Below, piece by piece: positions 1 through 64,000 of a stretch of DNA of 64,000 bases (the stretch's first letter is position 1; the number at the start of each line of letters is the position of its first letter). This DNA comes from Phycisphaerae bacterium (GTDB lineage Bacteria > Planctomycetota > Phycisphaerae > Sedimentisphaerales > Anaerobacaceae). The notes beneath the pieces were generated by a model. The model saw only the letters and a program-made list of their open reading frames with translations, made no database searches and was not told the origin of the DNA. The translations under genes were made by a program, and so were the position numbers. The stretch lies in assembly GCA_028714855.1 (NCBI GenBank), contig JAQTLP010000002.1, forward strand, positions 62,001-126,000. The letters are read 5' to 3'.

Positions 1-1894
1 TGTTTTTGATGTCCCCAACAACTTCAATCCTCGCATCGATGCGCTCCACACCAGTTTTGCGCGATGCCAACTGTATGGCTTCATCAAGTATCTGCCTGTG
101 AGACGTCCAGGTCTGGTGAGGCGCCGGCGGGCTGGCAAAGACAAACAGGTCATCGATAATCGCGGTAATTTGGCCAGCGTTTTTCCGGATTTGTTCGAGT
201 ATTTGTTTTTTCTGGGGGTCGGTCTCGCCGGCAGCGAGCATCTGTGCCCTGCCTGATACGACCGAGAGCGGATTATTCAATTCGTGGGCAGCGCCGGCGG
301 CCATTTCAGCCAAGGCATCCAGAACATCCGTGTTACCCGCAGTCAAGCGAGACGGCGTCTGTATGTCGGCGGGCGGGCCGGCGAGTGACTGCGCAAACTG
401 CTCAGCAAACCGCTGCCAGCTTGCGGAGGCAAAAGCCAAGCCTAACACAGCCCCTGCGATGGAGGCGGTAGTCTTAAACTTTTCCTCGAACTGCTCCGTT
501 TCCACGGGATAGTGAAGCTCGAAGACAATCGCTCCAACTGCTTTATTGCCGGCGAGCAGAGGGAGTAATTTCGTATGGCCCAGGTCGAACTCGACATTCA
601 ATTGCTCAAACAGCCAGCCGGTGTAATCGGCAGCGTTAAGAATTGCGAAGCTATTTGAAATTGCCTGCGGTATCGCCGATGCATCAGTTGGGGCTTTCAG
701 CAAGACGACCTTTGTCCGCGACGGACTTTCCACAACAACGGCTTTGAGGTACTGAGGATTATCCGGCGGGACTAAATATAAGCAAACCGAACCAGCCTGG
801 TAAAACTTCTGCCAGCGGACGGCGAAATTTTCCGCTACGTCAACCGGACTATCATTCGAATCCAGGCTCAGCAGAAACTCTTTTGTAAACTCGAAATGGT
901 TTAACGCGGTCTGCAGGAAACTGTTTTCGAGCGCCAATTCCGACTGCTTCTGCGCCAGCTGGTCGGCGGCAGCGTGAAGGGCGCTGCAATATTCATCGGC
1001 GGTAACCGGCGAATCCAGACCCAAAGCCTCTACTTTTTCTGCGATCTTATCCGCGAGAGGACTACGGATTTGCTCTAACTGGTCGGGGGTTATCGCCAGA
1101 AGCTGCGCTATTTTGTCCACTGAATCAGGCGTGTCGAAACTTCCCGACAGGCCGATGCCACACTGCCGGGCGATTAAATCGGCCAACTGAACCACCTGTG
1201 CGATTTTCGCTTCGGGCATACTTTGAGAGATTAGATTAACGTCGCTGTGGTGGAGCCAAATTGCGAGCATAATCTGATTGGGCAGGCGCCACTTTGCAGC
1301 GAGTCGTTTGCCGAGGATTGTATGGTCGAGGCCGAGATGTTTTTGCTCAAGCGTTCGTGAGCAGGCCTGCTGCGATTGCGCCTGTTCGACGATGGCGGCA
1401 AAACTTCTCGGCATTGCCTCATCAAGGGCGAGCTTTCCGATATCGTGCAGCAGGCCGGCCGAATACGCCAACTGCAAATCCATTTGAGGGGACAAAATCG
1501 CGGCGATATCTTCAGCACAACAGGCGACGGCAAGGCAATGTTCCACAAGCTGTTCTCTGAACGATACCCTGCGTTCATCCCTGCTGAAAGCCGGATAAAC
1601 CCTGACAGACAGAAGGGCCTGACGAACGGCGTGGGCAGGCAGTTTGTCAATCGCCCGGCGAACTGAGAAGCCCTCGCCGGGACTGTTTAAACCCTTTTTG
1701 TTCATAAGTGAAAGAATGGCGGCAGCAAGAGCCGGGTCTGATTCGACTGTTTCAGCCAAGTCCGAGAGCCGGGCCTGTGAGAGATGCGAAAGAAATCGTG
1801 CCGCAATGCAAGGCAAGGCCGAAAGGGAATTGAGGCGATGAATGACTAATTCAACCTGATGAGCAACTGTTGGGTCAGCGATTTTCCCCGGCAT
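1..1894 (-). CDS. HDOD-GAF-histidine kinase, 3' end cut off by window edge
   Basis: Reading from the ATG at 1894 gives 631 residues without a stop before the window edge, so only the C-terminal ATPase half is missing. Residues about 15-230 look like an HDOD domain (a region containing LLHDIGKLAL, His150), residues about 330-480 look like a GAF sensor, and a dimerisation/phosphoacceptor box AAGAAHELNNPLSVVSGRA places the phospho-His at residue 537. The expected product is a cytoplasmic sensor kinase that autophosphorylates and passes phosphate to a receiver domain. The gene just downstream on the window (1969-2541, upstream in transcription) is a receiver protein and a plausible partner; the gap is 74 bp on the same strand. 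No membrane segment is visible. The frame was checked at two points, His150 and His537. The ligand is unknown. Confidence 0.85.
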   Translation of the reverse strand, partial: MPGKIADPTVAHQVELVIHRLNSLSALPCIAARFLSHLSQARLSDLAETVESDPALAAAILSLMNKKGLNSPGEGFSVRRAIDKLPAHAVRQALLSVRVYPAFSRDERRVSFREQLVEHCLAVACCAEDIAAILSPQMDLQLAYSAGLLHDIGKLALDEAMPRSFAAIVEQAQSQQACSRTLEQKHLGLDHTILGKRLAAKWRLPNQIMLAIWLHHSDVNLISQSMPEAKIAQVVQLADLIARQCGIGLSGSFDTPDSVDKIAQLLAITPDQLEQIRSPLADKIAEKVEALGLDSPVTADEYCSALHAAADQLAQKQSELALENSFLQTALNHFEFTKEFLLSLDSNDSPVDVAENFAVRWQKFYQAGSVCLYLVPPDNPQYLKAVVVESPSRTKVVLLKAPTDASAIPQAISNSFAILNAADYTGWLFEQLNVEFDLGHTKLLPLLAGNKAVGAIVFELHYPVETEQFEEKFKTTASIAGAVLGLAFASASWQRFAEQFAQSLAGPPADIQTPSRLTAGNTDVLDALAEMAAGAAHELNNPLSVVSGRAQMLAAGETDPQKKQILEQIRKNAGQITAIIDDLFVFASPPAPHQTWTSHRQILDEAIQLASRKTGVERIDARIEVVGDIKN

Positions 1895-1968
1895 TTAGTT
1901 ATATCCTCGTATTCAACTATTAATTTTAATCACTAACCCGTAACCACCAACTAAATACCATTTAACCA

Positions 1969-2541
1969 CTATTGGCTTTTCAACTGCAGAGCAGCCGCGA
2001 TTTTACCGGTAAGCTCATCTATATTAAACGGTTTTTTTATGAAATCCTCGGCGCCTGATTTCAATAACTGGTCGATTTCATCCCGTTTTACAACGCCGCT
2101 TACGATAATAATTTTGATGTCCTCGAAATCAGGATTCTTTTTTATCGTCTGGCAGACAACGTTGCCGTTGATATCCGGCAACATATAATCGAGCAGTATC
2201 AGGTCGGGGCGGAACAACTGGGTGGATATTCCCGCTTCGTAGCCGCTGGATGCGGTTTTGGTTTCGAACCTGCCGTCCCGAATGAGAACATCGACTATAA
2301 GCTCAATTATTTCAGCATCATCATCAACGATAAGAATTTTCTTTTTGCCGGACTCGAGATTATCGAGGGGGATATCGTTTCCCTTCATAAATTTGATGAG
2401 ACTCTGACGCGGAATCCTGCGGAATCTTGAGCCTGGAACGCGAAAACCCTCTATCTTGCCAGCATCAAAACATCTGATGACTGTCTGCTGACTTATTCTG
2501 CAAATATCGGCAACATCGCCGGTTGTAAACAACTCCTTCAT
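1969..2541 (-). CDS. Response regulator: excisionase-type HTH fused to receiver domain
   Basis: This 190-residue protein has an N-terminal MerR/excisionase-like helix-turn-helix (residues 1-57, FTTGDVADICRISQQTVIRC) followed by a receiver domain (residues 67-188). The acidic pocket is Asp73-Asp75, the phosphoacceptor is Asp118 in LILLDYMLP, the switch Ser is Ser148 and the conserved Lys is Lys170. The domain order, DNA-binding part first and receiver last, is the reverse of most response regulators. The ATG is preceded by a strong GAGGAGGAG ribosome site. It lies 74 bp before the kinase gene on the same strand, so the two are probably co-transcribed and act as a two-component pair. The target genes are unknown. 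Confidence 0.9.
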   Translation of the reverse strand: MKELFTTGDVADICRISQQTVIRCFDAGKIEGFRVPGSRFRRIPRQSLIKFMKGNDIPLDNLESGKKKILIVDDDAEIIELIVDVLIRDGRFETKTASSGYEAGISTQLFRPDLILLDYMLPDINGNVVCQTIKKNPDFEDIKIIIVSGVVKRDEIDQLLKSGAEDFIKKPFNIDELTGKIAAALQLKSQ

Positions 2542-2608
2542 GTTATCTCCTCCTCTTTTTGACCAAACCTGCCGGCATAAAACCTCTCTAAATTGCCTTA
2601 ATATCCTA

Positions 2609-2637
2609 ATTTAACTATCAGAACATAGGTTTGTCAA
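2609..2637 (-). promoter_or_regulatory. Sigma70-like promoter for the regulator/kinase pair
   Basis: On the minus strand a perfect TTGACA (2637-2632) is followed after 17 bp by TTAAAT (2614-2609), about 70 bp before the response-regulator start. The -35 is ideal and the -10 matches 4 of 6 bases. Confidence 0.5.
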
Positions 2638-3121
2638 GCATAAAAAACACTGAAAAACCCAATTTTCTGCTATTAAAGCCTAAATATTATCAGCCGTTGG
2701 CATACCCGCATTATTTTTTATTGACGGAGGTTGTGTTTGTTGGTATATTGTAAATGTTGCGAAGGCGACTATGCCATAACCAATATAAGGCTGATAAGCC
2801 AATAAAGGAACATCGCAACAGGGAGACGGGCGATGAAAAGCAATATATAAAAGCCTAAGTCTCCCTTTTTATGCGCATCGCATTTCCCAAAGGCGACCAA
2901 AGCACAAATATAAGTCCGAAAACACAAACAAATCGAAACGCCAAGACATTTATCAGCAACCAGCTTTAACAATCTCAACGGCCCTGAAACTTAAACCAAT
3001 TGCTTATAGGGCTACGCTGCAGCGGGCTTTTTAATAAGTTTCTGACCTTAAAGGCAGCCTTTTATTAAGCCGAATTAAACCGTGGAGTCGTCGTAAACTT
3101 AACTATTTAAAGTAAATTCCA
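2638..3121. other. Intergenic stretch, no supported gene
   Basis: This AT-rich stretch separates the minus-strand regulator from the plus-strand GAF-like gene. The only sizeable reading frame (2978-2769, minus) uses a TTG start without a clear ribosome site and encodes 69 residues with a hydrophobic tail. I do not accept it as a gene. A promoter for the gene at 3122 is likely here but no convincing hexamer pair was found. Confidence 0.5.
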
Positions 3122-3781
3122 ATGGACCATAAACAACGATACAGAAGGTTGCGTCTGCTTATCAGTAAACTCAACAAAGAACGCAAAAAGCAGGCGAAAA
3201 AAACTGACATACTCTGCAATGACCTGATTGCAGCCCAGAGAGACTTTATCAAGAGATTAGATACCATCGGTTTTACGGCGAATTTCTACGAGGCAATCGC
3301 CGGGGCAACCGAGATGAGCAACCTAATACTTCTGGCCAGCAAGCTCATTAAAGACGAAACCGCCGATGCAAATGTTGCTTTCTTCCTGCTTCAAGCAGAC
3401 CCGCTTCGACCCGCGTCGAGCGAGGCAGGCAACTTTGAGCTGCATATATTCGAAAGCACCCAGCCGATACTGCTGGAAAAACAGGGAGTGGAGAATTGTT
3501 TCACGCCCGAGGTGGTGGACAACATCTGCAAGTCAAATAAAATATGCACTCTCGAAGATATGTTCGCAATGGGGCTGCAGGGTAACCTAACCCGCCTAAA
3601 TGAAATCTCAGCGGCTACAATCCCGCTCAACCAGGCGGGGCCATCGCTGGGTTTTATACTGATTTACCGCCCTGTGCAGAACAAACTGACCGCCGGGGAG
3701 CTAAACAACATAGCGGCCATATCGCCGGGACTGTCCCAGGCAATCGCCTCCTGCCGGGCGCTCTGTCCATCAGCCGATTAA
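3122..3781 (+). CDS. GAF-like sensor protein with N-terminal coiled coil
   Basis: This 219-residue soluble protein starts with a Lys/Arg-rich amphipathic helix (residues 1-50, likely coiled coil). It continues with a region of about 140 residues whose pattern (NLILLASKLIKDETADANVAFFLL, later LNQAGPSLGFILIYRP and LNNIAAISPGLSQAIASC) fits a GAF fold. There is no kinase, cyclase or HTH domain, so it may be a stand-alone ligand sensor or an adaptor for the two-component genes upstream. It is followed 87 bp later by tRNA-Phe. The GAF assignment is by pattern only; a conserved protein of unknown function is the fallback. Confidence 0.75.
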   Translation: MDHKQRYRRLRLLISKLNKERKKQAKKTDILCNDLIAAQRDFIKRLDTIGFTANFYEAIAGATEMSNLILLASKLIKDETADANVAFFLLQADPLRPASSEAGNFELHIFESTQPILLEKQGVENCFTPEVVDNICKSNKICTLEDMFAMGLQGNLTRLNEISAATIPLNQAGPSLGFILIYRPVQNKLTAGELNNIAAISPGLSQAIASCRALCPSAD

Positions 3782-3868
3782 AATTTCGCCGGAGACAGCC
3801 GGTTTTCCGGCAGTTCACCTCTAATTTTCTTGCAATATCAGTTTTTTATGCTAAATTCAGGCGCAACC

Positions 3869-3941
<73 letters not shown>

Positions 3942-4054
3942 TTGCCAGCTACAAGACTGAGAATTTGCCTGGTAGTAACTTGGGGCAAAATCGGCCTTGG
4001 CGAGGCTAAAAATGGGGTAAATTAGCGATAATTTTGAAAAATTACAAAAAAAAC

Positions 4055-4083
4055 TTGCAAAAATACCGCCGGGAGTTTATAAT
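4055..4083 (+). promoter_or_regulatory. Near-consensus sigma70 promoter of a small RNA
   Basis: TTGCAA (4055-4060), a 17-bp spacer and a perfect TATAAT (4078-4083) form one of the best promoters in the window. No gene follows on the plus strand until 4695, and a strong terminator lies only about 110 bp downstream, so it appears to serve a short non-coding transcript. Confidence 0.75.
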
Positions 4084-4089
4084 AAGTGG

Positions 4090-4228
4090 CGTAAGATATA
4101 TAGTTCTTTTCTTCTTATTGCATCTTGGCTTGCTGAGGCAGTGTAGATTTTTATAACCTTGTTCTATATTCTTTTAATGGACAGCTGCCTCATAAAAGCT
4201 GGAGTTTTTAAAAACTCCAGCTTTTTTT
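4090..4228 (+). ncRNA. Putative small non-coding RNA, about 139 nt
   Basis: The unit is bounded by a near-perfect promoter and an intrinsic terminator and contains no credible ORF. Inside, TGAGGCAG (4134-4141) can pair with CTGCCTCA (4185-4192), closing a roughly 60-nt domain with an AU-rich interior. ATATAG near 4097 can pair with CTATAT near 4162-4169. It carries none of the marks I know for tmRNA, RNase P or the 4.5S RNA loop. A compact 6S-like RNA is possible but the length is short. The class is unknown; the existence of a transcription unit is the supported part. Confidence 0.6.
4194..4228 (+). terminator. Intrinsic terminator of the small RNA
   Basis: A perfect 16-bp inverted repeat (AAAAGCTGGAGTTTTT, 4194-4209, and its complement, 4210-4225) runs into a T tract ending at 4228. 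Confidence 0.85.
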
Positions 4229-4327
4229 ATTGGTTTATGGTAAAGGGCACTCGGCATCTGCCGGTAGATATGCAACTATCTCTTTAAGAGGATTAGACAA
4301 CAAGCAACCATCGTAGCGAGACTTTAA

Positions 4328-4516
4328 TCACGCGGATTTGTTTATCAAGGCGGCCAAAAGGATATGTCTTAATCTGTCAACGCCGAGATCGTCGAGGTAG
4401 CCGTCGGTAAAATCCAGCTTAAATCGACCATCGAAATTTCTGATTCGTCTTTTAAGCTCGTCCCTGTCTAACGAGGCGATTGAAGTTGCTGTCTGTTCAA
4501 ATCTTTCCGAAGCCAT
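4328..4516 (-). CDS. Small conserved-looking protein of unknown function
   Basis: The frame opens further upstream (4609), but an AGGAG nine bases before the ATG at 4516 supports a 62-residue product that begins MASERFEQ. It is charged and soluble, with a centre of RRIRNFDGRFKLDFTDGYL and a C-terminal helix VDRLRHILLAALINKS. I recall short proteins with a similar FDG...LDFTD...LSVDRLRHIL pattern in planctomycete genomes, but no function is known to me. It is convergent to the small RNA and divergent from queA. Confidence 0.6.
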   Translation of the reverse strand: MASERFEQTATSIASLDRDELKRRIRNFDGRFKLDFTDGYLDDLGVDRLRHILLAALINKSA

Positions 4517-4694
4517 TGGCTCAAACTCCTGAAAAACCGTTTTCTTAAGATTGGATTCGCTGCTATCAGCATCGTCAATAATGCAGGGCCACTTTTGCAG
4601 GAAATGCAACGAGTACTATACAAATATACGAACCGGTTCATTAATTTGACTGAATTTTTTTGTCATTTTGCCGACGGTCTGATAATCTTCAGTT

Positions 4695-5741
4695 ATGAAA
4701 ACGGATAAGCTGGATTATTACCTGCCCGCCGAATTAATCGCCCAACAGCCGGCGGATGTTCGAAGCGAGTCGAAACTGCTGGTTTTACAACGCTGCAGCG
4801 GCGAGCTTACAGACAGCGTTTTCAGCAAAATCGGTGATTTTTTAATAAGCGGCGACTGTCTTGTGCTCAACGATACAAGGGTCTTGCCTGCCCGGTTTTT
4901 CGGCCAGCGCGGCAGCGGGGGCAAACTCGAAGCACTATTTTTAGCTGAGCGCGGCGGCGTGTGGGAAGTTATGCTAAAAGGTGCCGGCAAAGTCAAACAA
5001 GGCGAAACTATTTGTCTAAAAGACAAAATGGAAAACAATTTTTGCGAAGCAGAAATACTCGATAAAGGAAGCGAAGGCAAATGCCTGCTGAAGATAAAGG
5101 CAGACGCAAATGCCGAGGCTATCCTTGAAAAAATTGGTTTTCCGCCGCTGCCGCCATATATCAAACGTGGCAGAGACCGAGAGCAGGCAGCGATAGATAA
5201 TCTTCGGTACCAAACGGTTTACGCACGGCATAACGGCGCCATCGCGGCGCCGACAGCCGGGCTGCATTTTACAGATGAGCTAATCGAGCAATTGAAACAG
5301 GCCGGCATCCGCTTCGCGTATATAACGCTGCACGTCGGCGAAGGAACGTTCAAGCCGGTCACCACAGACAACCTTGAAGAGCATAAAATACATCAGGAGC
5401 AATTCAGCATCGACGAAGAAAATGCGCAACTAATAAATGCCGTGAAAGAAAAAGGCGGAAGGATAATCGCGGTGGGCACGACTTCTGTGCGAGTTCTGGA
5501 AACAATTGGAGGCGGGTCAAAAATCAAGGCCGCCGCAAGCGCAACGAGCTTGTTTATCAAGCCCGGTTATACATTCAAAGCAGTCGATGCGATGATAACG
5601 AATTTTCATCTGCCAAAATCGACGCTTATTGCGCTTGCGGCGGCCTTTTCAGGTCTGGAAAATATACTAACCGCGTATCAGCATGCCGTTGAGCAACGAT
5701 ACCGTTTCTACTCCTACGGCGACGCAATGCTGATAATTTAA
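4695..5741 (+). CDS. queA: S-adenosylmethionine:tRNA ribosyltransferase-isomerase
   Basis: QueA transfers and isomerises the ribose of SAM onto 7-aminomethyl-7-deazaguanine in tRNA to give epoxyqueuosine, the penultimate step of queuosine synthesis. The 348-residue length is normal. Family signatures are present along the whole chain: N-terminal DYYLPAELIAQQPAD, LVLNDTRVLPARFFG, GAIAAPTAGLHFTDEL, HVGEGTFKPV, and the C-terminal TNFHLPKSTLIAL with YRFYSYGDAMLI. No other queuosine gene is in the window. The stop codon abuts the stop of the convergent xylA gene with no spacer. Confidence 0.97.
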   Translation: MKTDKLDYYLPAELIAQQPADVRSESKLLVLQRCSGELTDSVFSKIGDFLISGDCLVLNDTRVLPARFFGQRGSGGKLEALFLAERGGVWEVMLKGAGKVKQGETICLKDKMENNFCEAEILDKGSEGKCLLKIKADANAEAILEKIGFPPLPPYIKRGRDREQAAIDNLRYQTVYARHNGAIAAPTAGLHFTDELIEQLKQAGIRFAYITLHVGEGTFKPVTTDNLEEHKIHQEQFSIDEENAQLINAVKEKGGRIIAVGTTSVRVLETIGGGSKIKAAASATSLFIKPGYTFKAVDAMITNFHLPKSTLIALAAAFSGLENILTAYQHAVEQRYRFYSYGDAMLII

Positions 5742-6872
5742 TTACTTATACATATTGTCAAAATGCTTCTGGGCGTTTACCACCGCGCCGCGCATCATAT
5801 CTTCGGCTTTGGCGGTTTCTCGCTGGGCAAGAGCAGCCATCAAGGCCTTCGTGTCAAGCTCTTTCGCAGCTTTCTCGCAGGCTTCCCAGCTCAATAAGCT
5901 TCTAATTACTCTGTCGATTCCCTGTTTGGTATTGTCATAGGCGCGGGTCTGCATATCGTGGCCCATCCAGCGATTGAAGCCGGCCTGCTGGAGAAGCCCG
6001 GCAATGGCGATATTAAAACCATTTATTCTGGCGCCGTTATCGATATCATACTTGCCTGGGCCGCCGAGAATTATGCCGTCGTTGTAACCCTGGCTGTTCA
6101 GATGCATATGCACCATCATACCGTTGTCCAATTCCTCGACGGTGTCGTAAACGTGGTCGAGACCAATCATTTCCGAATGGCCGAACTCCTTGTTCACGCC
6201 TTTTTTCTCTACGGAGACGCCGAACTCCTTTTCTATTTTCCTCCAGAACGCTATCGCGCTTGCCACTGTAGGAATCAGCATCGCGGGATGTCCCTCATTG
6301 GGCTTGGGTTCGAAACCTATGTGAAGGTTACCGCCCTTTTTCTGTTCGTATTTGCACAGGCCGGCAACACTTTCCTTGAGGTTTTGATACATCTGCCTGA
6401 TGCCTACCGTAGCGATGTCGTATCCGAATGAGCCGTTCCAGATTACAAATGCCGGCGCCTTTTTGATGTCCGGGTGCCATGCCTTTTTCAAAGTACCGTA
6501 TGCCAAATCTACTGTTTTTGTACCCAGCTCTTCTGCTGCTTTGCGCTCACTGGGGTCGAGCGAAGCGATACCGCCGTAGGCGAAATGACTGTGCGCGCCC
6601 GGGGTTATCATCGCCAGATACAACTTGTTGTCCACCAGCGCATCAGCGACAGCGGCGGCGTTTTTATCATTGACCTCGGAGTCGTAGTGCATTTCGATAC
6701 CGAGCTCGATATTGTCCGGAATATTGGGCCGAATTTTGTCAGCCACCAGCTTAATCATTTCCGGTGTGCCGAACTCGCCGCCCCATTCAGGTCTCATATC
6801 GCCGGGAACAAAACCGCCTTTGCCCGGATTAAACGTCCATCTGCAAATACTGTGTAAAGATTTACCTGCCAT
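5742..6872 (-). CDS. xylA: Xylose isomerase family protein (TIM barrel)
   Basis: The enzyme is expected to interconvert D-xylose and D-xylulose, feeding the adjacent xylulokinase. At 376 residues it is shorter than class I and II XylA (about 390-440) and lacks the classic WGGREGY box, but it has the metal-site landmarks GFEPKPNEGHP (Glu ligand), GHSEMIGLDHVYD and VHMHLNSQGYNDG, where MHLNSQ replaces the usual DAN motif. The short C-terminus ends at DNMYK. The ATG at 6872 is one base from the xylB stop, so the two genes are translationally coupled. The divergent sequence leaves room for a related aldose substrate, but the xylB neighbour favours xylose. Confidence 0.85.
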   Translation of the reverse strand: MAGKSLHSICRWTFNPGKGGFVPGDMRPEWGGEFGTPEMIKLVADKIRPNIPDNIELGIEMHYDSEVNDKNAAAVADALVDNKLYLAMITPGAHSHFAYGGIASLDPSERKAAEELGTKTVDLAYGTLKKAWHPDIKKAPAFVIWNGSFGYDIATVGIRQMYQNLKESVAGLCKYEQKKGGNLHIGFEPKPNEGHPAMLIPTVASAIAFWRKIEKEFGVSVEKKGVNKEFGHSEMIGLDHVYDTVEELDNGMMVHMHLNSQGYNDGIILGGPGKYDIDNGARINGFNIAIAGLLQQAGFNRWMGHDMQTRAYDNTKQGIDRVIRSLLSWEACEKAAKELDTKALMAALAQRETAKAEDMMRGAVVNAQKHFDNMYK

Positions 6873-6873
6873 T

Positions 6874-8370
6874 TTAACTGCTCCTTTCCATTTGATGTTT
6901 CAAAACAAGCTCCCATTTCTCGTAAGCCTGTTTATACGCTTCTGATAATTTATTGTTTGGTTCAATTTTCTTAACCGGTTTAAGCCCTGCAAAAGCGGCC
7001 TCCGGACTCTTATAAATACCAGCGCCTATTCCAGCACCTCTGGCGGCGCCCTGCGAACCGTCAGTATTGTAAAGTTCCACAACTGATCCGGTAATGGTCG
7101 CAAAGGCCTCTGAAAAAATGGGGCTGAGGAACATATTTGCGTGACCTGCCCTGACAGTTTTTGCATCGACGCCGACCCGACGCATTATACCAACACCATA
7201 GTTCAAAGCAAAGACAATTCCTTCCTGTGCCGCCCTCAAAAGATGTGCCCTGCTGTGGAGGTTAAAGTTCAGGCCGTGAATAGATGCGCCCGGGTCTTTG
7301 TTTTCCAGCGTCCTTTCAGCCCCGTTTCCGTATGGCAGGACCACAAGTCCATCGCTTCCAACTTTAACGCCGCCGGCCAATTCATCCATTTTCGGGTAAT
7401 CCAATCCATCGGTTGCATTATGTTTTAGCCAGCTATTCAGGATTCCTGTGCCGCTGACGCACAATAGTACGCCATATCTTGGTTTTTGCTGGGTGTGAGT
7501 AACGTGAATAAAGGCATTGACTCTCGACTTGCTGTCGTAATCGCTTTTTTCGGTGATTCCATAAACCACGCCGGAGGTGCCCGCGGTTGCCGCTATCTCG
7601 CCTGGGTTGAGGACGTTCAGCGATAACGCGTTATTCGGCTGGTCGCCCGCCCGATACGATATTTTGGTGCCTGCTTTTAATCCAAGCTCATCGGCGGCAG
7701 CTTTCGCCAACTCGCCCTGCACGGAGAAAGTCGGCACCGCCTCGGCAATCAAATCTTCTGAAATTCCATAGTAGTCCAGCAGAAGTTTGGCAAGTTTATG
7801 TTCCTTATAATCCCATATTATCCCTTCGGACAGGCCGGAGAAAGTCGTCTTTATTTCGCCTGTCATTTTCATCGCGACATAGTCGCCGGGCAGCATCATT
7901 TTGTAAACTTTGGAATAAATATCCGGCTCATTTTCCATAACCCATTTTAATTTCGAGGCGGTAAAATTGCCGGGCAGGTTAAGCATAGTCTCGAGGCACT
8001 TTTTCTCTCCGATTTCCGCTGCCGCTTTTTTAGCGAGCTGCACGGCCCTGCCGTCACACCAGATTATCGACGGCCTGAGCACCTCTTTATTTTTGCCCAC
8101 GATGACCAATCCGTGCATTTGATATGAAATCCCGATTGCCTTAACATCAGCCGCATTGAAATCGGTCTGGGATTTAATCATCTGTGTCGCCTTGACGACG
8201 TGCTCCCACCACATACTCGGGTTTTGCTCGGCCCAGCCGAACTTCTTGGCGATGATTTCCATTTCTTTCTTTGGCGAAGTTGCCGCCGCCAGGGCTTCCC
8301 CCGTTTCAGCATTCATCAACGTGGCTTTAATCGAGGAGCTGCCGACATCGTATCCTAATAATAACGTCAT
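6874..8370 (-). CDS. xylB: Xylulokinase, FGGY family
   Basis: This 498-residue sugar kinase probably phosphorylates D-xylulose to xylulose 5-phosphate. The N-terminal ATP-binding domain begins LLLGYDVGSSSIKATLM; a catalytic-region motif YRAGDQPNNALSLNVL and the C-terminal FGGY signature region (GASIHGLNFNLHSRAHLLRA) follow. The length is typical. It sits second in a minus-strand operon: the UDPGP-family gene is 23 bp upstream and xylA one base downstream. FGGY kinases have varied substrates, so specificity rests on the xylA neighbour. Confidence 0.9.
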   Translation of the reverse strand: MTLLLGYDVGSSSIKATLMNAETGEALAAATSPKKEMEIIAKKFGWAEQNPSMWWEHVVKATQMIKSQTDFNAADVKAIGISYQMHGLVIVGKNKEVLRPSIIWCDGRAVQLAKKAAAEIGEKKCLETMLNLPGNFTASKLKWVMENEPDIYSKVYKMMLPGDYVAMKMTGEIKTTFSGLSEGIIWDYKEHKLAKLLLDYYGISEDLIAEAVPTFSVQGELAKAAADELGLKAGTKISYRAGDQPNNALSLNVLNPGEIAATAGTSGVVYGITEKSDYDSKSRVNAFIHVTHTQQKPRYGVLLCVSGTGILNSWLKHNATDGLDYPKMDELAGGVKVGSDGLVVLPYGNGAERTLENKDPGASIHGLNFNLHSRAHLLRAAQEGIVFALNYGVGIMRRVGVDAKTVRAGHANMFLSPIFSEAFATITGSVVELYNTDGSQGAARGAGIGAGIYKSPEAAFAGLKPVKKIEPNNKLSEAYKQAYEKWELVLKHQMERSS

Positions 8371-8393
8371 TTATATAACCCCTTTCTTTAAAA

Positions 8394-9821
8394 TCAGGCC
8401 AGGTAAACCCTGTCCATCGGTTTAATTTCGGGTATTTTACTCAGCTTCGTTTTAATGTCATCTTTTTCCAATGCGAAACTCGGCGCAATCTCGATAAGAC
8501 AATCAGCCTCGCCATTTGGCTTTCTTGGAACAGCTACGCCTGCCGATTCGAGCCAGGCGGCACTACGGGCCACAATCATTTCTCTGGCACTTTCGACACT
8601 GTCAACGCCGGCGTCGTTCTTGACAGGAGCAAACTCCTCACTTCGCAGGGTCTCTAAAATTATCGACTTTGAGGCCAGAGACAAGGCATCAAAAACAAAG
8701 CTTTCCAATTTTACACCATTTGGCCTATCAGGTTCAACAAAATTCCCCTGCCGGTCGATATGCGGAATTTCCTTTACGGCCTTGTGCAGGGGCAAGGCAA
8801 AACCGCCTGCATTGAGCTTTTCAACGAAATCGCGATTGATAATATGGATGGCGATACTGCCGAGTCCGAAGACCAAAGAGCCATCGGGGTTCCGTTTTCC
8901 CGCGAGCTCGTCGGGTAAATCGCTATATTCGATGACAGTTACCCTGCCGTCAACCAAAGCGAAGTTGCCCACCTTCTCTTTCGGCATGGTTTTTATCACC
9001 GCCTTTGAGGACATCTCGGCCTTGTCGAGGGCATGCAGGCCAATAAAAAGCGGGTCGAAAATATTTATGAGGGGATTATCGACCTGGAAATAGCTTATGA
9101 ACTCTACGCCGCGTCTTTTCATATCCTCGACAGCCCCGCTTTTATAAAGCGCTTTCAAGCTTCCGCCATGCCCGTCAGGTGCGCAGGCAATAGTATCCTT
9201 TTCAGCCAGGAGGATTTCGCCGTCGAAATTAAAACTTGGCAACGTGTCCTGCTGAAATATAAAGACATCTTTCTCGTTCAAGCCGTAATAATCATTTGAA
9301 CGAAAGATTTTTTTAATCTCGGCGCAGTTCATCGGGCTGGCCATAATATACCAGGGGCAGGCGGTTCGGTATCTTTCCGAAGCGGCGGCGAGCATCTCGG
9401 CGAAGATTTCGAACAGCGTTTTGTTTTTAACAGGGGTGATGGGAAAATTTCCCTTTGGTCCGTCAAATCCGAGTCTTGTTCCCTGACCACCTGCAACGAC
9501 AAAGGCAGCGACCTTGCCGGCCGATATCAACTTTCCACCTAATTCTTTGGCTTTGCTATAGTTACGTTCCTGCTTTTGGCCAGCCGGAGTGAAACTATAA
9601 AATGGGGCGGGGGTAAAATCCGTAGATTCGACAGCAGAAGCAGGGTTTTTAATGTATTTAGCCACCCATTGGTCTATTTCCGAAAAATCGAGCCTCTCAA
9701 TTTGCGCAAGCAAATTCTGCCTCTGGACCGGGTTTATCTGCTCCCAAAACGCCAAAAGATGGCCCTGGTTGTGCTTTTTCAGCAGTTTCTCTGTTTTTTC
9801 AAAAACTTCCTTGTTATTCAT
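8394..9821 (-). CDS. UDPGP-family sugar nucleotidyltransferase (eukaryote-type UAP1-like)
   Basis: The enzyme should join UTP and a sugar 1-phosphate (GlcNAc-1-P, GalNAc-1-P or hexose-1-P) to form a UDP-sugar. The 475-residue chain carries the nucleotide loop AGGQGTRLGFDGPKGNFP (residues about 110-127), ISYFQVDNPLINIFDP (uridine binding) and FVFDALSLASKSIILE, all typical of the UDPGP/UAP1 superfamily rather than of bacterial GlmU or GalU. An N-terminal helical extension of about 100 residues matches UAP1 architecture. It leads the xylB-xylA operon. A GlmU-type N-domain is encoded separately at 59928-60719, so the cell has two unrelated-looking routes to UDP-sugars. Confidence 0.88.
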   Translation of the reverse strand: MNNKEVFEKTEKLLKKHNQGHLLAFWEQINPVQRQNLLAQIERLDFSEIDQWVAKYIKNPASAVESTDFTPAPFYSFTPAGQKQERNYSKAKELGGKLISAGKVAAFVVAGGQGTRLGFDGPKGNFPITPVKNKTLFEIFAEMLAAASERYRTACPWYIMASPMNCAEIKKIFRSNDYYGLNEKDVFIFQQDTLPSFNFDGEILLAEKDTIACAPDGHGGSLKALYKSGAVEDMKRRGVEFISYFQVDNPLINIFDPLFIGLHALDKAEMSSKAVIKTMPKEKVGNFALVDGRVTVIEYSDLPDELAGKRNPDGSLVFGLGSIAIHIINRDFVEKLNAGGFALPLHKAVKEIPHIDRQGNFVEPDRPNGVKLESFVFDALSLASKSIILETLRSEEFAPVKNDAGVDSVESAREMIVARSAAWLESAGVAVPRKPNGEADCLIEIAPSFALEKDDIKTKLSKIPEIKPMDRVYLA

Positions 9822-10352
9822 ATCTACAGTTCCAAGCCTAAAAACAGGGATTTTAAGCGAATTGTGGAAAAATTCAAGAAAGTTAAAGAAATTGACGAAA
9901 TTAACTTGACAAAAAAGTTATCGGGTGTTATTGTTTAAACAGAGGTAAGTAGGTTTGAAAAACCTTTTATCATAACTTAAAAAAGCTATCATAATTTATG
10001 TCGTTCATCATACCTCAAACCTACCTGCCAAGAAAGATTCTTGTTTCAGCTTGATTTGCGCCATTGAACGTGAAACAACCTTGAACGCAGAAAGAAATAC
10101 CTTGTAATCTTTGTTGGTAACATTCGGTTTTATAAATGTGAACCGGTTGCTCTCGAGCAAAAAATAAATAGTAAACCAAGGAGATTCGCAAAAACAACGT
10201 CTTTATACTTTTACATTGCAGGGGCCGGTGTTTTGAGACCTGATGCAAAACGCGGACCCAAAAGTCAGCTGCATTTATTTATTAAGATATAATCCAAGCG
10301 GGCTTAAGAGTGACTGGGCTCGTGAATCTCAAAAAAGTGAAGGAGAATAAAA
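9822..10352. other. 531-bp gap with a plus-strand promoter and a long-range inverted repeat
   Basis: The gap divides the minus-strand sugar operon from the prepilin gene. It contains the promoter at 9906-9934. A 10-bp perfect inverted repeat, GTAGGTTTGA (9949-9958) and TCAAACCTAC (10015-10024), encloses a 56-nt AT-rich loop and could fold in the leader RNA. A 75-residue minus-strand frame (10248-10021) looks like chance. The rest shows nothing I can name. Confidence 0.45.
9906..9934 (+). promoter_or_regulatory. Sigma70-like promoter, possibly for the prepilin gene with a long leader
   Basis: A perfect TTGACA (9906-9911) is followed after 17 bp by TATTGT (9929-9934). If it drives the gene at 10353, the transcript has a leader of about 410 nt that includes the inverted repeat at 9949-10024. 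Confidence 0.5.
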
Positions 10353-11321
10353 ATGAAAAAGAAAGGTTTTACATTAGTTGAGCTGCTGGTCGTTATCGGC
10401 ATTATAGCAGTGCTGATGGGCATTCTGCTGCCCGCTCTTAGTGCGGTGAGACGAACCGCCCAACGAGTGGTCTGCGGATCGAACCTCGCCGGTATTGGCA
10501 AGGCCATGCTGCTCTACGCCAACGAGTACAACGGAGATTTTCCGCGTGCAGGCGCTGTAACCGAGTTCTGGGGCGACGCCGGAGTAATAGACTTATGGCT
10601 CGACCAAGAGGGTGCCCAGTATGGCGGAGATATGGGAGTAACCATTACAGCCAGCCTTTATCTTTTGGTAAAGTATGCGGATGTGACACCAGCCCAGTTT
10701 AACTGCAAGGGCGACGGTGGAAACAGAGAGTTTAAACTTTCTGACGTTAAAGATACTCTGCCTGAGGCTGTTGATGATGTTACCGATGCCTGGGACTTCG
10801 GCGGACAGAATGATTATGCCACCGGCGACTACTGGCCGGGCAATTATAACAGCTATGCTTATCAACACCCCTATTACAACGATACTATCACCCCCGCCAT
10901 GTCATTTCCACTTCGTGCGGATAGTAGCCCAGCCTGCCCCACGGCCGCAGACAGGAATCCTTACTGGGACAGGAATGCTACTTCTTATATTGGCGGCAGT
11001 GCTTGTATAGGAGATGATGCAGGACCAGACTGCGAAGACGGATACAAAGATGATTTAAAGACGGGTAATTCGGCGAGTCACCAACGGGATGGGCAAAATG
11101 TCCTGTATGTTGACACCCACGTCAGGTTTGAGAGATTTCCTAATGTCGGCATCGGCAAGGACAATATCTGGAAAACCTGGGATACTCAGGAAATTCCCGA
11201 TACTCCCGATAAAGAGTGCGGTGAAACACCTGAATGCAACGAAGATGGCGGCACAGATGGATCTCATGCACCAAAGCATGAAGAAGATGCGTTCCTCGTG
11301 AGTGAGACTAACGCTAGATAA
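10353..11321 (+). CDS. Prepilin-type N-terminal domain / H-X9-DG-like protein
   Basis: The 322-residue protein begins with a class III pilin signal: MKKKG then FTLVELLVVIGIIAVLMGILL, cut before Phe6 by a prepilin peptidase, with Glu at position 5 of the mature chain. The hydrophobic helix is followed by LPALSAVRRTAQRVVCGSNL and YANEYNGDFPRAG, the usual start of the planctomycete pseudopilin families. Near residue 245, SHQRDGQNVLYVDTHVRF resembles the H-X9-DG motif of that family. The C-terminal tail is Glu/Asp rich. It should be a cell-surface or periplasmic pseudopilin-like protein. An AGGAG seven bases before the ATG supports the start. No other pilus gene is nearby and a terminator follows, so it is monocistronic. 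Confidence 0.88.
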   Translation: MKKKGFTLVELLVVIGIIAVLMGILLPALSAVRRTAQRVVCGSNLAGIGKAMLLYANEYNGDFPRAGAVTEFWGDAGVIDLWLDQEGAQYGGDMGVTITASLYLLVKYADVTPAQFNCKGDGGNREFKLSDVKDTLPEAVDDVTDAWDFGGQNDYATGDYWPGNYNSYAYQHPYYNDTITPAMSFPLRADSSPACPTAADRNPYWDRNATSYIGGSACIGDDAGPDCEDGYKDDLKTGNSASHQRDGQNVLYVDTHVRFERFPNVGIGKDNIWKTWDTQEIPDTPDKECGETPECNEDGGTDGSHAPKHEEDAFLVSETNAR

Positions 11322-11345
11322 GATCAACAACTGACTATGGTTATG

Positions 11346-11381
11346 AGCGGCCTTGTGCGGAAGCACGAGGCCGCTTTTTTA
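11346..11381 (+). terminator. Intrinsic terminator after the prepilin gene
   Basis: AGCGGCCTTGTGC pairs with GCACGAGGCCGCT around a GGAA tetraloop and is followed by a run of T. A weaker hairpin with a T run (AAACGCG/CGCGTTT, 11434-11455) lies downstream. Confidence 0.9.
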
Positions 11382-11468
11382 TTGGGTGAAGATGGTGTTA
11401 AAATGGGTGGTTTGAGCAAGATGGGGTAGCACCAAACGCGCAAGTTCGCGTTTTTAGGTGGGTGTAAA

Positions 11469-11556
11469 GTGGTAGAAATTGCTAAAAATGTACTTAAAAG
11501 TGTGAAAAATGCGTAGAAACGGTCAAAAAATGTATGAAAATATGCGATAATTTTGC
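11469..11556 (+). repeat. Degenerate 21-bp-period repeat, copy 1
   Basis: Positions 11469-11493 match 42148-42172 in 24 of 25 bases. The motif AAAAATGTA recurs in degenerate form about every 21 bp downstream. In one frame the first unit reads EIAKNV, but stop codons interrupt later units, so here the repeat is preserved as DNA rather than as an open frame. Confidence 0.55.
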
Positions 11557-11691
11557 ACCCCCCTTGCGCGAATTGTTCGAAGCGAATAATTCGCGGAAAA
11601 CTTCAAAAAACAATCGACAAAACTCAAATAAATTCCACTTGCCAAATTGCAATATCTAAAAATAAAAATTTACCTAAATTAACAGGAAGTT

Positions 11692-11732
11692 TTAGCATTA
11701 GCAGTCAACCTTTTGACTGCGATATATGCTAA
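11692..11732. repeat. Nested inverted repeat upstream of the ATPase
   Basis: The inner stem GCAGTCAA (11701-11708) pairs with TTGACTGC (11713-11720) around a 4-nt loop. The outer stem TTAGCAT (11692-11698) pairs with ATGCTAA (11726-11732). It could be an operator, an RNA hairpin in the leader or the scar of a mobile element. No T run follows. Confidence 0.6.
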
Positions 11733-12003
11733 GGAAATTGGGATGAGGGGCGTTTAACTGACTGTTTATTGGCAGTTAATGGAGAAGGAGGAAATTTTTA
11801 AGAAAACGGTTGCATTTTGGGGGATCGGTGGGTACAATATTAGCAGAGCGTATATATTATGCAACAATTGGCAAGAAGCTTTCTTTCGTATTAGCTGTGT
11901 TGTGATGAAAGCAGGAAGAGGCGTTCCGGCTTTTTCAGACAAGGATTTCCAGGAAATAGCAGTTTTTCTAAGCCTTTGCCATTTTGATAAAAGGAGGCAG
12001 ATT

Positions 12004-14244
12004 ATGAACTATGATGAGCAAAACTTTTATGTCAGACGGCAAAAGAAAAGACACGACAGAACGTTTGCGCCCTTGATTAGTGCTAAAAAGGCCATGTCTA
12101 TTATTGATGTGGTTTTCGACTCTCAACAAGCAGCTTTTGATGGTCCCGGCAGATTGATTAGATTAGACAAGTTAGATTATAAAGATGGGAAGTTTAGCGA
12201 TAAGGAAATTATCCATGCATTGTTCTATAGGGATTATTATGTAGACCCAAATATTTATGCCGGTATAGATGCTGATCCGAAAAGCAAAGTAACGGAAGAT
12301 GAGTTTTGTGCCCGCATGGTAAGTGATGTAGGTTTGAATGAGAATCAGCTATATTTTCTCTTGGGGGAAATTGGGTATGGTAAGAGTGCTTTTGTAAATA
12401 AGCTTTTGACGAATTATGGAAGAGAGTGGTTTGTTAACAAAAACCTTTTTTTTATACGAGTAAGCGCTTACTACCTACAGGAAGAACACGAACAAAGCTA
12501 CGCTTATTTGTTTGAGGAGTTTGTAAGGAAATTAATTGGGAAAACCATAAAGGTTGTGAGAGATGCCGGTTGGGCATCCACTATGGGAGAACATTTTACA
12601 AAACTTTCAGAGGTACAGGATGGTCCATTAACACCTAAGTTGGTTGCCTTGAGAGAGTTTATAGAGAGAAGCCAGAAGGAATATGGTCTGCGTTTTTTGT
12701 TTGTTGTGGATAATATCGATTATATTTTTCATTTGGACGATGAAAAATTATTCTTGCCTGAATTTAAGGATAACCCTCCGGCATTCAACAGTATTACCCA
12801 TTTCTTGAATTTATTTAAGGATGGCACTAAATTGGGCAAACTGGGGGTTAACGTTCTTTTGGTTTTGCGCCCTGATAGTTATAGCGTGCTTAAAGAGACC
12901 AGCATAACAGATAGTTACGAGCCATTCCCGGATTTATACCAGGATAACCATGCTTACTTTTTGGATAAACCAGAATTATCGAAGGTTGTTCAAAAGCGGA
13001 TAGAGATGACAAGACGTATCTTGGATATTGTGCCTGCTGGGGTCAGCAAAGCTGTATTCGCATCTATTGTGGCACCGCTTAGAACATTCTTTCTTACCAA
13101 CAAACCTCAAATAGATTACAAAAGAGCATTAATGGATGTTTTACCAGAGTTGGGAAGCTATGGCTTGAGGGATGTCGTGGAATTTTGTGCCAGATATGCT
13201 TGGGTTCGAGGAAGGGCTATTCAATGCGAAACGGCGATAAATAGATTTTTGGAACATTTTCACGCCGGCTTGATTGCATTTATATTGAAAGGGTATAGTC
13301 GGTTTAGCCAAGCACATACGCGCTTTCCGAACATTTATCTTACCAAAGAAGTTGTCTATGGTCCGATGGGTACGGAAGTAAGTATACCCAATTATTACTG
13401 GATAAAGTTACTGCTGCTGAAATATATAGAATATAGGCGTTCCCGTGGTGTGGTTGTAACCGTGAGAGATATATTGAATGTTTTTGCCGGTGACGGTGGG
13501 TATCCAGAAGAAGTGATATATCATGCTCTCGGGTGTATGGGACGAGTTCATGGGCCAAATATTATATGTATGGATTTGGAATGTGGTAACGAACGATTTG
13601 TTGGGGTGAATAATATAGGCCTCACAGACCGTGGGAAAGCGTGCCTAGGAAAAATATTCAATACGTTTGCATATCTTCAGCTAATTATTGAGGACAACCA
13701 ATTGCCTCTTCCAAATGACAGCGAAATATTAGAGCTAATGGCTTACTGTAAAGAAGATTACAAATATCTGGTTGATAGCGCTGAAGACTATCATAAAGTG
13801 TTGATGACTTTGCTGCCTAAGAAGGCCGAACAAGTTCTGTTGTTTTTTGAGATACTAAAATATGAGCTTGAATTTGAAAAAGAGCTTTTTCATGCGGCTT
13901 TTACAAGAATGGGGAATGAACATATCGAGATAAATGTGACTGAAATGCGAAATAAGATTTTTGGGGAAATACGAGATCTATTTGAATCCCTTAAGGTTGA
14001 TGATTATGAGACAATGTTGGATATGATAGATAAGAAGGTTAAAGAAATAGGCATAAGGGTGATTTCTAAATCATATAAAGAGCTTACAAAACAGGTTTTA
14101 TTACAAAAGGACGTACTTGCCGGGCGTAAAGAGGTTCCTTTTGAAGTAAAGGAGTTAATGCCACAGAAGGGTAAGTGGAAAAGTATTTCTCAAAAGGACG
14201 AGAGAGCTACGTCTGGCGAAGAAAAAGCGAAGGACGAGGCATAA
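12004..14244 (+). CDS. Large orphan P-loop ATPase, function unknown
   Basis: The start chosen is the ATG at 12004, preceded by AAAGGAGG, which gives 746 residues. Residues 121-128 are a Walker A loop, GEIGYGKS, and residues 231-239 a Walker B-like strand, FLFVVDNID. This is the layout of an AAA/STAND-type or KAP-like NTPase, with LLVLRPDSYSVL as a possible sensor region. The C-terminal 350 residues are helical, with a likely winged-helix stretch (KYIEYRRSRGVVVTVRDILNVF) and a charged tail. No membrane segment or nuclease motif is seen. The gene is clearly more AT-rich than its neighbours and is flanked by repeats and AT-rich spacers, which suggests acquisition. No partner gene is adjacent, so a defence or DNA-transaction role is only a guess. 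Confidence 0.8.
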   Translation: MNYDEQNFYVRRQKKRHDRTFAPLISAKKAMSIIDVVFDSQQAAFDGPGRLIRLDKLDYKDGKFSDKEIIHALFYRDYYVDPNIYAGIDADPKSKVTEDEFCARMVSDVGLNENQLYFLLGEIGYGKSAFVNKLLTNYGREWFVNKNLFFIRVSAYYLQEEHEQSYAYLFEEFVRKLIGKTIKVVRDAGWASTMGEHFTKLSEVQDGPLTPKLVALREFIERSQKEYGLRFLFVVDNIDYIFHLDDEKLFLPEFKDNPPAFNSITHFLNLFKDGTKLGKLGVNVLLVLRPDSYSVLKETSITDSYEPFPDLYQDNHAYFLDKPELSKVVQKRIEMTRRILDIVPAGVSKAVFASIVAPLRTFFLTNKPQIDYKRALMDVLPELGSYGLRDVVEFCARYAWVRGRAIQCETAINRFLEHFHAGLIAFILKGYSRFSQAHTRFPNIYLTKEVVYGPMGTEVSIPNYYWIKLLLLKYIEYRRSRGVVVTVRDILNVFAGDGGYPEEVIYHALGCMGRVHGPNIICMDLECGNERFVGVNNIGLTDRGKACLGKIFNTFAYLQLIIEDNQLPLPNDSEILELMAYCKEDYKYLVDSAEDYHKVLMTLLPKKAEQVLLFFEILKYELEFEKELFHAAFTRMGNEHIEINVTEMRNKIFGEIRDLFESLKVDDYETMLDMIDKKVKEIGIRVISKSYKELTKQVLLQKDVLAGRKEVPFEVKELMPQKGKWKSISQKDERATSGEEKAKDEA

Positions 14245-14589
14245 GGCCTGATTTAGAGAATTGGTGATTGTCCAGTTGAGCGGGTGGCAGTTTAAATATG
14301 CCATTCCACTTTGTTGTATTCGGGTTAGGGTGATGCTTTTGCATTAATTGCCTCGCGGAGTTTTCGAGGTTGGGGGAAACATAAAGCAATCCTCGCCCCA
14401 GTTAGATAGCAAACGGCGCATCTCACGGGGTAAACTCATGCAACCCACGGCGATAGTAACCCCTGCCGCGAGCGGCAGGGCTAACCAAACCCCGGCATAC
14501 AAGATGACGGGGCTAACCGAGCGTTTTGCGGCTTGACGGAAAATGCAAGTCCTGTTAGATTATGCCTTTAATTTCAATGGAGAAGAAAA
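14245..14589. other. 345-bp gap with two strong hairpins
   Basis: No gene is supported. CCCTGCCGC (14461-14469) and GCGGCAGGG (14472-14480) form a 9-bp stem, followed closely by CCCCG...CGGGG. The word GGGCTAACC or GGCTAACC flanks both hairpins, giving the look of a small REP-like repeat. Neither hairpin has a T run. The aconitase promoter follows at 14533. Confidence 0.5.
14533..14561 (+). promoter_or_regulatory. Probable promoter of the aconitase operon
   Basis: TTGACG (14533-14538), a 17-bp spacer and TAGATT (14556-14561) lie about 30 bp before the aconitase start. Matches are 5 of 6 and 4 of 6. Confidence 0.4.
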
Positions 14590-16557
14590 TTGGGGCAGAC
14601 ACTTGTCTATAAGATATTAGCCAGTCATTTGGTCGAAGGCAAAATCGCCAACGGCGAGGAAATAGGCATACGGATTAACCAGACGCTAACGCAGGACGCT
14701 ACGGGAACGACGGCGTTTCTACTGTTCGAATCAATGGGGGCAGGCAGAGTTAAAACGCAGCTTTCGGTAAGCTATATCGACCACAATACAGCGGGGTTCG
14801 GCCCTGAAAACCATAACGACCATCTATACCTGCAAACGATAGCAGCTAAGGCAGGGGTTTACCATTCGCGGGCAGGAAACGGCATCTGTCATCAGGTCCA
14901 TTTGGAACGATTCGCTAAGCCGGGCGCGACGCTATTGGGAAGCGATTCGCATACGCCTACGGCGGGCGGGATAGGCGCGCTTGCCATCGGGGCAGGCGGG
15001 CTGGACGTGGCGGTGGCTATGGGAGGCGGGCCTTTCTATCTTACCTGTCCGAAGGTGCTCGGGGTAAAGCTTACGGGAAAACTGGCAGACTGGGTGGCGG
15101 CGAAGGACGTGATATTTAAGCTGTTGAGTGAACTTTCGACAAAAGGCAATGTCGGGTGGGTAGTCGAATATTTCGGGGAAGGGGCTGCGGGATTGACTGT
15201 ACCGCAACGCGCGACGATAACAAATATGGGGGCGGAGCTTGGCGTGACGACGAGCATATTCGGCAGCGACGAGCAGACGAGGAAATTTTTAGCGGCCCAG
15301 AAACGGGAAGAAGATTATCAGCCGATGGCGGCGGACGACGATGCCGAGTATGACCGGATTATCGAGATAGATTTGGGCGAGCTTGAGCCGATGGCATCGT
15401 GTCCATCTTCGCCGGACAACGTAAAGGCCGTCGCGGAAATCGCGGGGGTGCAGACGGGACAAATTATAATAGGCAGCTGTACGAACTCGAGCTTTGCCGA
15501 CTTGATGATGGTCGCAAAGGTGTTAAAGGGCAGACGCATAAACAATATGGTCGAGTTCGCAATAGCACCCGGCAGCAGAGAAGTATTGGGTATGCTGGCG
15601 GAGAATGGGGCGATGGCGGAGACTATTTCGGCGGGCGCGCGAGTTCTGGAATCGGGGTGCGGGCCCTGCATCGGCCAGGGGCTTTCGCCGGCCAACGAAT
15701 TGGTAAGCCTGAGGACATTCAACAGGAACTTTTCGGGGCGAAGCGGAACAGCAGGCGATAAGGTTTATTTAGTCAGTCCGGAAACGGCGGTCGCTTCGGT
15801 GCTGACGGGGCGAATCACCGACCCGCGGGAGCTGCCGAAACTATTCGGGATAGAATATCCGAAGATAGAGCCGCCGGCGGAATTCGCGATTAACGATAAT
15901 ATGATAGAGGCGCCGCTGAACGAAAAAGAGGCAGCTAAGGCGGAGGTCATACGCGGGCCGACGATAGTCGTGCCGGAGGCGCCAACACCTCTGCCGCAAA
16001 AGCTCCAAGGGCAGGTCCTGATTAAATGCGGGGACAAGATAACAACCGACCATATTATGCCTGCGGGGCGTTTTCTGAAGATGCGGTCGAACGTGCCAGA
16101 GTATGCAAAAGTTGTTTTCCACTATCTCAACGAAAAAGGCGAAGCGACATTTGCCGAGAAAGCTTTGGAATTAAAGAAAAAGGGGACAGCAAGCATTATC
16201 GTAGCAGGGGAAAGTTACGGGCAGGGGTCATCGCGAGAGCACGCTGCGCTTTGCCCGATGTATTTAGGCGTGCGAGCCGTGATAGCCAAGAGTATCGAGC
16301 GAATCCACAAGGCGAACCTGATAAATTTCTGCATCGTGCCGATAGTATTTGACGAGCCTGGTGATTACGAAAGAGTCAAACCCGGCGATCGGCTGCAAAT
16401 CGACGACCTGTTAGAAGCGATAAAAAGCAGCGATGACGTTGTGATTGTCGATAAGACAAGCTCGTTCGAATTTACCGGCGGGCTGGAACTTTCCGAGCGG
16501 GACAGAAGGATTTTGCTGTCGGCGGGATTACTAAACTATACCCGCAATAAGGCATGA
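14590..16557 (+). CDS. Aconitate hydratase, short (Aquifex-type) form
   Basis: Aconitase isomerises citrate and isocitrate through cis-aconitate using a 4Fe-4S cluster. The 655 residues are in the range of the short form that resembles fused LeuC and LeuD domains. Cluster ligands are Cys297 (GSCTNSS) and Cys357 and Cys360 (SGCGPCIG). GSDSHTPTAGG lies at 117-127, and the C-terminal swivel domain has DKITTDHIMPAG and GESYGQGSSREHAAL. The start is TTG at 14590: GGAG sits seven bases upstream, whereas a nearby ATG is out of frame. The next gene overlaps by 4 bp, so the LOG-family protein and probably the secreted protein after it share the transcript. Confidence 0.93.
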   Translation: MGQTLVYKILASHLVEGKIANGEEIGIRINQTLTQDATGTTAFLLFESMGAGRVKTQLSVSYIDHNTAGFGPENHNDHLYLQTIAAKAGVYHSRAGNGICHQVHLERFAKPGATLLGSDSHTPTAGGIGALAIGAGGLDVAVAMGGGPFYLTCPKVLGVKLTGKLADWVAAKDVIFKLLSELSTKGNVGWVVEYFGEGAAGLTVPQRATITNMGAELGVTTSIFGSDEQTRKFLAAQKREEDYQPMAADDDAEYDRIIEIDLGELEPMASCPSSPDNVKAVAEIAGVQTGQIIIGSCTNSSFADLMMVAKVLKGRRINNMVEFAIAPGSREVLGMLAENGAMAETISAGARVLESGCGPCIGQGLSPANELVSLRTFNRNFSGRSGTAGDKVYLVSPETAVASVLTGRITDPRELPKLFGIEYPKIEPPAEFAINDNMIEAPLNEKEAAKAEVIRGPTIVVPEAPTPLPQKLQGQVLIKCGDKITTDHIMPAGRFLKMRSNVPEYAKVVFHYLNEKGEATFAEKALELKKKGTASIIVAGESYGQGSSREHAALCPMYLGVRAVIAKSIERIHKANLINFCIVPIVFDEPGDYERVKPGDRLQIDDLLEAIKSSDDVVIVDKTSSFEFTGGLELSERDRRILLSAGLLNYTRNKA

Positions 16558-17072
16558 AGAATAAGACGATAACCATCTTCGGCACAGCCAAAACGAAATC
16601 CGGCGAGACAGCTTATGAACTGGCACACCAGACAGGCAAGTTGCTGGCCGAGGCAGGGTTTGCGATTGCCAACGGAGGGTACGGCGGGACGATGCTGGCG
16701 GCGGCCAAAGGGGCTGTCGAGGCAGGCGGGGAGACAATCGGCGTTACGTGCTCGGCTTTTAAGCGCAGCAAGGCGAACGAATATATAAAGCGTGAAATTA
16801 TTACCAAATCGCTGGACGAACGGCTCGATACACTGATAAAAATTGGACAGGGGTACGTTGTGCTGCCGGGCGGAACGGGGACGCTGCTGGAACTGGCGAA
16901 GGTCTGGGAATTAAAAAACAAAGGCTTTATCGAAACGGAGAAACCGATTATACTTGTAGGCGGATTTTGGAAGCCGGTGGTCGATTTAATCACAGCCGAT
17001 GACCCTGACAGCGGCCGATATATCCGGCAGGCAGACGGGCCGGAGCAGGTTGTAGAACTAATTGGCGATTGA
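16554..17072 (+). CDS. LOG-family (lysine-decarboxylase-like) nucleotide phosphoribohydrolase
   Basis: The 172-residue Rossmann-like protein has NGGYGGTMLAAAKGA (residues 40-54) and the family signature PGGTGTLLEL (residues 105-114). Proteins of this group hydrolyse nucleoside monophosphates (cytokinin-type LOG) or act as uncharacterised relatives. Despite the old name, they are not lysine decarboxylases. The ATG overlaps the aconitase stop (ATGA), so it is translationally coupled. The substrate is unknown. Confidence 0.85.
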   Translation: MKNKTITIFGTAKTKSGETAYELAHQTGKLLAEAGFAIANGGYGGTMLAAAKGAVEAGGETIGVTCSAFKRSKANEYIKREIITKSLDERLDTLIKIGQGYVVLPGGTGTLLELAKVWELKNKGFIETEKPIILVGGFWKPVVDLITADDPDSGRYIRQADGPEQVVELIGD

Positions 17073-17073
17073 T

Positions 17074-17871
17074 ATGAACAAGAGAGCTGTAATTTTGATT
17101 TTAGCGTTTTTAAGCTGCACTGCACTTTGCGCAGGTGCGGCCCGTAAAACTCTGCTGCGGGACGGCTTCGGCCTGATGGGCGTCGACGGCGAATTAAGCA
17201 ACATCGGCGACAGGTGGTTCTTCAAATTCGATTCTGAGGTTAGCGACGATGTCGGGGAAATCGACGCGGGGACGGTTGTCGAGCTTCTGCCGTCGAGCGC
17301 GCTGGAGAAGATAATCACTGACGCCCAGAAACGAACCGAGGCAAGCTACCGGCTGTGGGGCAATGTTACAAAATACAAGGGCAACAATTATATATTCCCG
17401 ATTTATTTTCTGCCCATCAGCGCGGCCGAGAGCCAAACCAAACCGGAGAGGTCTTCAACACCGCAGAAACAAAAGGCCAAGATAGCCATCAATGAGCCGA
17501 ACGACGAATTAGCCATGCCGGAAGAGATAGTAGGCAAGTTGAAAAACAGGCGAGTGCTCCGCAACGAGCAGGTGAAAGAGGGAATGCAACTAAAGCAGGA
17601 CTCTATTCTGGCAGGCAGAACTGCGCTTTTGGGCAAACGCGCAGACGGCCAGAGCGAAGTTACCCTTGATGCCATCGGCAGAAATATTCCGCAAATATCG
17701 TTTCGGCTGCTGCCATGCGGAGTGCTGGAGCAGGCGCAGCAGGTGCAGTCTGTTGAGGCGGACCCTGTGCGATTCAAAATAGCGGGGATTCTAACACAAT
17801 ACAAAGGCGAACATTATCTGCTGCTGCAGAAGGCAATACAGGCTTACAGTCACGGAAACTTCGGAAGGTAA
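17074..17871 (+). CDS. Secreted protein of unknown function
   Basis: From the ATG at 17074 the protein starts MNKRAVILILAFLSCTALCAGA, a clear Sec signal peptide of about 22 residues that brings it to the periplasm or cell surface. The mature part (about 243 residues) has two related-looking halves, each with a Y/HYxGxxYL-type ending (TKYKGNNYIFPIYFLPI and TQYKGEHYLLLQKAIQAY), separated by a linker rich in Lys, Gln and Pro. This suggests an internal repeat or an OB/lipoprotein-like fold. The start overlaps the preceding gene by a few bases and hisD follows after 11 bp. I do not recognise a family. Confidence 0.75.
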   Translation: MNKRAVILILAFLSCTALCAGAARKTLLRDGFGLMGVDGELSNIGDRWFFKFDSEVSDDVGEIDAGTVVELLPSSALEKIITDAQKRTEASYRLWGNVTKYKGNNYIFPIYFLPISAAESQTKPERSSTPQKQKAKIAINEPNDELAMPEEIVGKLKNRRVLRNEQVKEGMQLKQDSILAGRTALLGKRADGQSEVTLDAIGRNIPQISFRLLPCGVLEQAQQVQSVEADPVRFKIAGILTQYKGEHYLLLQKAIQAYSHGNFGR

Positions 17872-17882
17872 AGGACAGACCA

Positions 17883-19193
17883 ATGCCTCACGAACTCGAT
17901 AAGATTCTGATTGAATACGACCAGCCAGATTTCAAAAAACGATTTGAAGAAATCCGGGTAGCCGTTATTCAAGCCACTTATTTCGATGATGAAAAAGAGA
18001 AACAATTAAATGTTATTTTTGACGAAGTGTCACAGCGCGGCGATGAAGCTGTTGCTGATTATACGGAGAAATTCGACGGCGTAAAACTTACTCCGGAGCA
18101 GTTCAAAATATCAGAGGCGGAGCTAAATGACGCCAACAAAGCAATCGACAGGAAACTTTTGAAGTCGATTCGGCAGGCGATAAGGAACGTAAAAGAGTAT
18201 CAATCGAAAATTTTTGTCGGTAAAGACAAAAACTTTAAATCGACCGGCATAAAGTATACACCGATTAAACGAGTGGGGATATGCGTTCCTGGGGCGTCTG
18301 CGCCGCTGCCATCGACAGTGATAATGTGCGCGGTTCCAGCACAGGTTGCAGGGGTGAAGGAAATCGTTGTTGTCTCACCGCCACGATACAACGGAAGCAT
18401 TCATCCGGTGATATTAGCAACCTGCAAAGAGTTAAAGATTAAAGAGGTTTACAGGATAGGCGGGGCACAAGCAGTTTTCGCGATGGCTCTGGGGACTAAA
18501 AATATACTCAAGGTTGAGAAGATTGTCGGGCCAGGGAATGCCTGGGTTCAGATGGCAAAAAAGAAAGTCGCAGGATTCACCGTTTCTATTGATTCTGTTG
18601 CCGGGCCGAGCGAGGTATTGATAATAGCAAACAAAAACGCTACTCCTGCCTGGGTAGCAGCGGATATGCTCAGCCAGGCGGAGCATAGTCCTGGTTCGGC
18701 AGTTTTATTTACGGATTCTGAAAAAATTGCAACGAATGTTTTGATTGAAATTAAAAAGCAAATCGAACAACTGGGTCGGTCAAAGGAAACCGTTGACTGT
18801 TTGTTGAAATGCGGCGCCATAGTCGTTTTTAAAAATATGGCGGATATGGTGAAATCTGCCAATTATTTTGCCGCGGAGCATCTGCAGATACAATGCGGGA
18901 AACAGAGCGGGCAGATTGCCAAGAAAATAACAAATGCGGGAGCTATATTTATCGGGGATTATTCGCCGGTTGCAGTTGGTGACTACTGGGCGGGGCCAAG
19001 CCATACATTGCCTACCGGCACAACCGCAAGATTCTCAAGCGCTTTAAGCGCTAATGATTTTATAAAGGCGACGAGTATTATCGAATACGATAAGAAGAAA
19101 CTGGCGGCGAGCGCGGAGGACATAATCCGGCTGGCCGAGGCGGAGGGGCTTGACGCGCACGCAAGAAGCATCCGGCTACGGGTCGGCCGTTAA
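17883..19193 (+). CDS. hisD: Histidinol dehydrogenase
   Basis: HisD carries out the last two oxidations of histidine synthesis, L-histidinol to L-histidine with two NAD+. The 436 residues are normal length. Signatures are VGICVPGASAPLPSTV, RIGGAQAVFAMALGT, KIVGPGNAWVQMAKK, the Zn-site region LSQAEHSPGSAVLFT and the catalytic AAEHLQIQ. No other his gene is near, so the pathway is scattered. The stop overlaps the convergent esterase gene by 4 bp. Confidence 0.97.
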   Translation: MPHELDKILIEYDQPDFKKRFEEIRVAVIQATYFDDEKEKQLNVIFDEVSQRGDEAVADYTEKFDGVKLTPEQFKISEAELNDANKAIDRKLLKSIRQAIRNVKEYQSKIFVGKDKNFKSTGIKYTPIKRVGICVPGASAPLPSTVIMCAVPAQVAGVKEIVVVSPPRYNGSIHPVILATCKELKIKEVYRIGGAQAVFAMALGTKNILKVEKIVGPGNAWVQMAKKKVAGFTVSIDSVAGPSEVLIIANKNATPAWVAADMLSQAEHSPGSAVLFTDSEKIATNVLIEIKKQIEQLGRSKETVDCLLKCGAIVVFKNMADMVKSANYFAAEHLQIQCGKQSGQIAKKITNAGAIFIGDYSPVAVGDYWAGPSHTLPTGTTARFSSALSANDFIKATSIIEYDKKKLAASAEDIIRLAEAEGLDAHARSIRLRVGR

Positions 19194-19993
19194 TTCTTTT
19201 CGCCGGATTGCGTATCTTCCACGGAGCTATTTGAGATAAGCCAGTTGTACAGTTTTTGGCGGTTGGGCGGGTCACAGATGTGTCCTACCCCCTGAAACTG
19301 CTCAAAGGTAACGTTTGCGCCCAATCTTTGATAATACGCCTGGGCTTTTCTGGCAGCAGCGAGATTGGCATCTCTTTCGCCCGCGCCGATATAAATGGGT
19401 TTTCCCCGCATCGCCATTCGGCCTACGTCGGCGGCAACCAGACGGATGTTTCGGCTCCGGCCGGCAGCAAGGATAACAACGCCCGCCCAAGCCTTAGGGC
19501 TGCTTTCAAGAATGGATGAGATGTACCAACCGCCCATGCTGCAGCCCGTGATAAAAAGGCGTTTCTCGTCGATTCTGAGGTGCTCGGCAACGTATTTCTT
19601 GACTTCAAGGGCGCTTTTTCGCAGGCGTTTAATATAGCTAATATACTGGCCTTCGTTCATCGGGCTTTGACTGCCGGGGACATAGGCCATACCGATAACA
19701 ATGAAACCACAGCCTTTGGTAAGGTATCTGAACAGTCCTGTCGCCGGCTCGCCGCCCATCCCGTGATAGAAGAAAATTACAGGCCAATCCCGATTATCGT
19801 TATAATCGGAGGGGACATATACCATAAAGTTATCGATGCCAAAGATTTTTCTATCGACGTTAACGTTTGTCTCTTCGCCCGGGGTAAAATTGGGTTCAGC
19901 ATTGTCCGCCGCGGAGAGCGGCCCTGCAATACAAAAGAGAAAGAGGTAAACAAGTACCCACGAAGTCGAAAGCGGACGGCTATTAAGAGTCAT
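19190..19993 (-). CDS. Secreted alpha/beta-hydrolase (esterase/depolymerase-like)
   Basis: The 267-residue protein has a signal peptide (STSWVLVYLFLFCIAGPLSA, cut near residue 28) and an alpha/beta-hydrolase core. The nucleophile elbow GCSMGGW places Ser152, with Asp208 (GAGERDAN) and His238 (GVGHICDP) completing a likely triad. FFYHGMGGE (oxyanion region) is at about 74-82. It resembles PHB-depolymerase/feruloyl-esterase type enzymes acting on extracellular esters. The exact substrate is not shown. It lies two bases downstream of alaS on the same strand, probably on the same transcript. Confidence 0.82.
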   Translation of the reverse strand: MTLNSRPLSTSWVLVYLFLFCIAGPLSAADNAEPNFTPGEETNVNVDRKIFGIDNFMVYVPSDYNDNRDWPVIFFYHGMGGEPATGLFRYLTKGCGFIVIGMAYVPGSQSPMNEGQYISYIKRLRKSALEVKKYVAEHLRIDEKRLFITGCSMGGWYISSILESSPKAWAGVVILAAGRSRNIRLVAADVGRMAMRGKPIYIGAGERDANLAAARKAQAYYQRLGANVTFEQFQGVGHICDPPNRQKLYNWLISNSSVEDTQSGEKN

Positions 19994-19994
19994 C

Positions 19995-22724
19995 TTATTT
20001 AGCGCTACCCAATTTTTCTTTTATTATTTCAGCGGCTTTTGCGAGGGCGACATCAATTTTTTCCGGTTTTTTTCCGCCGGCCTGCGCCATTTGCGGCCTG
20101 CCGCCACCACCGCCGTCAATCAACGGAGCGATTTGCTTTATTATATCGCCAGCGTTGAGACCATTTTTAACAAGGTCATCGGTAACACCTGCGAGCAAGG
20201 TCGCATTTTCATCGTCAGCAAAACCGATAACCACGACGGCGGATTTGGCCTTCTTTTTTAGCATATCGACCGCCTCGCGGCCCTGCTCGACTGAGACAGC
20301 TGAGAGCCGGCCGATGATTACCGACACTGACCCGATTTTTTCAGATTTGTCGAGAAGCTGCTTTGCCTCAGCCATAACATCAACGGCAGTCTGTTTCGAG
20401 GCGGACTTGAGCTGTTTGGCGAGTTTTTTGTTTTCATCTACCAGTTTGCTGACTTTGGCAACAAGGTCGTCGGCAGATACTTTCAGGGTTTCACACAAAC
20501 TCTCGACGATTTCGCTCCGCTTTTCCAAAAATTCGTTTAGTTTTTCGCCTGTCAATGCCGTTATCCTCCTAACGCCAGATGAGATACTTTCTTCCTTTAT
20601 TATTTTGAAACCGCCGATAGAACCGAGCCGGTCAACATGGGTGCCGCCGCAGAACTCCTTGCTGAAGGCGTCGGCGAGGCGGGTTTCGTCATCTGTGCCG
20701 ATGGCTATTACCCGGACTTCGCTGCCGTATTTCTCGCCGAACAGCGCCATTGCGCCGAGTTTTTGCGCCTGCTCTCTCGGTAAAACAGAACAGGTCACCG
20801 GGTAGTCGGCTGCGATTTTTTCCCTGACGAGGCCTTCAACTTTTTTAATCTGGTCATCCGTCAGGGCCCTGGGGCAGGTAAAATCGAAGCGCAGGTATTC
20901 GGAACAGACGAGACTGCCCTGCTGTGCGACGGAACTGCCGAGCGTTTGCTGGAGGGCCCACTGAAGCAGGTGCGTTGCGGTATGATTTTTCATAGTTGCC
21001 CTGCGGTCGTTGTCAACAATCGCTTCAACCTGCTCATTCACAGTAAACGTTCCGGAGTTGGTTTTGCCGCGGTGGACGATGCAGTCGCCGATTTTTTCCG
21101 TGCTTTCGACGATGAAGTGACCATCCCGGCCTTTAATCTCGCCGATGTCGCCGACTTGACCGCCTGACTCGGCGTAAAAGCAGGTCTTTTCCAGCACCAG
21201 GCCGACCTCGCCATCGGAGGCCTTCAATTTGCCCGATGAAATATACTTACCATCCGAAACAATCCAGCCCGAAACGCCGGATGCGCATCTGTCGCTTTTG
21301 TATTTAGGAGAATCATCAGTGACTGGAAGTTTTGTGTTCGCAGCCAGCGAAGTGAAACTGCTTGTTTTTTGAGCCGCACGCGCCCTCTGTCTCTGCTTAT
21401 CCATAAGATTATCGAAGCCGGTAGTATCGACTTTGAGATTTTTTTCCCTTGCCATAAGCTGAGTCAAATCGAGGGGGAAGCCGTAAGTGTCGTACAACTC
21501 GAAGGCGTCTTCGCCGCTGATAGTTTTATTCTTCGAGCTTTCGGCCTTTTCGGCGGCGGTATTGAAGATTTCCAGGCCGCGGTCGAGTGTCCGGCCGAAG
21601 CCGGCTTCTTCGGATTCTAAAACGGTCTGCACCAATTCCTGTTTCGAGCGAAGCTCGCCATAAAAATCACCCATCAAATTCACGACGGTCGGGACTAAAT
21701 TAAAGATGAATGGGTCGTGCAGATTGAGGACACGTCCGAAGCGTGAGGCCCTGCGCAGAATTCTGCGAAGGACGTAGCCGCGGCCATCGTTGCTCGGCAT
21801 ACAGCCATCGGTGATTGCGAAGACAAGGCAGCGAAGATGGTCGGCGATGACGCGGAGGGCGATATCTGTTTGTTTGTCGAGAGTGCCGGAGTATTTTTGT
21901 CCGCAAAGGCCGCTTATCTTATCGAGTATAGGTGTGAAGAGGTCGGTATCGTAATTGGAACTTTTGTTCTGCAAAACAGCTGTAATTCTTTCGAGCCCCA
22001 TTCCGGTATCGACGTGTTTTGCCGGCAGAGGCAGGACACGGCCATCTTCGAGACGATTATACTGAATAAAAACAAGGTTCCACAATTCGATGAACCTGCT
22101 GCAACCTGCGTTAACAGCACATTTATGCCCCGGAATATTTTTTTTGTCACACCTGTCAGGACCGAGGTCGATATGAATTTCGCTGCAGGGTCCGCAGGGG
22201 CCGATGTCGCCCATTTCCCAGAAATTGTCTTTTCTGCCGAACGCGAGGACGCGCTGCCTCGGCAGAGACGTAACCCTGGGCCACAGCTCAGCGGATTCCT
22301 TGTCGAATTCAAGGCTGTCCGATTTGTCGCCTGCGAAGACGGTTGCATATAGCTTGTCTGGTTTTATACCCCATTTTTTTGTTATCAGCTCCCACGCCCA
22401 TTCGATAGCTTCAGCTTTGAAATAATTGCCGAACGACCAGTTGCCTAACATCTCAAAAAACGTGTGATGGTATGTATCGGCACCAACGTCTTCAAGGTCG
22501 TTGTGCTTTCCGCCGGCGCGGACACATTTCTGGCTATTGGCAACTCTTGGATATTGCGGGTCAGACAGGCCCAGGAAAATATCCTTGAATTGATTCATTC
22601 CCGCATTGGCGAAAAGCAACGTATCATCGCCGATTGGCACAATGGGCGAGCTTGGGACAAATTCATGTCCCTTGCTTTTGAAAAAGTCTATAAAGTCACG
22701 TCTTATCTGCCCGGCAGTTAACAC
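19995..22724 (-). CDS. alaS: Alanyl-tRNA synthetase
   Basis: AlaRS charges tRNA-Ala and clears Ser and Gly mischarging. At 909 residues it is full length. Domains in order: class II catalytic core (FFKSKGHEFVPSSPIVP, motif 2 region HHTFFEMLGNWSFGNYF), tRNA-recognition region, editing domain with zinc ligands in HTATHLLQWAL and FSKEFCGGTHVDRLG, then a C-terminal coiled coil and a glycine-rich DHHA1 end (IDGGGGGRPQMAQAGG). The start is GTG at 22724, preceded by AGGA. It is transcribed after recA with a 28-bp gap. Confidence 0.98.
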   Translation of the reverse strand: MLTAGQIRRDFIDFFKSKGHEFVPSSPIVPIGDDTLLFANAGMNQFKDIFLGLSDPQYPRVANSQKCVRAGGKHNDLEDVGADTYHHTFFEMLGNWSFGNYFKAEAIEWAWELITKKWGIKPDKLYATVFAGDKSDSLEFDKESAELWPRVTSLPRQRVLAFGRKDNFWEMGDIGPCGPCSEIHIDLGPDRCDKKNIPGHKCAVNAGCSRFIELWNLVFIQYNRLEDGRVLPLPAKHVDTGMGLERITAVLQNKSSNYDTDLFTPILDKISGLCGQKYSGTLDKQTDIALRVIADHLRCLVFAITDGCMPSNDGRGYVLRRILRRASRFGRVLNLHDPFIFNLVPTVVNLMGDFYGELRSKQELVQTVLESEEAGFGRTLDRGLEIFNTAAEKAESSKNKTISGEDAFELYDTYGFPLDLTQLMAREKNLKVDTTGFDNLMDKQRQRARAAQKTSSFTSLAANTKLPVTDDSPKYKSDRCASGVSGWIVSDGKYISSGKLKASDGEVGLVLEKTCFYAESGGQVGDIGEIKGRDGHFIVESTEKIGDCIVHRGKTNSGTFTVNEQVEAIVDNDRRATMKNHTATHLLQWALQQTLGSSVAQQGSLVCSEYLRFDFTCPRALTDDQIKKVEGLVREKIAADYPVTCSVLPREQAQKLGAMALFGEKYGSEVRVIAIGTDDETRLADAFSKEFCGGTHVDRLGSIGGFKIIKEESISSGVRRITALTGEKLNEFLEKRSEIVESLCETLKVSADDLVAKVSKLVDENKKLAKQLKSASKQTAVDVMAEAKQLLDKSEKIGSVSVIIGRLSAVSVEQGREAVDMLKKKAKSAVVVIGFADDENATLLAGVTDDLVKNGLNAGDIIKQIAPLIDGGGGGRPQMAQAGGKKPEKIDVALAKAAEIIKEKLGSAK

Positions 22725-22752
22725 TTGTCAGTTTCCTAAAACAGAGGGGCAA

Positions 22753-23805
22753 TCAAGATTGCACCAGCCCTTTTGCGACGAGGATTTTGCTTTTCAACTC
22801 ATCCCGCAGGTCTTTATTTTCGACCAGGTATTTTTTAGCGTTTTCTCTTCCCTGGCCGAGTCGGACACTTCCGTAGTTCAGCCACGCGCCGACTTTTTCG
22901 ACCACTTTGCATTCGACACCCAAATCGAGCAGGTCGCCTTCGTAGCTGATACCGCTATCGAACATAATATCGAACTCTGCATCACGGAAAGGCGGGGCGA
23001 TTTTGTTCTTAACCACCCTTGCCCTGACCCTGGAGCCGAGTGCGTTGCTGCCTTCTTTAATGGTTGCCAGCCGTCTTAAATCGACGCGGACGGAGGTGTA
23101 AAATTTCAGCGCCCTTCCGCCTGGGGTAGTTTCGGGGTTGCCGAACATCACGCCGATTTTCATACGGATTTGATTTATGAAGACAAGCGCGGTTTTGCTC
23201 TTATTAATGACGGCGGTGAGCTTTCTCATCGCCTGGCTCATTAATCTCGCCTGCAGGGCCATATGTGAGTCGCCCATTTCGCCTTCAAGCTCCGCCGCAG
23301 GGGTAAGCGCGGCAACCGAGTCAACAACTATAATATCAACAGAATTGGATTTAATCAGCATCTCGGTGATATCGAGGGCCTGTTCGCCGGTGTCGGGCTG
23401 GCTGACCAGCATACTGCTGACGTCGACGCCTAATCTTTTGGCCCACGTAGTATCGAGCGCGTGCTCGGCATCGATGAACGCGGCGACGCCGCCGAGGTGC
23501 TGGGCATTGGCAATGACGTGAAGCGCAAGGGTAGTTTTGCCTGACGACTCCGGGCCGAACAGCTCGGTGACCCTGCCGCGGGGAAGACCCTTGCCGCCAA
23601 GGGCGATGTCCAACGATAGCGAGCCGGTAGGAATGCCCTCAATCCTGGCATACTTGTGCTCATCCATCTGCATTATAGAGCCCTGGCCGTATTGCTTTTC
23701 AATCTGCGCAATCACGCGCTCCAAGGCGGCTTCTTTGCCATCGGCCTTCGGTCTTAAAGCTTCGACTTTGCCCTTGTGTTTGCTTTCTGAAGTTGTCTTG
23801 GTCAT
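22753..23805 (-). CDS. recA: Recombinase RecA
   Basis: RecA forms ATP-dependent filaments on single-stranded DNA for homologous recombination and LexA cleavage. The 350 residues are typical. Walker A is GPESSGKT (residues 84-91), followed by [22 protein letters not shown], and the L1/L2-region MRKLTAVI and [30 protein letters not shown] stands just before the ATG. No LexA-type operator was recognised upstream. It lies 29 bp after thpR on the same strand. Confidence 0.98.
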
Positions 23806-23834
23806 TTTACTTCCTCCAATTTTCCGTGACTTAT

Positions 23835-24401
23835 TTATTGCAGTTTATAATTTCCTAATACGGTATAGACAGGTCCACTCGGTTTCAGCTCACTTTGGTA
23901 AACCGAAACAGAATCAGCCGACAGCGTTCCGAGCTTAAAATCCTTATAATCAACACTGGCCTGTGCCAGTTTCATACCCGCTATCGGATGCCTTATCCTG
24001 CAGAGGGTCAGGTGACCGGCAAATTCTCTTGTTTCCTCCGGCCAGCCGGCCAAGGCTAGCGATTCTTCAATATCCTCCTGTAATTTCAACAGGTCGTCTC
24101 CTCCTTTGCCGGTGCCGACCCACAGGACTTTCGGGCTCCTGCCGCCGAAATTGCCTACCGATTCTATGTCCAGCTCGAAATCTTTATGCCTGCCGGCGGC
24201 GGCCTCTACTATATTACAAATTTCGGCGACTTTTTCATCTTTAATTTCGCCCAAAAATTTCAAAGTCAGGTGTATATTATCCGGGTTCACCCAGTTGATA
24301 TCGCCTTTTTTCACGTCAATGCTGCCACGCAACTTCTGCTGCAAATCGCCCAACGCAGCCCTGATTTCCTCATCAATATCTATCGCTATAAAGCATCGCA
24401 T
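23835..24401 (-). CDS. thpR: RNA 2',3'-cyclic phosphodiesterase (2H superfamily)
   Basis: The 188-residue protein has the two HxTx catalytic motifs that define the 2H phosphoesterases, HLTLKFLGE at residues 44-52 and HLTLCRIR at 130-137. The N-terminal MRCFIAIDI is typical of ThpR/LigT. It hydrolyses 2',3'-cyclic phosphate ends of RNA in vitro; its cell role is not settled. It lies between a PfkB kinase and recA in one minus-strand run, an arrangement that may be only co-transcription. Confidence 0.92.
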
Positions 24402-24414
24402 TATACATTTGCCA

Positions 24415-25317
24415 TTAAAACTGTGTTATTTCCCGCAAGGTTTTTAATCTGCCGTCTATATCAGTCCTGCTTATCGAGGATAGACCCGCCAGCGAGAAAT
24501 CGGCAATAGTAAAAGAGGCCGCCACCGTGCCGCAGGCGACTGCCTGTTTTAATGATTCAAAATCGGTCTTCCCGGCCTTTGTGAGATAACCCATAAATGC
24601 GCCCGCAAAGCTGTCACCTGCGCCTGTCGGGTCTTTGACGTCGGCGGATGGATATGCAGGCAGAATAAATTTCTCATCTGCACTGCAAAGGAGCGAGCCG
24701 TGTTCGCCTTTTTTGATGACCGCGACAGCCGGCCCCATATTCAAAATGGCACCGGCCGCTTTTATCAGGTTAGTTTCCCCGGCCAGCATTTTCGCCTCGT
24801 CTTCGTTGATAATAAGGCAGTCAATTTTTTTAAGCAGGCGGTCCAAATCGTCCCGTTGTCCCTGAATCCAGCAATCCATCGTATCAGCAGCCACGAAAGA
24901 GGGGTCATCAACCTGTTCGAGCAACTGAATCTGAAGGGCCGGCGCGGTATTGGCGAGAAATACAAACTTGCTGTCTCTGTATGCTTTCGGCACCTTCGGA
25001 GGCTCTTCCGCGAGGACGTTTAATTCGAGCTTGTCGGTTGTCCTTTTGTTAATGTCTTCGTGATACGTGCCTGCCCAGCGGAAGGTCTTACTGTTTTTTC
25101 TGATTTCCATGCCCGTTAAATCGACGTTTCTGCCGGCGAAAACTTTCGCCAAATCGAATGGACAATCCGGGCCGATAACGCCGACAAAACGCACAGGGCA
25201 GAAGAAACTTGCCGCCATACTGAAGTATATCGCTGAGCCGCCGAGACAATTCTCGCTTACCCCGTAAGGCGTCTTAACACTATCTATCCCTATCGAGCCG
25301 GTGACTAATAATGACAT
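24415..25317 (-). CDS. PfkB-family carbohydrate/nucleoside kinase
   Basis: This 300-residue ribokinase-fold enzyme has the glycine-rich N-terminal GGSAIYFSMAAS (residues 26-37) and the PfkB signature DPTGAGDSFAGAFMGYL, with the catalytic base Asp235. LIINEDEAKMLAGE is the usual PfkB stretch before the ATP site. The substrate is a sugar or nucleoside; specificity cannot be read from sequence. It overlaps no gene, lying 3 bp after a small membrane protein and 13 bp before thpR. Confidence 0.88.
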   Translation of the reverse strand: MSLLVTGSIGIDSVKTPYGVSENCLGGSAIYFSMAASFFCPVRFVGVIGPDCPFDLAKVFAGRNVDLTGMEIRKNSKTFRWAGTYHEDINKRTTDKLELNVLAEEPPKVPKAYRDSKFVFLANTAPALQIQLLEQVDDPSFVAADTMDCWIQGQRDDLDRLLKKIDCLIINEDEAKMLAGETNLIKAAGAILNMGPAVAVIKKGEHGSLLCSADEKFILPAYPSADVKDPTGAGDSFAGAFMGYLTKAGKTDFESLKQAVACGTVAASFTIADFSLAGLSSISRTDIDGRLKTLREITQF

Positions 25318-25320
25318 TTA

Positions 25321-25722
25321 CTATTTACACTCCTTAGTTTCTGAAAATTTTCTGTCTTGGAAAATTCTGAACGCCATCGATAGTGCTCCTGCTAAAAATA
25401 TCGACACTCCCAACAATCGATGCCAGCTTGGCCAAACATTATAATCATAACAATTAACACGATATAACAACGCCGTAACACCGGCAAAAATAAAGAGAAC
25501 CACCATCAGAAACATGAAAAATATACTGACCTTTCCATACGGATACCTCACGTTGAAATTCCTCTGTATTAACTCTTTTAAAATCAGCAACGGAACTACA
25601 AAAAAGAGAATAATCGTCAGTGGCCATTTCATTAACACCACTAAGGCCGGAAAAACACTAACTAGCAGCAAGAACACATCACCAAAAATCAACTTAGTTT
25701 TAACTGTCATTTTTTTTGCCAA
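25321..25722 (-). CDS. Small membrane protein, unknown function
   Basis: The 133-residue protein has three or four predicted membrane helices (about residues 13-32, 33-48, 66-86 and 103-119) with basic termini. I do not recognise a family. The start lies inside the last 23 bp of gltX in another frame, so it is translationally coupled to gltX and precedes the PfkB kinase by 3 bp. Confidence 0.65.
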   Translation of the reverse strand: MAKKMTVKTKLIFGDVFLLLVSVFPALVVLMKWPLTIILFFVVPLLILKELIQRNFNVRYPYGKVSIFFMFLMVVLFIFAGVTALLYRVNCYDYNVWPSWHRLLGVSIFLAGALSMAFRIFQDRKFSETKECK

Positions 25723-27337
25723 ATTCTTTCAGCGTATTATCTATTCTCTGCAGGGTTTTTTCTTTGCCTAATATCTGGGCGGCGTCGAAAATCGGCAGGC
25801 TGATGGTACATCCGCATAAAGCGACACGCAACGGCTGGGCGATTTTGCCAAGGCCGAGCTTTTTCTCCTCGGCCAGGCCCCGCAGCGAGGACTCGATATT
25901 CTCCACGGTAAACTGCTCGGCCGCAGCAAATTTATCACGAACAATTTGCAGGATAGCCAAGCCGTCATTTTTCAGCAAAACATCTTTGACCGCCTTGGGG
26001 TCGTATTTTATCTCGCTGTTATCCAGGAAGAGGAATTTGCTTTTACGTTCGATATCAGCCAGTGTCCTTGCGCCCGCACACAGCTCTATGATTTTCGATA
26101 GTATCCCGTCGTCTGCCTCTGCCACAGGAGATTTAATAACCTCCAGGTACTTTTTAAAATGGGGAAGTACTCTTGCGCCACCCTGCATCCGAATGTGCTC
26201 GGTGTTGAAGGCGAGGAGCTTCTTGCGGTCGAACAAGCTGTTAGTTTTTGTCAAACGCGAAATATCGAAAGAATCAATCAGCTCCTTGATAGACATAATT
26301 TCGCGTTCGTCCCCCGGATTCCAGCCAAGTAGCGCGAGGAAATTCACCATCGTCTGCGGCAGATAGCCACTCTTGAAAAAATCAACAACGTTGATTTCCG
26401 GCAGTTGGACGCCGAGGAACTCAGCCATCGCGTCAACGTTGGGCATATCGGGCATGGTCTTATTCGCTATGAAGTCTTTGACTTCTTCAACAGTTATGCC
26501 GCCGACCTTGGCAAGTTTTTCCAAATCGATGCCGGGCTTGGCCTTGATGGCGTTGCGGAGGGCTTTGGGGCGTTCGCGTTTTGAAAGCTTTCCGCCGCTG
26601 TCGCTGACGGTAACGGACATATGGGCGTATTTCGGAAGCTCGCCGAAGCCGAGGGCTTTCCACAATTCCTGCTGGCCGGGCGTATTCATAAGGTGCTCCT
26701 GGCCGCGAATGATATGTGTAACCTTCATCAGGTGATCATCTACCACGCAGGCAAAGTTATACGTCGGGAAGCCGTCACTTTTCTGTATGATGAAATCAGC
26801 CATTTCGCCTGCTGCGAAGGTAACCTCGCCGCGGACAATGTCCTCTACTACAAGAGCTTTGTCCTGCGGGACAGCAAAGCGAACGGTTACAGACCTGCCT
26901 TCAGTTCGGGCCTTTTTTACATCACTCTCATCTGGGAATTTTTCGGGACGGGAATATACAAAACCTTTTTTTTGTGCCTCGGCTTGCTTTCGGAGCTTAT
27001 CAAGCTCTTCGGAGGTGTCAAAGCAGTAATACGCCTTTTGCTCATCGAGCAGGTTTTTTATGTATTTATCGTAGATATCCATACGCTGCGACTGCAGGTA
27101 TGGCCCGTTCGGGCCGCCGACTTCGGGGCCCTCGTCCCATTCGATGCCGAGCCAGCGAAGGTCGTCTATGACCTGCTGCATAGCCGTCGGGGTATTGCGC
27201 TTGAGGTCGGTATCTTCGATGCGGAGTATGAACTTGCCGCCCATCCGTCTGGCAAAAAGCCAGTTAAAAAGAGCGGTCCTAGCCCCTCCAACGTGCAGAT
27301 ACCCTGTCGGCGAAGGTGCGAAACGGGTTATTACCAT
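25700..27337 (-). CDS. gltX: Glutamyl-tRNA synthetase with an insertion after KLSKR
   Basis: GluRS attaches glutamate to tRNA-Glu. The start at 27337 (MVITRFAPSPTGYLHVGGART) is preceded by GAGG six bases upstream; a TTG four codons earlier is less likely. The HIGH-type motif is HVGGA and the KMSKS loop is KLSKRERP. Between KLSKR and the normal continuation GYLPQTMVNFLALLGWNPGD lie roughly 65 residues instead of about 15 in standard GluRS (KALRNAIKAKPGIDLEKLAK onwards). The product is 545 residues, longer than usual. A separate glnS is present, so tRNA-Gln is charged directly and this enzyme is probably discriminating. Confidence 0.95.
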   Translation of the reverse strand: MVITRFAPSPTGYLHVGGARTALFNWLFARRMGGKFILRIEDTDLKRNTPTAMQQVIDDLRWLGIEWDEGPEVGGPNGPYLQSQRMDIYDKYIKNLLDEQKAYYCFDTSEELDKLRKQAEAQKKGFVYSRPEKFPDESDVKKARTEGRSVTVRFAVPQDKALVVEDIVRGEVTFAAGEMADFIIQKSDGFPTYNFACVVDDHLMKVTHIIRGQEHLMNTPGQQELWKALGFGELPKYAHMSVTVSDSGGKLSKRERPKALRNAIKAKPGIDLEKLAKVGGITVEEVKDFIANKTMPDMPNVDAMAEFLGVQLPEINVVDFFKSGYLPQTMVNFLALLGWNPGDEREIMSIKELIDSFDISRLTKTNSLFDRKKLLAFNTEHIRMQGGARVLPHFKKYLEVIKSPVAEADDGILSKIIELCAGARTLADIERKSKFLFLDNSEIKYDPKAVKDVLLKNDGLAILQIVRDKFAAAEQFTVENIESSLRGLAEEKKLGLGKIAQPLRVALCGCTISLPIFDAAQILGKEKTLQRIDNTLKEFGKKNDS

Positions 27338-27472
27338 TATAAACCTCAAGAAAAACGTGAAAACGACGAGAGATTAAGTTATATCTGCCTTATTGTCAAG
27401 AATAGATGAGTGGTCTGACAAGGCATTTTCCCCTGTTAATTTCGCTTCGGACAGCTATAATCTGCTAAAAAT

Positions 27473-29170
27473 ATGAATACAAACGATTCAACAGCTAAAC
27501 TCGATTTCATCCGGTCGATTGTCGCGGATGACCTAAAAACAAATAAATGGGAGGGGCGCATTAACACGCGTTTTCCGCCTGAGCCGAACGGCTATCTGCA
27601 CATAGGACACGCCAAAGCAATCTGCCTGAATTTCGGCATCGCGAAGGAATTCGGCGGCAAGTGCAACCTGCGCTTCGACGATACCAATCCCGAAAAGGAA
27701 GAGCAGGAATACGTCGATTCGATTACCGAGGACGTCCGCTGGCTCGGCTGGGACTGGGAAGGCCGCCTGTTTTTTGCGTCCGATTACTTCGAGCAAATGT
27801 ATAACTGGGCGGTTGACCTTGTCAGGAAGGGGGCGGCATACGTCTGCGACCTCTCGGCTGATGAAGTTACTAAATACCGCGGGACATTAACCGCACCCGG
27901 CAAAAACAGCCCTTATCGCGACCGCAGTATCGATGAGAACCTGGATTTATTCACACGGATGCGGGCGGGCGAATTTCCCGATGGAACAAAAACGCTTCGC
28001 GCGAAAATCGATATGTCGCACCCGAATTTTAATATGCGCGACCCGGTTATGTATCGCATCCTGCACGCCAGTCATCATCGCACGGGCGATAAGTGGTGTA
28101 TCTATCCGACTTATGACTGGGCGCACGGCCTCGAGGACTCAATCGAGAAAATTACCCACTCGATTTGCACACTGGAGTTTGAAAATCATCGGCCTTTGTA
28201 TGACTGGTATCTCGATGCGCTCGGAATCCATCATCCGCAGCAGATTGAGTTCGCCCGGCTGAATCTAACATACACCGTGATGAGCAAAAGAAAGCTGCTG
28301 CAATTAGTGCAGCAGGGAAAAGTCAGCGGCTGGGATGACCCGCGGATGCCGACAATTTCGGGAATGAGAAGGCGAGGTTATTCGCCGGAAGCTATTCGCA
28401 GCTTCTGCACGCTGATAAGCGTCAATAAATTCAACAGCACGATTGATATTGCTCTGCTGGAACACTGCCTCCGTGAAGATTTGAACAGAACCAGCCCACG
28501 CGTAATGGCCGTGCTTCGGCCGCTTAAGGTAATCATTGATAATTTCCCGGCCGACAAGGTCGAGGAAATGGACGCGGTCAATAATCCCGAAGACCCAGCC
28601 GCAGGCTCACGCAAGGTCCCCTTCTCACGGGAATTGTATATCGAGCAGGAAGACTTTATGGAGAACCCGCCCAAGAAGTTCTATCGTTTGACCCCCGGCA
28701 GAGAGGTCCGCCTGCGATACGCATATTTCGTTACCTGCACAAACGCCGTTAAGGATAAAAATGGCAATGTCGTTGAATTGCACTGCACTTATGACCCCGC
28801 TACTCGCGGCGGCGACGCACCCGACGGCAGGAAGGTCAAATCTACTCTACACTGGGTTTCGGCAAATCACTCACTTCCGGCAGAGGTGCGATTGTATGAC
28901 CATCTCTTTATAACTCAAAATCCGGATGATGTCGAAGAAGGCAAAGATTTCACATCGAATTTGAATCCAAACTCGCTGGAAGTGCTAAAGGATTGCCGAG
29001 TCGAACCGTCTCTTGCTGGCGCGAAGCCTTCGTTTCGTTTCCAGTTTGAGCGCCTCGGCTATTTCTGCATCGACCCCGACAGCTCCGCCGGCAAACTCGT
29101 ATTCAATCGAACAGTATCCCTCCGTGACGAGTGGGCAAAAATCCAGAAGCAACAACCGCCAAAAAGATAG
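27473..29170 (+). CDS. glnS: Glutaminyl-tRNA synthetase
   Basis: GlnRS charges tRNA-Gln with glutamine. The 565 residues include the class I HIGH motif [15 protein letters not shown], the KMSKS-type loop [19 protein letters not shown] and the anticodon-binding beta-barrel domains ([33 protein letters not shown]). It is divergent from gltX with about 135 bp between starts. Its cognate tRNA-Gln(TTG) lies at 59809. GlnRS in bacteria is thought to derive from eukaryotes by transfer. Confidence 0.97.
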
Positions 29171-29172
29171 CC

Positions 29173-29661
29173 ATGCAGATGGATGAATATTACCAGCTAA
29201 TGGGAACCCTCGTGGCAAATTTACAATCATTGGAGTTTGCCTTGCGTGCTTTCTTGTACAATAAAGAGAGTGGTCCGAAACCCGCAAATCCTGAATTTGG
29301 TAAGAATATATATGATTTCAAAGTAGGCGACTGCGTGGAAGAAACCGCTTTTACTAACCATGACACACTGGGCCAGTTAATAGACAAATACAATGAGATA
29401 GTAAAGTCCAAGGATAGCACCGTATGCGTAGATAGAGGCATTGTGGATATTAGAAATGCTCTTGCGCACGGACGAATTGCAAGTGAATCTCCAGCACCCG
29501 AGGTGCCCCTAAAGCTGATTAAATATGGCAAACCTCAAAATGGTCAGGTGTGTGTTACCCACTATGTCACGTTGACCAAGGATTGGTTTGATAAGCAGAT
29601 AAAATTGGTACACGATAATATTTTTCACGTCAAAAAAGCTAACGAAAATAACAATGCTTAA
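29173..29661 (+). CDS. Small HEPN-like protein
   Basis: The ATG at 29173, two bases after the glnS stop, gives 162 residues (an upstream in-frame start would overlap glnS by 40 bp). The helical chain has an N-terminal segment YQLMGTLVANLQSLEFALR and, near residues 94-99, RNALAH, which fits the R-x4-6-H motif of HEPN domains, many of which are RNases or their inactive relatives. The spacing and the four-helix look fit HEPN, but this is motif-level evidence only. No nucleotidyltransferase (MNT) or other antitoxin partner is adjacent. Alternative: a conserved helical protein unrelated to HEPN. Confidence 0.6.
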   Translation: MQMDEYYQLMGTLVANLQSLEFALRAFLYNKESGPKPANPEFGKNIYDFKVGDCVEETAFTNHDTLGQLIDKYNEIVKSKDSTVCVDRGIVDIRNALAHGRIASESPAPEVPLKLIKYGKPQNGQVCVTHYVTLTKDWFDKQIKLVHDNIFHVKKANENNNA

Positions 29662-29690
29662 TAAGGATAAGATTGCTTCGCTTCGCTCGC

Positions 29691-29723
29691 AATGACTCAC
29701 GCTTCAATTCAGCGTGAGTCATT
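29691..29723. terminator. Bidirectional hairpin between convergent genes
   Basis: AATGACTCACGCT pairs with AGCGTGAGTCATT around TCAATTC (29691-29723). A-rich and T-rich flanks are short, so termination efficiency is uncertain. It overlaps the stop codon of the TauE/SafE gene. Confidence 0.55.
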
Positions 29724-30078
29724 TCCCGAGAATCATTTTTACTGAAACCGCGAGGAGGACTATCCCGAAGATTTTTTTCAAAACCATTTCGGGGATTCCA
29801 ACAGCGAATTTAGCACCGATTAGCCCGCCGACAAAAAAACCTATACATACAAAGGCAGCGATTTTGAGGTCGACAAATCCCTGTTTGTAATACGCCAGCG
29901 CAGCGAGCAGGCCGATTGGCGGCACCATCAAAGCCAGAGTTGTTCCCTGTGCGGCGTGCTGCGATAAGCCGAATAAAAGCACCAGTGCAGGAACAATAAT
30001 TATTCCCCCGCCTATACCGATTAGTCCGCTAAAAATACCGGCAATCACACCCAACAAAATGTAAAGAAATATATTCAT
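29719..30078 (-). CDS. Half-size TauE/SafE sulfite-exporter family membrane protein
   Basis: The 119-residue protein matches one repeat of the TauE/SafE fold: GVIAGIFSGLIGIGGGIIIVPALVLLFG followed by AQGTTLALMVPPIGLLAALAYYKQG and a further helix pair. Standard members are about 250 residues with two such repeats, so this one is expected to dimerise to form an anion carrier. No second half is encoded next door. The substrate (sulfite, sulfoacetate or other sulfur anion) is unknown. Confidence 0.88.
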   Translation of the reverse strand: MNIFLYILLGVIAGIFSGLIGIGGGIIIVPALVLLFGLSQHAAQGTTLALMVPPIGLLAALAYYKQGFVDLKIAAFVCIGFFVGGLIGAKFAVGIPEMVLKKIFGIVLLAVSVKMILGK

Positions 30079-30107
30079 AATTTTGACCTCACTCTATCTA
30101 ACATTTT

Positions 30108-30911
30108 TTAGCCGAAGAGTTCTTTGAATTTTTTCTCGATGTCGTCACTTTCACAAAGCACCTGGCCGACTAAGACAGCGCCAATGCCAACGGATTTGAG
30201 CTTTTCGACGTCTGCCCGCGATTTTATCCCGCTTTCAGCCACGAGTTCACTTTTATTATCGACAAGCTCGGCCAGCCGGCCGGTTGTCCCCAAGTCCACC
30301 TTCATTGTGGTTAAATTCCTATTGTTAATTCCGAGGACGCTGTAGCCTTTCTTCGGGAAACCTATGATACTGCGGACGGCCAGCAGGGAATCAGCCTCGT
30401 GCACTTCCAGTAGGACTGTCAGCGTTAGCTCGGCCGCGGTTATCATTAAATCCATCAGCGTTGCGGGTTTTAACGCCTCGGCTATCAATAGTATCGCATC
30501 GGCGCCGGCGGCGCGGGATTCGTAAACCTGCCACTGGTCGATAATAAAATCTTTGCGCAAAACCGGCAAATCCACCGCCTCCTTGATTTGATTTATATAT
30601 TCGAGTTTGCCCTGGAAATACTTTTCATCAGTAAGGACGCTGACCGCGTCAGCACCGCAATCCTGATATGTCTTCGCAATCGCAACAGCGTCGAAATCTT
30701 TTCGGATGACGCCGGCTGACGGCGAGGCCTTCTTGACCTCCGCGATAACATTCAGTCCCCTGCCGCTGTGTTTGGTGACGGCTTTGTAGAAATTGCGGCA
30801 CTTGGGCATAGAGGCAATCTCGGCCTTGAGCTGCTCCATAGTTTTTTCACCGCAGCGACACTTAACTTCGGCCCTTTTATCTTCTATTATTTTTTCGAGG
30901 ATATTCGCCAA
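30108..30911 (-). CDS. trpC: Indole-3-glycerol phosphate synthase
   Basis: TrpC closes the indole ring in tryptophan synthesis. The 267-residue TIM barrel has VIAEVKKASPSAGVI, CGADAVSVLTDEKYFQG, PVLRKDFIIDQWQVYE, GADAILLIAEAL, LGINNRNLTTMKVDL and VAESGIKSRADVEKL, all standard. The start is TTG at 30911, nine bases after AGGAG. It lies directly after the methyltransferase gene (1-bp gap). Other trp genes are not in the window. Confidence 0.96.
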   Translation of the reverse strand: MANILEKIIEDKRAEVKCRCGEKTMEQLKAEIASMPKCRNFYKAVTKHSGRGLNVIAEVKKASPSAGVIRKDFDAVAIAKTYQDCGADAVSVLTDEKYFQGKLEYINQIKEAVDLPVLRKDFIIDQWQVYESRAAGADAILLIAEALKPATLMDLMITAAELTLTVLLEVHEADSLLAVRSIIGFPKKGYSVLGINNRNLTTMKVDLGTTGRLAELVDNKSELVAESGIKSRADVEKLKSVGIGAVLVGQVLCESDDIEKKFKELFG

Positions 30912-30912
30912 G

Positions 30913-31719
30913 CTATTTCACTCCTACGGCCTTAAAGAACGTGTAGTTAAACACTCCATCACTTTCCGCTGTCCGGTATAAATCAGCAATACCTTTATCC
31001 CAGCTTTTTTCGTCAATCATTCCGCTGCCAAGGGCCTGCTCCCTGACTCCTTCGACCATCGCGGTAAAAGTGTTTTTGGTGAAACCCTCGACCATTTCCG
31101 GCCTGCTCGAATCAGCATAAACTGCTTTCGGCGTCACTCGAACATCCTTAAAACCGCATTTTGTGAGCAGCGGATACAGCTGCCTGCCGATTAAAGAATT
31201 ACCACCCGTTTTGGCCTGCAGGCTGATTAAGCACTGGATATTTCTTTTTGCGTATTCGCTATCGGGATAGAAATAAGCCGAGCCGTGGTCGCCTTCGATT
31301 GCCGTCAGCGTCCCGCCGGTGCGCAATACTTTCTTCAGCCTGATTAGGGCTTCGTCAGGAGCTTCGAGGTGTTCGAGAACAAAACAAACGAATATATGGT
31401 CGAAGCTCTCCTCGGCAAAGGGCAGGTTAAAAATATCGGCCTGCTGAAACTGGACGTTTGTCAGGCCTTTACTTTCAATCAGCTGCCGCGCCTTCGTGAG
31501 CGATTCTTCCGAGATGTCTATACACAGGAATTTCGCCTTCGGGCTATTGGCCGCCAGGGTTACGGTTTTAGCACCCGTACCGCAGCCGGCTTCGAGCACC
31601 CTGCTACCGGGCGGGAAAACTATGTCCCCATGAAGCAGCTCCGCCAGAGTTTTCGCCTGGTCTTCGAGTCTCCTGGCCTCGCGCACCGAGTATCCGTGAA
31701 CATAGTTTGTTCGTTTCAT
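30913..31719 (-). CDS. SAM-dependent methyltransferase, UbiE-like class I
   Basis: The ATG at 31719 lies 8 bp after the DUF1844 stop and gives about 268 residues. The Rossmann methyltransferase core has VLEAGCGTGAKTVTLAAN (motif I), LCIDISEESL, VQFQQADIFNLPFAEESFDHIFVCFVLEHL and VLRTGGTLTAIEGDHGS. The substrate is not evident; the group includes small-molecule and quinone methyltransferases. It sits between DUF1844 and trpC in one compact run. Confidence 0.85.
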   Translation of the reverse strand: MKRTNYVHGYSVREARRLEDQAKTLAELLHGDIVFPPGSRVLEAGCGTGAKTVTLAANSPKAKFLCIDISEESLTKARQLIESKGLTNVQFQQADIFNLPFAEESFDHIFVCFVLEHLEAPDEALIRLKKVLRTGGTLTAIEGDHGSAYFYPDSEYAKRNIQCLISLQAKTGGNSLIGRQLYPLLTKCGFKDVRVTPKAVYADSSRPEMVEGFTKNTFTAMVEGVREQALGSGMIDEKSWDKGIADLYRTAESDGVFNYTFFKAVGVK

Positions 31720-31727
31720 AAGCGGTC

Positions 31728-32120
31728 TCAACCGGCCAATTTGACGTAGGCCATCCTAACCTGGCCAAGAGTATCTTCGAGTATTTTTGCTTCCTGCTCG
31801 GTGAGATTGCCTTTTGTTTTTTCTTCAATTGCTTCGAGCATATCTATACTGTATTTGGCCAGCTCCAAATCCGGCTCTTTGTCCTTCTGCCCCTCGACCT
31901 GTATAAGCCCCAAGGCAAACAATGCCTGCGTAACGAGCATACTTATCAGGGCGGCAAAATCGCCCCTCGGCAAAGGCCCGCGGCCGGATTTATCCGGCGG
32001 AGTTTTTTCCTTCTCCGCTTTTTCCTGCGCAGCTAATATGTCCTTCTCCTTTTGGGCCTGCTGCTTCCAGTCTTCGTCAATTATAATCTTCTTCTCTTCC
32101 TTTTTTTCTTCTTTAGCCAT
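31728..32120 (-). CDS. DUF1844 family protein
   Basis: This 130-residue protein has a highly charged, coiled N-terminus (residues 1-55, rich in Lys and Glu). The DUF1844 core follows: FAALISMLVTQALFALGLIQ, then DLELAKYSIDMLEAIEEKTKGNL and the C-terminal helix KILEDTLGQVRMAYVKLAG. The function of DUF1844 is unknown. The gene lies 39 bp downstream of smpB. Confidence 0.88.
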   Translation of the reverse strand: MAKEEKKEEKKIIIDEDWKQQAQKEKDILAAQEKAEKEKTPPDKSGRGPLPRGDFAALISMLVTQALFALGLIQVEGQKDKEPDLELAKYSIDMLEAIEEKTKGNLTEQEAKILEDTLGQVRMAYVKLAG

Positions 32121-32159
32121 TTTTAAGACCTTTCTGTTCGTATAACTCCGGTCAGGATA

Positions 32160-32645
32160 TCATTTGTGATATTTTTTCATATCTCTGCTTATGTCCCGCT
32201 TCTGCTGGCGCTCGGTGATTTTTCTGCGCTTGTCGTATTGCCTTTTACCTTTAGCGAGCGCAAGCTCTATTTTTGCAAAACCTCTATTATTAAAATAAAT
32301 CCGAAGCGGCACAAGCGTAAAACCGCGAAGCTCGAGCTTTGTCGTTATCCTGCGAATCTCGCTTTTGTGCAGGAGCAACTTTCTTTTCCTGGTCGGCTCA
32401 TGATTGTTTGCGCCGGCCTGCTTATACTGGGTTATGGTCGCTCCGACAAGCCAGCACTGGTCGCCTATAATTCTGGCGTATGAGCCGTCAAGATTAGCCT
32501 GGGCCGCGCGCAGCGATTTTACCTCCGTTCCAACAAGCGACATCCCAGCCTCGAGCTTATCGACAATCTCAAAATTGTGATAGGCCTTTTTATTAACCGC
32601 CGCTGAACTTTGGCTATCCTTGCTCTTTCGCGATTTTGCCGCCAT
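32160..32645 (-). CDS. smpB: SsrA-binding protein SmpB
   Basis: SmpB binds tmRNA and brings it to stalled ribosomes for trans-translation. The 161 residues include YHNFEIVDKLEAGMSLVGTEVKSLR, DGSYARI, RKLLLHKSEI and the C-terminal basic tail LALAKGKRQYDKRRKI(T)ERQQKRD. The tmRNA gene itself is not in this window. Confidence 0.96.
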   Translation of the reverse strand: MAAKSRKSKDSQSSAAVNKKAYHNFEIVDKLEAGMSLVGTEVKSLRAAQANLDGSYARIIGDQCWLVGATITQYKQAGANNHEPTRKRKLLLHKSEIRRITTKLELRGFTLVPLRIYFNNRGFAKIELALAKGKRQYDKRRKITERQQKRDISRDMKKYHK

Positions 32646-32743
32646 TTAAGCCATAATAGCCGGACAGGACCGATTTTGCAAGATTGGCTTTTATTCAGGA
32701 TAGAAACGCAGGGGTAACCGGCATATTTGAGTATGAGTTATGC

Positions 32744-32786
32744 AAAAAAACGACCGCCTCCGGCACTTTTTTGCCCGAGGCGGTCA
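32744..32786 (-). terminator. Intrinsic terminator after the PEP-CTERM gene
   Basis: On the minus strand GACCGCCTCGGGC pairs with the GCC-rich complement ending GAGGCGGTC across an A-rich loop, and a run of seven T follows at 32750-32744. Confidence 0.85.
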
Positions 32787-32821
32787 TTCAGATTAAGGTT
32801 TCCGGATTAACCCGAAACGCC

Positions 32822-33454
32822 TTATAACTTCCATTTTGCACGCCGGATTATTAATCCTCCAAATACCAGCAACCCAATCATCGCCGGCTCCGGAGTGCAT
32901 ATCGTATCAACGTGGATGTAATCCAGAACTGCAGGTCCTCCCGTCGCCGACATCACAACGAAATTGACCTTCTCAACATACGGGTTCGGCCTTATTATGA
33001 CACCGAATTCAGCATCACCCTGTCCCGGCAGGATCTCGTAGGTAAAGGTGGTGCTGCCGCCGTCGGTCGCAGATATTGTTATGCCGCCCACAATCCCGCT
33101 GCCGATGTCGACCCAAAGCTCCTTGTATTCATTGAGATTCTCGTAATTCGGAATCTCCAGAGCCACTTGAATCCAGCCGCTGCCAGTGATAGTGCTGATG
33201 CCGTCCCATGAGCCTGCGGGTAACGGCGTGATTGTTGCCGCAACCCTATTAGGGCTCGGATTAAAAACTACTTCCGGGTCGGCTGTATATCCGCTGCCGG
33301 AAGGTATAATATATCCGGGGGTAAAATCCCAAAATTCGTGTGTGGTACCAAGCGCTTCCTCTTCCCACCATCCCATGCTGGGCACCGCCAATCCATTTCC
33401 TGGACATGCAAAAAGAAACACTGCTACGAATAAAATTAAACCCCATCTCTTCAT
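32822..33454 (-). CDS. PEP-CTERM sorted extracellular protein
   Basis: The ATG at 33454 is preceded by AGGAGGAG, giving 210 residues although the frame is open further upstream. A signal peptide (MKRWGLILFVAVFLFACPG) leads to a beta-rich mature domain. The C-terminus is CTPEPAMIGLLVFGGLIIRR, with the PEP motif, hydrophobic helix and basic end of exosortase substrates, so the protein should be processed at the membrane and exported to the surface or matrix. No exosortase gene is in the window. A FixJ-type regulator lies upstream on the same strand and may control it. Confidence 0.88.
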   Translation of the reverse strand: MKRWGLILFVAVFLFACPGNGLAVPSMGWWEEEALGTTHEFWDFTPGYIIPSGSGYTADPEVVFNPSPNRVAATITPLPAGSWDGISTITGSGWIQVALEIPNYENLNEYKELWVDIGSGIVGGITISATDGGSTTFTYEILPGQGDAEFGVIIRPNPYVEKVNFVVMSATGGPAVLDYIHVDTICTPEPAMIGLLVFGGLIIRRAKWKL

Positions 33455-33801
33455 TACTCCTCCTTCTGCCCCATTTTTTCCGAGACTTAAAAGTTTCCCG
33501 GGAGTAAGTGGTTCTGACACGGAATACAGGTATGCCTCAAGTGTGCCCCGAGACATTTTATGCGAAGCTCGGCTACCCACGATGCCCTGCTCTCCACTAT
33601 TCCTCTCCCTTCGGCCATCCTTCTCCTTATCGCGGGGTTCCATCGCCCGCAAGAGAACAGCTGATATAGCGGCTCTTAGTCTATATATCAGGCAGCCTTT
33701 GCTCTACTGTGGAAACCCGCAAGGTTTTGCAGATTTTTCTAAGAACATCCCTTCCGCGATTAAAACAGCCCCCAATTACTTTGAATTTCCATACTTCAAT
33801 T
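33455..33801 (-). other. 347-bp leader between regulator and PEP-CTERM gene
   Basis: On the minus strand this leader can form several hairpins: AAACC/GGTTT around TTGCG, a CTGATATATAG/CTATATCAG stem, and GCGGG/CCCGC. The PEP-CTERM frame stays open for 66 codons upstream of its ATG, but the codons look random and the ribosome site supports the later start. I could not match the leader to a known riboswitch. Confidence 0.4.
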
Positions 33802-34404
33802 TTACTGTTTGTTGTTGCCGGGTGTGAACATTGCAATTGCCTTTTTAGTCAAATCGACGACGTTATTGACGCCGAATTTTCGAAAAATGTTGCTGCGGTG
33901 AAACTCGACCGTTCGCAGTGCGATATGCATTTTGTAGGCAACCTCTTTGTTGCTGCAGCCATCGAGGATAAGCTTTAACACCTTCTTTTCGGTTTTAGTC
34001 AGCTTTAATTCGTCGGAGGAACTGTCAAACGCGTGGCGGTGCAAAATCTCATTCACTTTAGTTACAAACAGCGTTATGTTAAGCGGCTTTTCCATAAAAT
34101 CCGCGGCGCCAAGTCTCATTGCCTCGACCGCCTTGGACACATCTCCGAGTTCGCTAATCATCATTACAGGCGTCCATGGCGCTATTTGCTTGGCTTTGCT
34201 TAAAAGCGTCATCACGTCCATACCAGGTGCTTTTGTGTCGGCAATAAGAAGATGACAGCCGCCCCGCTCAAGCTCTGACAGGCATGCCTCGGCGTGTGCA
34301 AAACATGTAACATCGTAGCCGCTCTCATCCAAAGCGTTGAACACAGACGCCCTCGTTGCGGTTCCATCATCAACCAGAAATATCTTTCGCGACGGTTTTT
34401 TCAT
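33802..34404 (-). CDS. FixJ/LuxR-type response regulator
   Basis: From the ATG at 34404 (MKKPSRKIFLVDD) the protein has 200 residues. The receiver domain has Asp12-Asp13, the phosphoacceptor Asp56 in LIADTKAPG, Ser84 and Lys106. A LuxR/GerE helix-turn-helix follows (LTKTEKKVLKLILDGCSNKE to RTVEFHRSNIFRKFGV). It is expected to bind DNA as a phosphorylated dimer. The DTKAPG turn replaces the usual DxxMPG. No kinase gene is adjacent. The next gene downstream is the PEP-CTERM protein, a plausible target. Confidence 0.92.
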   Translation of the reverse strand: MKKPSRKIFLVDDGTATRASVFNALDESGYDVTCFAHAEACLSELERGGCHLLIADTKAPGMDVMTLLSKAKQIAPWTPVMMISELGDVSKAVEAMRLGAADFMEKPLNITLFVTKVNEILHRHAFDSSSDELKLTKTEKKVLKLILDGCSNKEVAYKMHIALRTVEFHRSNIFRKFGVNNVVDLTKKAIAMFTPGNNKQ

Positions 34405-34785
34405 GACCCGTCCCCTTCCCGTGAATGCACGACCTCCGCCGGACATAACTTGTCTGCCTGAATAAATAGACAAATAACCGAGATGATTTCTGTAATCTTC
34501 ATTTTTCCTCTACCCTTAAAAAAACAAAAAGCATTAAAAGGTATGCTCTGCAAATTACAACTACAACATCTATTTACTAATGTCAATATTATTTATCTTA
34601 AACTTCGGGGATTTTTCTACAGGTTTGCTCGGCGGAGCTGCTATACCGGAAAAAGAATCACGCAGGCGAAAAATTTACAGGAAAACGGGGCGTTGCGGGT
34701 TTAGGACGGCCCAACCGGAGAACAAACCGGCCGGACCGTTATCTATCTAGCGGTCATTGATGTGCCGGTGCCGTCGGCTAAATTT
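34405..34785. other. 381-bp gap, nothing identified
   Basis: The gap lies between two minus-strand genes. It is AT-rich near 34550-34610 and GC-rich near 34690-34750. Short frames on both strands lack ribosome sites. A CCGGTTTG/GGCCGG-rich stretch near 34715-34740 may end the upstream DUF4870 transcript, but there is no clean terminator. Confidence 0.4.
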
Positions 34786-35142
34786 TTACTTAATGAATCG
34801 GATAGTCAGCGGATAGCGATAGTGTTCGCCGTTGTTTGCCGCGATACAGGCCATAATACAAAAAATCAAGTCCACAACCCCGACTGCGGGGAACAGCAGA
34901 AAGCCGATACACAAAAAAGACAACAATCCTGCGACAATGTATGCAATTGCAACCGTAATCTGAAAGTTTAGCGCCTCTTTGCCCTGCTCATCAACAAAGG
35001 GATGCTCGTCCTTTTTAACCAGCCAAATGACCAGCGGTCCAACAAAGCAGGTAAAGATGGCTAAAAGATGCGCCAACATCGCAAACGTCCGGGCGTCTTT
35101 ACTTGTCTCTGTCGGCTTAGGCGTTTCTTTTATTTCTGCCAT
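34786..35142 (-). CDS. DUF4870 family small membrane protein
   Basis: The 118-residue protein has the DUF4870 pattern: FAMLAHLLAIFTCFVGPLVIWLVKK, then the conserved HPFVDEQGKEALNFQITVAI and two further membrane helices. Function is unknown in the family; members often accompany Tic20-like proteins. It stands alone between unrelated genes. Confidence 0.9.
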   Translation of the reverse strand: MAEIKETPKPTETSKDARTFAMLAHLLAIFTCFVGPLVIWLVKKDEHPFVDEQGKEALNFQITVAIAYIVAGLLSFLCIGFLLFPAVGVVDLIFCIMACIAANNGEHYRYPLTIRFIK

Positions 35143-35364
35143 AACTGAACTCCCTTCAATGAAATGTATGTTCTCTCGATAACCTTTTGATATTTTCTTA
35201 ACAAAGGGCGCTTAAGGGGTCAAGAATAAAATCCGGCGCTGAGATTCGTTAGGAACACTACCCTGTCGGCTCAAACTGGAAAATGGATTTGCCAAAATCG
35301 AACGGCCTTATTAGAATGCTTGGCGAAAAACCCTGGATTTTATTTCGTCGTCGTGGAATTACTT

Positions 35365-36153
35365 ATGAACATACCGGAAAATATCATTCCGGCATTATTG
35401 CTTACGGTTGCTGCCGGCCTTTGCACAGGAGTGGGAAGCGCTATTGCCTACTTTATCCGGAAACCGAAGATGGCCTATCTGGCCTTCCTGCTGGGCTTTT
35501 CTGCGGGCGTCATGATTTACGTATCTTTTATGGAGCTTCTGCCTAGCGCCCTGCAGGCTGTCGGCAAACTCCGGAGCCTCGCGGCTTTCTTTGCGGGAAT
35601 AGCTGCTATGGGACTGGTAGATATACTGGTACCCGAATTTGAACATCCGAATCAATGGCAGACCGCCGACTGCGCAGACGAACCTGCGGCTAATCTGGAA
35701 AAAAGCCGCCTTATGAGAACGGGATTGTTTACAGCGCTTGCCATCGGCATACACAACTTTCCTGAAGGCCTGGCCACATTTACATCAGCGCTTAGCGATG
35801 TGCATCTGGGGGTATTCATTGCCATAGCGATTGCCATTCACAACGTTCCGGAGGGAATCGCGGTGTCGGTGCCTATTCTTTATGCTACAGGAAATAGAAA
35901 TAAAGCATTCTTTTATTCTTTTCTCTCCGGTATGTCCGAGCCTGCGGGAGCTATCGTTGGTTACCTTGTACTGCTGCCTTTTTTGACGCCGGCCCTTCTT
36001 GCGACCCTTTTGGCGTTTGTTGCAGGCGTGATGGTGTACATATCTCTGGATGAGCTGCTGCCAATGGCCCATCGTTATGGTCACGGACACCTGGTAATTG
36101 CAGGAATAATTTTGGGAATGCTTGTTATGGCAGTGAGCCTGATGATGCTATGA
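35365..36153 (+). CDS. zupT: ZIP-family metal transporter, ZupT-like
   Basis: This inner-membrane importer takes up zinc and possibly iron, manganese and cobalt. The ATG at 35365 gives 262 residues with eight expected helices. The metal-site motifs are GIHNFPEGLATF and AIHNVPEGIAVSVPI, both HN(F/V)PEG, and SFMELLPSAL precedes them. A TTG further upstream (35320) would add 15 residues that do not fit the family. No Zur-type operator was recognised. Confidence 0.93.
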   Translation: MNIPENIIPALLLTVAAGLCTGVGSAIAYFIRKPKMAYLAFLLGFSAGVMIYVSFMELLPSALQAVGKLRSLAAFFAGIAAMGLVDILVPEFEHPNQWQTADCADEPAANLEKSRLMRTGLFTALAIGIHNFPEGLATFTSALSDVHLGVFIAIAIAIHNVPEGIAVSVPILYATGNRNKAFFYSFLSGMSEPAGAIVGYLVLLPFLTPALLATLLAFVAGVMVYISLDELLPMAHRYGHGHLVIAGIILGMLVMAVSLMML

Positions 36154-36171
36154 CGGCCGCGTGTTGTCTGG

Positions 36172-37119
36172 TCAGGATGGTTTTCTGCTATCCCTGCAGA
36201 ACTGGCCCATCAGCATCATCGCTTCATTCATTTTATCCGCAGAGCCGTCCATCTTTGCGTATGCCTCGACCAGTGCTAACAGGTCCGGTGCCGGCGCCGC
36301 ATCGGAAGTACCGTAATGGTGCGAAACGTTAACGATTCCGCCGTCAAGGCCGTACTCCATCGCCTTGGCGACAAAGGCCCTGCAGACGCCGATTTTCCGG
36401 CACGGCAAATCGCGCACGCAATTGCTTATGCCTCCGGTAAAATGAACACCTTTCATTTCCGGGTCGTTCTTTATCTTCTTTATGGTTTCGAGTGTCTTGT
36501 ATGTATAACTTTGCTGGCCGGGCTCCATCGGCATATCTATCGCTAAGGGAAATATGGTCGGGTCGAAAAATATCTCTCCGGGCTTAAAGCCGTACTTGTC
36601 TGTGGCTTCTCTGAAAATTTCCTTCGCCACCGAATAAAAATCGTCAATCGAAGGCTGACTGGATTCCACCATCAAAAGGCCGACAAAGGCGTAGTCGTAG
36701 TCTTTTTTCAGCGGCAGCATATTATTCATCGTGTAAACCTTTATCGAGTTCACAAGCGGCTGGGCGACTTTCTGGTCCGTATTGTACCATTCCTTCAGCC
36801 CGGCCTTGAGCACGTTATCGTTGCTGCTGTCGATGCAAATCGGCACGCCCCTGCCCCAATTGCGGACCATTTTGACGTATTCGACCATCATATCGACCGC
36901 AATCTGCTGGTCGTCTTCGCCGAAGGCGTCGAGATTGACCGCGATATAATCAGCCCCCTCTGCCGCCTGAGATTCAATCAGGGCCTTGATATAATTCAGC
37001 GGTTCCGAAGGCTTCGAATATGCGTCAGGCCCAAGCTCCATTAACCGCTTCATCTGCTCTGCCGTCTTTGGTATCGACGCATGCACCGACTCGCCAATCG
37101 AAATAAATTTTTTTGTCAT
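36172..37119 (-). CDS. Pterin-binding methyltetrahydrofolate:corrinoid methyltransferase (AcsE-like)
   Basis: The 315-residue TIM-barrel protein has the pterin-binding (dihydropteroate synthase-like) pattern: ISIGESVHASIP, GADYIAVNLDAFGEDD, VPICIDSSN, EIFFDPTIFPLA and GVHFTGGISNCVRDLP. Such proteins move the methyl group of methyl-THF to a corrinoid protein, either in the Wood-Ljungdahl pathway or in a split methionine synthase. It follows metF with a 3-bp gap, so methyl-THF made by MetF would be its direct substrate. The corrinoid protein is not in the window. Confidence 0.88.
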   Translation of the reverse strand: MTKKFISIGESVHASIPKTAEQMKRLMELGPDAYSKPSEPLNYIKALIESQAAEGADYIAVNLDAFGEDDQQIAVDMMVEYVKMVRNWGRGVPICIDSSNDNVLKAGLKEWYNTDQKVAQPLVNSIKVYTMNNMLPLKKDYDYAFVGLLMVESSQPSIDDFYSVAKEIFREATDKYGFKPGEIFFDPTIFPLAIDMPMEPGQQSYTYKTLETIKKIKNDPEMKGVHFTGGISNCVRDLPCRKIGVCRAFVAKAMEYGLDGGIVNVSHHYGTSDAAPAPDLLALVEAYAKMDGSADKMNEAMMLMGQFCRDSRKPS

Positions 37120-37122
37120 CGC

Positions 37123-38004
37123 TTAAATCCTTACCGCGCTTAAAATCTCTCTTACTGGTTCAACTTTATTCAAACTATAAAAATGCAGCCCCGGTGCACC
37201 GGCTTCAAGCAGCTCTTTGCATTGATTAACGGCAAACTCTACGCCTTTTTTGTATGTTTCTTCCGCGTTGCCGTCAAGGGGTTTGAAAATATCGTGGACT
37301 TTCTGCGGAATGGTTGCGCCGCAGGTCTTACAGAACCTAAGCAGAGTCTGGTAATCCGTTATCGGCAGAATCCCCGGCAGTATAGGCACAGTCACCCCCA
37401 CCTTTCTTATCCTGTCCACATATTCGAAATAGTCCTTGTTCTCAAAGAAAAGCTGGGTAATTACAAATTCGCCGCCGGTGTCAATTTTAATCTTCATATA
37501 TTTGGAATCGGTGGGCTTGTCCGAGCAATTGATGTGCCCCTCTGGAAAACCGGCCACGCCGATACTGAAGAAATCCCCGAAACTGCGAATCATTCCAATC
37601 AATTGATAACAATACTCGTAGCCGTCCGGTGCGGGCTTCCAATCCTCGCCCACGGGAGCATCCCCGCGAAGGGCAAGAATATTGCAGATATTTCTTTTTT
37701 TCATTTCCGTCAGGATTGTCTTTAGTTCATCCCTGCTGTGCCCGACGCAGGTAAAATGGTGCATCACCGGAATATCGGTATTCTTCTGTATCTCGTCGGC
37801 GATTTCCATTGTCATCGCCCGCGTTGTGCCGCCCGCTCCGTATGTTACCGAAAACCAGTCCGGCTTCAAGTCGGCATAAATACCCGCCGTTTCAAAAAGC
37901 TTCAGCTTGCCCTTATCCGTCTTGGGCGGGAAAAATTCAAAAGAATATGTGCGCTCCTTAGCTTTGCCCTTCTCTTCCAAAATATCTGCAATTTTTCTTA
38001 TCAT
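37123..38004 (-). CDS. metF: Methylenetetrahydrofolate reductase
   Basis: MetF reduces 5,10-methylene-THF to 5-methyl-THF with FAD. The start at 38004 (MIRKIADILEEKG) has AGGA upstream; nine extra residues from an earlier start look spurious. The 293 residues include YSFEFFPPKTDKG, FSVTYGAGGTTR, HFTCVGHSRDEL, NILALRGDAP, FVITQLFFENKDYFEYVDR and PILPGILPITDY. It is coupled to the pterin methyltransferase downstream. No SAM or cobalamin riboswitch was recognised upstream. Confidence 0.96.
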   Translation of the reverse strand: MIRKIADILEEKGKAKERTYSFEFFPPKTDKGKLKLFETAGIYADLKPDWFSVTYGAGGTTRAMTMEIADEIQKNTDIPVMHHFTCVGHSRDELKTILTEMKKRNICNILALRGDAPVGEDWKPAPDGYEYCYQLIGMIRSFGDFFSIGVAGFPEGHINCSDKPTDSKYMKIKIDTGGEFVITQLFFENKDYFEYVDRIRKVGVTVPILPGILPITDYQTLLRFCKTCGATIPQKVHDIFKPLDGNAEETYKKGVEFAVNQCKELLEAGAPGLHFYSLNKVEPVREILSAVRI

Positions 38005-38556
38005 TTCGTCCTTTCCGCCGCAGAGCAGCAAGACCCCGCTGAAGGCGGGCTTGTCATTTCAGCAATAATAACACCTTGTTTTATAACTTTTATCTATAAT
38101 GACTTATATAAACTATTTGCAAAGACTTCTACAACACAGAAGTCGTTTTTTCGCACTATATTGCTACGAAAATACTCAACAATGTGTCGTTGCGAAGATT
38201 TCAACGCTGTGGATAACCTGTTGATAACCAAAATTCCGTCCTTTCAAGGAATTTCCAGCGGCACCAAATAAAACCAACGTGTTTTTTGCCGCCGCCCTGT
38301 AATCCTGCTCACTGTCAAAATCACAACCTTTAACTCACGAATAGCAAAGAAGTTATGAGAGTCTGCTGCAAATATTTACAAAATCAAATTGGAGCCCAGA
38401 GTATCATATTACCAATTTTACCGAAACAGCCTAATTTAACACAGTCTCCAAACAAAATCAGCCTTTAGTGGATAATTCTTAGAAATGCCCGCGGACTTAA
38501 AAATGCTCCTTAATCCATAATCCTGCTGATTTTATAGATTTCGCAAGGCTATAGAA
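38005..38556. other. 552-bp AT-rich gap with DnaA-box-like sites
   Basis: No gene is supported. It contains a tandem pair of DnaA-box-like nonamers (38208-38227), a further one-mismatch match AGTGGATAA (38467-38475), and a hairpin GACTTCT/AGAAGTC followed by TTTTTT (about 38126-38152) that would terminate plus-strand transcription although no plus-strand gene precedes it. Confidence 0.45.
38208..38227 (-). promoter_or_regulatory. Tandem DnaA-box-like nonamers
   Basis: The minus strand reads a perfect TTATCCACA (38216-38208) next to TTATCAACA (38227-38219), one mismatch from consensus, 11 bp apart, about one helical turn. They may bind DnaA. The adjacent gene directions do not change here. 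Confidence 0.4.
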
Positions 38557-39180
38557 TCAGGAAAATGTTCGAACAAGCAACAGTATGGCAAATTTAGACA
38601 GCACCTCCGCCCCTATTAAGCTGACAACGAATGTTACAATCGCTGCCGCACCTTTGATATTACACGATACCGTGTATGCCCGGTACATCAACACTACCAT
38701 CCAAATCATCATAAGAATAAGTACAATCATCGCAAACCCGAATACAAACACATCTATAGAGCTAATTGCCGCCGGTGCAGTTTGCGCAACCTTGGACACT
38801 ATATGCTCAAGGACTCTTCTGTTGGCATCCGGAATCATCGCCACAGCAGCTATCAGGTAAGGCCATCTCGCCAGAGCCTGCGTCCCGAGAACATCTATCA
38901 CTCTGAACGATGACCGCGACACAATCAAACCGAAGAAAAATAGCGGAATCACCATACATATCCAATCTATCATACCCTCAACTAAGAAAAACCACATCGG
39001 AGCCGCAGCGCCTGTATGAACATCAAGAACTCCATCGAAGTGAGTATTGCTGATTGAGCCGATAAACGAGCTTAACAATATAATCGCCAAACCCAACAGT
39101 AAGGCCTGAAAACCTGCCATGAACCTGAAAGGATTAAACAGCCGCTGGCTAAGACGACTACTATTTGCTGTATCAGTCAT
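38557..39180 (-). CDS. YIP1-like multi-span membrane protein
   Basis: The 207-residue protein has about five membrane helices and starts LFNPFRFMAGFQALLLGLAI, as YIP1-family proteins in bacteria do. It overlaps the DUF2089 gene by 4 bp (ATGA). The trio DUF3887-DUF2089-YIP1 is a recurrent bacterial operon. Function is unknown; a membrane effector controlled by the DUF2089 protein is a reasonable guess. Confidence 0.75.
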   Translation of the reverse strand: MTDTANSSRLSQRLFNPFRFMAGFQALLLGLAIILLSSFIGSISNTHFDGVLDVHTGAAAPMWFFLVEGMIDWICMVIPLFFFGLIVSRSSFRVIDVLGTQALARWPYLIAAVAMIPDANRRVLEHIVSKVAQTAPAAISSIDVFVFGFAMIVLILMMIWMVVLMYRAYTVSCNIKGAAAIVTFVVSLIGAEVLSKFAILLLVRTFS

Positions 39181-39476
39181 AATTTCTTCTCCTTACCTTC
39201 TTTCCCGCCTTTTTCAGTGAATTTAATTCGTTCGATAACCTCATCGAGCCGGTTGCGGACCGTCGGATAGCTCAGTCCCAACAGCTTCGCCATCTCTTTC
39301 AGCGAACCACTTGCCTTGATAAACTCCAGTACGAAACCCTCATCGTCGGTCGAGAGTCTCGCCAGTAAGGGCAGTTCATATTGGCCTTGGATTTCCGTCT
39401 GGCACCGCTGGCAAACAAGACTTTTCACATTTAGCAGACTGCTGCACGATGGACATATCGCAGGTAACACTTTCAT
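39177..39476 (-). CDS. DUF2089 protein: zinc ribbon plus HTH
   Basis: The 99-residue protein begins with a zinc ribbon, CPSC at residues 9-12 and CQRC at residues 27-30. It continues with LPLLARLSTDDEGFVLEFIKASGSLKEMAKLLGLSYPTVRNRLDEVI, a helix-turn-helix. It is probably a DNA-binding regulator of its own operon. It starts 31 bp after the DUF3887 stop and overlaps the YIP1-like gene. Confidence 0.9.
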   Translation of the reverse strand: MKVLPAICPSCSSLLNVKSLVCQRCQTEIQGQYELPLLARLSTDDEGFVLEFIKASGSLKEMAKLLGLSYPTVRNRLDEVIERIKFTEKGGKEGKEKKL

Positions 39477-39506
39477 ACAGCTATTTCCTTCTACTCAATA
39501 AGTTTT

Positions 39507-39950
39507 TTATTTAGCAGGCTGACTGGGAACGAAAAACAGGCCCGCCACCTGCTGCTTGTCATTGAAAACAACTTTGGCGTCGAGTGGGCCTTTTTCAAAT
39601 TTGCAGGTCACGAAAATTACATCATACCGCAGAATCTTCCCCCTTCTGGTTCCAGCCTGCTCGACAAAAGGCCCCAACTGGGCGATTAAAGAATTCCAAA
39701 ACTGCTGCAGTTTTTCCGCAGTCAGCGTCTTTTTCATAATTCTGTCGAAATTCTCCGTCGCCTTCTCGCAATCACCGCTCGAAAGCGCGCTCACCAAATC
39801 CTTCGCCAGAATTTCGATAGATGTGGATTCAATGCCCGATTCCTGCGGGACTGTTTGGGCCGGCCCGGCACCTTTAAATCCCCATATAACCGCAGCTATG
39901 ATTAGCGCCGCCCAAATACTAATGCCCGCTATGCCTATAATCCGCCTCAT
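39507..39950 (-). CDS. Exported DUF3887 domain protein
   Basis: The 147-residue protein has an N-terminal membrane anchor or signal (IIGIAGISIWAALIIAAVIWG). The DUF3887 domain follows: AKDLVSALSSGDCEKATENFDRIMKKTLTAEKLQQFWNSL, then GKILRYDVIFVTCKFEKGPLDAKVVFN and the ending QQVAGLFFVP. The fold is NTF2/cystatin-like and may bind a small ligand outside the membrane. It is first in the operon with DUF2089 and YIP1-like genes. Confidence 0.85.
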   Translation of the reverse strand: MRRIIGIAGISIWAALIIAAVIWGFKGAGPAQTVPQESGIESTSIEILAKDLVSALSSGDCEKATENFDRIMKKTLTAEKLQQFWNSLIAQLGPFVEQAGTRRGKILRYDVIFVTCKFEKGPLDAKVVFNDKQQVAGLFFVPSQPAK

Positions 39951-39995
39951 TAACAGCCTTTCTATTTATCAATAAAATTCAACATCTATTTAATA

Positions 39996-40023
39996 ATATT
40001 AAACTATTATTTACTTTTTGCAA
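39996..40023 (-). promoter_or_regulatory. Probable promoter of the DUF3887-DUF2089-YIP1 operon
   Basis: On the minus strand TTGCAA (40023-40018) and TAATAT (40001-39996) are 16 bp apart, about 50 bp before the DUF3887 start, in very AT-rich sequence. Confidence 0.4.
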
Positions 40024-40185
40024 GTAAAAAATTGATATTTTTTAACATTTTTTACATCCTAAAACCAGCTTTCAACCCCAAAAACAGGTGCAAAGAACAG
40101 GTATGGCTATATAGAAATGAAGGGTTAGAAAGTCAGATAGCAGTTGATTGATGTAGATTTCGGGATTTTCAAAACGCTATTCTTT

Positions 40186-40938
40186 TCATTTCTGCTTTTT
40201 CAAAACATTATCATCCAGCCATCGCTTCAGGCCGGGCAGACGAATTCCATATTTATCTCCAAGAAGCTTACCGAGCTTTGGAATCTTCAATATAACGTCA
40301 TCTTCATTGCCCGCTACAGTAAAGCCTTCGTATTCAAAGGTATTATCTCTTGATTGAATTTTGATTTGAACAGTAGGCATATCAGACTTTAGCTCTTCAT
40401 AATAAATCTCAGCATCGGCGAACAAACTTTTAATCGCGTTGAGATCATCCAAGTTAGTTATACTTGCTCTCTTAAGTCCTTGAAAATCAACGTCGACTTG
40501 CAGAATGTCCCTTTTGCTGAAAGATTGTACAACCAATAACTCTTTTTGCTGTTTCTGAAATAGAGGAATTGCCAGAAAGGTGCATACACCTACCCCAATA
40601 GCGGTACCGAAAACAAGTCCCACTATACCTTTGAAACGAACTTTCAAGATACGCCTTTTTGAAATAACATACCAACCACATCCCAAAAGTATTCCAGGGA
40701 AACAACCCAATGCGCCAGCTAATGAAATTTGTAAGGATAATCGACTGTAAGGAAAAGCCAGATATACTGCTATCGCTGCGATTACCCATCCAACCAGCCC
40801 AGTTGTCCAAATTCGCCAATGTTCCCTAAGAGCAAATCGCATATACTTCTCGTCTCCGGCGATTCCATAGCGGCAAAAAGTGTAGCCGAAAAAGTGTATA
40901 CCTATCAGGGCCACTACTACATTAAATATAGCACCCAT
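40186..40938 (-). CDS. Membrane protein of unknown function
   Basis: The 250-residue protein has about four membrane helices in its first 130 residues (around 5-23, 44-62, 66-88 and 103-125). A soluble domain of about 120 residues follows (DILQVDVDFQGLKRASITNL, then VQIKIQSRDNTFEYEGFTVA). I do not recognise the family. It is monocistronic, with gaps of about 75 and 235 bp on either side. Confidence 0.65.
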   Translation of the reverse strand: MGAIFNVVVALIGIHFFGYTFCRYGIAGDEKYMRFALREHWRIWTTGLVGWVIAAIAVYLAFPYSRLSLQISLAGALGCFPGILLGCGWYVISKRRILKVRFKGIVGLVFGTAIGVGVCTFLAIPLFQKQQKELLVVQSFSKRDILQVDVDFQGLKRASITNLDDLNAIKSLFADAEIYYEELKSDMPTVQIKIQSRDNTFEYEGFTVAGNEDDVILKIPKLGKLLGDKYGIRLPGLKRWLDDNVLKKQK

Positions 40939-41013
40939 GGCAAATTTTTACCTTCCTACGATAGCACAGTATCAAATATCAAATCGATACTTCTGTAGCA
41001 GCATCGTTTAAAA

Positions 41014-42066
41014 TTATTTTCCCTTGAAAGCGGTGATTTTTTCTTTTAATGCCTTGCAGGCGGCTGTCGGGTCAGCAGTTTCGGTAACAGCCGAGCAGAC
41101 GGCAATCGTATTTGCGCCTGCTTTTAAAACATCTTCAACGTTATCGAGCGTTATACCGCCAATGGCGACGTGGCCGATGCCGGTGTCAGCAAGTTCTTTA
41201 ACGCCCCGCTTTACATAATCAAGGCCGACCGGTTTGACTCCCGGCTTTGTGCCGGTAGAAAAGACAGGGCCTAAACTTACATAAGTCGGCAGCTCCTCGC
41301 AGGCAGCGCGCAGCTGCTCGATGGAATGAGTGCTTCTGCCGATGATTAACGGCGCCAGTTGCAGCTTGCGTGCCTGGTCGAGAGGCAAATCATTTTGTCC
41401 GAGATGCACACCGTCTGCGCCGGCGGCGATTGCGATATCGACCCTGTCGTTTATTATGCTCAATACGCCGGCGTCTCTGCAAACCTTTACGAATTCAGAG
41501 GCAAGGGCAAAAAGTTTATCGTCATCGATTCCATTTGCCCGCAATTGAATGCAATCTGCTCCGCCTGAAATACATTGATGAGTCAAAGAAAACGCATCAA
41601 CAGGCAGAGCATTGCTGATTATTACGTATAATCTGACGGGTTTGAATTTTTCGGCTGTGTCGGCAAATAAAACAATGTCTTTCTCGAGCGTATAAGCGGA
41701 GAAGCGAAGCTTTTCGATTGTCTGTGCAACTTCGGGATTGAGCGTCTGCGTCATTTCGGCAAGAGAGCGGAGGGATTCGGTAAGTCTTTTACAGCCGGCG
41801 GTGAAGCAGTCTCTTAAGTCACTGCGTTGAAGCTGGTTATCGACAGTAGCGCCAGCACCAACGTCACCTAAGCTGTCCCTGTTGGCGATGAGCTGAGCGG
41901 GGTCGAGTTTGGCTATGCAAGCGGAAAGGGCATGGCGAAGCTGCTTAGCGCAAGTGGTTAAAGGCGCGGAGTTTAGGGAAAAACGGCAGAAGTCCTCGAT
42001 GACGCGGAGGGCTTCACGGGCACGATTGAAATTGGCATCGATAATTCTATAAACGGGATTAGCCAT
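41014..42066 (-). CDS. thiE: Thiamine-phosphate synthase with N-terminal helical domain
   Basis: ThiE joins HMP-PP and THZ-P to thiamine phosphate. The C-terminal 200 residues are the TIM barrel: RLYVIISNALPVDAFSLTHQ, CISGGADCIQLRANG, LSIINDRVDIAIAAGADGVHLGQNDLPLDQAR, IIGRSTHS, YVSLGPVFSTGTKPG and HVAIGGITLDNV. The first 140 residues (YRIIDANFNRAREALRVIED...) form a helical domain found in cyanobacterial and planctomycete ThiE and in stand-alone proteins. The 350-residue length fits this two-domain type. No TPP riboswitch was recognised upstream. Confidence 0.93.
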   Translation of the reverse strand: MANPVYRIIDANFNRAREALRVIEDFCRFSLNSAPLTTCAKQLRHALSACIAKLDPAQLIANRDSLGDVGAGATVDNQLQRSDLRDCFTAGCKRLTESLRSLAEMTQTLNPEVAQTIEKLRFSAYTLEKDIVLFADTAEKFKPVRLYVIISNALPVDAFSLTHQCISGGADCIQLRANGIDDDKLFALASEFVKVCRDAGVLSIINDRVDIAIAAGADGVHLGQNDLPLDQARKLQLAPLIIGRSTHSIEQLRAACEELPTYVSLGPVFSTGTKPGVKPVGLDYVKRGVKELADTGIGHVAIGGITLDNVEDVLKAGANTIAVCSAVTETADPTAACKALKEKITAFKGK

Positions 42067-42117
42067 AACAGCTTTGATTATACGCTCTTAGGACAATATT
42101 GAACAGCGAAAACAAAA

Positions 42118-42237
42118 ATGAGGGTGCGGTCAAAAGGTGTAGAAAAAGTGGTACAAATTGCTAAAAATGTACAGGAAATTGCTACAAACGTAAATAAACA
42201 TACTAAGAATGTACGGGAAATGTCAAAAATTTTCTGA
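42118..42237 (+). repeat. 21-bp-period repeat, copy 2, open as a 39-residue heptad mini-ORF
   Basis: From the ATG at 42118 one frame is open to the TGA at 42237. The middle reads as four seven-residue units, VQIAKNV, QEIATNV, NKHTKNV and REMSKIF, that is, a 21-bp repeat encoding coiled-coil-like heptads. Positions 42148-42172 are shared with 11469-11493 (24 of 25 bases). There is no good ribosome site before the ATG. The opposite strand is also open (42272-42078) as a by-product. It may be a dispersed repeat rather than a gene. The rest of the 307-bp gap (42067-42373) shows nothing else. Confidence 0.45.
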
Positions 42238-42373
42238 AATTTTTGACACATCGTTCGTGAAGCGTAAGGCATATCTCGTCAGAGAAATTATGGCCACGAA
42301 GAGGCACAAAAAACATCCGCCTTAGCCAAGGCTTCGGCGATACAGGCGAAGAAAAATTGGGCACGAATCCATC

Positions 42374-42748
42374 TTAACGTTCTCCTCCTCGATGTCCTCG
42401 GCGGTGTCGGCCATGGCGAAAACGATGTGGTGGCGGTGGAATCATTTCTGCAGGGACATCGAGTTTGATGGTTCCTCCCTGGATTGAGAGGGCCTTTCCG
42501 TTAACGAGAGCGTCGGCAATTTTTTTATGTGCGGATTCAAGGATTCTGCCGAAGGTCTGGCGTGAAACGCTCATTTTCTCAGCGGCCTGCTCCTGATACA
42601 GGTCCTGCAGGTCGGCTAATCGGACTGCTTCAAGCTCATCTACAGTTAGTGTGGTACACTGCAGTAACGACAAGGGAATCCCCCGTGGTTTGTAGTAGTT
42701 GACCTGCGGCAGGCAGCCAACTCGTCTGCAATGTCTTGGTCTTGGCAT
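42374..42748 (-). CDS. DUF134 family putative DNA-binding regulator
   Basis: The 124-residue protein has the DUF134 pattern: [26 protein letters not shown], then [20 protein letters not shown] and [28 protein letters not shown], a sigma-like helix-turn-helix. The tail is His/Arg rich ([14 protein letters not shown]) and may bind metal. DUF134 genes accompany NifX and MinD-type genes in many anaerobes. It closes a 12-gene run transcribed from about 49.15 kb and is a good candidate to bind the palindrome at 49206-49227. Confidence 0.93.
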
Positions 42749-42770
42749 ATCAGATTTCCGTCTTTATTTT

Positions 42771-43598
42771 CTATAAATTAATTCGAGCCCCTACAGAGCA
42801 GATAAAACACCTATCAGGAAAGGTCTCTTTAAATTTTGTTATAGCTTTAACGCCTGTGCAATGCAACGGAGTAATTTTTTCGATTCCATATTTTTTAAAA
42901 GCCTCAATTGTAAGTTCCATTCTGTCTTTGCCTGCATTAACAAGATGCATACCGCCGATGACGGCATATATTTTATTTTTGCCTGTTAATTTACAGATAT
43001 AATCGAGAGTATTAACTGCGCCAGAATGAGCACAGCCCAAGACAACAATTAATCCGTTGGGTGATTCAACGAATAATGCCTGATCATCCAGAAGACTATC
43101 CGGAGTATGACAGTTTTCGTCAACGAAGAACGCTCCGCCAACATTTTCAAAGTTACTTATGCGCGGCACTTGCCCTGTTACTGCTATTCCGGGAAATAAT
43201 TTAGCTGGCGTCACCGTCCAGACAATATGACGGTCTCGAATAGCCTTTTTCGCGGAATCTGACATCCCAATCGATTTCACCCCGGAAGGTTTTTTGCTGA
43301 ATTTTGGTTCAGTCGCGGCAGGGTGCAAATAAATCTTTGCTTTGGCTGCCATATCAAGCACAGCAGAGAGGCCACCTGTATGGTCGTAATGACCGTGACT
43401 TAATATGATAGCATCTGTTCGAGTTAAATCGACGCCCAGCTTTTCTGCATTTTGGATGATCGCATCACTCTGTCCGGTATCGAATAGGATTGTTTTCTCT
43501 TCGTATTCAATCCACAACGACAATCCATGTTCGCTGTTCAGGTCGGCCTTCGCCGCGGCATCGTCCGTCAGAATTTTAATACGAATATCCGGCGACAT
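42771..43598 (-). CDS. Metallo-beta-lactamase fold hydrolase
   Basis: The 275-residue protein has the dinuclear-metal motif SHGHYDHTGG (residues about 64-73), preceded by ILFDTGQSDAII. VVLGCAHSGAVNTLDY and PLHCTG supply the other His ligands. It is closest in pattern to the group labelled 7,8-dihydropterin-6-methyl-ribofuranosylaminobenzene phosphate synthase, often found in NifX/MinD clusters. Its substrate here is unknown. Its ATG shares a base with the stop of the thioesterase gene (TAATG), so the two are coupled. Confidence 0.88.
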   Translation of the reverse strand: MSPDIRIKILTDDAAAKADLNSEHGLSLWIEYEEKTILFDTGQSDAIIQNAEKLGVDLTRTDAIILSHGHYDHTGGLSAVLDMAAKAKIYLHPAATEPKFSKKPSGVKSIGMSDSAKKAIRDRHIVWTVTPAKLFPGIAVTGQVPRISNFENVGGAFFVDENCHTPDSLLDDQALFVESPNGLIVVLGCAHSGAVNTLDYICKLTGKNKIYAVIGGMHLVNAGKDRMELTIEAFKKYGIEKITPLHCTGVKAITKFKETFPDRCFICSVGARINL

Positions 43599-44059
43599 TA
43601 AAACATCTCTAATTTATAGGCAAGTTCAGGTTTGTCAAAAAATTTGGCTTTTGCAACAGCTTTGGTTTTTCCATCCTGAATAATTTCGGCCTTTAAGAAA
43701 TAAAGGGGATGGCATATTTTTTCAATTCGAGCGGTAACTGCTGCCGGTTTATTAATTTGAACGGGGAGTTTGAATTTTGTGTTCATTTCAACTGTTACTG
43801 CCGTCAGTCCTCGAGCGAAAAGGCAATTGCCCATAGCACCATCCAAAATTGACGATATTATGCCGCCGTGCAAAATACCTGAATATCCTTCGTAAGCTTT
43901 GTCGCATTCAAAGGAAGCTTTTATGGTTTTATCGTCGGCAATTTCAAATTCAAGGTGCAGCCCTTTTGTATTGTTCAAACTGCAAACTATGCAGTTTTGA
44001 TGTAAGTTTTTACATACAGAGCATCTGGCAAAAACTGATTGCTTAGTGGTCACAGACAT
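43598..44059 (-). CDS. Hotdog-fold (PaaI-type) thioesterase with Cys-rich N-terminus
   Basis: The ATG at 44059, with GGAG just upstream, gives 153 residues and overlaps the end of the NifX gene by 17 bp. After a Cys-rich start (CSVCKNLHQNCIVCS, four Cys that may bind a metal), the hotdog core has GYSGILHGGIISSILDGAMGNCLF and TVEMNTKFKLPV. These proteins cleave acyl-CoA or similar thioesters. The Cys motif is an addition to the normal PaaI form and fits the metal theme of the cluster. Confidence 0.85.
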   Translation of the reverse strand: MSVTTKQSVFARCSVCKNLHQNCIVCSLNNTKGLHLEFEIADDKTIKASFECDKAYEGYSGILHGGIISSILDGAMGNCLFARGLTAVTVEMNTKFKLPVQINKPAAVTARIEKICHPLYFLKAEIIQDGKTKAVAKAKFFDKPELAYKLEMF

Positions 44060-44381
44060 TTTCTCCGGCCTGAAGGGTTTTATTGAGATAAGCAGAAACA
44101 AGGTTTTCCGGCGTATCAACAGAAGCTCCTACGACCACCTCGATTTGATTCTGTGTGAATAACTGCTGAGCGCGTTGGCCCATTCCGCCGGTAATAACTA
44201 ATTCAACATACAAACCTGCCAACCATTTTGGCATAACGCCCGGCTCGTGAGCCGGCGGCGTTACCAACTCCTGACTTTTGATGGTTTTGCTGTCGGTGTC
44301 CACGTCGATGATGGCGAACTGTTCACAATGGCCGAAGTGCTGCGATAATTTTCCTTCTGTTAATGGTATTGCGATTCTCAT
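44043..44381 (-). CDS. NifX/NifB-domain cofactor-binding protein
   Basis: The 112-residue protein is a single dinitrogenase-iron-molybdenum-cofactor-binding domain: MRIAIPLTEGKLSQHFGHCEQFAIIDVD, LVTPPAHEPGVMPKWLAGL and VITGGMGQRAQQLFTQNQIEVVVG. Relatives bind Fe-S or Mo-Fe clusters or, as orange protein, a Mo-Cu cluster. The terminal CDH may add ligands. It is one of two NifX-like genes flanking the pair of MinD-ferredoxin ATPases. No nif structural genes are in the window, so a nitrogenase role is not implied. Confidence 0.92.
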   Translation of the reverse strand: MRIAIPLTEGKLSQHFGHCEQFAIIDVDTDSKTIKSQELVTPPAHEPGVMPKWLAGLYVELVITGGMGQRAQQLFTQNQIEVVVGASVDTPENLVSAYLNKTLQAGENVCDH

Positions 44382-44397
44382 TTTATTTTGCTCCTTA

Positions 44398-45294
44398 TTA
44401 TTTCTTATGTGACAAACTTAATATCCTTTGCCAAAGCGATACTATCTGCTCCCTTGGCCGGCCGTTTGAATATTCTACGACACTTTTGGCGACGAGCTGT
44501 GCCCTTGTTACTTCGGTATCGTAAGAAATTTTACCGACCACATCCAGATTTCTTTCGCCTGCCTTTGTTTCAATTGCCTCTGCAATTTTTGTATTGATAT
44601 CATATTTGTTGATGCAAATTGCTGTAGGGATTCCGAAATGCCCTGTTAGTTCAACGACTCTGTCTAAATCGTGCTGTCCCGAAAGGGTTGGCTCAGTAAC
44701 AACTAATACTAAGTCTGCTCCGGTGATTGATGCGATTACCGAACAGCCGATGCCGGGCGAGCCGTCCACGATTACGAAGCTTTTATCCTGCTCGGCTGCG
44801 ATTCGTTTTGCTTCTTTGCGAATTAAGCTAACGAGTTTTCCGCTGTTTTCCTGTGCGATTCCGAGCTTGGCGTGCACCATAGGGCCAAACCTTGTATCCG
44901 ATACGAACCATTGGCCGTTAACGGCATCTTTGAATTCTATGGCGTCGACCGGACAGAATTTTACGCATACTTTGCATCCTTCGCACGCAATAGGGTCAAT
45001 TGTATAAGTTCTTTCAGCCACTTCGTTGGCTGGGCCGTTGAATAAAGGGGCGTTGAAATTGCAAACCTCTTCACATCTGCCGCAGCCGACACATTTTTCC
45101 GTAATTACCGATGCCCGCTTGCCACCGCTGAAATTGCTGGTCTGTTTAATATCAGGCTGCAAAATCAGATGTAAATCTGCGGCGTCCACGTCGCAATCAG
45201 CCAGCACAGCATTTTTCGCAAGTGCTGCGAATGAAGCGACAATACTTGTTTTGCCGGTTCCGCCTTTACCGCTTATGACAACAATCTCTTTCAT
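44398..45294 (-). CDS. MinD-type ATPase with inserted double 4Fe-4S ferredoxin (paralog 1)
   Basis: The 298-residue P-loop ATPase has the deviant Walker A SGKGGTGKTSI (GKGGTGKT at 9-16). It then has an inserted ferredoxin with two CxxCxxCxxxC motifs (Cys68, 71, 74, 78 and Cys104, 107, 110, 114), and IVDGSPGIGCSV. Proteins of this form (Orp3/Orp4 type) are thought to assemble or carry metal clusters using ATP. Its ATG directly follows the stop of paralog 2. Confidence 0.93.
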   Translation of the reverse strand: MKEIVVISGKGGTGKTSIVASFAALAKNAVLADCDVDAADLHLILQPDIKQTSNFSGGKRASVITEKCVGCGRCEEVCNFNAPLFNGPANEVAERTYTIDPIACEGCKVCVKFCPVDAIEFKDAVNGQWFVSDTRFGPMVHAKLGIAQENSGKLVSLIRKEAKRIAAEQDKSFVIVDGSPGIGCSVIASITGADLVLVVTEPTLSGQHDLDRVVELTGHFGIPTAICINKYDINTKIAEAIETKAGERNLDVVGKISYDTEVTRAQLVAKSVVEYSNGRPREQIVSLWQRILSLSHKK

Positions 45295-46146
45295 TTATGA
45301 AACCTTTATTGCTTTTGCCAGAGCGGCAAATTGATTCTTATATTCCGGTAACGCTTCAATTATCATCATGCCGGTTGAGTATGCCTCGGCGATGCGTCGG
45401 TCGTCAGGCAGTTTCAAAACAATCTCTATTTCCTCAGCTTTGCAATATTTTCCCACATCATCGTTTCCGAGGCCATAGCGGTTAATGGCAACAGCAAAGG
45501 GCAAACTCATTGTCCTGACTAAATCAACCGCCAGTTTCAGGTCGTTTAAGCCGAACGGCGTCGGCTCGGTAACAAGCAGGACGAAATTTGCTTCCTTGAT
45601 TGCCTCGACCACCGGACAGGATGTACCTGGCGGGACATCAATTATTGCCAGACTGTCTTTTTTTATGTGCTTTTTGACTTCTTTTATCAATGACGGCGTC
45701 CTGACATTGCCGATACATAACTTGCCGCTGATAAAATCGACATTTCCTGCTTTGCCGAACTCGATATCTCCAATACGAAGCAGCTTTGGTTTAATTGCAT
45801 CGGCTGGGCAAACTCGCATACATCCGCCGCAGGAGTGACACAGTTGTTCGAAGGTCAGCACATTTTCTTTTATGCAAACAATGGCGCTATACTGGCAGAT
45901 TTCGCCGCATTTGCCGCAAGCGATACATTTTTTCAAATCGACTTCGGGTATGTCTATGGTAACCTGTTGGCTGCGGTCGATTTTAGGCTTTAAGAAAATA
46001 TGTCCGTTCGGCTCTTCAACGTCACCGTCAAGATATTGAACCGGCCGGTCTGAAGTAGCTATGTATTGAGCAAGATTGGCGGCGATCGTTGTCTTTCCCG
46101 TGCCGCCCTTTCCGCTGGCAACAGCAATAACGAAACCGTCCGGCAT
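45295..46146 (-). CDS. MinD-type ATPase with inserted double 4Fe-4S ferredoxin (paralog 2)
   Basis: The 283-residue chain has Walker A SGKGGTGKTTIAANL and two 4Fe-4S motifs (Cys74, 77, 80, 84 and Cys103, 106, 109, 113). AIIDVPPGTSCPVVEAI is the switch II region. It is similar throughout to paralog 1 and the tandem pair probably forms a heterodimer, as in the orange-protein complex. It follows the first NifX gene by one base. Confidence 0.93.
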   Translation of the reverse strand: MPDGFVIAVASGKGGTGKTTIAANLAQYIATSDRPVQYLDGDVEEPNGHIFLKPKIDRSQQVTIDIPEVDLKKCIACGKCGEICQYSAIVCIKENVLTFEQLCHSCGGCMRVCPADAIKPKLLRIGDIEFGKAGNVDFISGKLCIGNVRTPSLIKEVKKHIKKDSLAIIDVPPGTSCPVVEAIKEANFVLLVTEPTPFGLNDLKLAVDLVRTMSLPFAVAINRYGLGNDDVGKYCKAEEIEIVLKLPDDRRIAEAYSTGMMIIEALPEYKNQFAALAKAIKVS

Positions 46147-46147
46147 A

Positions 46148-46516
46148 TTATTTGTCCATTCCAGAATGCGATTCCACGTTCGGGCCTGAGGCCGCGGCCA
46201 ACTTACCTTTCTTGAAAAGCTCTACGGCCCCCGCAACTGTTCCTGCTGCACCGGTATACAATTTGACGCCTGCGGCAGTTAAAGTACGTTCGGCATTTGG
46301 GCCGCAGCTACCTGTCAAGACTGCTTCTGCGCCGGCGTCGATTACGACTTTGGCGGAACTAATTCCGGCCCCGCCGGCAGCAGCAATATTTTCATTATCG
46401 ATGACGCTGAAGTCCATTGTTTCGGCATCAATAACGATGAAACAAGCCGCTCTTCCGAAACGCTGGTCAACTTGCGAATCCAATGTTTTTCCGGTTGACG
46501 TAACTGCAATTTTCAT
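46148..46516 (-). CDS. NifX-like cofactor-binding protein (orange-protein type)
   Basis: The 122-residue protein starts MKIAVTSTGKTLDSQVDQRFGRA, followed by FIVIDAETMDFSVIDN and the conserved AKVVIDAGAEAVLTGSCGPNAERTL, and ends in a Ser/His-rich tail. The QRFGRA and TGSCGPNA stretches are typical of the group next to MinD-ferredoxin ATPases. It is expected to hold or deliver a metal cluster and to interact with the two ATPases downstream. Confidence 0.92.
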   Translation of the reverse strand: MKIAVTSTGKTLDSQVDQRFGRAACFIVIDAETMDFSVIDNENIAAAGGAGISSAKVVIDAGAEAVLTGSCGPNAERTLTAAGVKLYTGAAGTVAGAVELFKKGKLAAASGPNVESHSGMDK

Positions 46517-46567
46517 AATTTATCCTTTCTAAGATGGAGGACAGGCTCTCTGTCTGCGGGACGAAGA

Positions 46568-46882
46568 TTAACTGTCAGCCTTTTTTAACTTGTCTATCAT
46601 TTCCTGGACTTCTTCGGCGCCATCCTCATATAATTTTTTCTCATCCGGAGCAAGCTCATACAGAAGGCGCAGAAACTCGCCGGCATGAACACGTTCCTCG
46701 TCGGCTATATCTAAAAGCACATCCCCAGCCAGTTTATTGTTTGTGGATTCCGCCAACTGCGTATATAACTGAACCGCTTCATATTCAGCGGAAACCATAA
46801 AACGAATTGCTCTAACCAATTCAGAGCCTGTGAGTTTGCGGTCTTTCGCAAGCCCGCTGAATGGATTTCCAAATTCCGGCAT
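46568..46882 (-). CDS. Stand-alone encapsulin-cargo-like ferritin/rubrerythrin-like protein
   Basis: The ATG at 46882, with GGAAGG six bases upstream, gives 104 residues. The helical hairpin starts MPEFGNPFSGLAKDRKLTGS and has AIRFMVSAEYEAVQLYTQLA and a DEERVHAGEF motif (Glu63, His66) for a diiron site, which needs dimerisation to be complete. In archaea and thermophiles a very similar module is fused to, or encoded next to, encapsulin shells. No shell gene is seen here, so a metal-handling or peroxide role within the NifX cluster is likely. Confidence 0.85.
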   Translation of the reverse strand: MPEFGNPFSGLAKDRKLTGSELVRAIRFMVSAEYEAVQLYTQLAESTNNKLAGDVLLDIADEERVHAGEFLRLLYELAPDEKKLYEDGAEEVQEMIDKLKKADS

Positions 46883-46941
46883 AACATACCTTCCTTTCAC
46901 AATATTTTTTCAAAAACCTTATCCACGAAATTATCTGCAGA

Positions 46942-47502
46942 TCAGTCAAACAAAAATACTGCCATCGCAAGCGTAGTTGTCCACGCGTCTTTTTTGCCAT
47001 AAGCGGTCTGGGTTATATTTGTGGTTTTTATAATCAGTCCGCTTGACTTATACACCTGCTCCTTTTCTGACCATGCCTTGTTAGGGTCAACCTCAAGACC
47101 GAGTGTTGTGCCGAGCATACCGGCGGCTAAATCTTCAGCCATATCAGCCGCTTTGTCGTGATTCATTCCATGTCCGTGAACTTCACTTAGATAACCCCAG
47201 TTATTATCATCTTTAGGCAGAGCAACTCCAATTGATGTAGCTATAAGCCTTCCCTGTTCATTTGTATCGGCTCTTGCCATTACACAATAGCGGATACTTC
47301 CAATTACAAGCTTCGTTAGACCTTTTTCTCTGCTTATAACCCTGCATTTAGGAGGAAGAATCGATGAGACCTGGACCAGATTCTGATGTGCTACTCCAGC
47401 TTGGCGCAAGGCTTCCTCAAAAGATTTCAGCTGGTACCTGTGGCGACCAACTCCTTTGGTTAAAAATACCTTACTGGGTACAAGGTCGAACCTTTCATAC
47501 AC
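46942..47502 (-). CDS. Pyruvoyl-dependent arginine decarboxylase
   Basis: The enzyme converts arginine to agmatine after self-cleavage at a Ser-Ser bond. The GTG at 47502, with GGAG eight bases upstream, gives 186 residues; the longer frame overlaps the DUF5320 gene and is not supported. The processing site is LVQVSSILPPKC (Ser46/Ser47). VFLTKGVGRHRYQLKSFEEALRQAG, YCVMARADTNEQGRLIATSIG and WGYLSEVHGHG are family marks. Such enzymes are mostly archaeal or in strict anaerobes. Its place between DUF5320 and the ferritin-like gene is unusual; agmatine could feed polyamine synthesis. Confidence 0.92.
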   Translation of the reverse strand: MYERFDLVPSKVFLTKGVGRHRYQLKSFEEALRQAGVAHQNLVQVSSILPPKCRVISREKGLTKLVIGSIRYCVMARADTNEQGRLIATSIGVALPKDDNNWGYLSEVHGHGMNHDKAADMAEDLAAGMLGTTLGLEVDPNKAWSEKEQVYKSSGLIIKTTNITQTAYGKKDAWTTTLAMAVFLFD

Positions 47503-47626
47503 TATTGTGACTCCTTCACATATCAACTCTAAAATCTTTTGTCGAAAAACAGATTCCGTCCTGCGTCGGCGAGGATGAGAAATTATCCCCTGCTTTATCG
47601 GCTGATAGACACAGTCTTTCGACGGC

Positions 47627-47989
47627 TTAGTCCACTTTTTCTTTTTCCAGTTCTTCGATGCGTTTATTAACAGCATCGAGAGAATCCCGAAGGTATTGGG
47701 CCTGTTGTTTCAGGCCGGCGAGTTCCTGTTCCTGTGTTGGCGCTTGAGCAAACGGTTCAGGGTAAGGCGCATAAGGGTATTCAGCAGTAGGATAACCATA
47801 ACCGGCTCTTGCCCAGCCGAAACCGCGTCCAAAACCTCGGCCTCGACCACCGCCTCGCCCCCTGCCCCAGTAACCTCGTCCGCCGAGGGGATTCATAAAG
47901 CCGGGCACCTGGTAGCCGGCACAGAAACCGGCGGCCCTTCCTGTCATCGGTCCTAACCCAGCAGGACCTGTTCGGTCTCCACGTGGCAT
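47627..47989 (-). CDS. DUF5320 family Gly/Arg/Tyr-rich protein
   Basis: The 120-residue protein starts MPRGDRTGPAGLGPMTGRAAG, the DUF5320 hallmark, followed by a glycine, arginine and tyrosine-rich stretch (residues 33-80) and a C-terminal coiled coil (QEQELAGLKQQAQYLRDSLD). DUF5320 genes cluster with NifX, MinD-ferredoxin and DUF134 genes in anaerobes; the function is unknown. Confidence 0.9.
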   Translation of the reverse strand: MPRGDRTGPAGLGPMTGRAAGFCAGYQVPGFMNPLGGRGYWGRGRGGGRGRGFGRGFGWARAGYGYPTAEYPYAPYPEPFAQAPTQEQELAGLKQQAQYLRDSLDAVNKRIEELEKEKVD

Positions 47990-48022
47990 AATAATTCTCC
48001 TTTCACAAAATAGGTTAATAAA

Positions 48023-48250
48023 TTATTGTCTTGTCATTACTGTTCCGCACTTGGGACAACTTCTTTGATTACAAGGCTGTCCCACAATATGAGGAACCAC
48101 CTCACTGCAATTCGGGCACACACAATTACCGCCTGGACCTGCGGCAAACGGTCCTCCCATTCGGCCTCTACCCTGTCCCAGACCTCGTCCCATACCTCGA
48201 CCACCACCACGTCCCTGACCGCCCGGCCCTGTTCCATTTCCTCTTGGCAT
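48023..48250 (-). CDS. Gly-rich mini-protein with Cys4 zinc-ribbon end
   Basis: The 75-residue protein starts like DUF5320 (MPRGNGTGPGGQGRGGGRG) and ends in a metal-binding pair, CVCPNC and CPKCGTVM, with another Cys between. An ATATTATG-type leader with AGGAG lies upstream. It may be a metal sensor or chaperone in the cluster. Its shared start with DUF5320 suggests a common origin. Confidence 0.82.
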   Translation of the reverse strand: MPRGNGTGPGGQGRGGGRGMGRGLGQGRGRMGGPFAAGPGGNCVCPNCSEVVPHIVGQPCNQRSCPKCGTVMTRQ

Positions 48251-48269
48251 AATATCAACTCCTTTTTTC

Positions 48270-49148
48270 TTAAATTTTTTTGTTATAGGCCGTAACTTTA
48301 CTTTTTATTAAAACCATCTCGCCGACTTCACAACCCAAGTCTCTGGCAATAACAGTGCATTTAGCTTTCAGTATGAAGAATATATTCTTATCCATATCGC
48401 TCAGAGTTTCGTAGTTACCTTGTCCTTTGGCTATTACTAAATCTGCTTTATCGAATTGGTGTCGAAAATCCTGCGAGCAGCTTTCCAGAATAGTACCCGG
48501 TGCATCTGAGCCGTTATTAATGACTTCTACAAGTTGAGGTAAGCCGGCAACAATAGCATCTTCCATCGTCGCGTCATTTATGACAGGGGAACCTTTGACA
48601 ACCACAGTAAGTTTTTCGATGGGAATCTGCTCAATCAACAAACGGTCAAAAACAATCTCACCGGCATTATCAGCAAGGTAAAGAATATCTTTTGCCTGGT
48701 TTGTTGCGTTCCTGAATTCTTTAAGTGCCTGCGCATCCAGCGGGTCTGTTAAAGACTGAGCAATGGTTTTTTCAATATGGGATTCTGTCAATCCGGTTTT
48801 GACACCTAAGTCGATGATATTGCCGGCTATCGCTAAGCGGATAGCTGTTTCAAGCCGATCGTCAGAGTCTAAGACCTGCTTTCGCAACTCTGGATACAGT
48901 CTCAAAGCCAGATTGTTAAATCGTTTCTTTATCCCGCAGTACGGGTCATTTTTACCAACCAGTTTCCGGATTAACCGATGTATTTGTTGGCCAATGGAAG
49001 GAGGGCTCTGGCTCATATCCAAATCCGCCGCTAAACGAAGAACCTCTCGCACAACCTTTTCATGAATTTGTTTGTCATCTGTTGCCAGCCTTGCCGCATC
49101 AAGTGCCTGGTGAACAAAACACGGAATACAGTCAAAATAAGTTCTCAT
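48270..49148 (-). CDS. DUF89 family phosphatase (damage-control/ARMT1-like)
   Basis: The ATG at 49148 gives 292 residues. The family marks are FDCIPCFVHQAL (two Cys), FKKRFNNLALRLYPEL-type helix, the metal-binding DNAGEIVFDRLLIEQI, VVVKGSPVINDATMEDA and ADLVIAKGQGNYETL. DUF89 proteins hydrolyse phosphate esters of damaged or excess sugar phosphates. It is first in the 12-gene run and 58 bp downstream of the palindrome at 49206-49227, so it is probably the first gene controlled by it. Confidence 0.92.
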   Translation of the reverse strand: MRTYFDCIPCFVHQALDAARLATDDKQIHEKVVREVLRLAADLDMSQSPPSIGQQIHRLIRKLVGKNDPYCGIKKRFNNLALRLYPELRKQVLDSDDRLETAIRLAIAGNIIDLGVKTGLTESHIEKTIAQSLTDPLDAQALKEFRNATNQAKDILYLADNAGEIVFDRLLIEQIPIEKLTVVVKGSPVINDATMEDAIVAGLPQLVEVINNGSDAPGTILESCSQDFRHQFDKADLVIAKGQGNYETLSDMDKNIFFILKAKCTVIARDLGCEVGEMVLIKSKVTAYNKKI

Positions 49149-49205
49149 AAGCAATCAGCTATCCTTGTCCTCTTAGATTTAGAGGCTTATTTATATTATA
49201 CGGCA

Positions 49206-49227
49206 ATTATGGGCATATGCCCATAAT
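49206..49227. promoter_or_regulatory. Perfect 22-bp palindrome, probable operator
   Basis: The half-site ATTATGGGCAT (49206-49216) is followed directly by its exact reverse complement (49217-49227). It lies 58 bp before the DUF89 start and has no loop, so it is a DNA-level site. The centre GGGCATATGCCC would suit a dimeric regulator. No second copy was found elsewhere in the window. Confidence 0.75.
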
Positions 49228-49326
49228 AAATCCAGTAAAAATTTGAAAAAACACAAAAATTTTTTAGTTTGTGGGATTTCGAGAGAATTAAGGGGGTTAC
49301 AAAAAGAAAAAATGTGTGCAATCCAG

Positions 49327-50028
49327 CTAAAATCGGTTCGCCAACAGTTGGGAGAAATAAGCGGGGGTTTTAGTTTGAAAAGTCAACCGCCGGCCGGTCA
49401 CAGGATGTTTTAACGAGAGCGATTTGGAATGAAGGGCGAGGCGTCTGAACTTATCGCCGGCCTTTCCATACTTTCTGTCGCCAACAACGGGATGTCCATA
49501 ATCTGCCAGATGGACACGGATTTGGTTTTTCCTGCCGGTCAAAAGGTCAATTTCCAAGAGACTGAATTTGGGGGTTTCTTTCAGCACCTTGTAGGCGGTT
49601 TGCGAGAGTTTTCCTTTTGCGGGGTCCGGGGTGGAATAGACGACGAAGGCCTTGTTCTCTGCGAGGTATGAAGAGATGACTGCCTGTTTTTGCGTCAGGC
49701 GGCCGTGAATGACCGCAAGGTATTTCTTTTGCGTCTCTTTCCACTGAGCCTGGAGGCGGAGTTTAATTTCCTCACTTTTCGCAAAGACCATGACGCCCGA
49801 GGTCCACTGGTCAAGGCGGTGGACGGTGAAAAGCCGGTTGCGAGATTTCGGGAATCCTTTGCGGACATAATCGGTCAGGATGCAGTAAGCGGTCCGTGTT
49901 TTTTCGGCAGCGGTCGCGACCGAGAGCAATCCCGCAGGCTTATCGGCTACGAGGATGTCTTTATCTTCGTAGAGAATTTTCAGGCCTTTCGGCAAATTTT
50001 TATTAGTCGAACGTCTCTTTTTAGCCAT
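49327..50028 (-). CDS. RluA-family pseudouridine synthase
   Basis: The enzyme isomerises uridine to pseudouridine in rRNA or tRNA. The ATG at 50028 gives 233 residues. The catalytic motif is TVHRLDQWTSGVMVFAKS with the active Asp in HRLD. LEIDLLTGRKNQIRVHLADYGHPVVGDRKYG is the second signature. There is no S4 domain. The target site is not readable from sequence. It is monocistronic with terminal-codon spacing away from the NifX cluster. Confidence 0.92.
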   Translation of the reverse strand: MAKKRRSTNKNLPKGLKILYEDKDILVADKPAGLLSVATAAEKTRTAYCILTDYVRKGFPKSRNRLFTVHRLDQWTSGVMVFAKSEEIKLRLQAQWKETQKKYLAVIHGRLTQKQAVISSYLAENKAFVVYSTPDPAKGKLSQTAYKVLKETPKFSLLEIDLLTGRKNQIRVHLADYGHPVVGDRKYGKAGDKFRRLALHSKSLSLKHPVTGRRLTFQTKTPAYFSQLLANRF

Positions 50029-50302
50029 AAGGGATTTATATTTAATCATAGATTCCGCGGAAAACAGAGGAAAATATCACCTGTCCAATGTGTCCCAAAA
50101 AGAATTGTCTTTTTGCAATGAAAATAAGATTTTAGCCGGGAAGGTCTTATAATAATCTGCGGTTTATACGGGGGAAACCAACATTTTCTATTTTTCTGTT
50201 GACCTTCTGATCTCATTTATGTATTATAAGGGAGTAAGGTATAGGCGCATCCCATACAAGGGGGCGAAAAGTTTCAGTTTCAGGAAGGGGAAGGAGTATA
50301 TA

Positions 50303-50998
50303 GTGAGAAGGGCGAGTCTTTTAGCAATAATTTGTGTGCTTGGTTTGTTCGCAGGTCCGGTACTTGCAACTCCCTGTCCCACCATTTCCATAGAATACGG
50401 CGATGGTTCGTGGCAAAAGATTTATCAGGCCGGCGATCTTCAGGCAATGGGCGGAGACGCTTTTTATCTGGCGGATTCGGCCTCCAACGGGACCTTCGAT
50501 GCCGAGTGGGAATTTACGTTCGAGTCAGATCCATACGTTATATCGTGGGTATCAATTAAAAACACAACGAGCGCAAGTCAAACATACACGGTGACATTTA
50601 CAGAGCCGGTAACACCTGCCATAAGCCCATCATCAATTTACGGCGGCTCGGTGAGCGGCTCGCTTACAACCGACCCTCTGGGCGGATACCTTTCCACAAT
50701 AGCTCCTCAGCCGTTATTTGTGGGGATAATAGACGGCATCGATATTTTGCCGTTTTACCCGCACCCATCTTCGTGGAGCAAGGCCGGCAGCGGCACGACA
50801 GTTATCGGCCTGCAAGAGGCGTGGGACCTCGCCGGCGGGGCAGTAAACAACAGCATCAGCATCCGACATACGTTCGAGCTCGGAGCGCACGATGCAGTGG
50901 CCCTGACGGGATATTTCCAAGTGGAACTTCCGGAGCCAGCGACGATTGGACTGCTCGGCCTCGGCGGGCTGGTTTTCCTGAAGAGACGCAGGGCATAA
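50303..50998 (+). CDS. PEP-CTERM sorted extracellular protein
   Basis: The GTG at 50303, six bases after GGAAGGAG, gives 231 residues starting with a signal peptide (RRASLLAIICVLGLFAGPVLA). The mature domain is rich in beta strands (EWEFTFESDPYVISWVSIKN, TYTVTFTEPVTPAISPSSIY). The C-terminus LPEPATIGLLGLGGLVFLKR has the PEP motif, helix and basic end for exosortase processing. It should be displayed outside the inner membrane. It has no co-transcribed partner and is followed by a terminator. Confidence 0.88.
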   Translation: MRRASLLAIICVLGLFAGPVLATPCPTISIEYGDGSWQKIYQAGDLQAMGGDAFYLADSASNGTFDAEWEFTFESDPYVISWVSIKNTTSASQTYTVTFTEPVTPAISPSSIYGGSVSGSLTTDPLGGYLSTIAPQPLFVGIIDGIDILPFYPHPSSWSKAGSGTTVIGLQEAWDLAGGAVNNSISIRHTFELGAHDAVALTGYFQVELPEPATIGLLGLGGLVFLKRRRA

Positions 50999-51026
50999 AA
51001 CAAGAATCAGAAGTTTTGCGGCATAT

Positions 51027-51057
51027 TAAAAGGCTGTGTTTTTCACAGCCTTTTTTA
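51027..51057 (+). terminator. Intrinsic terminator after PEP-CTERM gene
   Basis: AAAGGCTGTG pairs with CACAGCCTTT around TTTTT and runs into a T tract. Confidence 0.9.
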
Positions 51058-51216
51058 TTTGCGCCCAATATGGACAAGGGCCGGGAAATTAATAAATTGT
51101 GGCCTGGGGGAGTTGCAGGATTTAAATTTGGGGGTAGAATAGGGAGTTGGTTAATTGGTTAAATGGTTAATTAGTAAAATGGGAACTGAATCTTTTTAGA
51201 GTTTTGCGGGAAACAG

Positions 51217-51819
51217 ATGGAAGATATGCTACTGTCGAATTCTGGTTTTTATACGTGGTTCGTGCTGCCAGCTTTGATTTTTGCCGCCAGGGTGGCGGAC
51301 GTAAGCATCGGGACGGTGCGCGTGATATTTATCTCCCGCGGTTTAAAATACATAGCCCCCATAGTCGGTTTTTTTGAGGTGCTAATATGGCTTCTGGCTA
51401 TGAGCCAGATTATGAAGCACCTGTCGAATCCGGCCTGCTATATTGCGTTTGGAGGCGGATTTGCGATGGGTAATTTCGTTGGGATATGGATTGCTGAGAA
51501 GCTATCCTTAGGGCTGGTTCTGGTGCGGGTTGTTACTCAAAAAGACGCATCGGTGCTGGTGGAACACCTGAAGTCCGCTGATTACGGAGTTACCAGCGTT
51601 GATGGGCATGGCTCGACAGGAGAGGTAAAAGTAGTCTTTACAATCGTACCAAGGCAAGAGGTCGGGAGTATAATCAAACTGATAAAAAAGTTCAATCCGA
51701 AGGCGTTTTATTCGATAGAGGAAGTGAGCATGGTCAAAAGGGGCGTGTTTCCAGCTAAAAGAAGCCGGAGTTTCTTCAGCTTGGTGAATCTTTTTCGGCC
51801 ATTTCGAAAAGGCAAATAA
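51217..51819 (+). CDS. DUF2179/UPF0316 membrane protein
   Basis: The 200-residue protein has three membrane helices (about residues 11-30, 44-63 and 74-92) with ARVADVSIGTVRVIFISRGLKYIAP, the UPF0316 signature. A cytosolic DUF2179 domain follows (VLVRVVTQKDASVLVEHLKS and IVPRQEVGSIIKLIKKFNPKAFYSIEE). Function is unknown. It precedes the GH130 gene by 16 bp and may be co-transcribed with the sugar cluster. Confidence 0.9.
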   Translation: MEDMLLSNSGFYTWFVLPALIFAARVADVSIGTVRVIFISRGLKYIAPIVGFFEVLIWLLAMSQIMKHLSNPACYIAFGGGFAMGNFVGIWIAEKLSLGLVLVRVVTQKDASVLVEHLKSADYGVTSVDGHGSTGEVKVVFTIVPRQEVGSIIKLIKKFNPKAFYSIEEVSMVKRGVFPAKRSRSFFSLVNLFRPFRKGK

Positions 51820-51835
51820 ACTTAGGGAGAGGTCT

Positions 51836-52798
51836 ATGAGCAAAAACTCAACTCACGAGCTTTTTCAGCGTCATCCGGACAATCCGATTTTGTCGGTTGA
51901 AGACTGGCCATACAAAGCTAATTCTGTTTTTAACGCAGCGGCAGCGGAAATAGACGGCAAAACCGTTTTGCTTGCCCGGGTCGAAGACTTCAGGGGCATT
52001 TCACATCTGACTACGGCGATAAGCGACGACGGTATCGGCAACTGGCGAGTACACAATGAACCTGCTCTAAAACCCGAACCTAAAGAGCATCCGGAAGAAC
52101 TCTGGGGCATAGAAGACCCACGGATAACATGGATCGAGGAAATGAACAAGTGGGCCATATGTTACACGGCCTATTCAAAAGGCGGGCCGCTTGTGTCCCT
52201 GGCTATGACGGCTGATTTCAAATCATTCGAGCGCATAGGGCCGGTCATGCCGCCGGAGGACAAAGACGCTGCGCTTTTCCCGGTTAAGTTCAACGGCCTC
52301 TGGGCGATGCTGCATCGCCCAGTTGCGAAATCGCCACTTCTCGGCGCCCATATATGGATATCTTTTTCGCCTAATCTTAAACACTGGGGTGAGCATAAGG
52401 AGATAATCCATGCCAGAGAAGGCGGATGGTGGGACGCAGGCAAGATAGGGCTGTGCGCACCACCTATGCAGACTAAAGAGGGATGGCTGCTTCTTTATCA
52501 TGGGGTTCGGACGACCGCTTCCGGCTCAATCTACCGGTTGGGACTTGCATTGTTAGACCTCCAAAACCCAACCCAAGTCATCCGTCGGACGGATGAATGG
52601 ATTTTCGGGCCGAAGGCACATTACGAGCGCGAGGGCGACGTTGATGACGTTGTGTTTCCGTGCGGATGGATAAAAAGGGGAAATAAGATTTTTATGTATT
52701 ACGGTGCGGCGGATTCGCGTATATGCCTTGCGACGGCCGAGTTCGACGAAGTGGTCGAGGTTATTCTTAAATGTCCCAGCGGGGATTATACAGATTAG
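51836..52798 (+). CDS. GH130 family beta-mannoside phosphorylase-like glycosidase
   Basis: The 320-residue five-bladed beta-propeller has the GH130 patterns HPDNPILSVEDWPYKANSVFNAAA, LLARVEDFRGISHL, WGIEDPRITWIEEMNKW, HIWISFSPNLKHWG, GWWDAGKIG and LLYHGVR. GH130 enzymes break beta-mannosides or related glycosides by phosphorolysis or hydrolysis. There is no signal peptide, so it acts in the cytoplasm. It opens a four-gene plus-strand cluster with PIG-L, GT4 and GH100-like genes. The exact sugar is not evident. Confidence 0.88.
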   Translation: MSKNSTHELFQRHPDNPILSVEDWPYKANSVFNAAAAEIDGKTVLLARVEDFRGISHLTTAISDDGIGNWRVHNEPALKPEPKEHPEELWGIEDPRITWIEEMNKWAICYTAYSKGGPLVSLAMTADFKSFERIGPVMPPEDKDAALFPVKFNGLWAMLHRPVAKSPLLGAHIWISFSPNLKHWGEHKEIIHAREGGWWDAGKIGLCAPPMQTKEGWLLLYHGVRTTASGSIYRLGLALLDLQNPTQVIRRTDEWIFGPKAHYEREGDVDDVVFPCGWIKRGNKIFMYYGAADSRICLATAEFDEVVEVILKCPSGDYTD

Positions 52799-52819
52799 GC
52801 AGGGAAGAAAACAAAACTT

Positions 52820-53440
52820 ATGTATCAGAGTCATATAAAGGACGACAGCAGGTGTGCGGTCATTGTCGCTCATCCTGACGATGAGACGCTGTGGGCGGGA
52901 GGATTGATGCTGATGCATCCAGATGTCAAGTGGACCGTGGTAACAATCTGCAGGAAAAGCGATGCGGACCGGGCGCCAAAATTTTTCAAGGCCCTTGAAG
53001 AATTCGGCGCAAGCGGTTATATGGGAGACCTCGACGACGGCCCTGAGCAGAAGACGCTGGATAACCACGAGGTCCAGCGAACCATAATGGAGCTGCTGCC
53101 TTTTGACAGATTCGAGGTGGTTATTACGCACGGTACGGTCGGTGAATACACGCGGCACTCAAGGCACGAAGAGACAGCAAGGGCGGTAATGAGACTGCGG
53201 GAAGCCGAGGAACTGGGTACAAAAGAAGTATGGTCTTTCGCATACGAGGACGGGGGCGGCAAGTATCTGCCGCGAGCCGACAGAGGAGCTGATTTGCAGA
53301 TAAACCTGCCGGAGCATATATGGGAGAGGAAGTATGATATTATCACCCAAATATATGGTTTCAGCAAAGACAGTTTTGAGGCGAAGACAACGCCCCGGCG
53401 GGAGGCGTTTTGGCGTTTCGGGGCAACAGGTCGAAAATAG
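52820..53440 (+). CDS. PIG-L family LmbE-type deacetylase
   Basis: The 206-residue protein has the zinc motif VAHPDDETLW (residues 16-25) and a second metal segment near HGTVGEYTRHSRHEETARAV. Enzymes of this group remove N-acetyl from GlcNAc-linked molecules such as GlcNAc-PI, mycothiol and bacillithiol precursors. The neighbour GT4 glycosyltransferase gives a MshA/MshB or BshA/BshB-like pair. It starts 22 bp after the GH130 gene. Confidence 0.9.
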   Translation: MYQSHIKDDSRCAVIVAHPDDETLWAGGLMLMHPDVKWTVVTICRKSDADRAPKFFKALEEFGASGYMGDLDDGPEQKTLDNHEVQRTIMELLPFDRFEVVITHGTVGEYTRHSRHEETARAVMRLREAEELGTKEVWSFAYEDGGGKYLPRADRGADLQINLPEHIWERKYDIITQIYGFSKDSFEAKTTPRREAFWRFGATGRK

Positions 53441-53456
53441 AGAAAGGAACTGAAAA

Positions 53457-54599
53457 ATGAAAGTTCTGCTTTTGTATGATTACCCCCCTTCTCCAGCAGG
53501 TCTTGCCACTCAAGGGCAACTGTTACACAAGGGGCTCGAAGAGCTTGGGGTCGAGGTTTTTTCTGTTAATTTCGAATCGGCGCAGGAGAAGGAGTGGTAT
53601 TACCGCTGGTTCGCACCTGATATTGTCGTAGGCGTCGGCTACTGGGGACATACGTCTCATTTAGTTCTCCACCCGCAAAGATACGGGGTAACGGCGATAC
53701 CGTGGCTTGTGGCGGACGGTTATATGGCGAACTACGGGGAGATACTGGACAGACTGCCCTTGATACTGGTGACTTCGAACTGGGTAAAGAAGATATATAT
53801 GCGTGACGGTCTGCACGGGAAGAATATAGAAGTTTTGCACGTCGGGTGTGATACAGACTCATTCAGGCCTCGTGACAGGAAAGACCCTAAAGTTTCGACG
53901 GTTCGTGAGGCATTGGGAGTATCTGAGGAGCAGATAATGATTTTGACTGTCGGCGGTGACGCGGCATCGAAAGGCGCGCAGGAGGTTATGCAGGCGCTGG
54001 CGATAAACGACCCGGAGGCGCCGGACTGGAAGTATGTTTGCAAGGTCTGGCCCCAGCCAAGAACGGAACAACAGAACATGGCAGATATGCAACTGGCCAC
54101 ACACTTGGGAATAGAAAAAAATGTAGTTTATACGAGCAGCAGGGTTTCGCGAAATTTCATGCCTTACTTATTGGCAGCGTGTGATATTTATGCGGCGCCA
54201 TCCCGATTAGAGGGCTTCGGAATGATTCAGGTTGAGGCAAACGCGTGTGAAAAGCCGGTAATAGGAATAAAGGCGATGGGGATGCTTGATACGCTGGTGC
54301 ACGGCAAGACGGCTTTTTTAGCGGATGTTGCCCAGGAAATTCGCCTTCGAGAGATGATTCTCGGAGACGAGTCCGGCTATGAAACAGGTCACAGGCACAG
54401 CTTTAAGAAGCCGAGGACAGTGGATTACCGGGCGAGCGTTCATGATATCGCCAATTATCTTATGCAGCTAATGAAAGACTCGGGCTTGAGAGAAAAAATG
54501 GGCAAAGAAGGAAGAAAACGAGTTGTCGAGAATTTCGACTATCGTGTTATAGCGAAGAAATTCGTCAAAATCGTTTCGAAGCGTTTGGGCATATCATAA
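53457..54599 (+). CDS. GT4 family glycosyltransferase
   Basis: The 380-residue GT-B enzyme starts MKVLLLYDYPPSPAGLATQGQ, with a nucleotide-side motif EQIMILTVGGDAASKGAQEVMQAL and the EX7E donor motif in SRLEGFGMIQVEANACEKPVIGI. It transfers a sugar from a nucleotide donor to an acceptor not yet identified; it has no membrane helix. It starts 16 bp after the deacetylase, and its stop is followed at once by the ATG of the next gene. Confidence 0.92.
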   Translation: MKVLLLYDYPPSPAGLATQGQLLHKGLEELGVEVFSVNFESAQEKEWYYRWFAPDIVVGVGYWGHTSHLVLHPQRYGVTAIPWLVADGYMANYGEILDRLPLILVTSNWVKKIYMRDGLHGKNIEVLHVGCDTDSFRPRDRKDPKVSTVREALGVSEEQIMILTVGGDAASKGAQEVMQALAINDPEAPDWKYVCKVWPQPRTEQQNMADMQLATHLGIEKNVVYTSSRVSRNFMPYLLAACDIYAAPSRLEGFGMIQVEANACEKPVIGIKAMGMLDTLVHGKTAFLADVAQEIRLREMILGDESGYETGHRHSFKKPRTVDYRASVHDIANYLMQLMKDSGLREKMGKEGRKRVVENFDYRVIAKKFVKIVSKRLGIS

Positions 54600-55766
54600 A
54601 TGGACAGACGTGAAAGAGAGCTAATAAACAGGGCCAGGGAAGCTGCGTTAGGAGTTCTGCTTCACAATAATCACGGTCCTTGCCGGGGTTTACCCCGAAC
54701 CGCCGGCTGGGGGTATCCTGAGCCGTATACGAGGGACTTAATGATATGCTCGCTCGGGGTATTGACCACGGGGAACGAGAAACTACTTGAATCGCTGCGA
54801 AGAGTTCTTGAGACGCTGGCGAAGAACCAAACCGAACTGGGACATATTCCATCTTTAGTAAACGATCCTGATGACAGGGGCGCCAGTGATACGACGCCTT
54901 TGTTTCTTATGGCTGTAGGGCTTTACCGAAGGGTAATGGGAGAAAGGAAATTTCTCGAGGAAGCGGTCCAGAAATCCTTGACGTGGCTGAGATATCAAAG
55001 TCCGCCGAACCGATGCCTCGTAGCGCAGCAGCCGACAAGCGACTGGCGCGACGAGCAGTGGGTACTCGGATATGGTTTGTATGTTAATACTATTGTCTAT
55101 ACCTGCCTGTGCCTTTTCGGGCAGCACAAGCGTGCGACAGAGGCGAAGGAGGCAATGGAAAGGTTTACTGTTAAAGGCGAAAGGCAGAATCGGCACGTCC
55201 ACGAAGGTTTGGTGCTGAGGCGGAAACCTTATTATGCTATGTGGTCATACAAGGTTTACCTGAGCGAGCGATTCGACCTCCTGGGCAACAGCATAGCAAT
55301 TCTTAGCGGGATAGCATCGCCATCGAGGGCGAGGAAACTTGTTTCGTGGATAGAAAAGGAATGTGAAGCATTCAGGACAACCGGGGATCTTGTTGTAGAT
55401 TTACCGCCGAACTTTTTCCCTTATATCTGGCCAAGTGACCCGGACTGGATGCCGCGTTATGAGAAATACAATCAGCCCGGGGAGTATCACAACGGGGGGA
55501 TTTGGCCTTTTGTTTGCGGCTTTTATATAGCGGCGTTAGTAGCAGCCGGGAAATACAGGCTTGCTGAAAGAAAACTCATTGCTTTGACTGAACTTGTTCG
55601 AGCGGCGCGCGAAGCGGAGGTGGAATTCGGGTTTAATGAGTGGCACCGCGCTCAGGACGGCAAGCCGAGGGGGGAAGACTGGCAAAGCTGGTCTGCCGCG
55701 ATGTATCTTTATGCCGCCGAATGCGTAGAACAAAAAAAGACGCCTTTTTTCGAAGAAATCAGGTAG
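54600..55766 (+). CDS. (alpha/alpha)6-barrel glycosidase, GH100-like
   Basis: The 388-residue protein has GWGYPEPYTRDLMICSLGVL, SDWRDEQWVLGYGLYVNTIV and the conserved end YHNGGIWPFVCGFYIAALVAAG, with EFGFNEWHRAQDGKPRGEDWQSWSAAMYLYA after it. This matches GH100 invertases and amylo-alpha-1,6-glucosidase-like enzymes. The DxxxW-type acid/base residues are present (SDWRDEQW), but the substrate is not fixed. It lies zero bases after the GT4 gene and ends the cluster. Confidence 0.78.
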   Translation: MDRRERELINRAREAALGVLLHNNHGPCRGLPRTAGWGYPEPYTRDLMICSLGVLTTGNEKLLESLRRVLETLAKNQTELGHIPSLVNDPDDRGASDTTPLFLMAVGLYRRVMGERKFLEEAVQKSLTWLRYQSPPNRCLVAQQPTSDWRDEQWVLGYGLYVNTIVYTCLCLFGQHKRATEAKEAMERFTVKGERQNRHVHEGLVLRRKPYYAMWSYKVYLSERFDLLGNSIAILSGIASPSRARKLVSWIEKECEAFRTTGDLVVDLPPNFFPYIWPSDPDWMPRYEKYNQPGEYHNGGIWPFVCGFYIAALVAAGKYRLAERKLIALTELVRAAREAEVEFGFNEWHRAQDGKPRGEDWQSWSAAMYLYAAECVEQKKTPFFEEIR

Positions 55767-55895
55767 AGCATAAAAGGGGGCTGGTAAATCCGCCATAGGC
55801 GGACAAGTTTTGCAGAAAACAAGGGGGTGTAGCCGATATAAAACTTGTAAGCAGGGGCGAGTGTCTAGATTGATAATAGTTTTTTTATCGGACAT

Positions 55896-58301
55896 ATGCG
55901 ATTGAAAGAGAAGAAAAATTCATATGGCTCGACAAGGCTCACTACAGGCGAGGCTGCCTTAGAATGTCTTGGTATCGCCGTGGCGCTGGTGCTACTTTGT
56001 AGTTGTATTAGTTTCAATATTGGTGATTGGCCGAGCAGGTACGTATGGCCCACTAACACCCCTCCGGCCAACTGGTGCGGGATGATAGGAGCTTTTTGCG
56101 CGTATTATTTGTTGTATTACGTCGGGCCCGGGGTGTTCGTAATATTAATATCGGCGATATGCCTTTTGGGAGCGAGGCTGGCACGCCGAACCGTCGACCA
56201 AGGCATTTTGCGAACGATAGGCCTGCTGCTGGTGACCGCGGCGGCATCGAGCAGTTTTTATCTTCTTCTACCTCACGGAGTTTTTAGTTTTCCGATGGGT
56301 TCCGGCGGAGTTCTCGGGGTTGGAGCGGCGGAATTTTTGCGGAGCCATTTCGCCCTGCTCGGAACATTCATACTGATCACGGCAACGTGGGTTGTCGGGG
56401 TAGTTCTGTTAGCAGACACTTTTTTAACGGCGATATTCGGCGGGGTCGGTTTCGTATTCGGAAGGATGATCGGCGTAGCGTCTCCAATGTTGTCGATGGC
56501 TAGACACCAATCGCAGGCATTAGGCGAGATATGGCAGAAATTAAGCGAGCGGCAAAGACAGCTTTCAGAAGAAGCCGAGGAGGAAACGTCATTTGAGAGT
56601 TATATCGAAGAGGAAGAGGCGGAGGAAACAACGGCTGCTGTCGAGACAAGGGAGCCGAAACAATTAAGGCTGTCTCTTCCGGTGACGCACAAGCCGGCCA
56701 AGGCATACGTGCCAACGAGCTATGATGATTATAGACTGCCGCCAATGGAGCTACTGTGTGAGCCAGAGCGGACGTTCGCATCGATTCAGGAGAAGGTAAT
56801 AAAGGCCAAGGCGAGTGCGCTGGAGAAACTGCTGACGGAATTCAATGTTAACGCACACGTGGTAGCGGCCGATACCGGGCCTGTTATAACGATGTTCGAG
56901 CTGGAGCTCGCGGCGGGCGTGAAGGTCAGCCAAATCAGTAATCTTTCCAATGATATGGCGAGGGCACTGGGAGTCGGCGCGGTCCGCGTAGTGGCGCCGC
57001 TTCCGGGCAAGCATACGATAGGAATTGAGGTTCCGAACAACGAGAAAGAAAAAGTCCGCATTAAAGACCTGATGCAATCGGCTGGGGACAGGCCGAGAGA
57101 TATGGAGATACCGCTATTCCTGGGCAAGGATTCATCCGGAGAAGCGCTTGTTTCAGACCTGACGAGTATGCCACATCTGCTTATCGCGGGGACAACAGGC
57201 TCGGGCAAAAGCGTATGCATCAACAGCATTATCGCAGGGATACTGCTGACGAAACGGCCTGACGAAGTGAAGATGATATTGATAGACCCGAAGATGGTCG
57301 AGATGACGGCGTTTAATACTATACCGCATTTGATGAGCCCGATAGTGATTGAGACACAGCGCGCGGTGCAGATACTCGAATGGGCGACGGTGAAGATGGA
57401 CGAGAGGTATGCGCTTTTCGCCGAGGCGAGGGTGAAGAACATCGCAGAGTATAACCGCCTCGGGGCCGAGGAGATTAACAAGCGATTCATGCCTGACAGC
57501 ACCGAAGAGGAAGAGAAGATTGCAAAGAAGCTGCCTTATATCGTGATAATAATCGACGAGCTCGCGGATTTGATGATGACCGCCGCCAAGGAGATAGAAG
57601 CATATATAGTCCGTCTTGCACAGAAGAGCCGGGCGGTCGGCATTCATATCGTATTGGCGACGCAGCGTCCACAGGCGACGGTGGTGACAGGTTTGATAAA
57701 ATCGAATATGCCAACGAGGATAGGATTCCGAGTCGCGGCGAGATTGGACAGCCGAATAGTGCTGGACCAAAACGGCGCGGAGGCGCTGCTCGGCCAAGGC
57801 GATATGCTGTTTTTGAAGCCCGGCTCAAGCGAGCTGGTGCGTGCGCAGGGGACGTTTATGGACGATGCGGAAATTCAGCGTATCGTCAAGTACCTAAAGG
57901 AAGTAGCTGAACCGCAGTTCCATCCGGAGCTTACGGAGCTAGGGCGGATAGATACTTCGGAGATGGCCAGAGATGAGCTGTTTGACGAGGCGGTACGGAT
58001 TATTTTAGAGAGCCATCGCGGGAGTGTGTCACTGCTGCAGCGCAAACTCAGCATCGGCTACGCGCGTGCTTCGCGGATTATAGAGATGATGGCGAGCGCG
58101 GGCATCCTGGGCGAATACAAAGGCAGCCAGGCGAGAGAAGTACTGATGACGCTGAAAGATTATGAGAGGCTGCGAGAGAAGATGGAGGCGGAAGCAGAGG
58201 AAGCGGAGGACAGCGACGATGAGGATGAGGATTCATCCGGGCCGAATTATGTAAGCGAAGGCCAACGCGGCTACGTGGCGATTGACAATGATGCTGAATA
58301 A
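55896..58301 (+). CDS. ftsK: FtsK/SpoIIIE DNA translocase
   Basis: FtsK pumps chromosome ends through the division septum. The 801 residues have four or more N-terminal membrane helices (first 190 residues), an acidic linker (EEAEEETSFESYIEEEEAEE), then the alpha-beta motor with Walker A GTTGSGKSVCINS near residue 430, Walker B-type IIIDELADLMM and ATQRPQATVVTG. A C-terminal winged-helix gamma domain (ILESHRGSVSLLQRKLSIGY to IIEMMASAGILG) reads KOPS-type sites. A highly acidic tail follows. The gene stands alone with 129 bp before it. Confidence 0.96.
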   Translation: MRLKEKKNSYGSTRLTTGEAALECLGIAVALVLLCSCISFNIGDWPSRYVWPTNTPPANWCGMIGAFCAYYLLYYVGPGVFVILISAICLLGARLARRTVDQGILRTIGLLLVTAAASSSFYLLLPHGVFSFPMGSGGVLGVGAAEFLRSHFALLGTFILITATWVVGVVLLADTFLTAIFGGVGFVFGRMIGVASPMLSMARHQSQALGEIWQKLSERQRQLSEEAEEETSFESYIEEEEAEETTAAVETREPKQLRLSLPVTHKPAKAYVPTSYDDYRLPPMELLCEPERTFASIQEKVIKAKASALEKLLTEFNVNAHVVAADTGPVITMFELELAAGVKVSQISNLSNDMARALGVGAVRVVAPLPGKHTIGIEVPNNEKEKVRIKDLMQSAGDRPRDMEIPLFLGKDSSGEALVSDLTSMPHLLIAGTTGSGKSVCINSIIAGILLTKRPDEVKMILIDPKMVEMTAFNTIPHLMSPIVIETQRAVQILEWATVKMDERYALFAEARVKNIAEYNRLGAEEINKRFMPDSTEEEEKIAKKLPYIVIIIDELADLMMTAAKEIEAYIVRLAQKSRAVGIHIVLATQRPQATVVTGLIKSNMPTRIGFRVAARLDSRIVLDQNGAEALLGQGDMLFLKPGSSELVRAQGTFMDDAEIQRIVKYLKEVAEPQFHPELTELGRIDTSEMARDELFDEAVRIILESHRGSVSLLQRKLSIGYARASRIIEMMASAGILGEYKGSQAREVLMTLKDYERLREKMEAEAEEAEDSDDEDEDSSGPNYVSEGQRGYVAIDNDAE

Positions 58302-58312
58302 AACGATAGCAG

Positions 58313-58864
58313 TTATGTAGTTTCAGTCTTGTCTTTGCATTGCTGCAGAATCTTTTTTACGTGCCAACGGACGAAATGAGGGGCTCCACAGAGGAGGTAA
58401 ACACCGCATATAAGCATAATTATCCAGGGCAACAAGTCTCGGGAGTTGAAGTGAGCATGGCTATAGATGGTGTGGGCATTCTCTTGAGCCTTGAAAAAGG
58501 CGAGTTGGTTTATGACGTAAGTTATATGCCACAGGACATTAGTAATGAAGTAGAGTCCAGCGGCGATACAGACGAGCCTCAGCGCCACTGGCAGCCATTG
58601 AATTTGTGAGTCGGGCTCGGGCAATTGTTCTGAGCCGACGATTATTCTTGCCAAGTTTTCATTCTTATAAAAGAAAAGGTACAACAACAGTGCAATAAGT
58701 CCTGCAGTCAGCAACAAAGAAAAGAGCGAAGACCCTGCGGTTTTCCAAGAGGGGTTTGAATAAAACCAAAAAATTGCAAGCGGCGATTGAGACAGCAAGC
58801 GAATGGAGAAAAAGATTCCTATTGCTGCGAGAGCGATTTTGGCAAGAGTGTGCATTTTATTCAT
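58313..58864 (-). CDS. Membrane protein, tandem paralog B
   Basis: The 183-residue protein has four membrane helices (around 9-28, 41-63, 93-115 and 147-166). LPEPDSQIQWLPVALRLVCI aligns with a stretch of the adjacent paralog. Its N-terminus MNKMHTLAKI matches the neighbour's MTKMQIIAKA. The start overlaps the neighbour's end by 8 bp. I do not know the family. Confidence 0.7.
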   Translation of the reverse strand: MNKMHTLAKIALAAIGIFFSIRLLSQSPLAIFWFYSNPSWKTAGSSLFSLLLTAGLIALLLYLFFYKNENLARIIVGSEQLPEPDSQIQWLPVALRLVCIAAGLYFITNVLWHITYVINQLAFFKAQENAHTIYSHAHFNSRDLLPWIIMLICGVYLLCGAPHFVRWHVKKILQQCKDKTETT

Positions 58865-59444
58865 TTTTAATTCCTTCTGTGTTTAATTTTTTGTCGAGGG
58901 AAGATTTTGATTTCCGGAGATTTAACTGGTAGCGGATAAACTGCGGCCAGCCGTAAAGCAAGTAAACTGCCAAGATTGCTTTGAGGAAATTGTATATCAT
59001 AGAGGACCATTGGTAAGAGGTGAAAACAAGTGATTTAGGAAAGGCCCTAAAAGTGAATATCTCGTTTACCAGAGAACATATATACAGAGGCGAGACAAGT
59101 ATATTAAGTATCGTTGGAATTGAAGTTGGGAGCAGTAGCAGGCCGTAGAAAATCGCAACCATCCGGAGCGAGCAAGCCAGCCAAATAGCTTCGCTTTCGG
59201 GGTCCAATTTTTCACCTGTCCCCGCTATTTTACAGGCCAGCCAATCATTTTTAAAGATAAGCAAATATACAATCGCTGTTAGTAAAATTATGACAACAGG
59301 CAAGGATAAGATGAACCTGAGGATGGATATATCCTGAGTCAGCGTCTCGGGTATTAGTATGCTGAACGGGGAACAGAAGTTTACTAATGCGCTTATTCCG
59401 AGGAAAGTGAGGAAGGCCTTGGCTATTATCTGCATTTTGGTCAC
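58857..59444 (-). CDS. Membrane protein, tandem paralog A
   Basis: The start at the GTG 59444 (MTKMQIIAKAFLTFLGISA) is preferred because it aligns with paralog B and has GGGAG four bases upstream. The 195-residue protein has four or five membrane helices, with GTGEKLDPESEAIWLACSLRM corresponding to B. It overlaps B by 8 bp, so the two are translated together. The function is unknown. Confidence 0.7.
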   Translation of the reverse strand: MTKMQIIAKAFLTFLGISALVNFCSPFSILIPETLTQDISILRFILSLPVVIILLTAIVYLLIFKNDWLACKIAGTGEKLDPESEAIWLACSLRMVAIFYGLLLLPTSIPTILNILVSPLYICSLVNEIFTFRAFPKSLVFTSYQWSSMIYNFLKAILAVYLLYGWPQFIRYQLNLRKSKSSLDKKLNTEGIKNE

Positions 59445-59571
59445 GAAACTCCCTTTCACGCAACAAACCGACAGTTCTTATTATATTTATGAAGTTTGTG
59501 ATGTCCAGCGGAATCAAAAAAGGCGGTTTTTAGTACTGAAAAGGGCGTTTTTAAGAAAAAAGGGAAAAAGA

Positions 59572-59600
59572 TTGATTAGTAATTGCGAATAAGGTATATT
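59572..59600 (+). promoter_or_regulatory. Promoter for the structured RNA and tRNA-Gln
   Basis: TTGATT (59572-59577), 17 bp and TATATT (59595-59600) lie just before the structured RNA, so transcription would start near 59607. The -35 matches 4 of 6 and the -10 matches 5 of 6. It is divergent from the membrane paralogs. Confidence 0.55.
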
Positions 59601-59615
59601 TCCCCTTTTGAAAAT

Positions 59616-59705
59616 GCCCTGTCGCATGGGGTAGCTAAGGCCGTGAAAACGGCCAATGGGGTCAGCAGTTTTCACGGCATGGCTGACTCAAGCCTCCGAC
59701 AGGGC
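59616..59705 (+). ncRNA. Structured RNA with enclosed pseudoknot and alternative hairpin
   Basis: Outer stem P1 is GCCCTGTCG (59616-59624) with CGACAGGGC (59697-59705). Inside, GCCGTGAAAA (59640-59649) pairs exactly with TTTTCACGGC (59669-59678). Within that loop, GGGTCAGC (59659-59666) can pair with GCTGACTC (59682-59689) outside the loop, one G-T pair, making an H-type pseudoknot. A rival hairpin GGCCGT/ACGGCC with a GAAA tetraloop (59639-59654) uses the same bases as P2, so the two folds exclude each other. It precedes tRNA-Gln by about 100 nt. I could not match it to a known class. Confidence 0.65.
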
Positions 59706-59808
59706 CAAATCGGCCGGGACAAGACGGTCTCCGTGACAAGACAAAGAGCACGAGTGGCAAGAGCAAAAGATATTTGCGATTTACGTACCTTTGGGTTTTT
59801 ACGTGATT

Positions 59809-59880
59809 TACCCGGTGGTGTAATTGGCAACACATGGGCTTTTGGTGCCTACATTCTAGGTTCGAGTCCTAGCCGGGTAG
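59809..59880 (+). tRNA. tRNA-Gln (anticodon TTG)
   Basis: The acceptor TACCCGG (59809-59815) pairs with CCGGGTA (59873-59879), and the discriminator is G. The D arm is GTGT/ACAC, the anticodon stem TGGGC/GCCTA with one G-T pair, loop TTTTGGT giving TTG, and the T arm CTAGG/CCTAG around TTCGAGT. The CCA end is not encoded. Confidence 0.95.
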
Positions 59881-59927
59881 TTTAAGAAAGTTAAAAGTTA
59901 AAGTTCAAAATTAAAAGTTAAGGAAGT

Positions 59928-60719
59928 ATGGCAAAAAGAGCAGCGATAATTCTGGCAGCAGGGGTCAGCAGCAGGATGAAGACAAATACGCCGAAGGTTC
60001 TGCACGAGGTGTGTGGTCGGCCTATGCTGGCATACGTATTGAACGCCTGCAGGGGGGCGGGCGTCGAGAAGATATACGTCGTAGTGGGTTTCGGCGCCGA
60101 ACTGGTAAAAAAGAGGTTCGAGGCTGATGAAGACGTAGTATGGGTCCGGCAGGAGCAGCAGAAAGGGACAGCACACGCGGTTTTGTGCTGCAAGGAACAT
60201 CTTAACGGGTTTGACGGCGAGACGCTGGTGCTTTGCGGGGACGGGCCTTTGACTCGAGCCGAGACGCTAAGTAAAATCATAAAAAAGCACGAGGCTGAGA
60301 AAGCGGCGGCGACGCTGGCAACGGCAATCTTAGACGACCCGACTGGCTATGGGCGGGTATGCAGGGGCGCGGACGGCAATATCGCAGCGATAGTAGAGCA
60401 TAACGACTGCACGAGCGAGCAGCTGAAGATTAAAGAGGTCAATCCAAGCTATTACGTGTTTGACAACCAGCTGCTCTTCGAAGCCGCGGTAAAGGTTCAG
60501 CCGAACAACGCCAAGAAAGAATACTATCTAACGGACGCGATTTCGATTCTCCTCGCGGGCGGACACAAGGTCGCTGCGATTGCAGCGTTGAGTCCTGAGG
60601 AGGCAATGAGCGTCAACACAATGGAACAGCTTCAGGCAGTAAGCAGGATTATGGAAAGCAGGCTCTCAAAAAAGGTAAACAAGGACGTTAAAGTAAAGGC
60701 GGGAAAACAATGCCACTAA
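59928..60719 (+). CDS. glmU: GlmU N-terminal uridylyltransferase domain only
   Basis: The 263-residue protein has the NTP-transferase core of GlmU: AAIILAAGVSSRMKTNTPKVLHEVCGRP, QQKGTAHAVLCCKE, LCGDGPLTRAETL, GYGRVCRGADGNIAAIVEHNDC, NPSYYVFDNQLLFEA and EYYLTDAI. It lacks the C-terminal left-handed beta-helix acetyltransferase, so GlcN-1-P acetylation must be done by another protein. AGGAAGT precedes the ATG. It overlaps prs by 10 bp in the common glmU-prs-rplY-pth order. Confidence 0.92.
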   Translation: MAKRAAIILAAGVSSRMKTNTPKVLHEVCGRPMLAYVLNACRGAGVEKIYVVVGFGAELVKKRFEADEDVVWVRQEQQKGTAHAVLCCKEHLNGFDGETLVLCGDGPLTRAETLSKIIKKHEAEKAAATLATAILDDPTGYGRVCRGADGNIAAIVEHNDCTSEQLKIKEVNPSYYVFDNQLLFEAAVKVQPNNAKKEYYLTDAISILLAGGHKVAAIAALSPEEAMSVNTMEQLQAVSRIMESRLSKKVNKDVKVKAGKQCH

Positions 60720-61663
60720 ATAATACTTTGAAGGTATTTTCCGGCAGCAGCAACCCGGCGTTAACAACGGCGGTTTGCAAGTATCTCGGGATTTCTCTCG
60801 GCCAGGCAAAGATAGACAGGTTTCCCGATGGCGAAAAAGTCATCCGGGTAGAGGATGATGTTCGCGGCAAGGATTGTTTTGTCGTGCAATCGACGTGCAA
60901 GCCGGTTGACGAACATTTAGTCGAGCTTTTAATCTATTTAGACTGCCTGCGAAGGGCCAGCGCCAGCCGAATTACCGCGGTCATACCTTACTTCGGTTAC
61001 GCGCGGCAGGACAGAAAAGACGAAGGCCGAGTGCCAATTACCGCAAAACTGGCGGCCAATCTTATAACTTGCGCCGGGGCCAACAGGGTGCTGGCGATAG
61101 ATTTACACGCACAGCAGCTTCAGGGTTTTTTTGATATACCTGTGGACCACCTGACGGGGGAACTGGTGCTGAGCAAGTATTTCAAGAAGAAGAAAATCAG
61201 CAATCTAACGGTAGTTTCGCCGGACGTCGGCAATATAAAGACAGCATCGCGATATACTTCTCACCTGGGCGGAGAGCTTGCAATCGTACACAAAAGACGA
61301 GTGAGCGGCAGCGAGGTGGAGGCGAGGGAAATCATCGGTGACGTGAAAGGCAGAAACATCTTAATGTGTGACGACATCATCGCAACCGCCGGGACGGTGT
61401 GCAGTGCGGCCAAGTTAATCAGGCAGCGCGGAGCCGAAAAGATATACGTCGGCGCCACGCACGGCGTGTTTGCAGGAGAAGCGCTGAAGCTTCTAAGCAA
61501 GGCACCGATTGACGAGGTGGTAGTCACCGATACCATACCACAGAACAAGGAAACCAAGAAGCTGCGTAATATCAGGGTTTTAACCGTTTCGGCAATGTTA
61601 GGTGAGGCAATAAAGAGAATTCACAAGAACGAATCAGTCAGCAACCTATTTGAAGTATTTTGA
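60710..61663 (+). CDS. prs: Ribose-phosphate pyrophosphokinase
   Basis: Prs makes PRPP from ribose 5-phosphate and ATP for nucleotide, histidine and tryptophan synthesis. The 317 residues include FSGSSNPALTTAVCKYLG, ITAVIPYFGYARQDRKDEGR, the PP loop region LAIDLHAQQLQGFFDIPVDHL, VSPDVGNIK, and the PRPP-binding ILMCDDIIATAGT. It is full length and overlaps glmU by 10 bp. Confidence 0.97.
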   Translation: MPLNNTLKVFSGSSNPALTTAVCKYLGISLGQAKIDRFPDGEKVIRVEDDVRGKDCFVVQSTCKPVDEHLVELLIYLDCLRRASASRITAVIPYFGYARQDRKDEGRVPITAKLAANLITCAGANRVLAIDLHAQQLQGFFDIPVDHLTGELVLSKYFKKKKISNLTVVSPDVGNIKTASRYTSHLGGELAIVHKRRVSGSEVEAREIIGDVKGRNILMCDDIIATAGTVCSAAKLIRQRGAEKIYVGATHGVFAGEALKLLSKAPIDEVVVTDTIPQNKETKKLRNIRVLTVSAMLGEAIKRIHKNESVSNLFEVF

Positions 61664-61693
61664 ACTGAGATTTAAATTTAGACAGAGGCAATT

Positions 61694-62383
61694 ATGGAAA
61701 AAAGTTTGTTGTTAAAGGCAGAAATTCGAGAACAGACCGGCTCAGGTCAGGCGGCGAAAGTACGTAAGGGCGGGCGGATACCTGCAATTGTGTACGGGCA
61801 TAAGGAAGAGCCGATAGCTATTTCGCTTGATGCGCATAGTCTGGTAGAAGGGCTGCATCACGGACACCGGCTGATGGACGTGCAAATCGGCGAAAAGCAG
61901 GAGAAGATGCTTGTAAAGGAGCTGCAATACGACCATCTCGGAAGGAATATTATTCATGTGGACCTGATGAGGGTCGATGTAACCGAGACAATCAAGGTGG
62001 CAGTTCCTGTTGAGCTTAAGGGCATAGCTAAAGGCGCGCATGAGGGAGGCGTTGTTCAGCTACATACAAACCGTCTGGAAGTCGAGTGTAAAGTAACAGA
62101 TATTCCTGAGGTTATTGTTATTAACGTGAAAGATGTAGGTGTTGGTGACACGCTGCATGCCAGCGACATAGAGCTTCCGAGCGGTGTCAAGCTGGAAAGC
62201 GTGCCGACAACGCTGCTGGTTACCTGCAGCGTGATTGCCGCTGCCAAGAGCACTGAAGAACTCGAGGCGGAAATGCCGGCTGCTCCAGAAGTCATCGGTG
62301 AGGTCAAAGAAGAAGAGGCAGAGGGAGAGGAAGCAGAAGAGAAGCCGGAAAAGAAATCAGAAAAGAAGGAAGAGACCAAATAG
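61694..62383 (+). CDS. rplY: 50S ribosomal protein L25 (CTC form)
   Basis: L25 binds 5S rRNA. The 229-residue CTC form has the L25 domain (LKAEIREQTGSGQAAKVRKGGRIPAIVYG) followed by the C-terminal beta domain (VPVELKGIAKGAHEGGVVQLH, TLHASDIELPSGVKLES). It ends in an acidic and Lys-rich tail (from about residue 195). AGAGG lies before the ATG. It is part of the prs-rplY-pth run. Confidence 0.95.
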   Translation: MEKSLLLKAEIREQTGSGQAAKVRKGGRIPAIVYGHKEEPIAISLDAHSLVEGLHHGHRLMDVQIGEKQEKMLVKELQYDHLGRNIIHVDLMRVDVTETIKVAVPVELKGIAKGAHEGGVVQLHTNRLEVECKVTDIPEVIVINVKDVGVGDTLHASDIELPSGVKLESVPTTLLVTCSVIAAAKSTEELEAEMPAAPEVIGEVKEEEAEGEEAEEKPEKKSEKKEETK

Positions 62384-62404
62384 CGTCATTGGCGCCGAGA
62401 ATAG

Positions 62405-62980
62405 ATGGAAGTGCCTGAGATTAAAATGGTCGTTGGCCTGGGTAATCCGGGTAAAGAGTATGTTGGTACGCGGCACAATATCGGCTTTAGGGTAATAGAT
62501 TCTCTGGCAGAGGCGCTAAAGATAGAGGTAAAAAAGAAAAGATTCAGTGCCTGCTTAGGAACAGGAGAATTTGCGGGCAAGAAAATGATGTTAGTAAAGC
62601 CGATGCGGTTTATGAATTGCAGCGGCCAGGTTGTCGCAACAGCGACGGGTTTTTATAAGCTCAAATTGAGCGATTTGCTTGTGATAACCGACGATATGGC
62701 GTTACCGGCAGGCAGGATCCGGGTAAGGATGAAAGGCTCGGCCGGCGGCCACAATGGTTTAGCTGACGTAATAGAAAAGCTCGGCACGGAGAATGTAAAC
62801 CGATTACGAGTAGGTATCGGCCAAAGTGAAGAGGAAGACGCTCATGATTATGTTCTCGGTAAACCAAAAGCGGCAGATAGGCCGCTGCTGGATGAAGCGA
62901 TTATCAAGGCGCGGGACGCCGTGCTTTGCTGGATTGAATATGGAATAAGAGCGACAATGAATAAGTTTAATCCGCCATAA
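62405..62980 (+). CDS. pth: Peptidyl-tRNA hydrolase
   Basis: Pth frees tRNA from prematurely released peptidyl-tRNA. The 191 residues include VGLGNPGKEYVGTRHNIGF (catalytic His in TRHNIG), LVKPMRFMNCSG, VITDDMALPAGRIRVR and GSAGGHNGLADV. The family normally begins at the VVGLGNPG strand, so ATG 62426 is an alternative start seven codons downstream. It is followed 48 bp later by rpsF. Confidence 0.95.
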   Translation: MEVPEIKMVVGLGNPGKEYVGTRHNIGFRVIDSLAEALKIEVKKKRFSACLGTGEFAGKKMMLVKPMRFMNCSGQVVATATGFYKLKLSDLLVITDDMALPAGRIRVRMKGSAGGHNGLADVIEKLGTENVNRLRVGIGQSEEEDAHDYVLGKPKAADRPLLDEAIIKARDAVLCWIEYGIRATMNKFNPP

Positions 62981-63028
62981 GCCTGCTATGTCAGGCACTA
63001 CTGAAGCGGGAAACAGGAGGTATTTGTT

Positions 63029-63508
63029 TTGGATACTGTTATTGAGAACGAGAAAGAGACCCCAACAGCAAAGGGGAAACCCAAATTGTACGAGGCGATG
63101 TTTCTTATCGATTCGGGCGAAGCGGCCACAGATTGGGACGGGATTAATGCGACCATCAAAAACATACTGGAAAAGGCAGGCGCCGAGATTGTTTCGATGC
63201 GAAAATGGGACGAACGGAAGCTCGCCTACACAATCAACGGCAAAGGCAAAGGGACGTACATCCTTTGTTACTTCAAAGCCGAGGGCGGCAAGCTGCAGGG
63301 CATCGAGAGGGACATTCAGCTCTCGGAACGGATTATGCGCGCTTTGATTCTGTGTGCCGAGGATAGACCAGTCGAAGAAATTGACAAAGTCGCTACTTCC
63401 CAAACAGCCGGCGAAACTGAAACCCCAAAACCTACAGATGAAAAACAGGGGAAGGAAGACGAGGAGCAAGAGCAGCCGAAAGCAGAAGATTCGGAACAGG
63501 CGAACTGA
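63029..63508 (+). CDS. rpsF: 30S ribosomal protein S6 with acidic C-terminal extension
   Basis: S6 binds the central domain of 16S rRNA with S18. The start is TTG at 63029, eight bases after a strong GGAGG; the N-terminus (about 23 residues) is longer than usual. The S6 core runs from KLYEAMFLIDSG to SERIMRALILCAEDRP. A tail of about 45 Glu/Lys/Gln-rich residues follows, so the protein is 159 residues compared with about 95-135 usually. ssb follows after 27 bp, the normal rpsF-ssb order. Confidence 0.93.
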   Translation: MDTVIENEKETPTAKGKPKLYEAMFLIDSGEAATDWDGINATIKNILEKAGAEIVSMRKWDERKLAYTINGKGKGTYILCYFKAEGGKLQGIERDIQLSERIMRALILCAEDRPVEEIDKVATSQTAGETETPKPTDEKQGKEDEEQEQPKAEDSEQAN

Positions 63509-63535
63509 AATATCAATTATAAATGGGAGCCTAAA

Positions 63536-63970
63536 ATGGCCAATTTCAATAAGGTTTTACTGATGGGTAATCTGACCCGCGACCCGCAGCTGTCTTACAC
63601 TCCGAGCCAGACGGCGGTGGTTGATTTCGGTCTGGCGGTGAACCGGAAATGGAAAGGTCAGGACGGCGAAAACAAGGAAGAAACATGTTTCGTGGACTGC
63701 CGGGCATTCGGCCGAACGGCTGAGAACATAAACAAATACCTGACCAAAGGCAGACCTCTGTTTGTTGAAGGCAGGCTGACCTTCGACAGCTGGACGGCCC
63801 AGGACGGCACGAAGCGGAGCAAGCACCGCATTACAGTGGAAAACTTTCAATTTCTGGGCGCCCCCGGCGGGCAGGCAGGCGCAAACAGACCCGGGCAGGA
63901 AGTGAGCGAGAAAAGCCCCGAGGCGGGAGAAGGCGGCAATAGTACGGGGATAGATGATATACCGTTTTAA
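63536..63970 (+). CDS. ssb: Single-stranded DNA-binding protein
   Basis: SSB coats single-stranded DNA during replication and repair. The 144-residue protein has the OB fold: NKVLLMGNLTRDPQLSYTPS, VVDFGLAVNRKWKG, FVDCRAFGRTAENINKYL and RPLFVEGRLTFDSW. A flexible Gly/Glu-rich linker leads to the acidic tip GIDDIPF that recruits partner proteins. GGGAG precedes the ATG. In most genomes rpsR would follow; only 30 bp of the window remain. Confidence 0.97.
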   Translation: MANFNKVLLMGNLTRDPQLSYTPSQTAVVDFGLAVNRKWKGQDGENKEETCFVDCRAFGRTAENINKYLTKGRPLFVEGRLTFDSWTAQDGTKRSKHRITVENFQFLGAPGGQAGANRPGQEVSEKSPEAGEGGNSTGIDDIPF

Positions 63971-64000
63971 TCTTGAGAAAAGAAAGGCAAATAGACAGGT

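Follow-up and report, generated by a model that had tools for sequence, protein, structure and literature searches.

Structured leaders and stable non-coding RNAs are both familiar kinds of RNA. In the SAM-IV riboswitch (RF00634), P1 is arranged around a multi-way junction, a further hairpin lies 3′ of P1, and the P3 loop forms a pseudoknot with the 3′ tail. The processive antitermination leaders EAR and put act as structured nascent RNA, for which no small-molecule terminator switch is needed. Many riboswitch classes are present at several operons, and in the HDV ribozyme fold the partner of the 3′ strand is a segment lying between P1 and P3. The novelty of the element described here lies not in its general kind but in the RNA family itself, which no Rfam family matches.

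The element was found in a Phycisphaerae bacterium of the order Sedimentisphaerales, at 59612-59740 on the plus strand of the window (the whole 64,000-nt stretch of DNA that was analysed), these bounds being the extent of the match to our covariance models R1, R2 and R3. The initial annotation had drawn a 90-nt element, which proved too short, as part of the conserved pseudoknot lies beyond it. Upstream on the same strand is a sigma-70-type promoter (59572-59600), consisting of TTGATT (59572-59577), a 17-nt spacer and TATATT (59595-59600), the pair already picked out as promoter-like; from it, transcription would start near 59607-59610. Downstream, again on the plus strand, come an unconserved linker (59737-59807), tRNA-Gln with anticodon TTG (59808-59881; ARAGORN and Rfam) and four genes called with Pfam: a glmU-like nucleotidyltransferase gene (59928-60719), prs for PRPP synthetase (60710-61663), rplY for ribosomal protein L25/TL5 (61694-62383) and pth for peptidyl-tRNA hydrolase (62405-62980). 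The glmU-like protein, of 263 aa, has the N-terminal nucleotidyltransferase domain only and lacks the acetyltransferase repeats. On the minus strand, two adjacent small ORFs resembling membrane proteins (58313-58864 and 58857-59459), neither with a Pfam match, are perhaps tandem relatives.

The sequence comparisons support a pseudoknotted non-coding RNA with its own promoter, upstream of tRNA-Gln and, in the source genome, of glmU. Region 59605-59710 has a folding energy of -50.6 kcal/mol, against -32.3 when shuffled (z -5.6). No reading frame is conserved across the element and the ORFs there are not kept among relatives, which agrees with the first impression that no ORF fits. The segment holding hairpin P2 ranges from 7 to 132 nt in relatives, with lengths evenly distributed modulo 3; the RNA measures ~110-240 nt with this variable segment counted in.

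At gathering cut-offs, Rfam 15 identified tRNA only in the window, and a permissive scan of the local stretch (E ≤ 10) gave a best non-tRNA score of 15.3 bits against a cut-off of 79, so the early impression of an undescribed class stands. Rfam likewise returned tRNA only for 18 relatives, and the slices of two loci (L305 and L034) were also without a family match. The RNase P, tmRNA, SRP and 6S RNAs are each encoded elsewhere in the same genome, and the element was rejected as any of these four since all were found at other sites. No description of such an RNA was found in the literature searched, which did not extend to subscription papers, supplementary motif lists and preprints.

The conserved fold, as read from covariation, is a closing helix (P1 with P1b), the variable hairpin P2, a hairpin P3, an order-specific hairpin P4 and a pseudoknot, all on the plus strand. 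P1 (59616-59624 with 59697-59705; GCCCTGTCG/CGACAGGGC) is the 9-bp closing stem of the initial annotation, and all nine of its pairs covary in alignment A2 of 95 sequences. P1b joins 59628-59631 (GGGG) to 59693-59696 (CCUC), with 99.5% of cells paired and two-sided changes in three of the four pairs. The 8-bp pairing of 59659-59666 with 59682-59689 (GGGTCAGC/GCTGACTC, one G.U), also visible in the single sequence, is the conserved P3, where 99.3% of cells are paired and six of the eight pairs show two-sided changes. In P4 (59712-59729, with 59712-59716 paired to 59725-59729) two-sided changes occur in 6/6 pairs.

The pseudoknot pairs UCACGG of the P3 loop, L3 (59672-59677), with CCGUGA (59731-59736). 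A pseudoknot had been proposed from the start; the conserved one is formed by these strands and not by those first given. The two strands covary, with two-sided changes in four of six pairs and pair types in A2 of A-U 53/G-C 40, G-C 75/A-U 18 and G-C 88/A-U 5. Together they bound a compact domain, closed at its 5′ end by P1 and at its 3′ end by the pseudoknot. A long-range helix between CAYGG, directly 5′ of the P1b GGGG, and CCGUG was rejected, since its middle base is C, A or T against an invariant G, while L3 and CCGUGA covary. In two relatives (L015 and L030) the 3′ strand of P1 bulges out into an additional hairpin of ~40 nt.

Overall, 97.3% of A2 cells are paired and two-sided changes are found in 28 of 33 pairs, the kind of compensatory change in relatives that the initial annotation had looked to for support. 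Cells with two-sided changes number 451, compared with 129 after shuffling and at most 54 in slid controls, in an alignment that favours P1, P1b, P3 and P4, having been fitted to a model of these four helices from which the pseudoknot was absent. The same helices in 18 copies from outside the order (11 of which had contributed to building R3) are 94.4% paired, with 91 two-sided cells against 29 when shuffled. In every one of these 18 an L3 segment is complementary to the tail, with sequences that differ among copies (for example TCGCGG/CCGCGA, ACGCGGC/GCCGCGT, GTAACGGC/GCCGTTGC and TCGCAGC/GCTGCGA); one such match alone is not always beyond chance, while the set of 18 is. P4 is kept within the order and mostly absent beyond it, being gapped in 14-15 of the 18.

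P2 (59639-59654, plus strand) corresponds to the GAAA-tetraloop hairpin GGCCGTGAAAACGGCC, which is present just as first described but is variable in sequence and length; the P2 segment of relatives folds on average better than its shuffles (z -1.8) without conserved sequence. The initial annotation had set this hairpin against a perfect 10-bp stem, GCCGTGAAAA/TTTTCACGGC (59640-59649 with 59669-59678), as two mutually exclusive folds. The stem does exist in the window; as a conserved helix it was rejected, with 46% of cells paired and a complete version in only one of 95 relatives. P2 and L3 are overall no more complementary than shuffles (5.6 versus 5.3), and mutually exclusive folds are unsupported because the stem is not conserved.

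The sister species L002 has a 9-bp version of the stem with one G.U, and in the genus of L001 and L002 the pairing of P2 with L3 can run over 9-10 bp, an extent that most relatives do not reach. In that genus it would compete with the conserved pseudoknot, and a pair of exclusive folds would be restricted to the source genus at most. In many relatives, P2 (as in L008, L009, L010, L023 and L024) and the linker (as in L003, L004 and L008) contain TTGATTATTGACTATTGAATATTGA-like stretches that pair with inverted copies of themselves, which gives the impression of a dispersed palindromic repeat inserted in the variable hairpin.

BLASTN with 59572-59807 as query gave matches in most genomes of the same family and in some of the order. 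R1, built from a first alignment of 28 sequences and followed by R2 and R3, finds one copy in 131 of 161 Sedimentisphaerales genomes, and in 61 of the 66 of good quality. Beyond these it gave only two matches, a further copy of nearly full length (the genome concerned has 5% contamination) and a fragment at a contig edge. Among the order genomes without a match that were examined, four have no prs in the assembly and others have prs close to a contig start; one genome without an R1 match (G080) contained the element when its locus was read directly. The examined misses are mostly a missing locus or a break near a contig edge.

A pattern scan of a contig collection returned Planctomycetota records only, several of them named Sedimentisphaerales, Anaerohalosphaeraceae or Phycisphaerae. 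R2 and R3 extend the family to other Phycisphaerae families (f97, f98, f100, f102, f107 and f109), and direct reading of prs loci adds f104, f105 and f106; families f8, f10, f11 and f101 gave no convincing match. L268, a member of f9, has a candidate found by eye and by a structural-descriptor scan, to which the model gives no score; that scan exceeded its shuffles in L278 and L268, missed several true copies and is taken as a lead only. Samples across the phylum (294 genomes with R1 and 392 with R3) yielded no match outside the class Phycisphaerae, in searches whose stricter Infernal filters may miss diverged copies. A second R3 match in one genome (L309, G547:C19), with no tRNA nearby and its core motifs lost, was judged to be chance. 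In genome G449 a minus-strand stretch (L264 175-255, L290 197-277), opposite in strand to the nearby prs, matches the model weakly and has recognisable P3/L3 motifs; it is either a relocated copy or chance. The genomes compared are mostly metagenome-assembled, and their names and completeness carry the usual uncertainty. On this comparative evidence, the element is real and conserved far beyond its source genome.

The position before tRNA-Gln, first noticed in the window, recurs throughout: each of the 101 copies that could be tested (those with enough sequence) has tRNA-Gln(TTG) downstream on the same strand, at a median distance of ~80 nt. Blind matches outside the order preceded tRNA-Gln in six of six cases for R2 and in six of the seven new ones followed up for R3, and within the order the RNA was never seen apart from the tRNA-Gln operon. 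Genome G000 has 46 tRNA genes, with tRNA-Gln TTG at the operon and CTG elsewhere; the tRNA-Gln(UUG) downstream of the RNA is the genome's only one. Beyond the tRNA comes (glmU-)prs-rplY-pth, with prs present wherever the locus extends far enough and glmU absent from ~22 loci. Upstream, by contrast, the neighbours at 102 loci belong to 70 different families and are found on both strands.

In family f97 (L228 and L231) a gene identified by Pfam as ilvD stands between the RNA and tRNA-Gln. This ilvD-like dihydroxy-acid dehydratase gene lies 30-40 nt 5′ of the tRNA, too close for the tRNA to have a promoter of its own in between. The arrangement was predicted and then confirmed in f105: ilvD sequence just 5′ of its tRNA-Gln led to a search further upstream, where the RNA was found (L280/L289), still heading the operon with the ilvD-like gene in between.

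The promoter is kept at the same place in relatives, with a score of at least 9/12 in 53% of 117 loci, whereas a control stretch lying further upstream reaches it in 2.6% and shuffled sequence in 7%, and in most loci it ends ~6-24 nt 5′ of P1. Weak terminator-like sites were counted in 31 of 99 linkers against 21 in shuffles, no clear excess. A genome from a different class (L287) has TTGACA/TAGACT ~33 nt 5′ of tRNA-Gln with no space for the RNA, and this one case suggests that the RNA occupies a site that is empty in other lineages.

The comparisons establish a structured RNA at the 5′ end of one operon, to which it is fixed, and they leave two readings of its function close to each other in likelihood. 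We put at about even the chance that the new family is the 5′ end of the tRNA-Gln(UUG)-(glmU)-prs-rplY-pth transcript and works there as a cis-acting leader. The RNA would fold while RNA polymerase leaves the promoter, and the folded leader would govern transcription or processing of the tRNA-Gln operon. With a tRNA as the first gene and no conserved intrinsic terminator, it would probably work through factor-dependent (Rho) termination or antitermination, which it would control, or by affecting how the precursor is protected and processed. The invariant junction and the L3/pseudoknot core may sense a signal, whether metabolite or protein; PRPP, glutamine and L25 are guesses from gene content only. 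A cis-acting leader is favoured by the constant downstream operon, the variable upstream neighbours and the way the RNA stays at the operon head across the ilvD insertion. Conserved linkage is no proof of cis action, since the operon itself is conserved, and the leader would have no direct control over translation of glmU or prs, as RNase P cleavage at the tRNA would separate it from the mRNA.

Nearly as likely as the cis-acting leader, though we lean a little away from it, is a stable trans-acting RNA that would share the tRNA-Gln promoter, be released when RNase P cuts at the 5′ end of the tRNA, be trimmed back to the pseudoknot and serve as a further small house-keeping RNA. The strong, constitutive-looking promoter, near consensus, also suits a stable RNA gene, as do the single copy per genome throughout the order, the compact domain sealed by P1 and the pseudoknot, and a tRNA preceded by neither a terminator nor a conserved linker; the four known house-keeping RNAs, moreover, all have genes of their own elsewhere. 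Against it, the RNA always stays with the tRNA-Gln operon in the order, and in f97 and f105 it is followed directly by ilvD, so that a cut by RNase P at the tRNA would fail to release it.

A metabolite riboswitch, for instance for PRPP, glutamine or an aminosugar nucleotide, exerting classical terminator control over the operon is improbable. Its invariant junction and loop nucleotides are aptamer-like, and prs always and glmU often lies downstream, but the lack of a conserved intrinsic terminator in the 99 linkers speaks against classical attenuation, the first gene is a tRNA, and each genome has a single location. Still less credible is a ribozyme whose self-cleavage would process the tRNA precursor at its 5′ end: the compact pseudoknotted fold and many invariant nucleotides would suit one, but no Rfam ribozyme family matches and neither end has conserved nucleotides resembling a cleavage site. 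An HDV-like ribozyme was rejected for its strand order, the 3′ strand of the new RNA pairing with the P3 loop. Chance folding of a functionless intergenic region, which GC-rich DNA can yield at random, is refuted by covariation above the shuffled and slid controls and by blind matches that fall upstream of tRNA-Gln.

The RNA is probably both real and important. Few RNAs occur once in almost all genomes of an order and persist through much of a class, and those so widely kept have usually proved to be essential machines or key regulators. Because it stands between a promoter and the sole tRNA-Gln(UUG) gene, heading prs-rplY-pth, its role can be tested directly. If it acts in cis, a tRNA would be under the control of a structured leader; if it acts in trans, an abundant, little-studied lineage of sediments would have a new core RNA. 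Tentatively, and with somewhat less than even confidence, we see in it a lineage-wide Phycisphaerae house-keeping RNA, made before and with tRNA-Gln, with a function common to no known RNA, either as a new small house-keeping RNA or as the first known sensor RNA governing a tRNA gene.

Among described systems, SAM-IV has the same overall arrangement, but the new RNA does not match it at E ≤ 10, its P2 is variable with no conserved core, and it is not upstream of sulphur or methionine genes. With EAR and put it has in common a structure in the nascent transcript; it differs in lacking an Rfam match to them and in operons and taxa, and antitermination by the new RNA is hypothetical. T-box leaders (RF00230) are likewise linked with tRNA, and a CAA triplet is common in J3/1 of the new RNA, which, however, precedes the tRNA gene itself, has no conserved UGG bulge and has no Rfam match. 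A T-box was rejected, as relatives have CAG, CAU or CUG in place of the specifier-like CAA and the UGG positions vary. Autoregulatory leaders of ribosomal proteins are similarly present in one copy, restricted to lineages and placed upstream of an operon with a ribosomal protein gene, here rplY, although rplY lies several genes downstream behind the tRNA and no motif like 5S loop E was seen by eye. The 6S, tmRNA, SRP and RNase P RNAs differ from the new RNA in structure, but they are, like it, single-copy and widely kept in the group.
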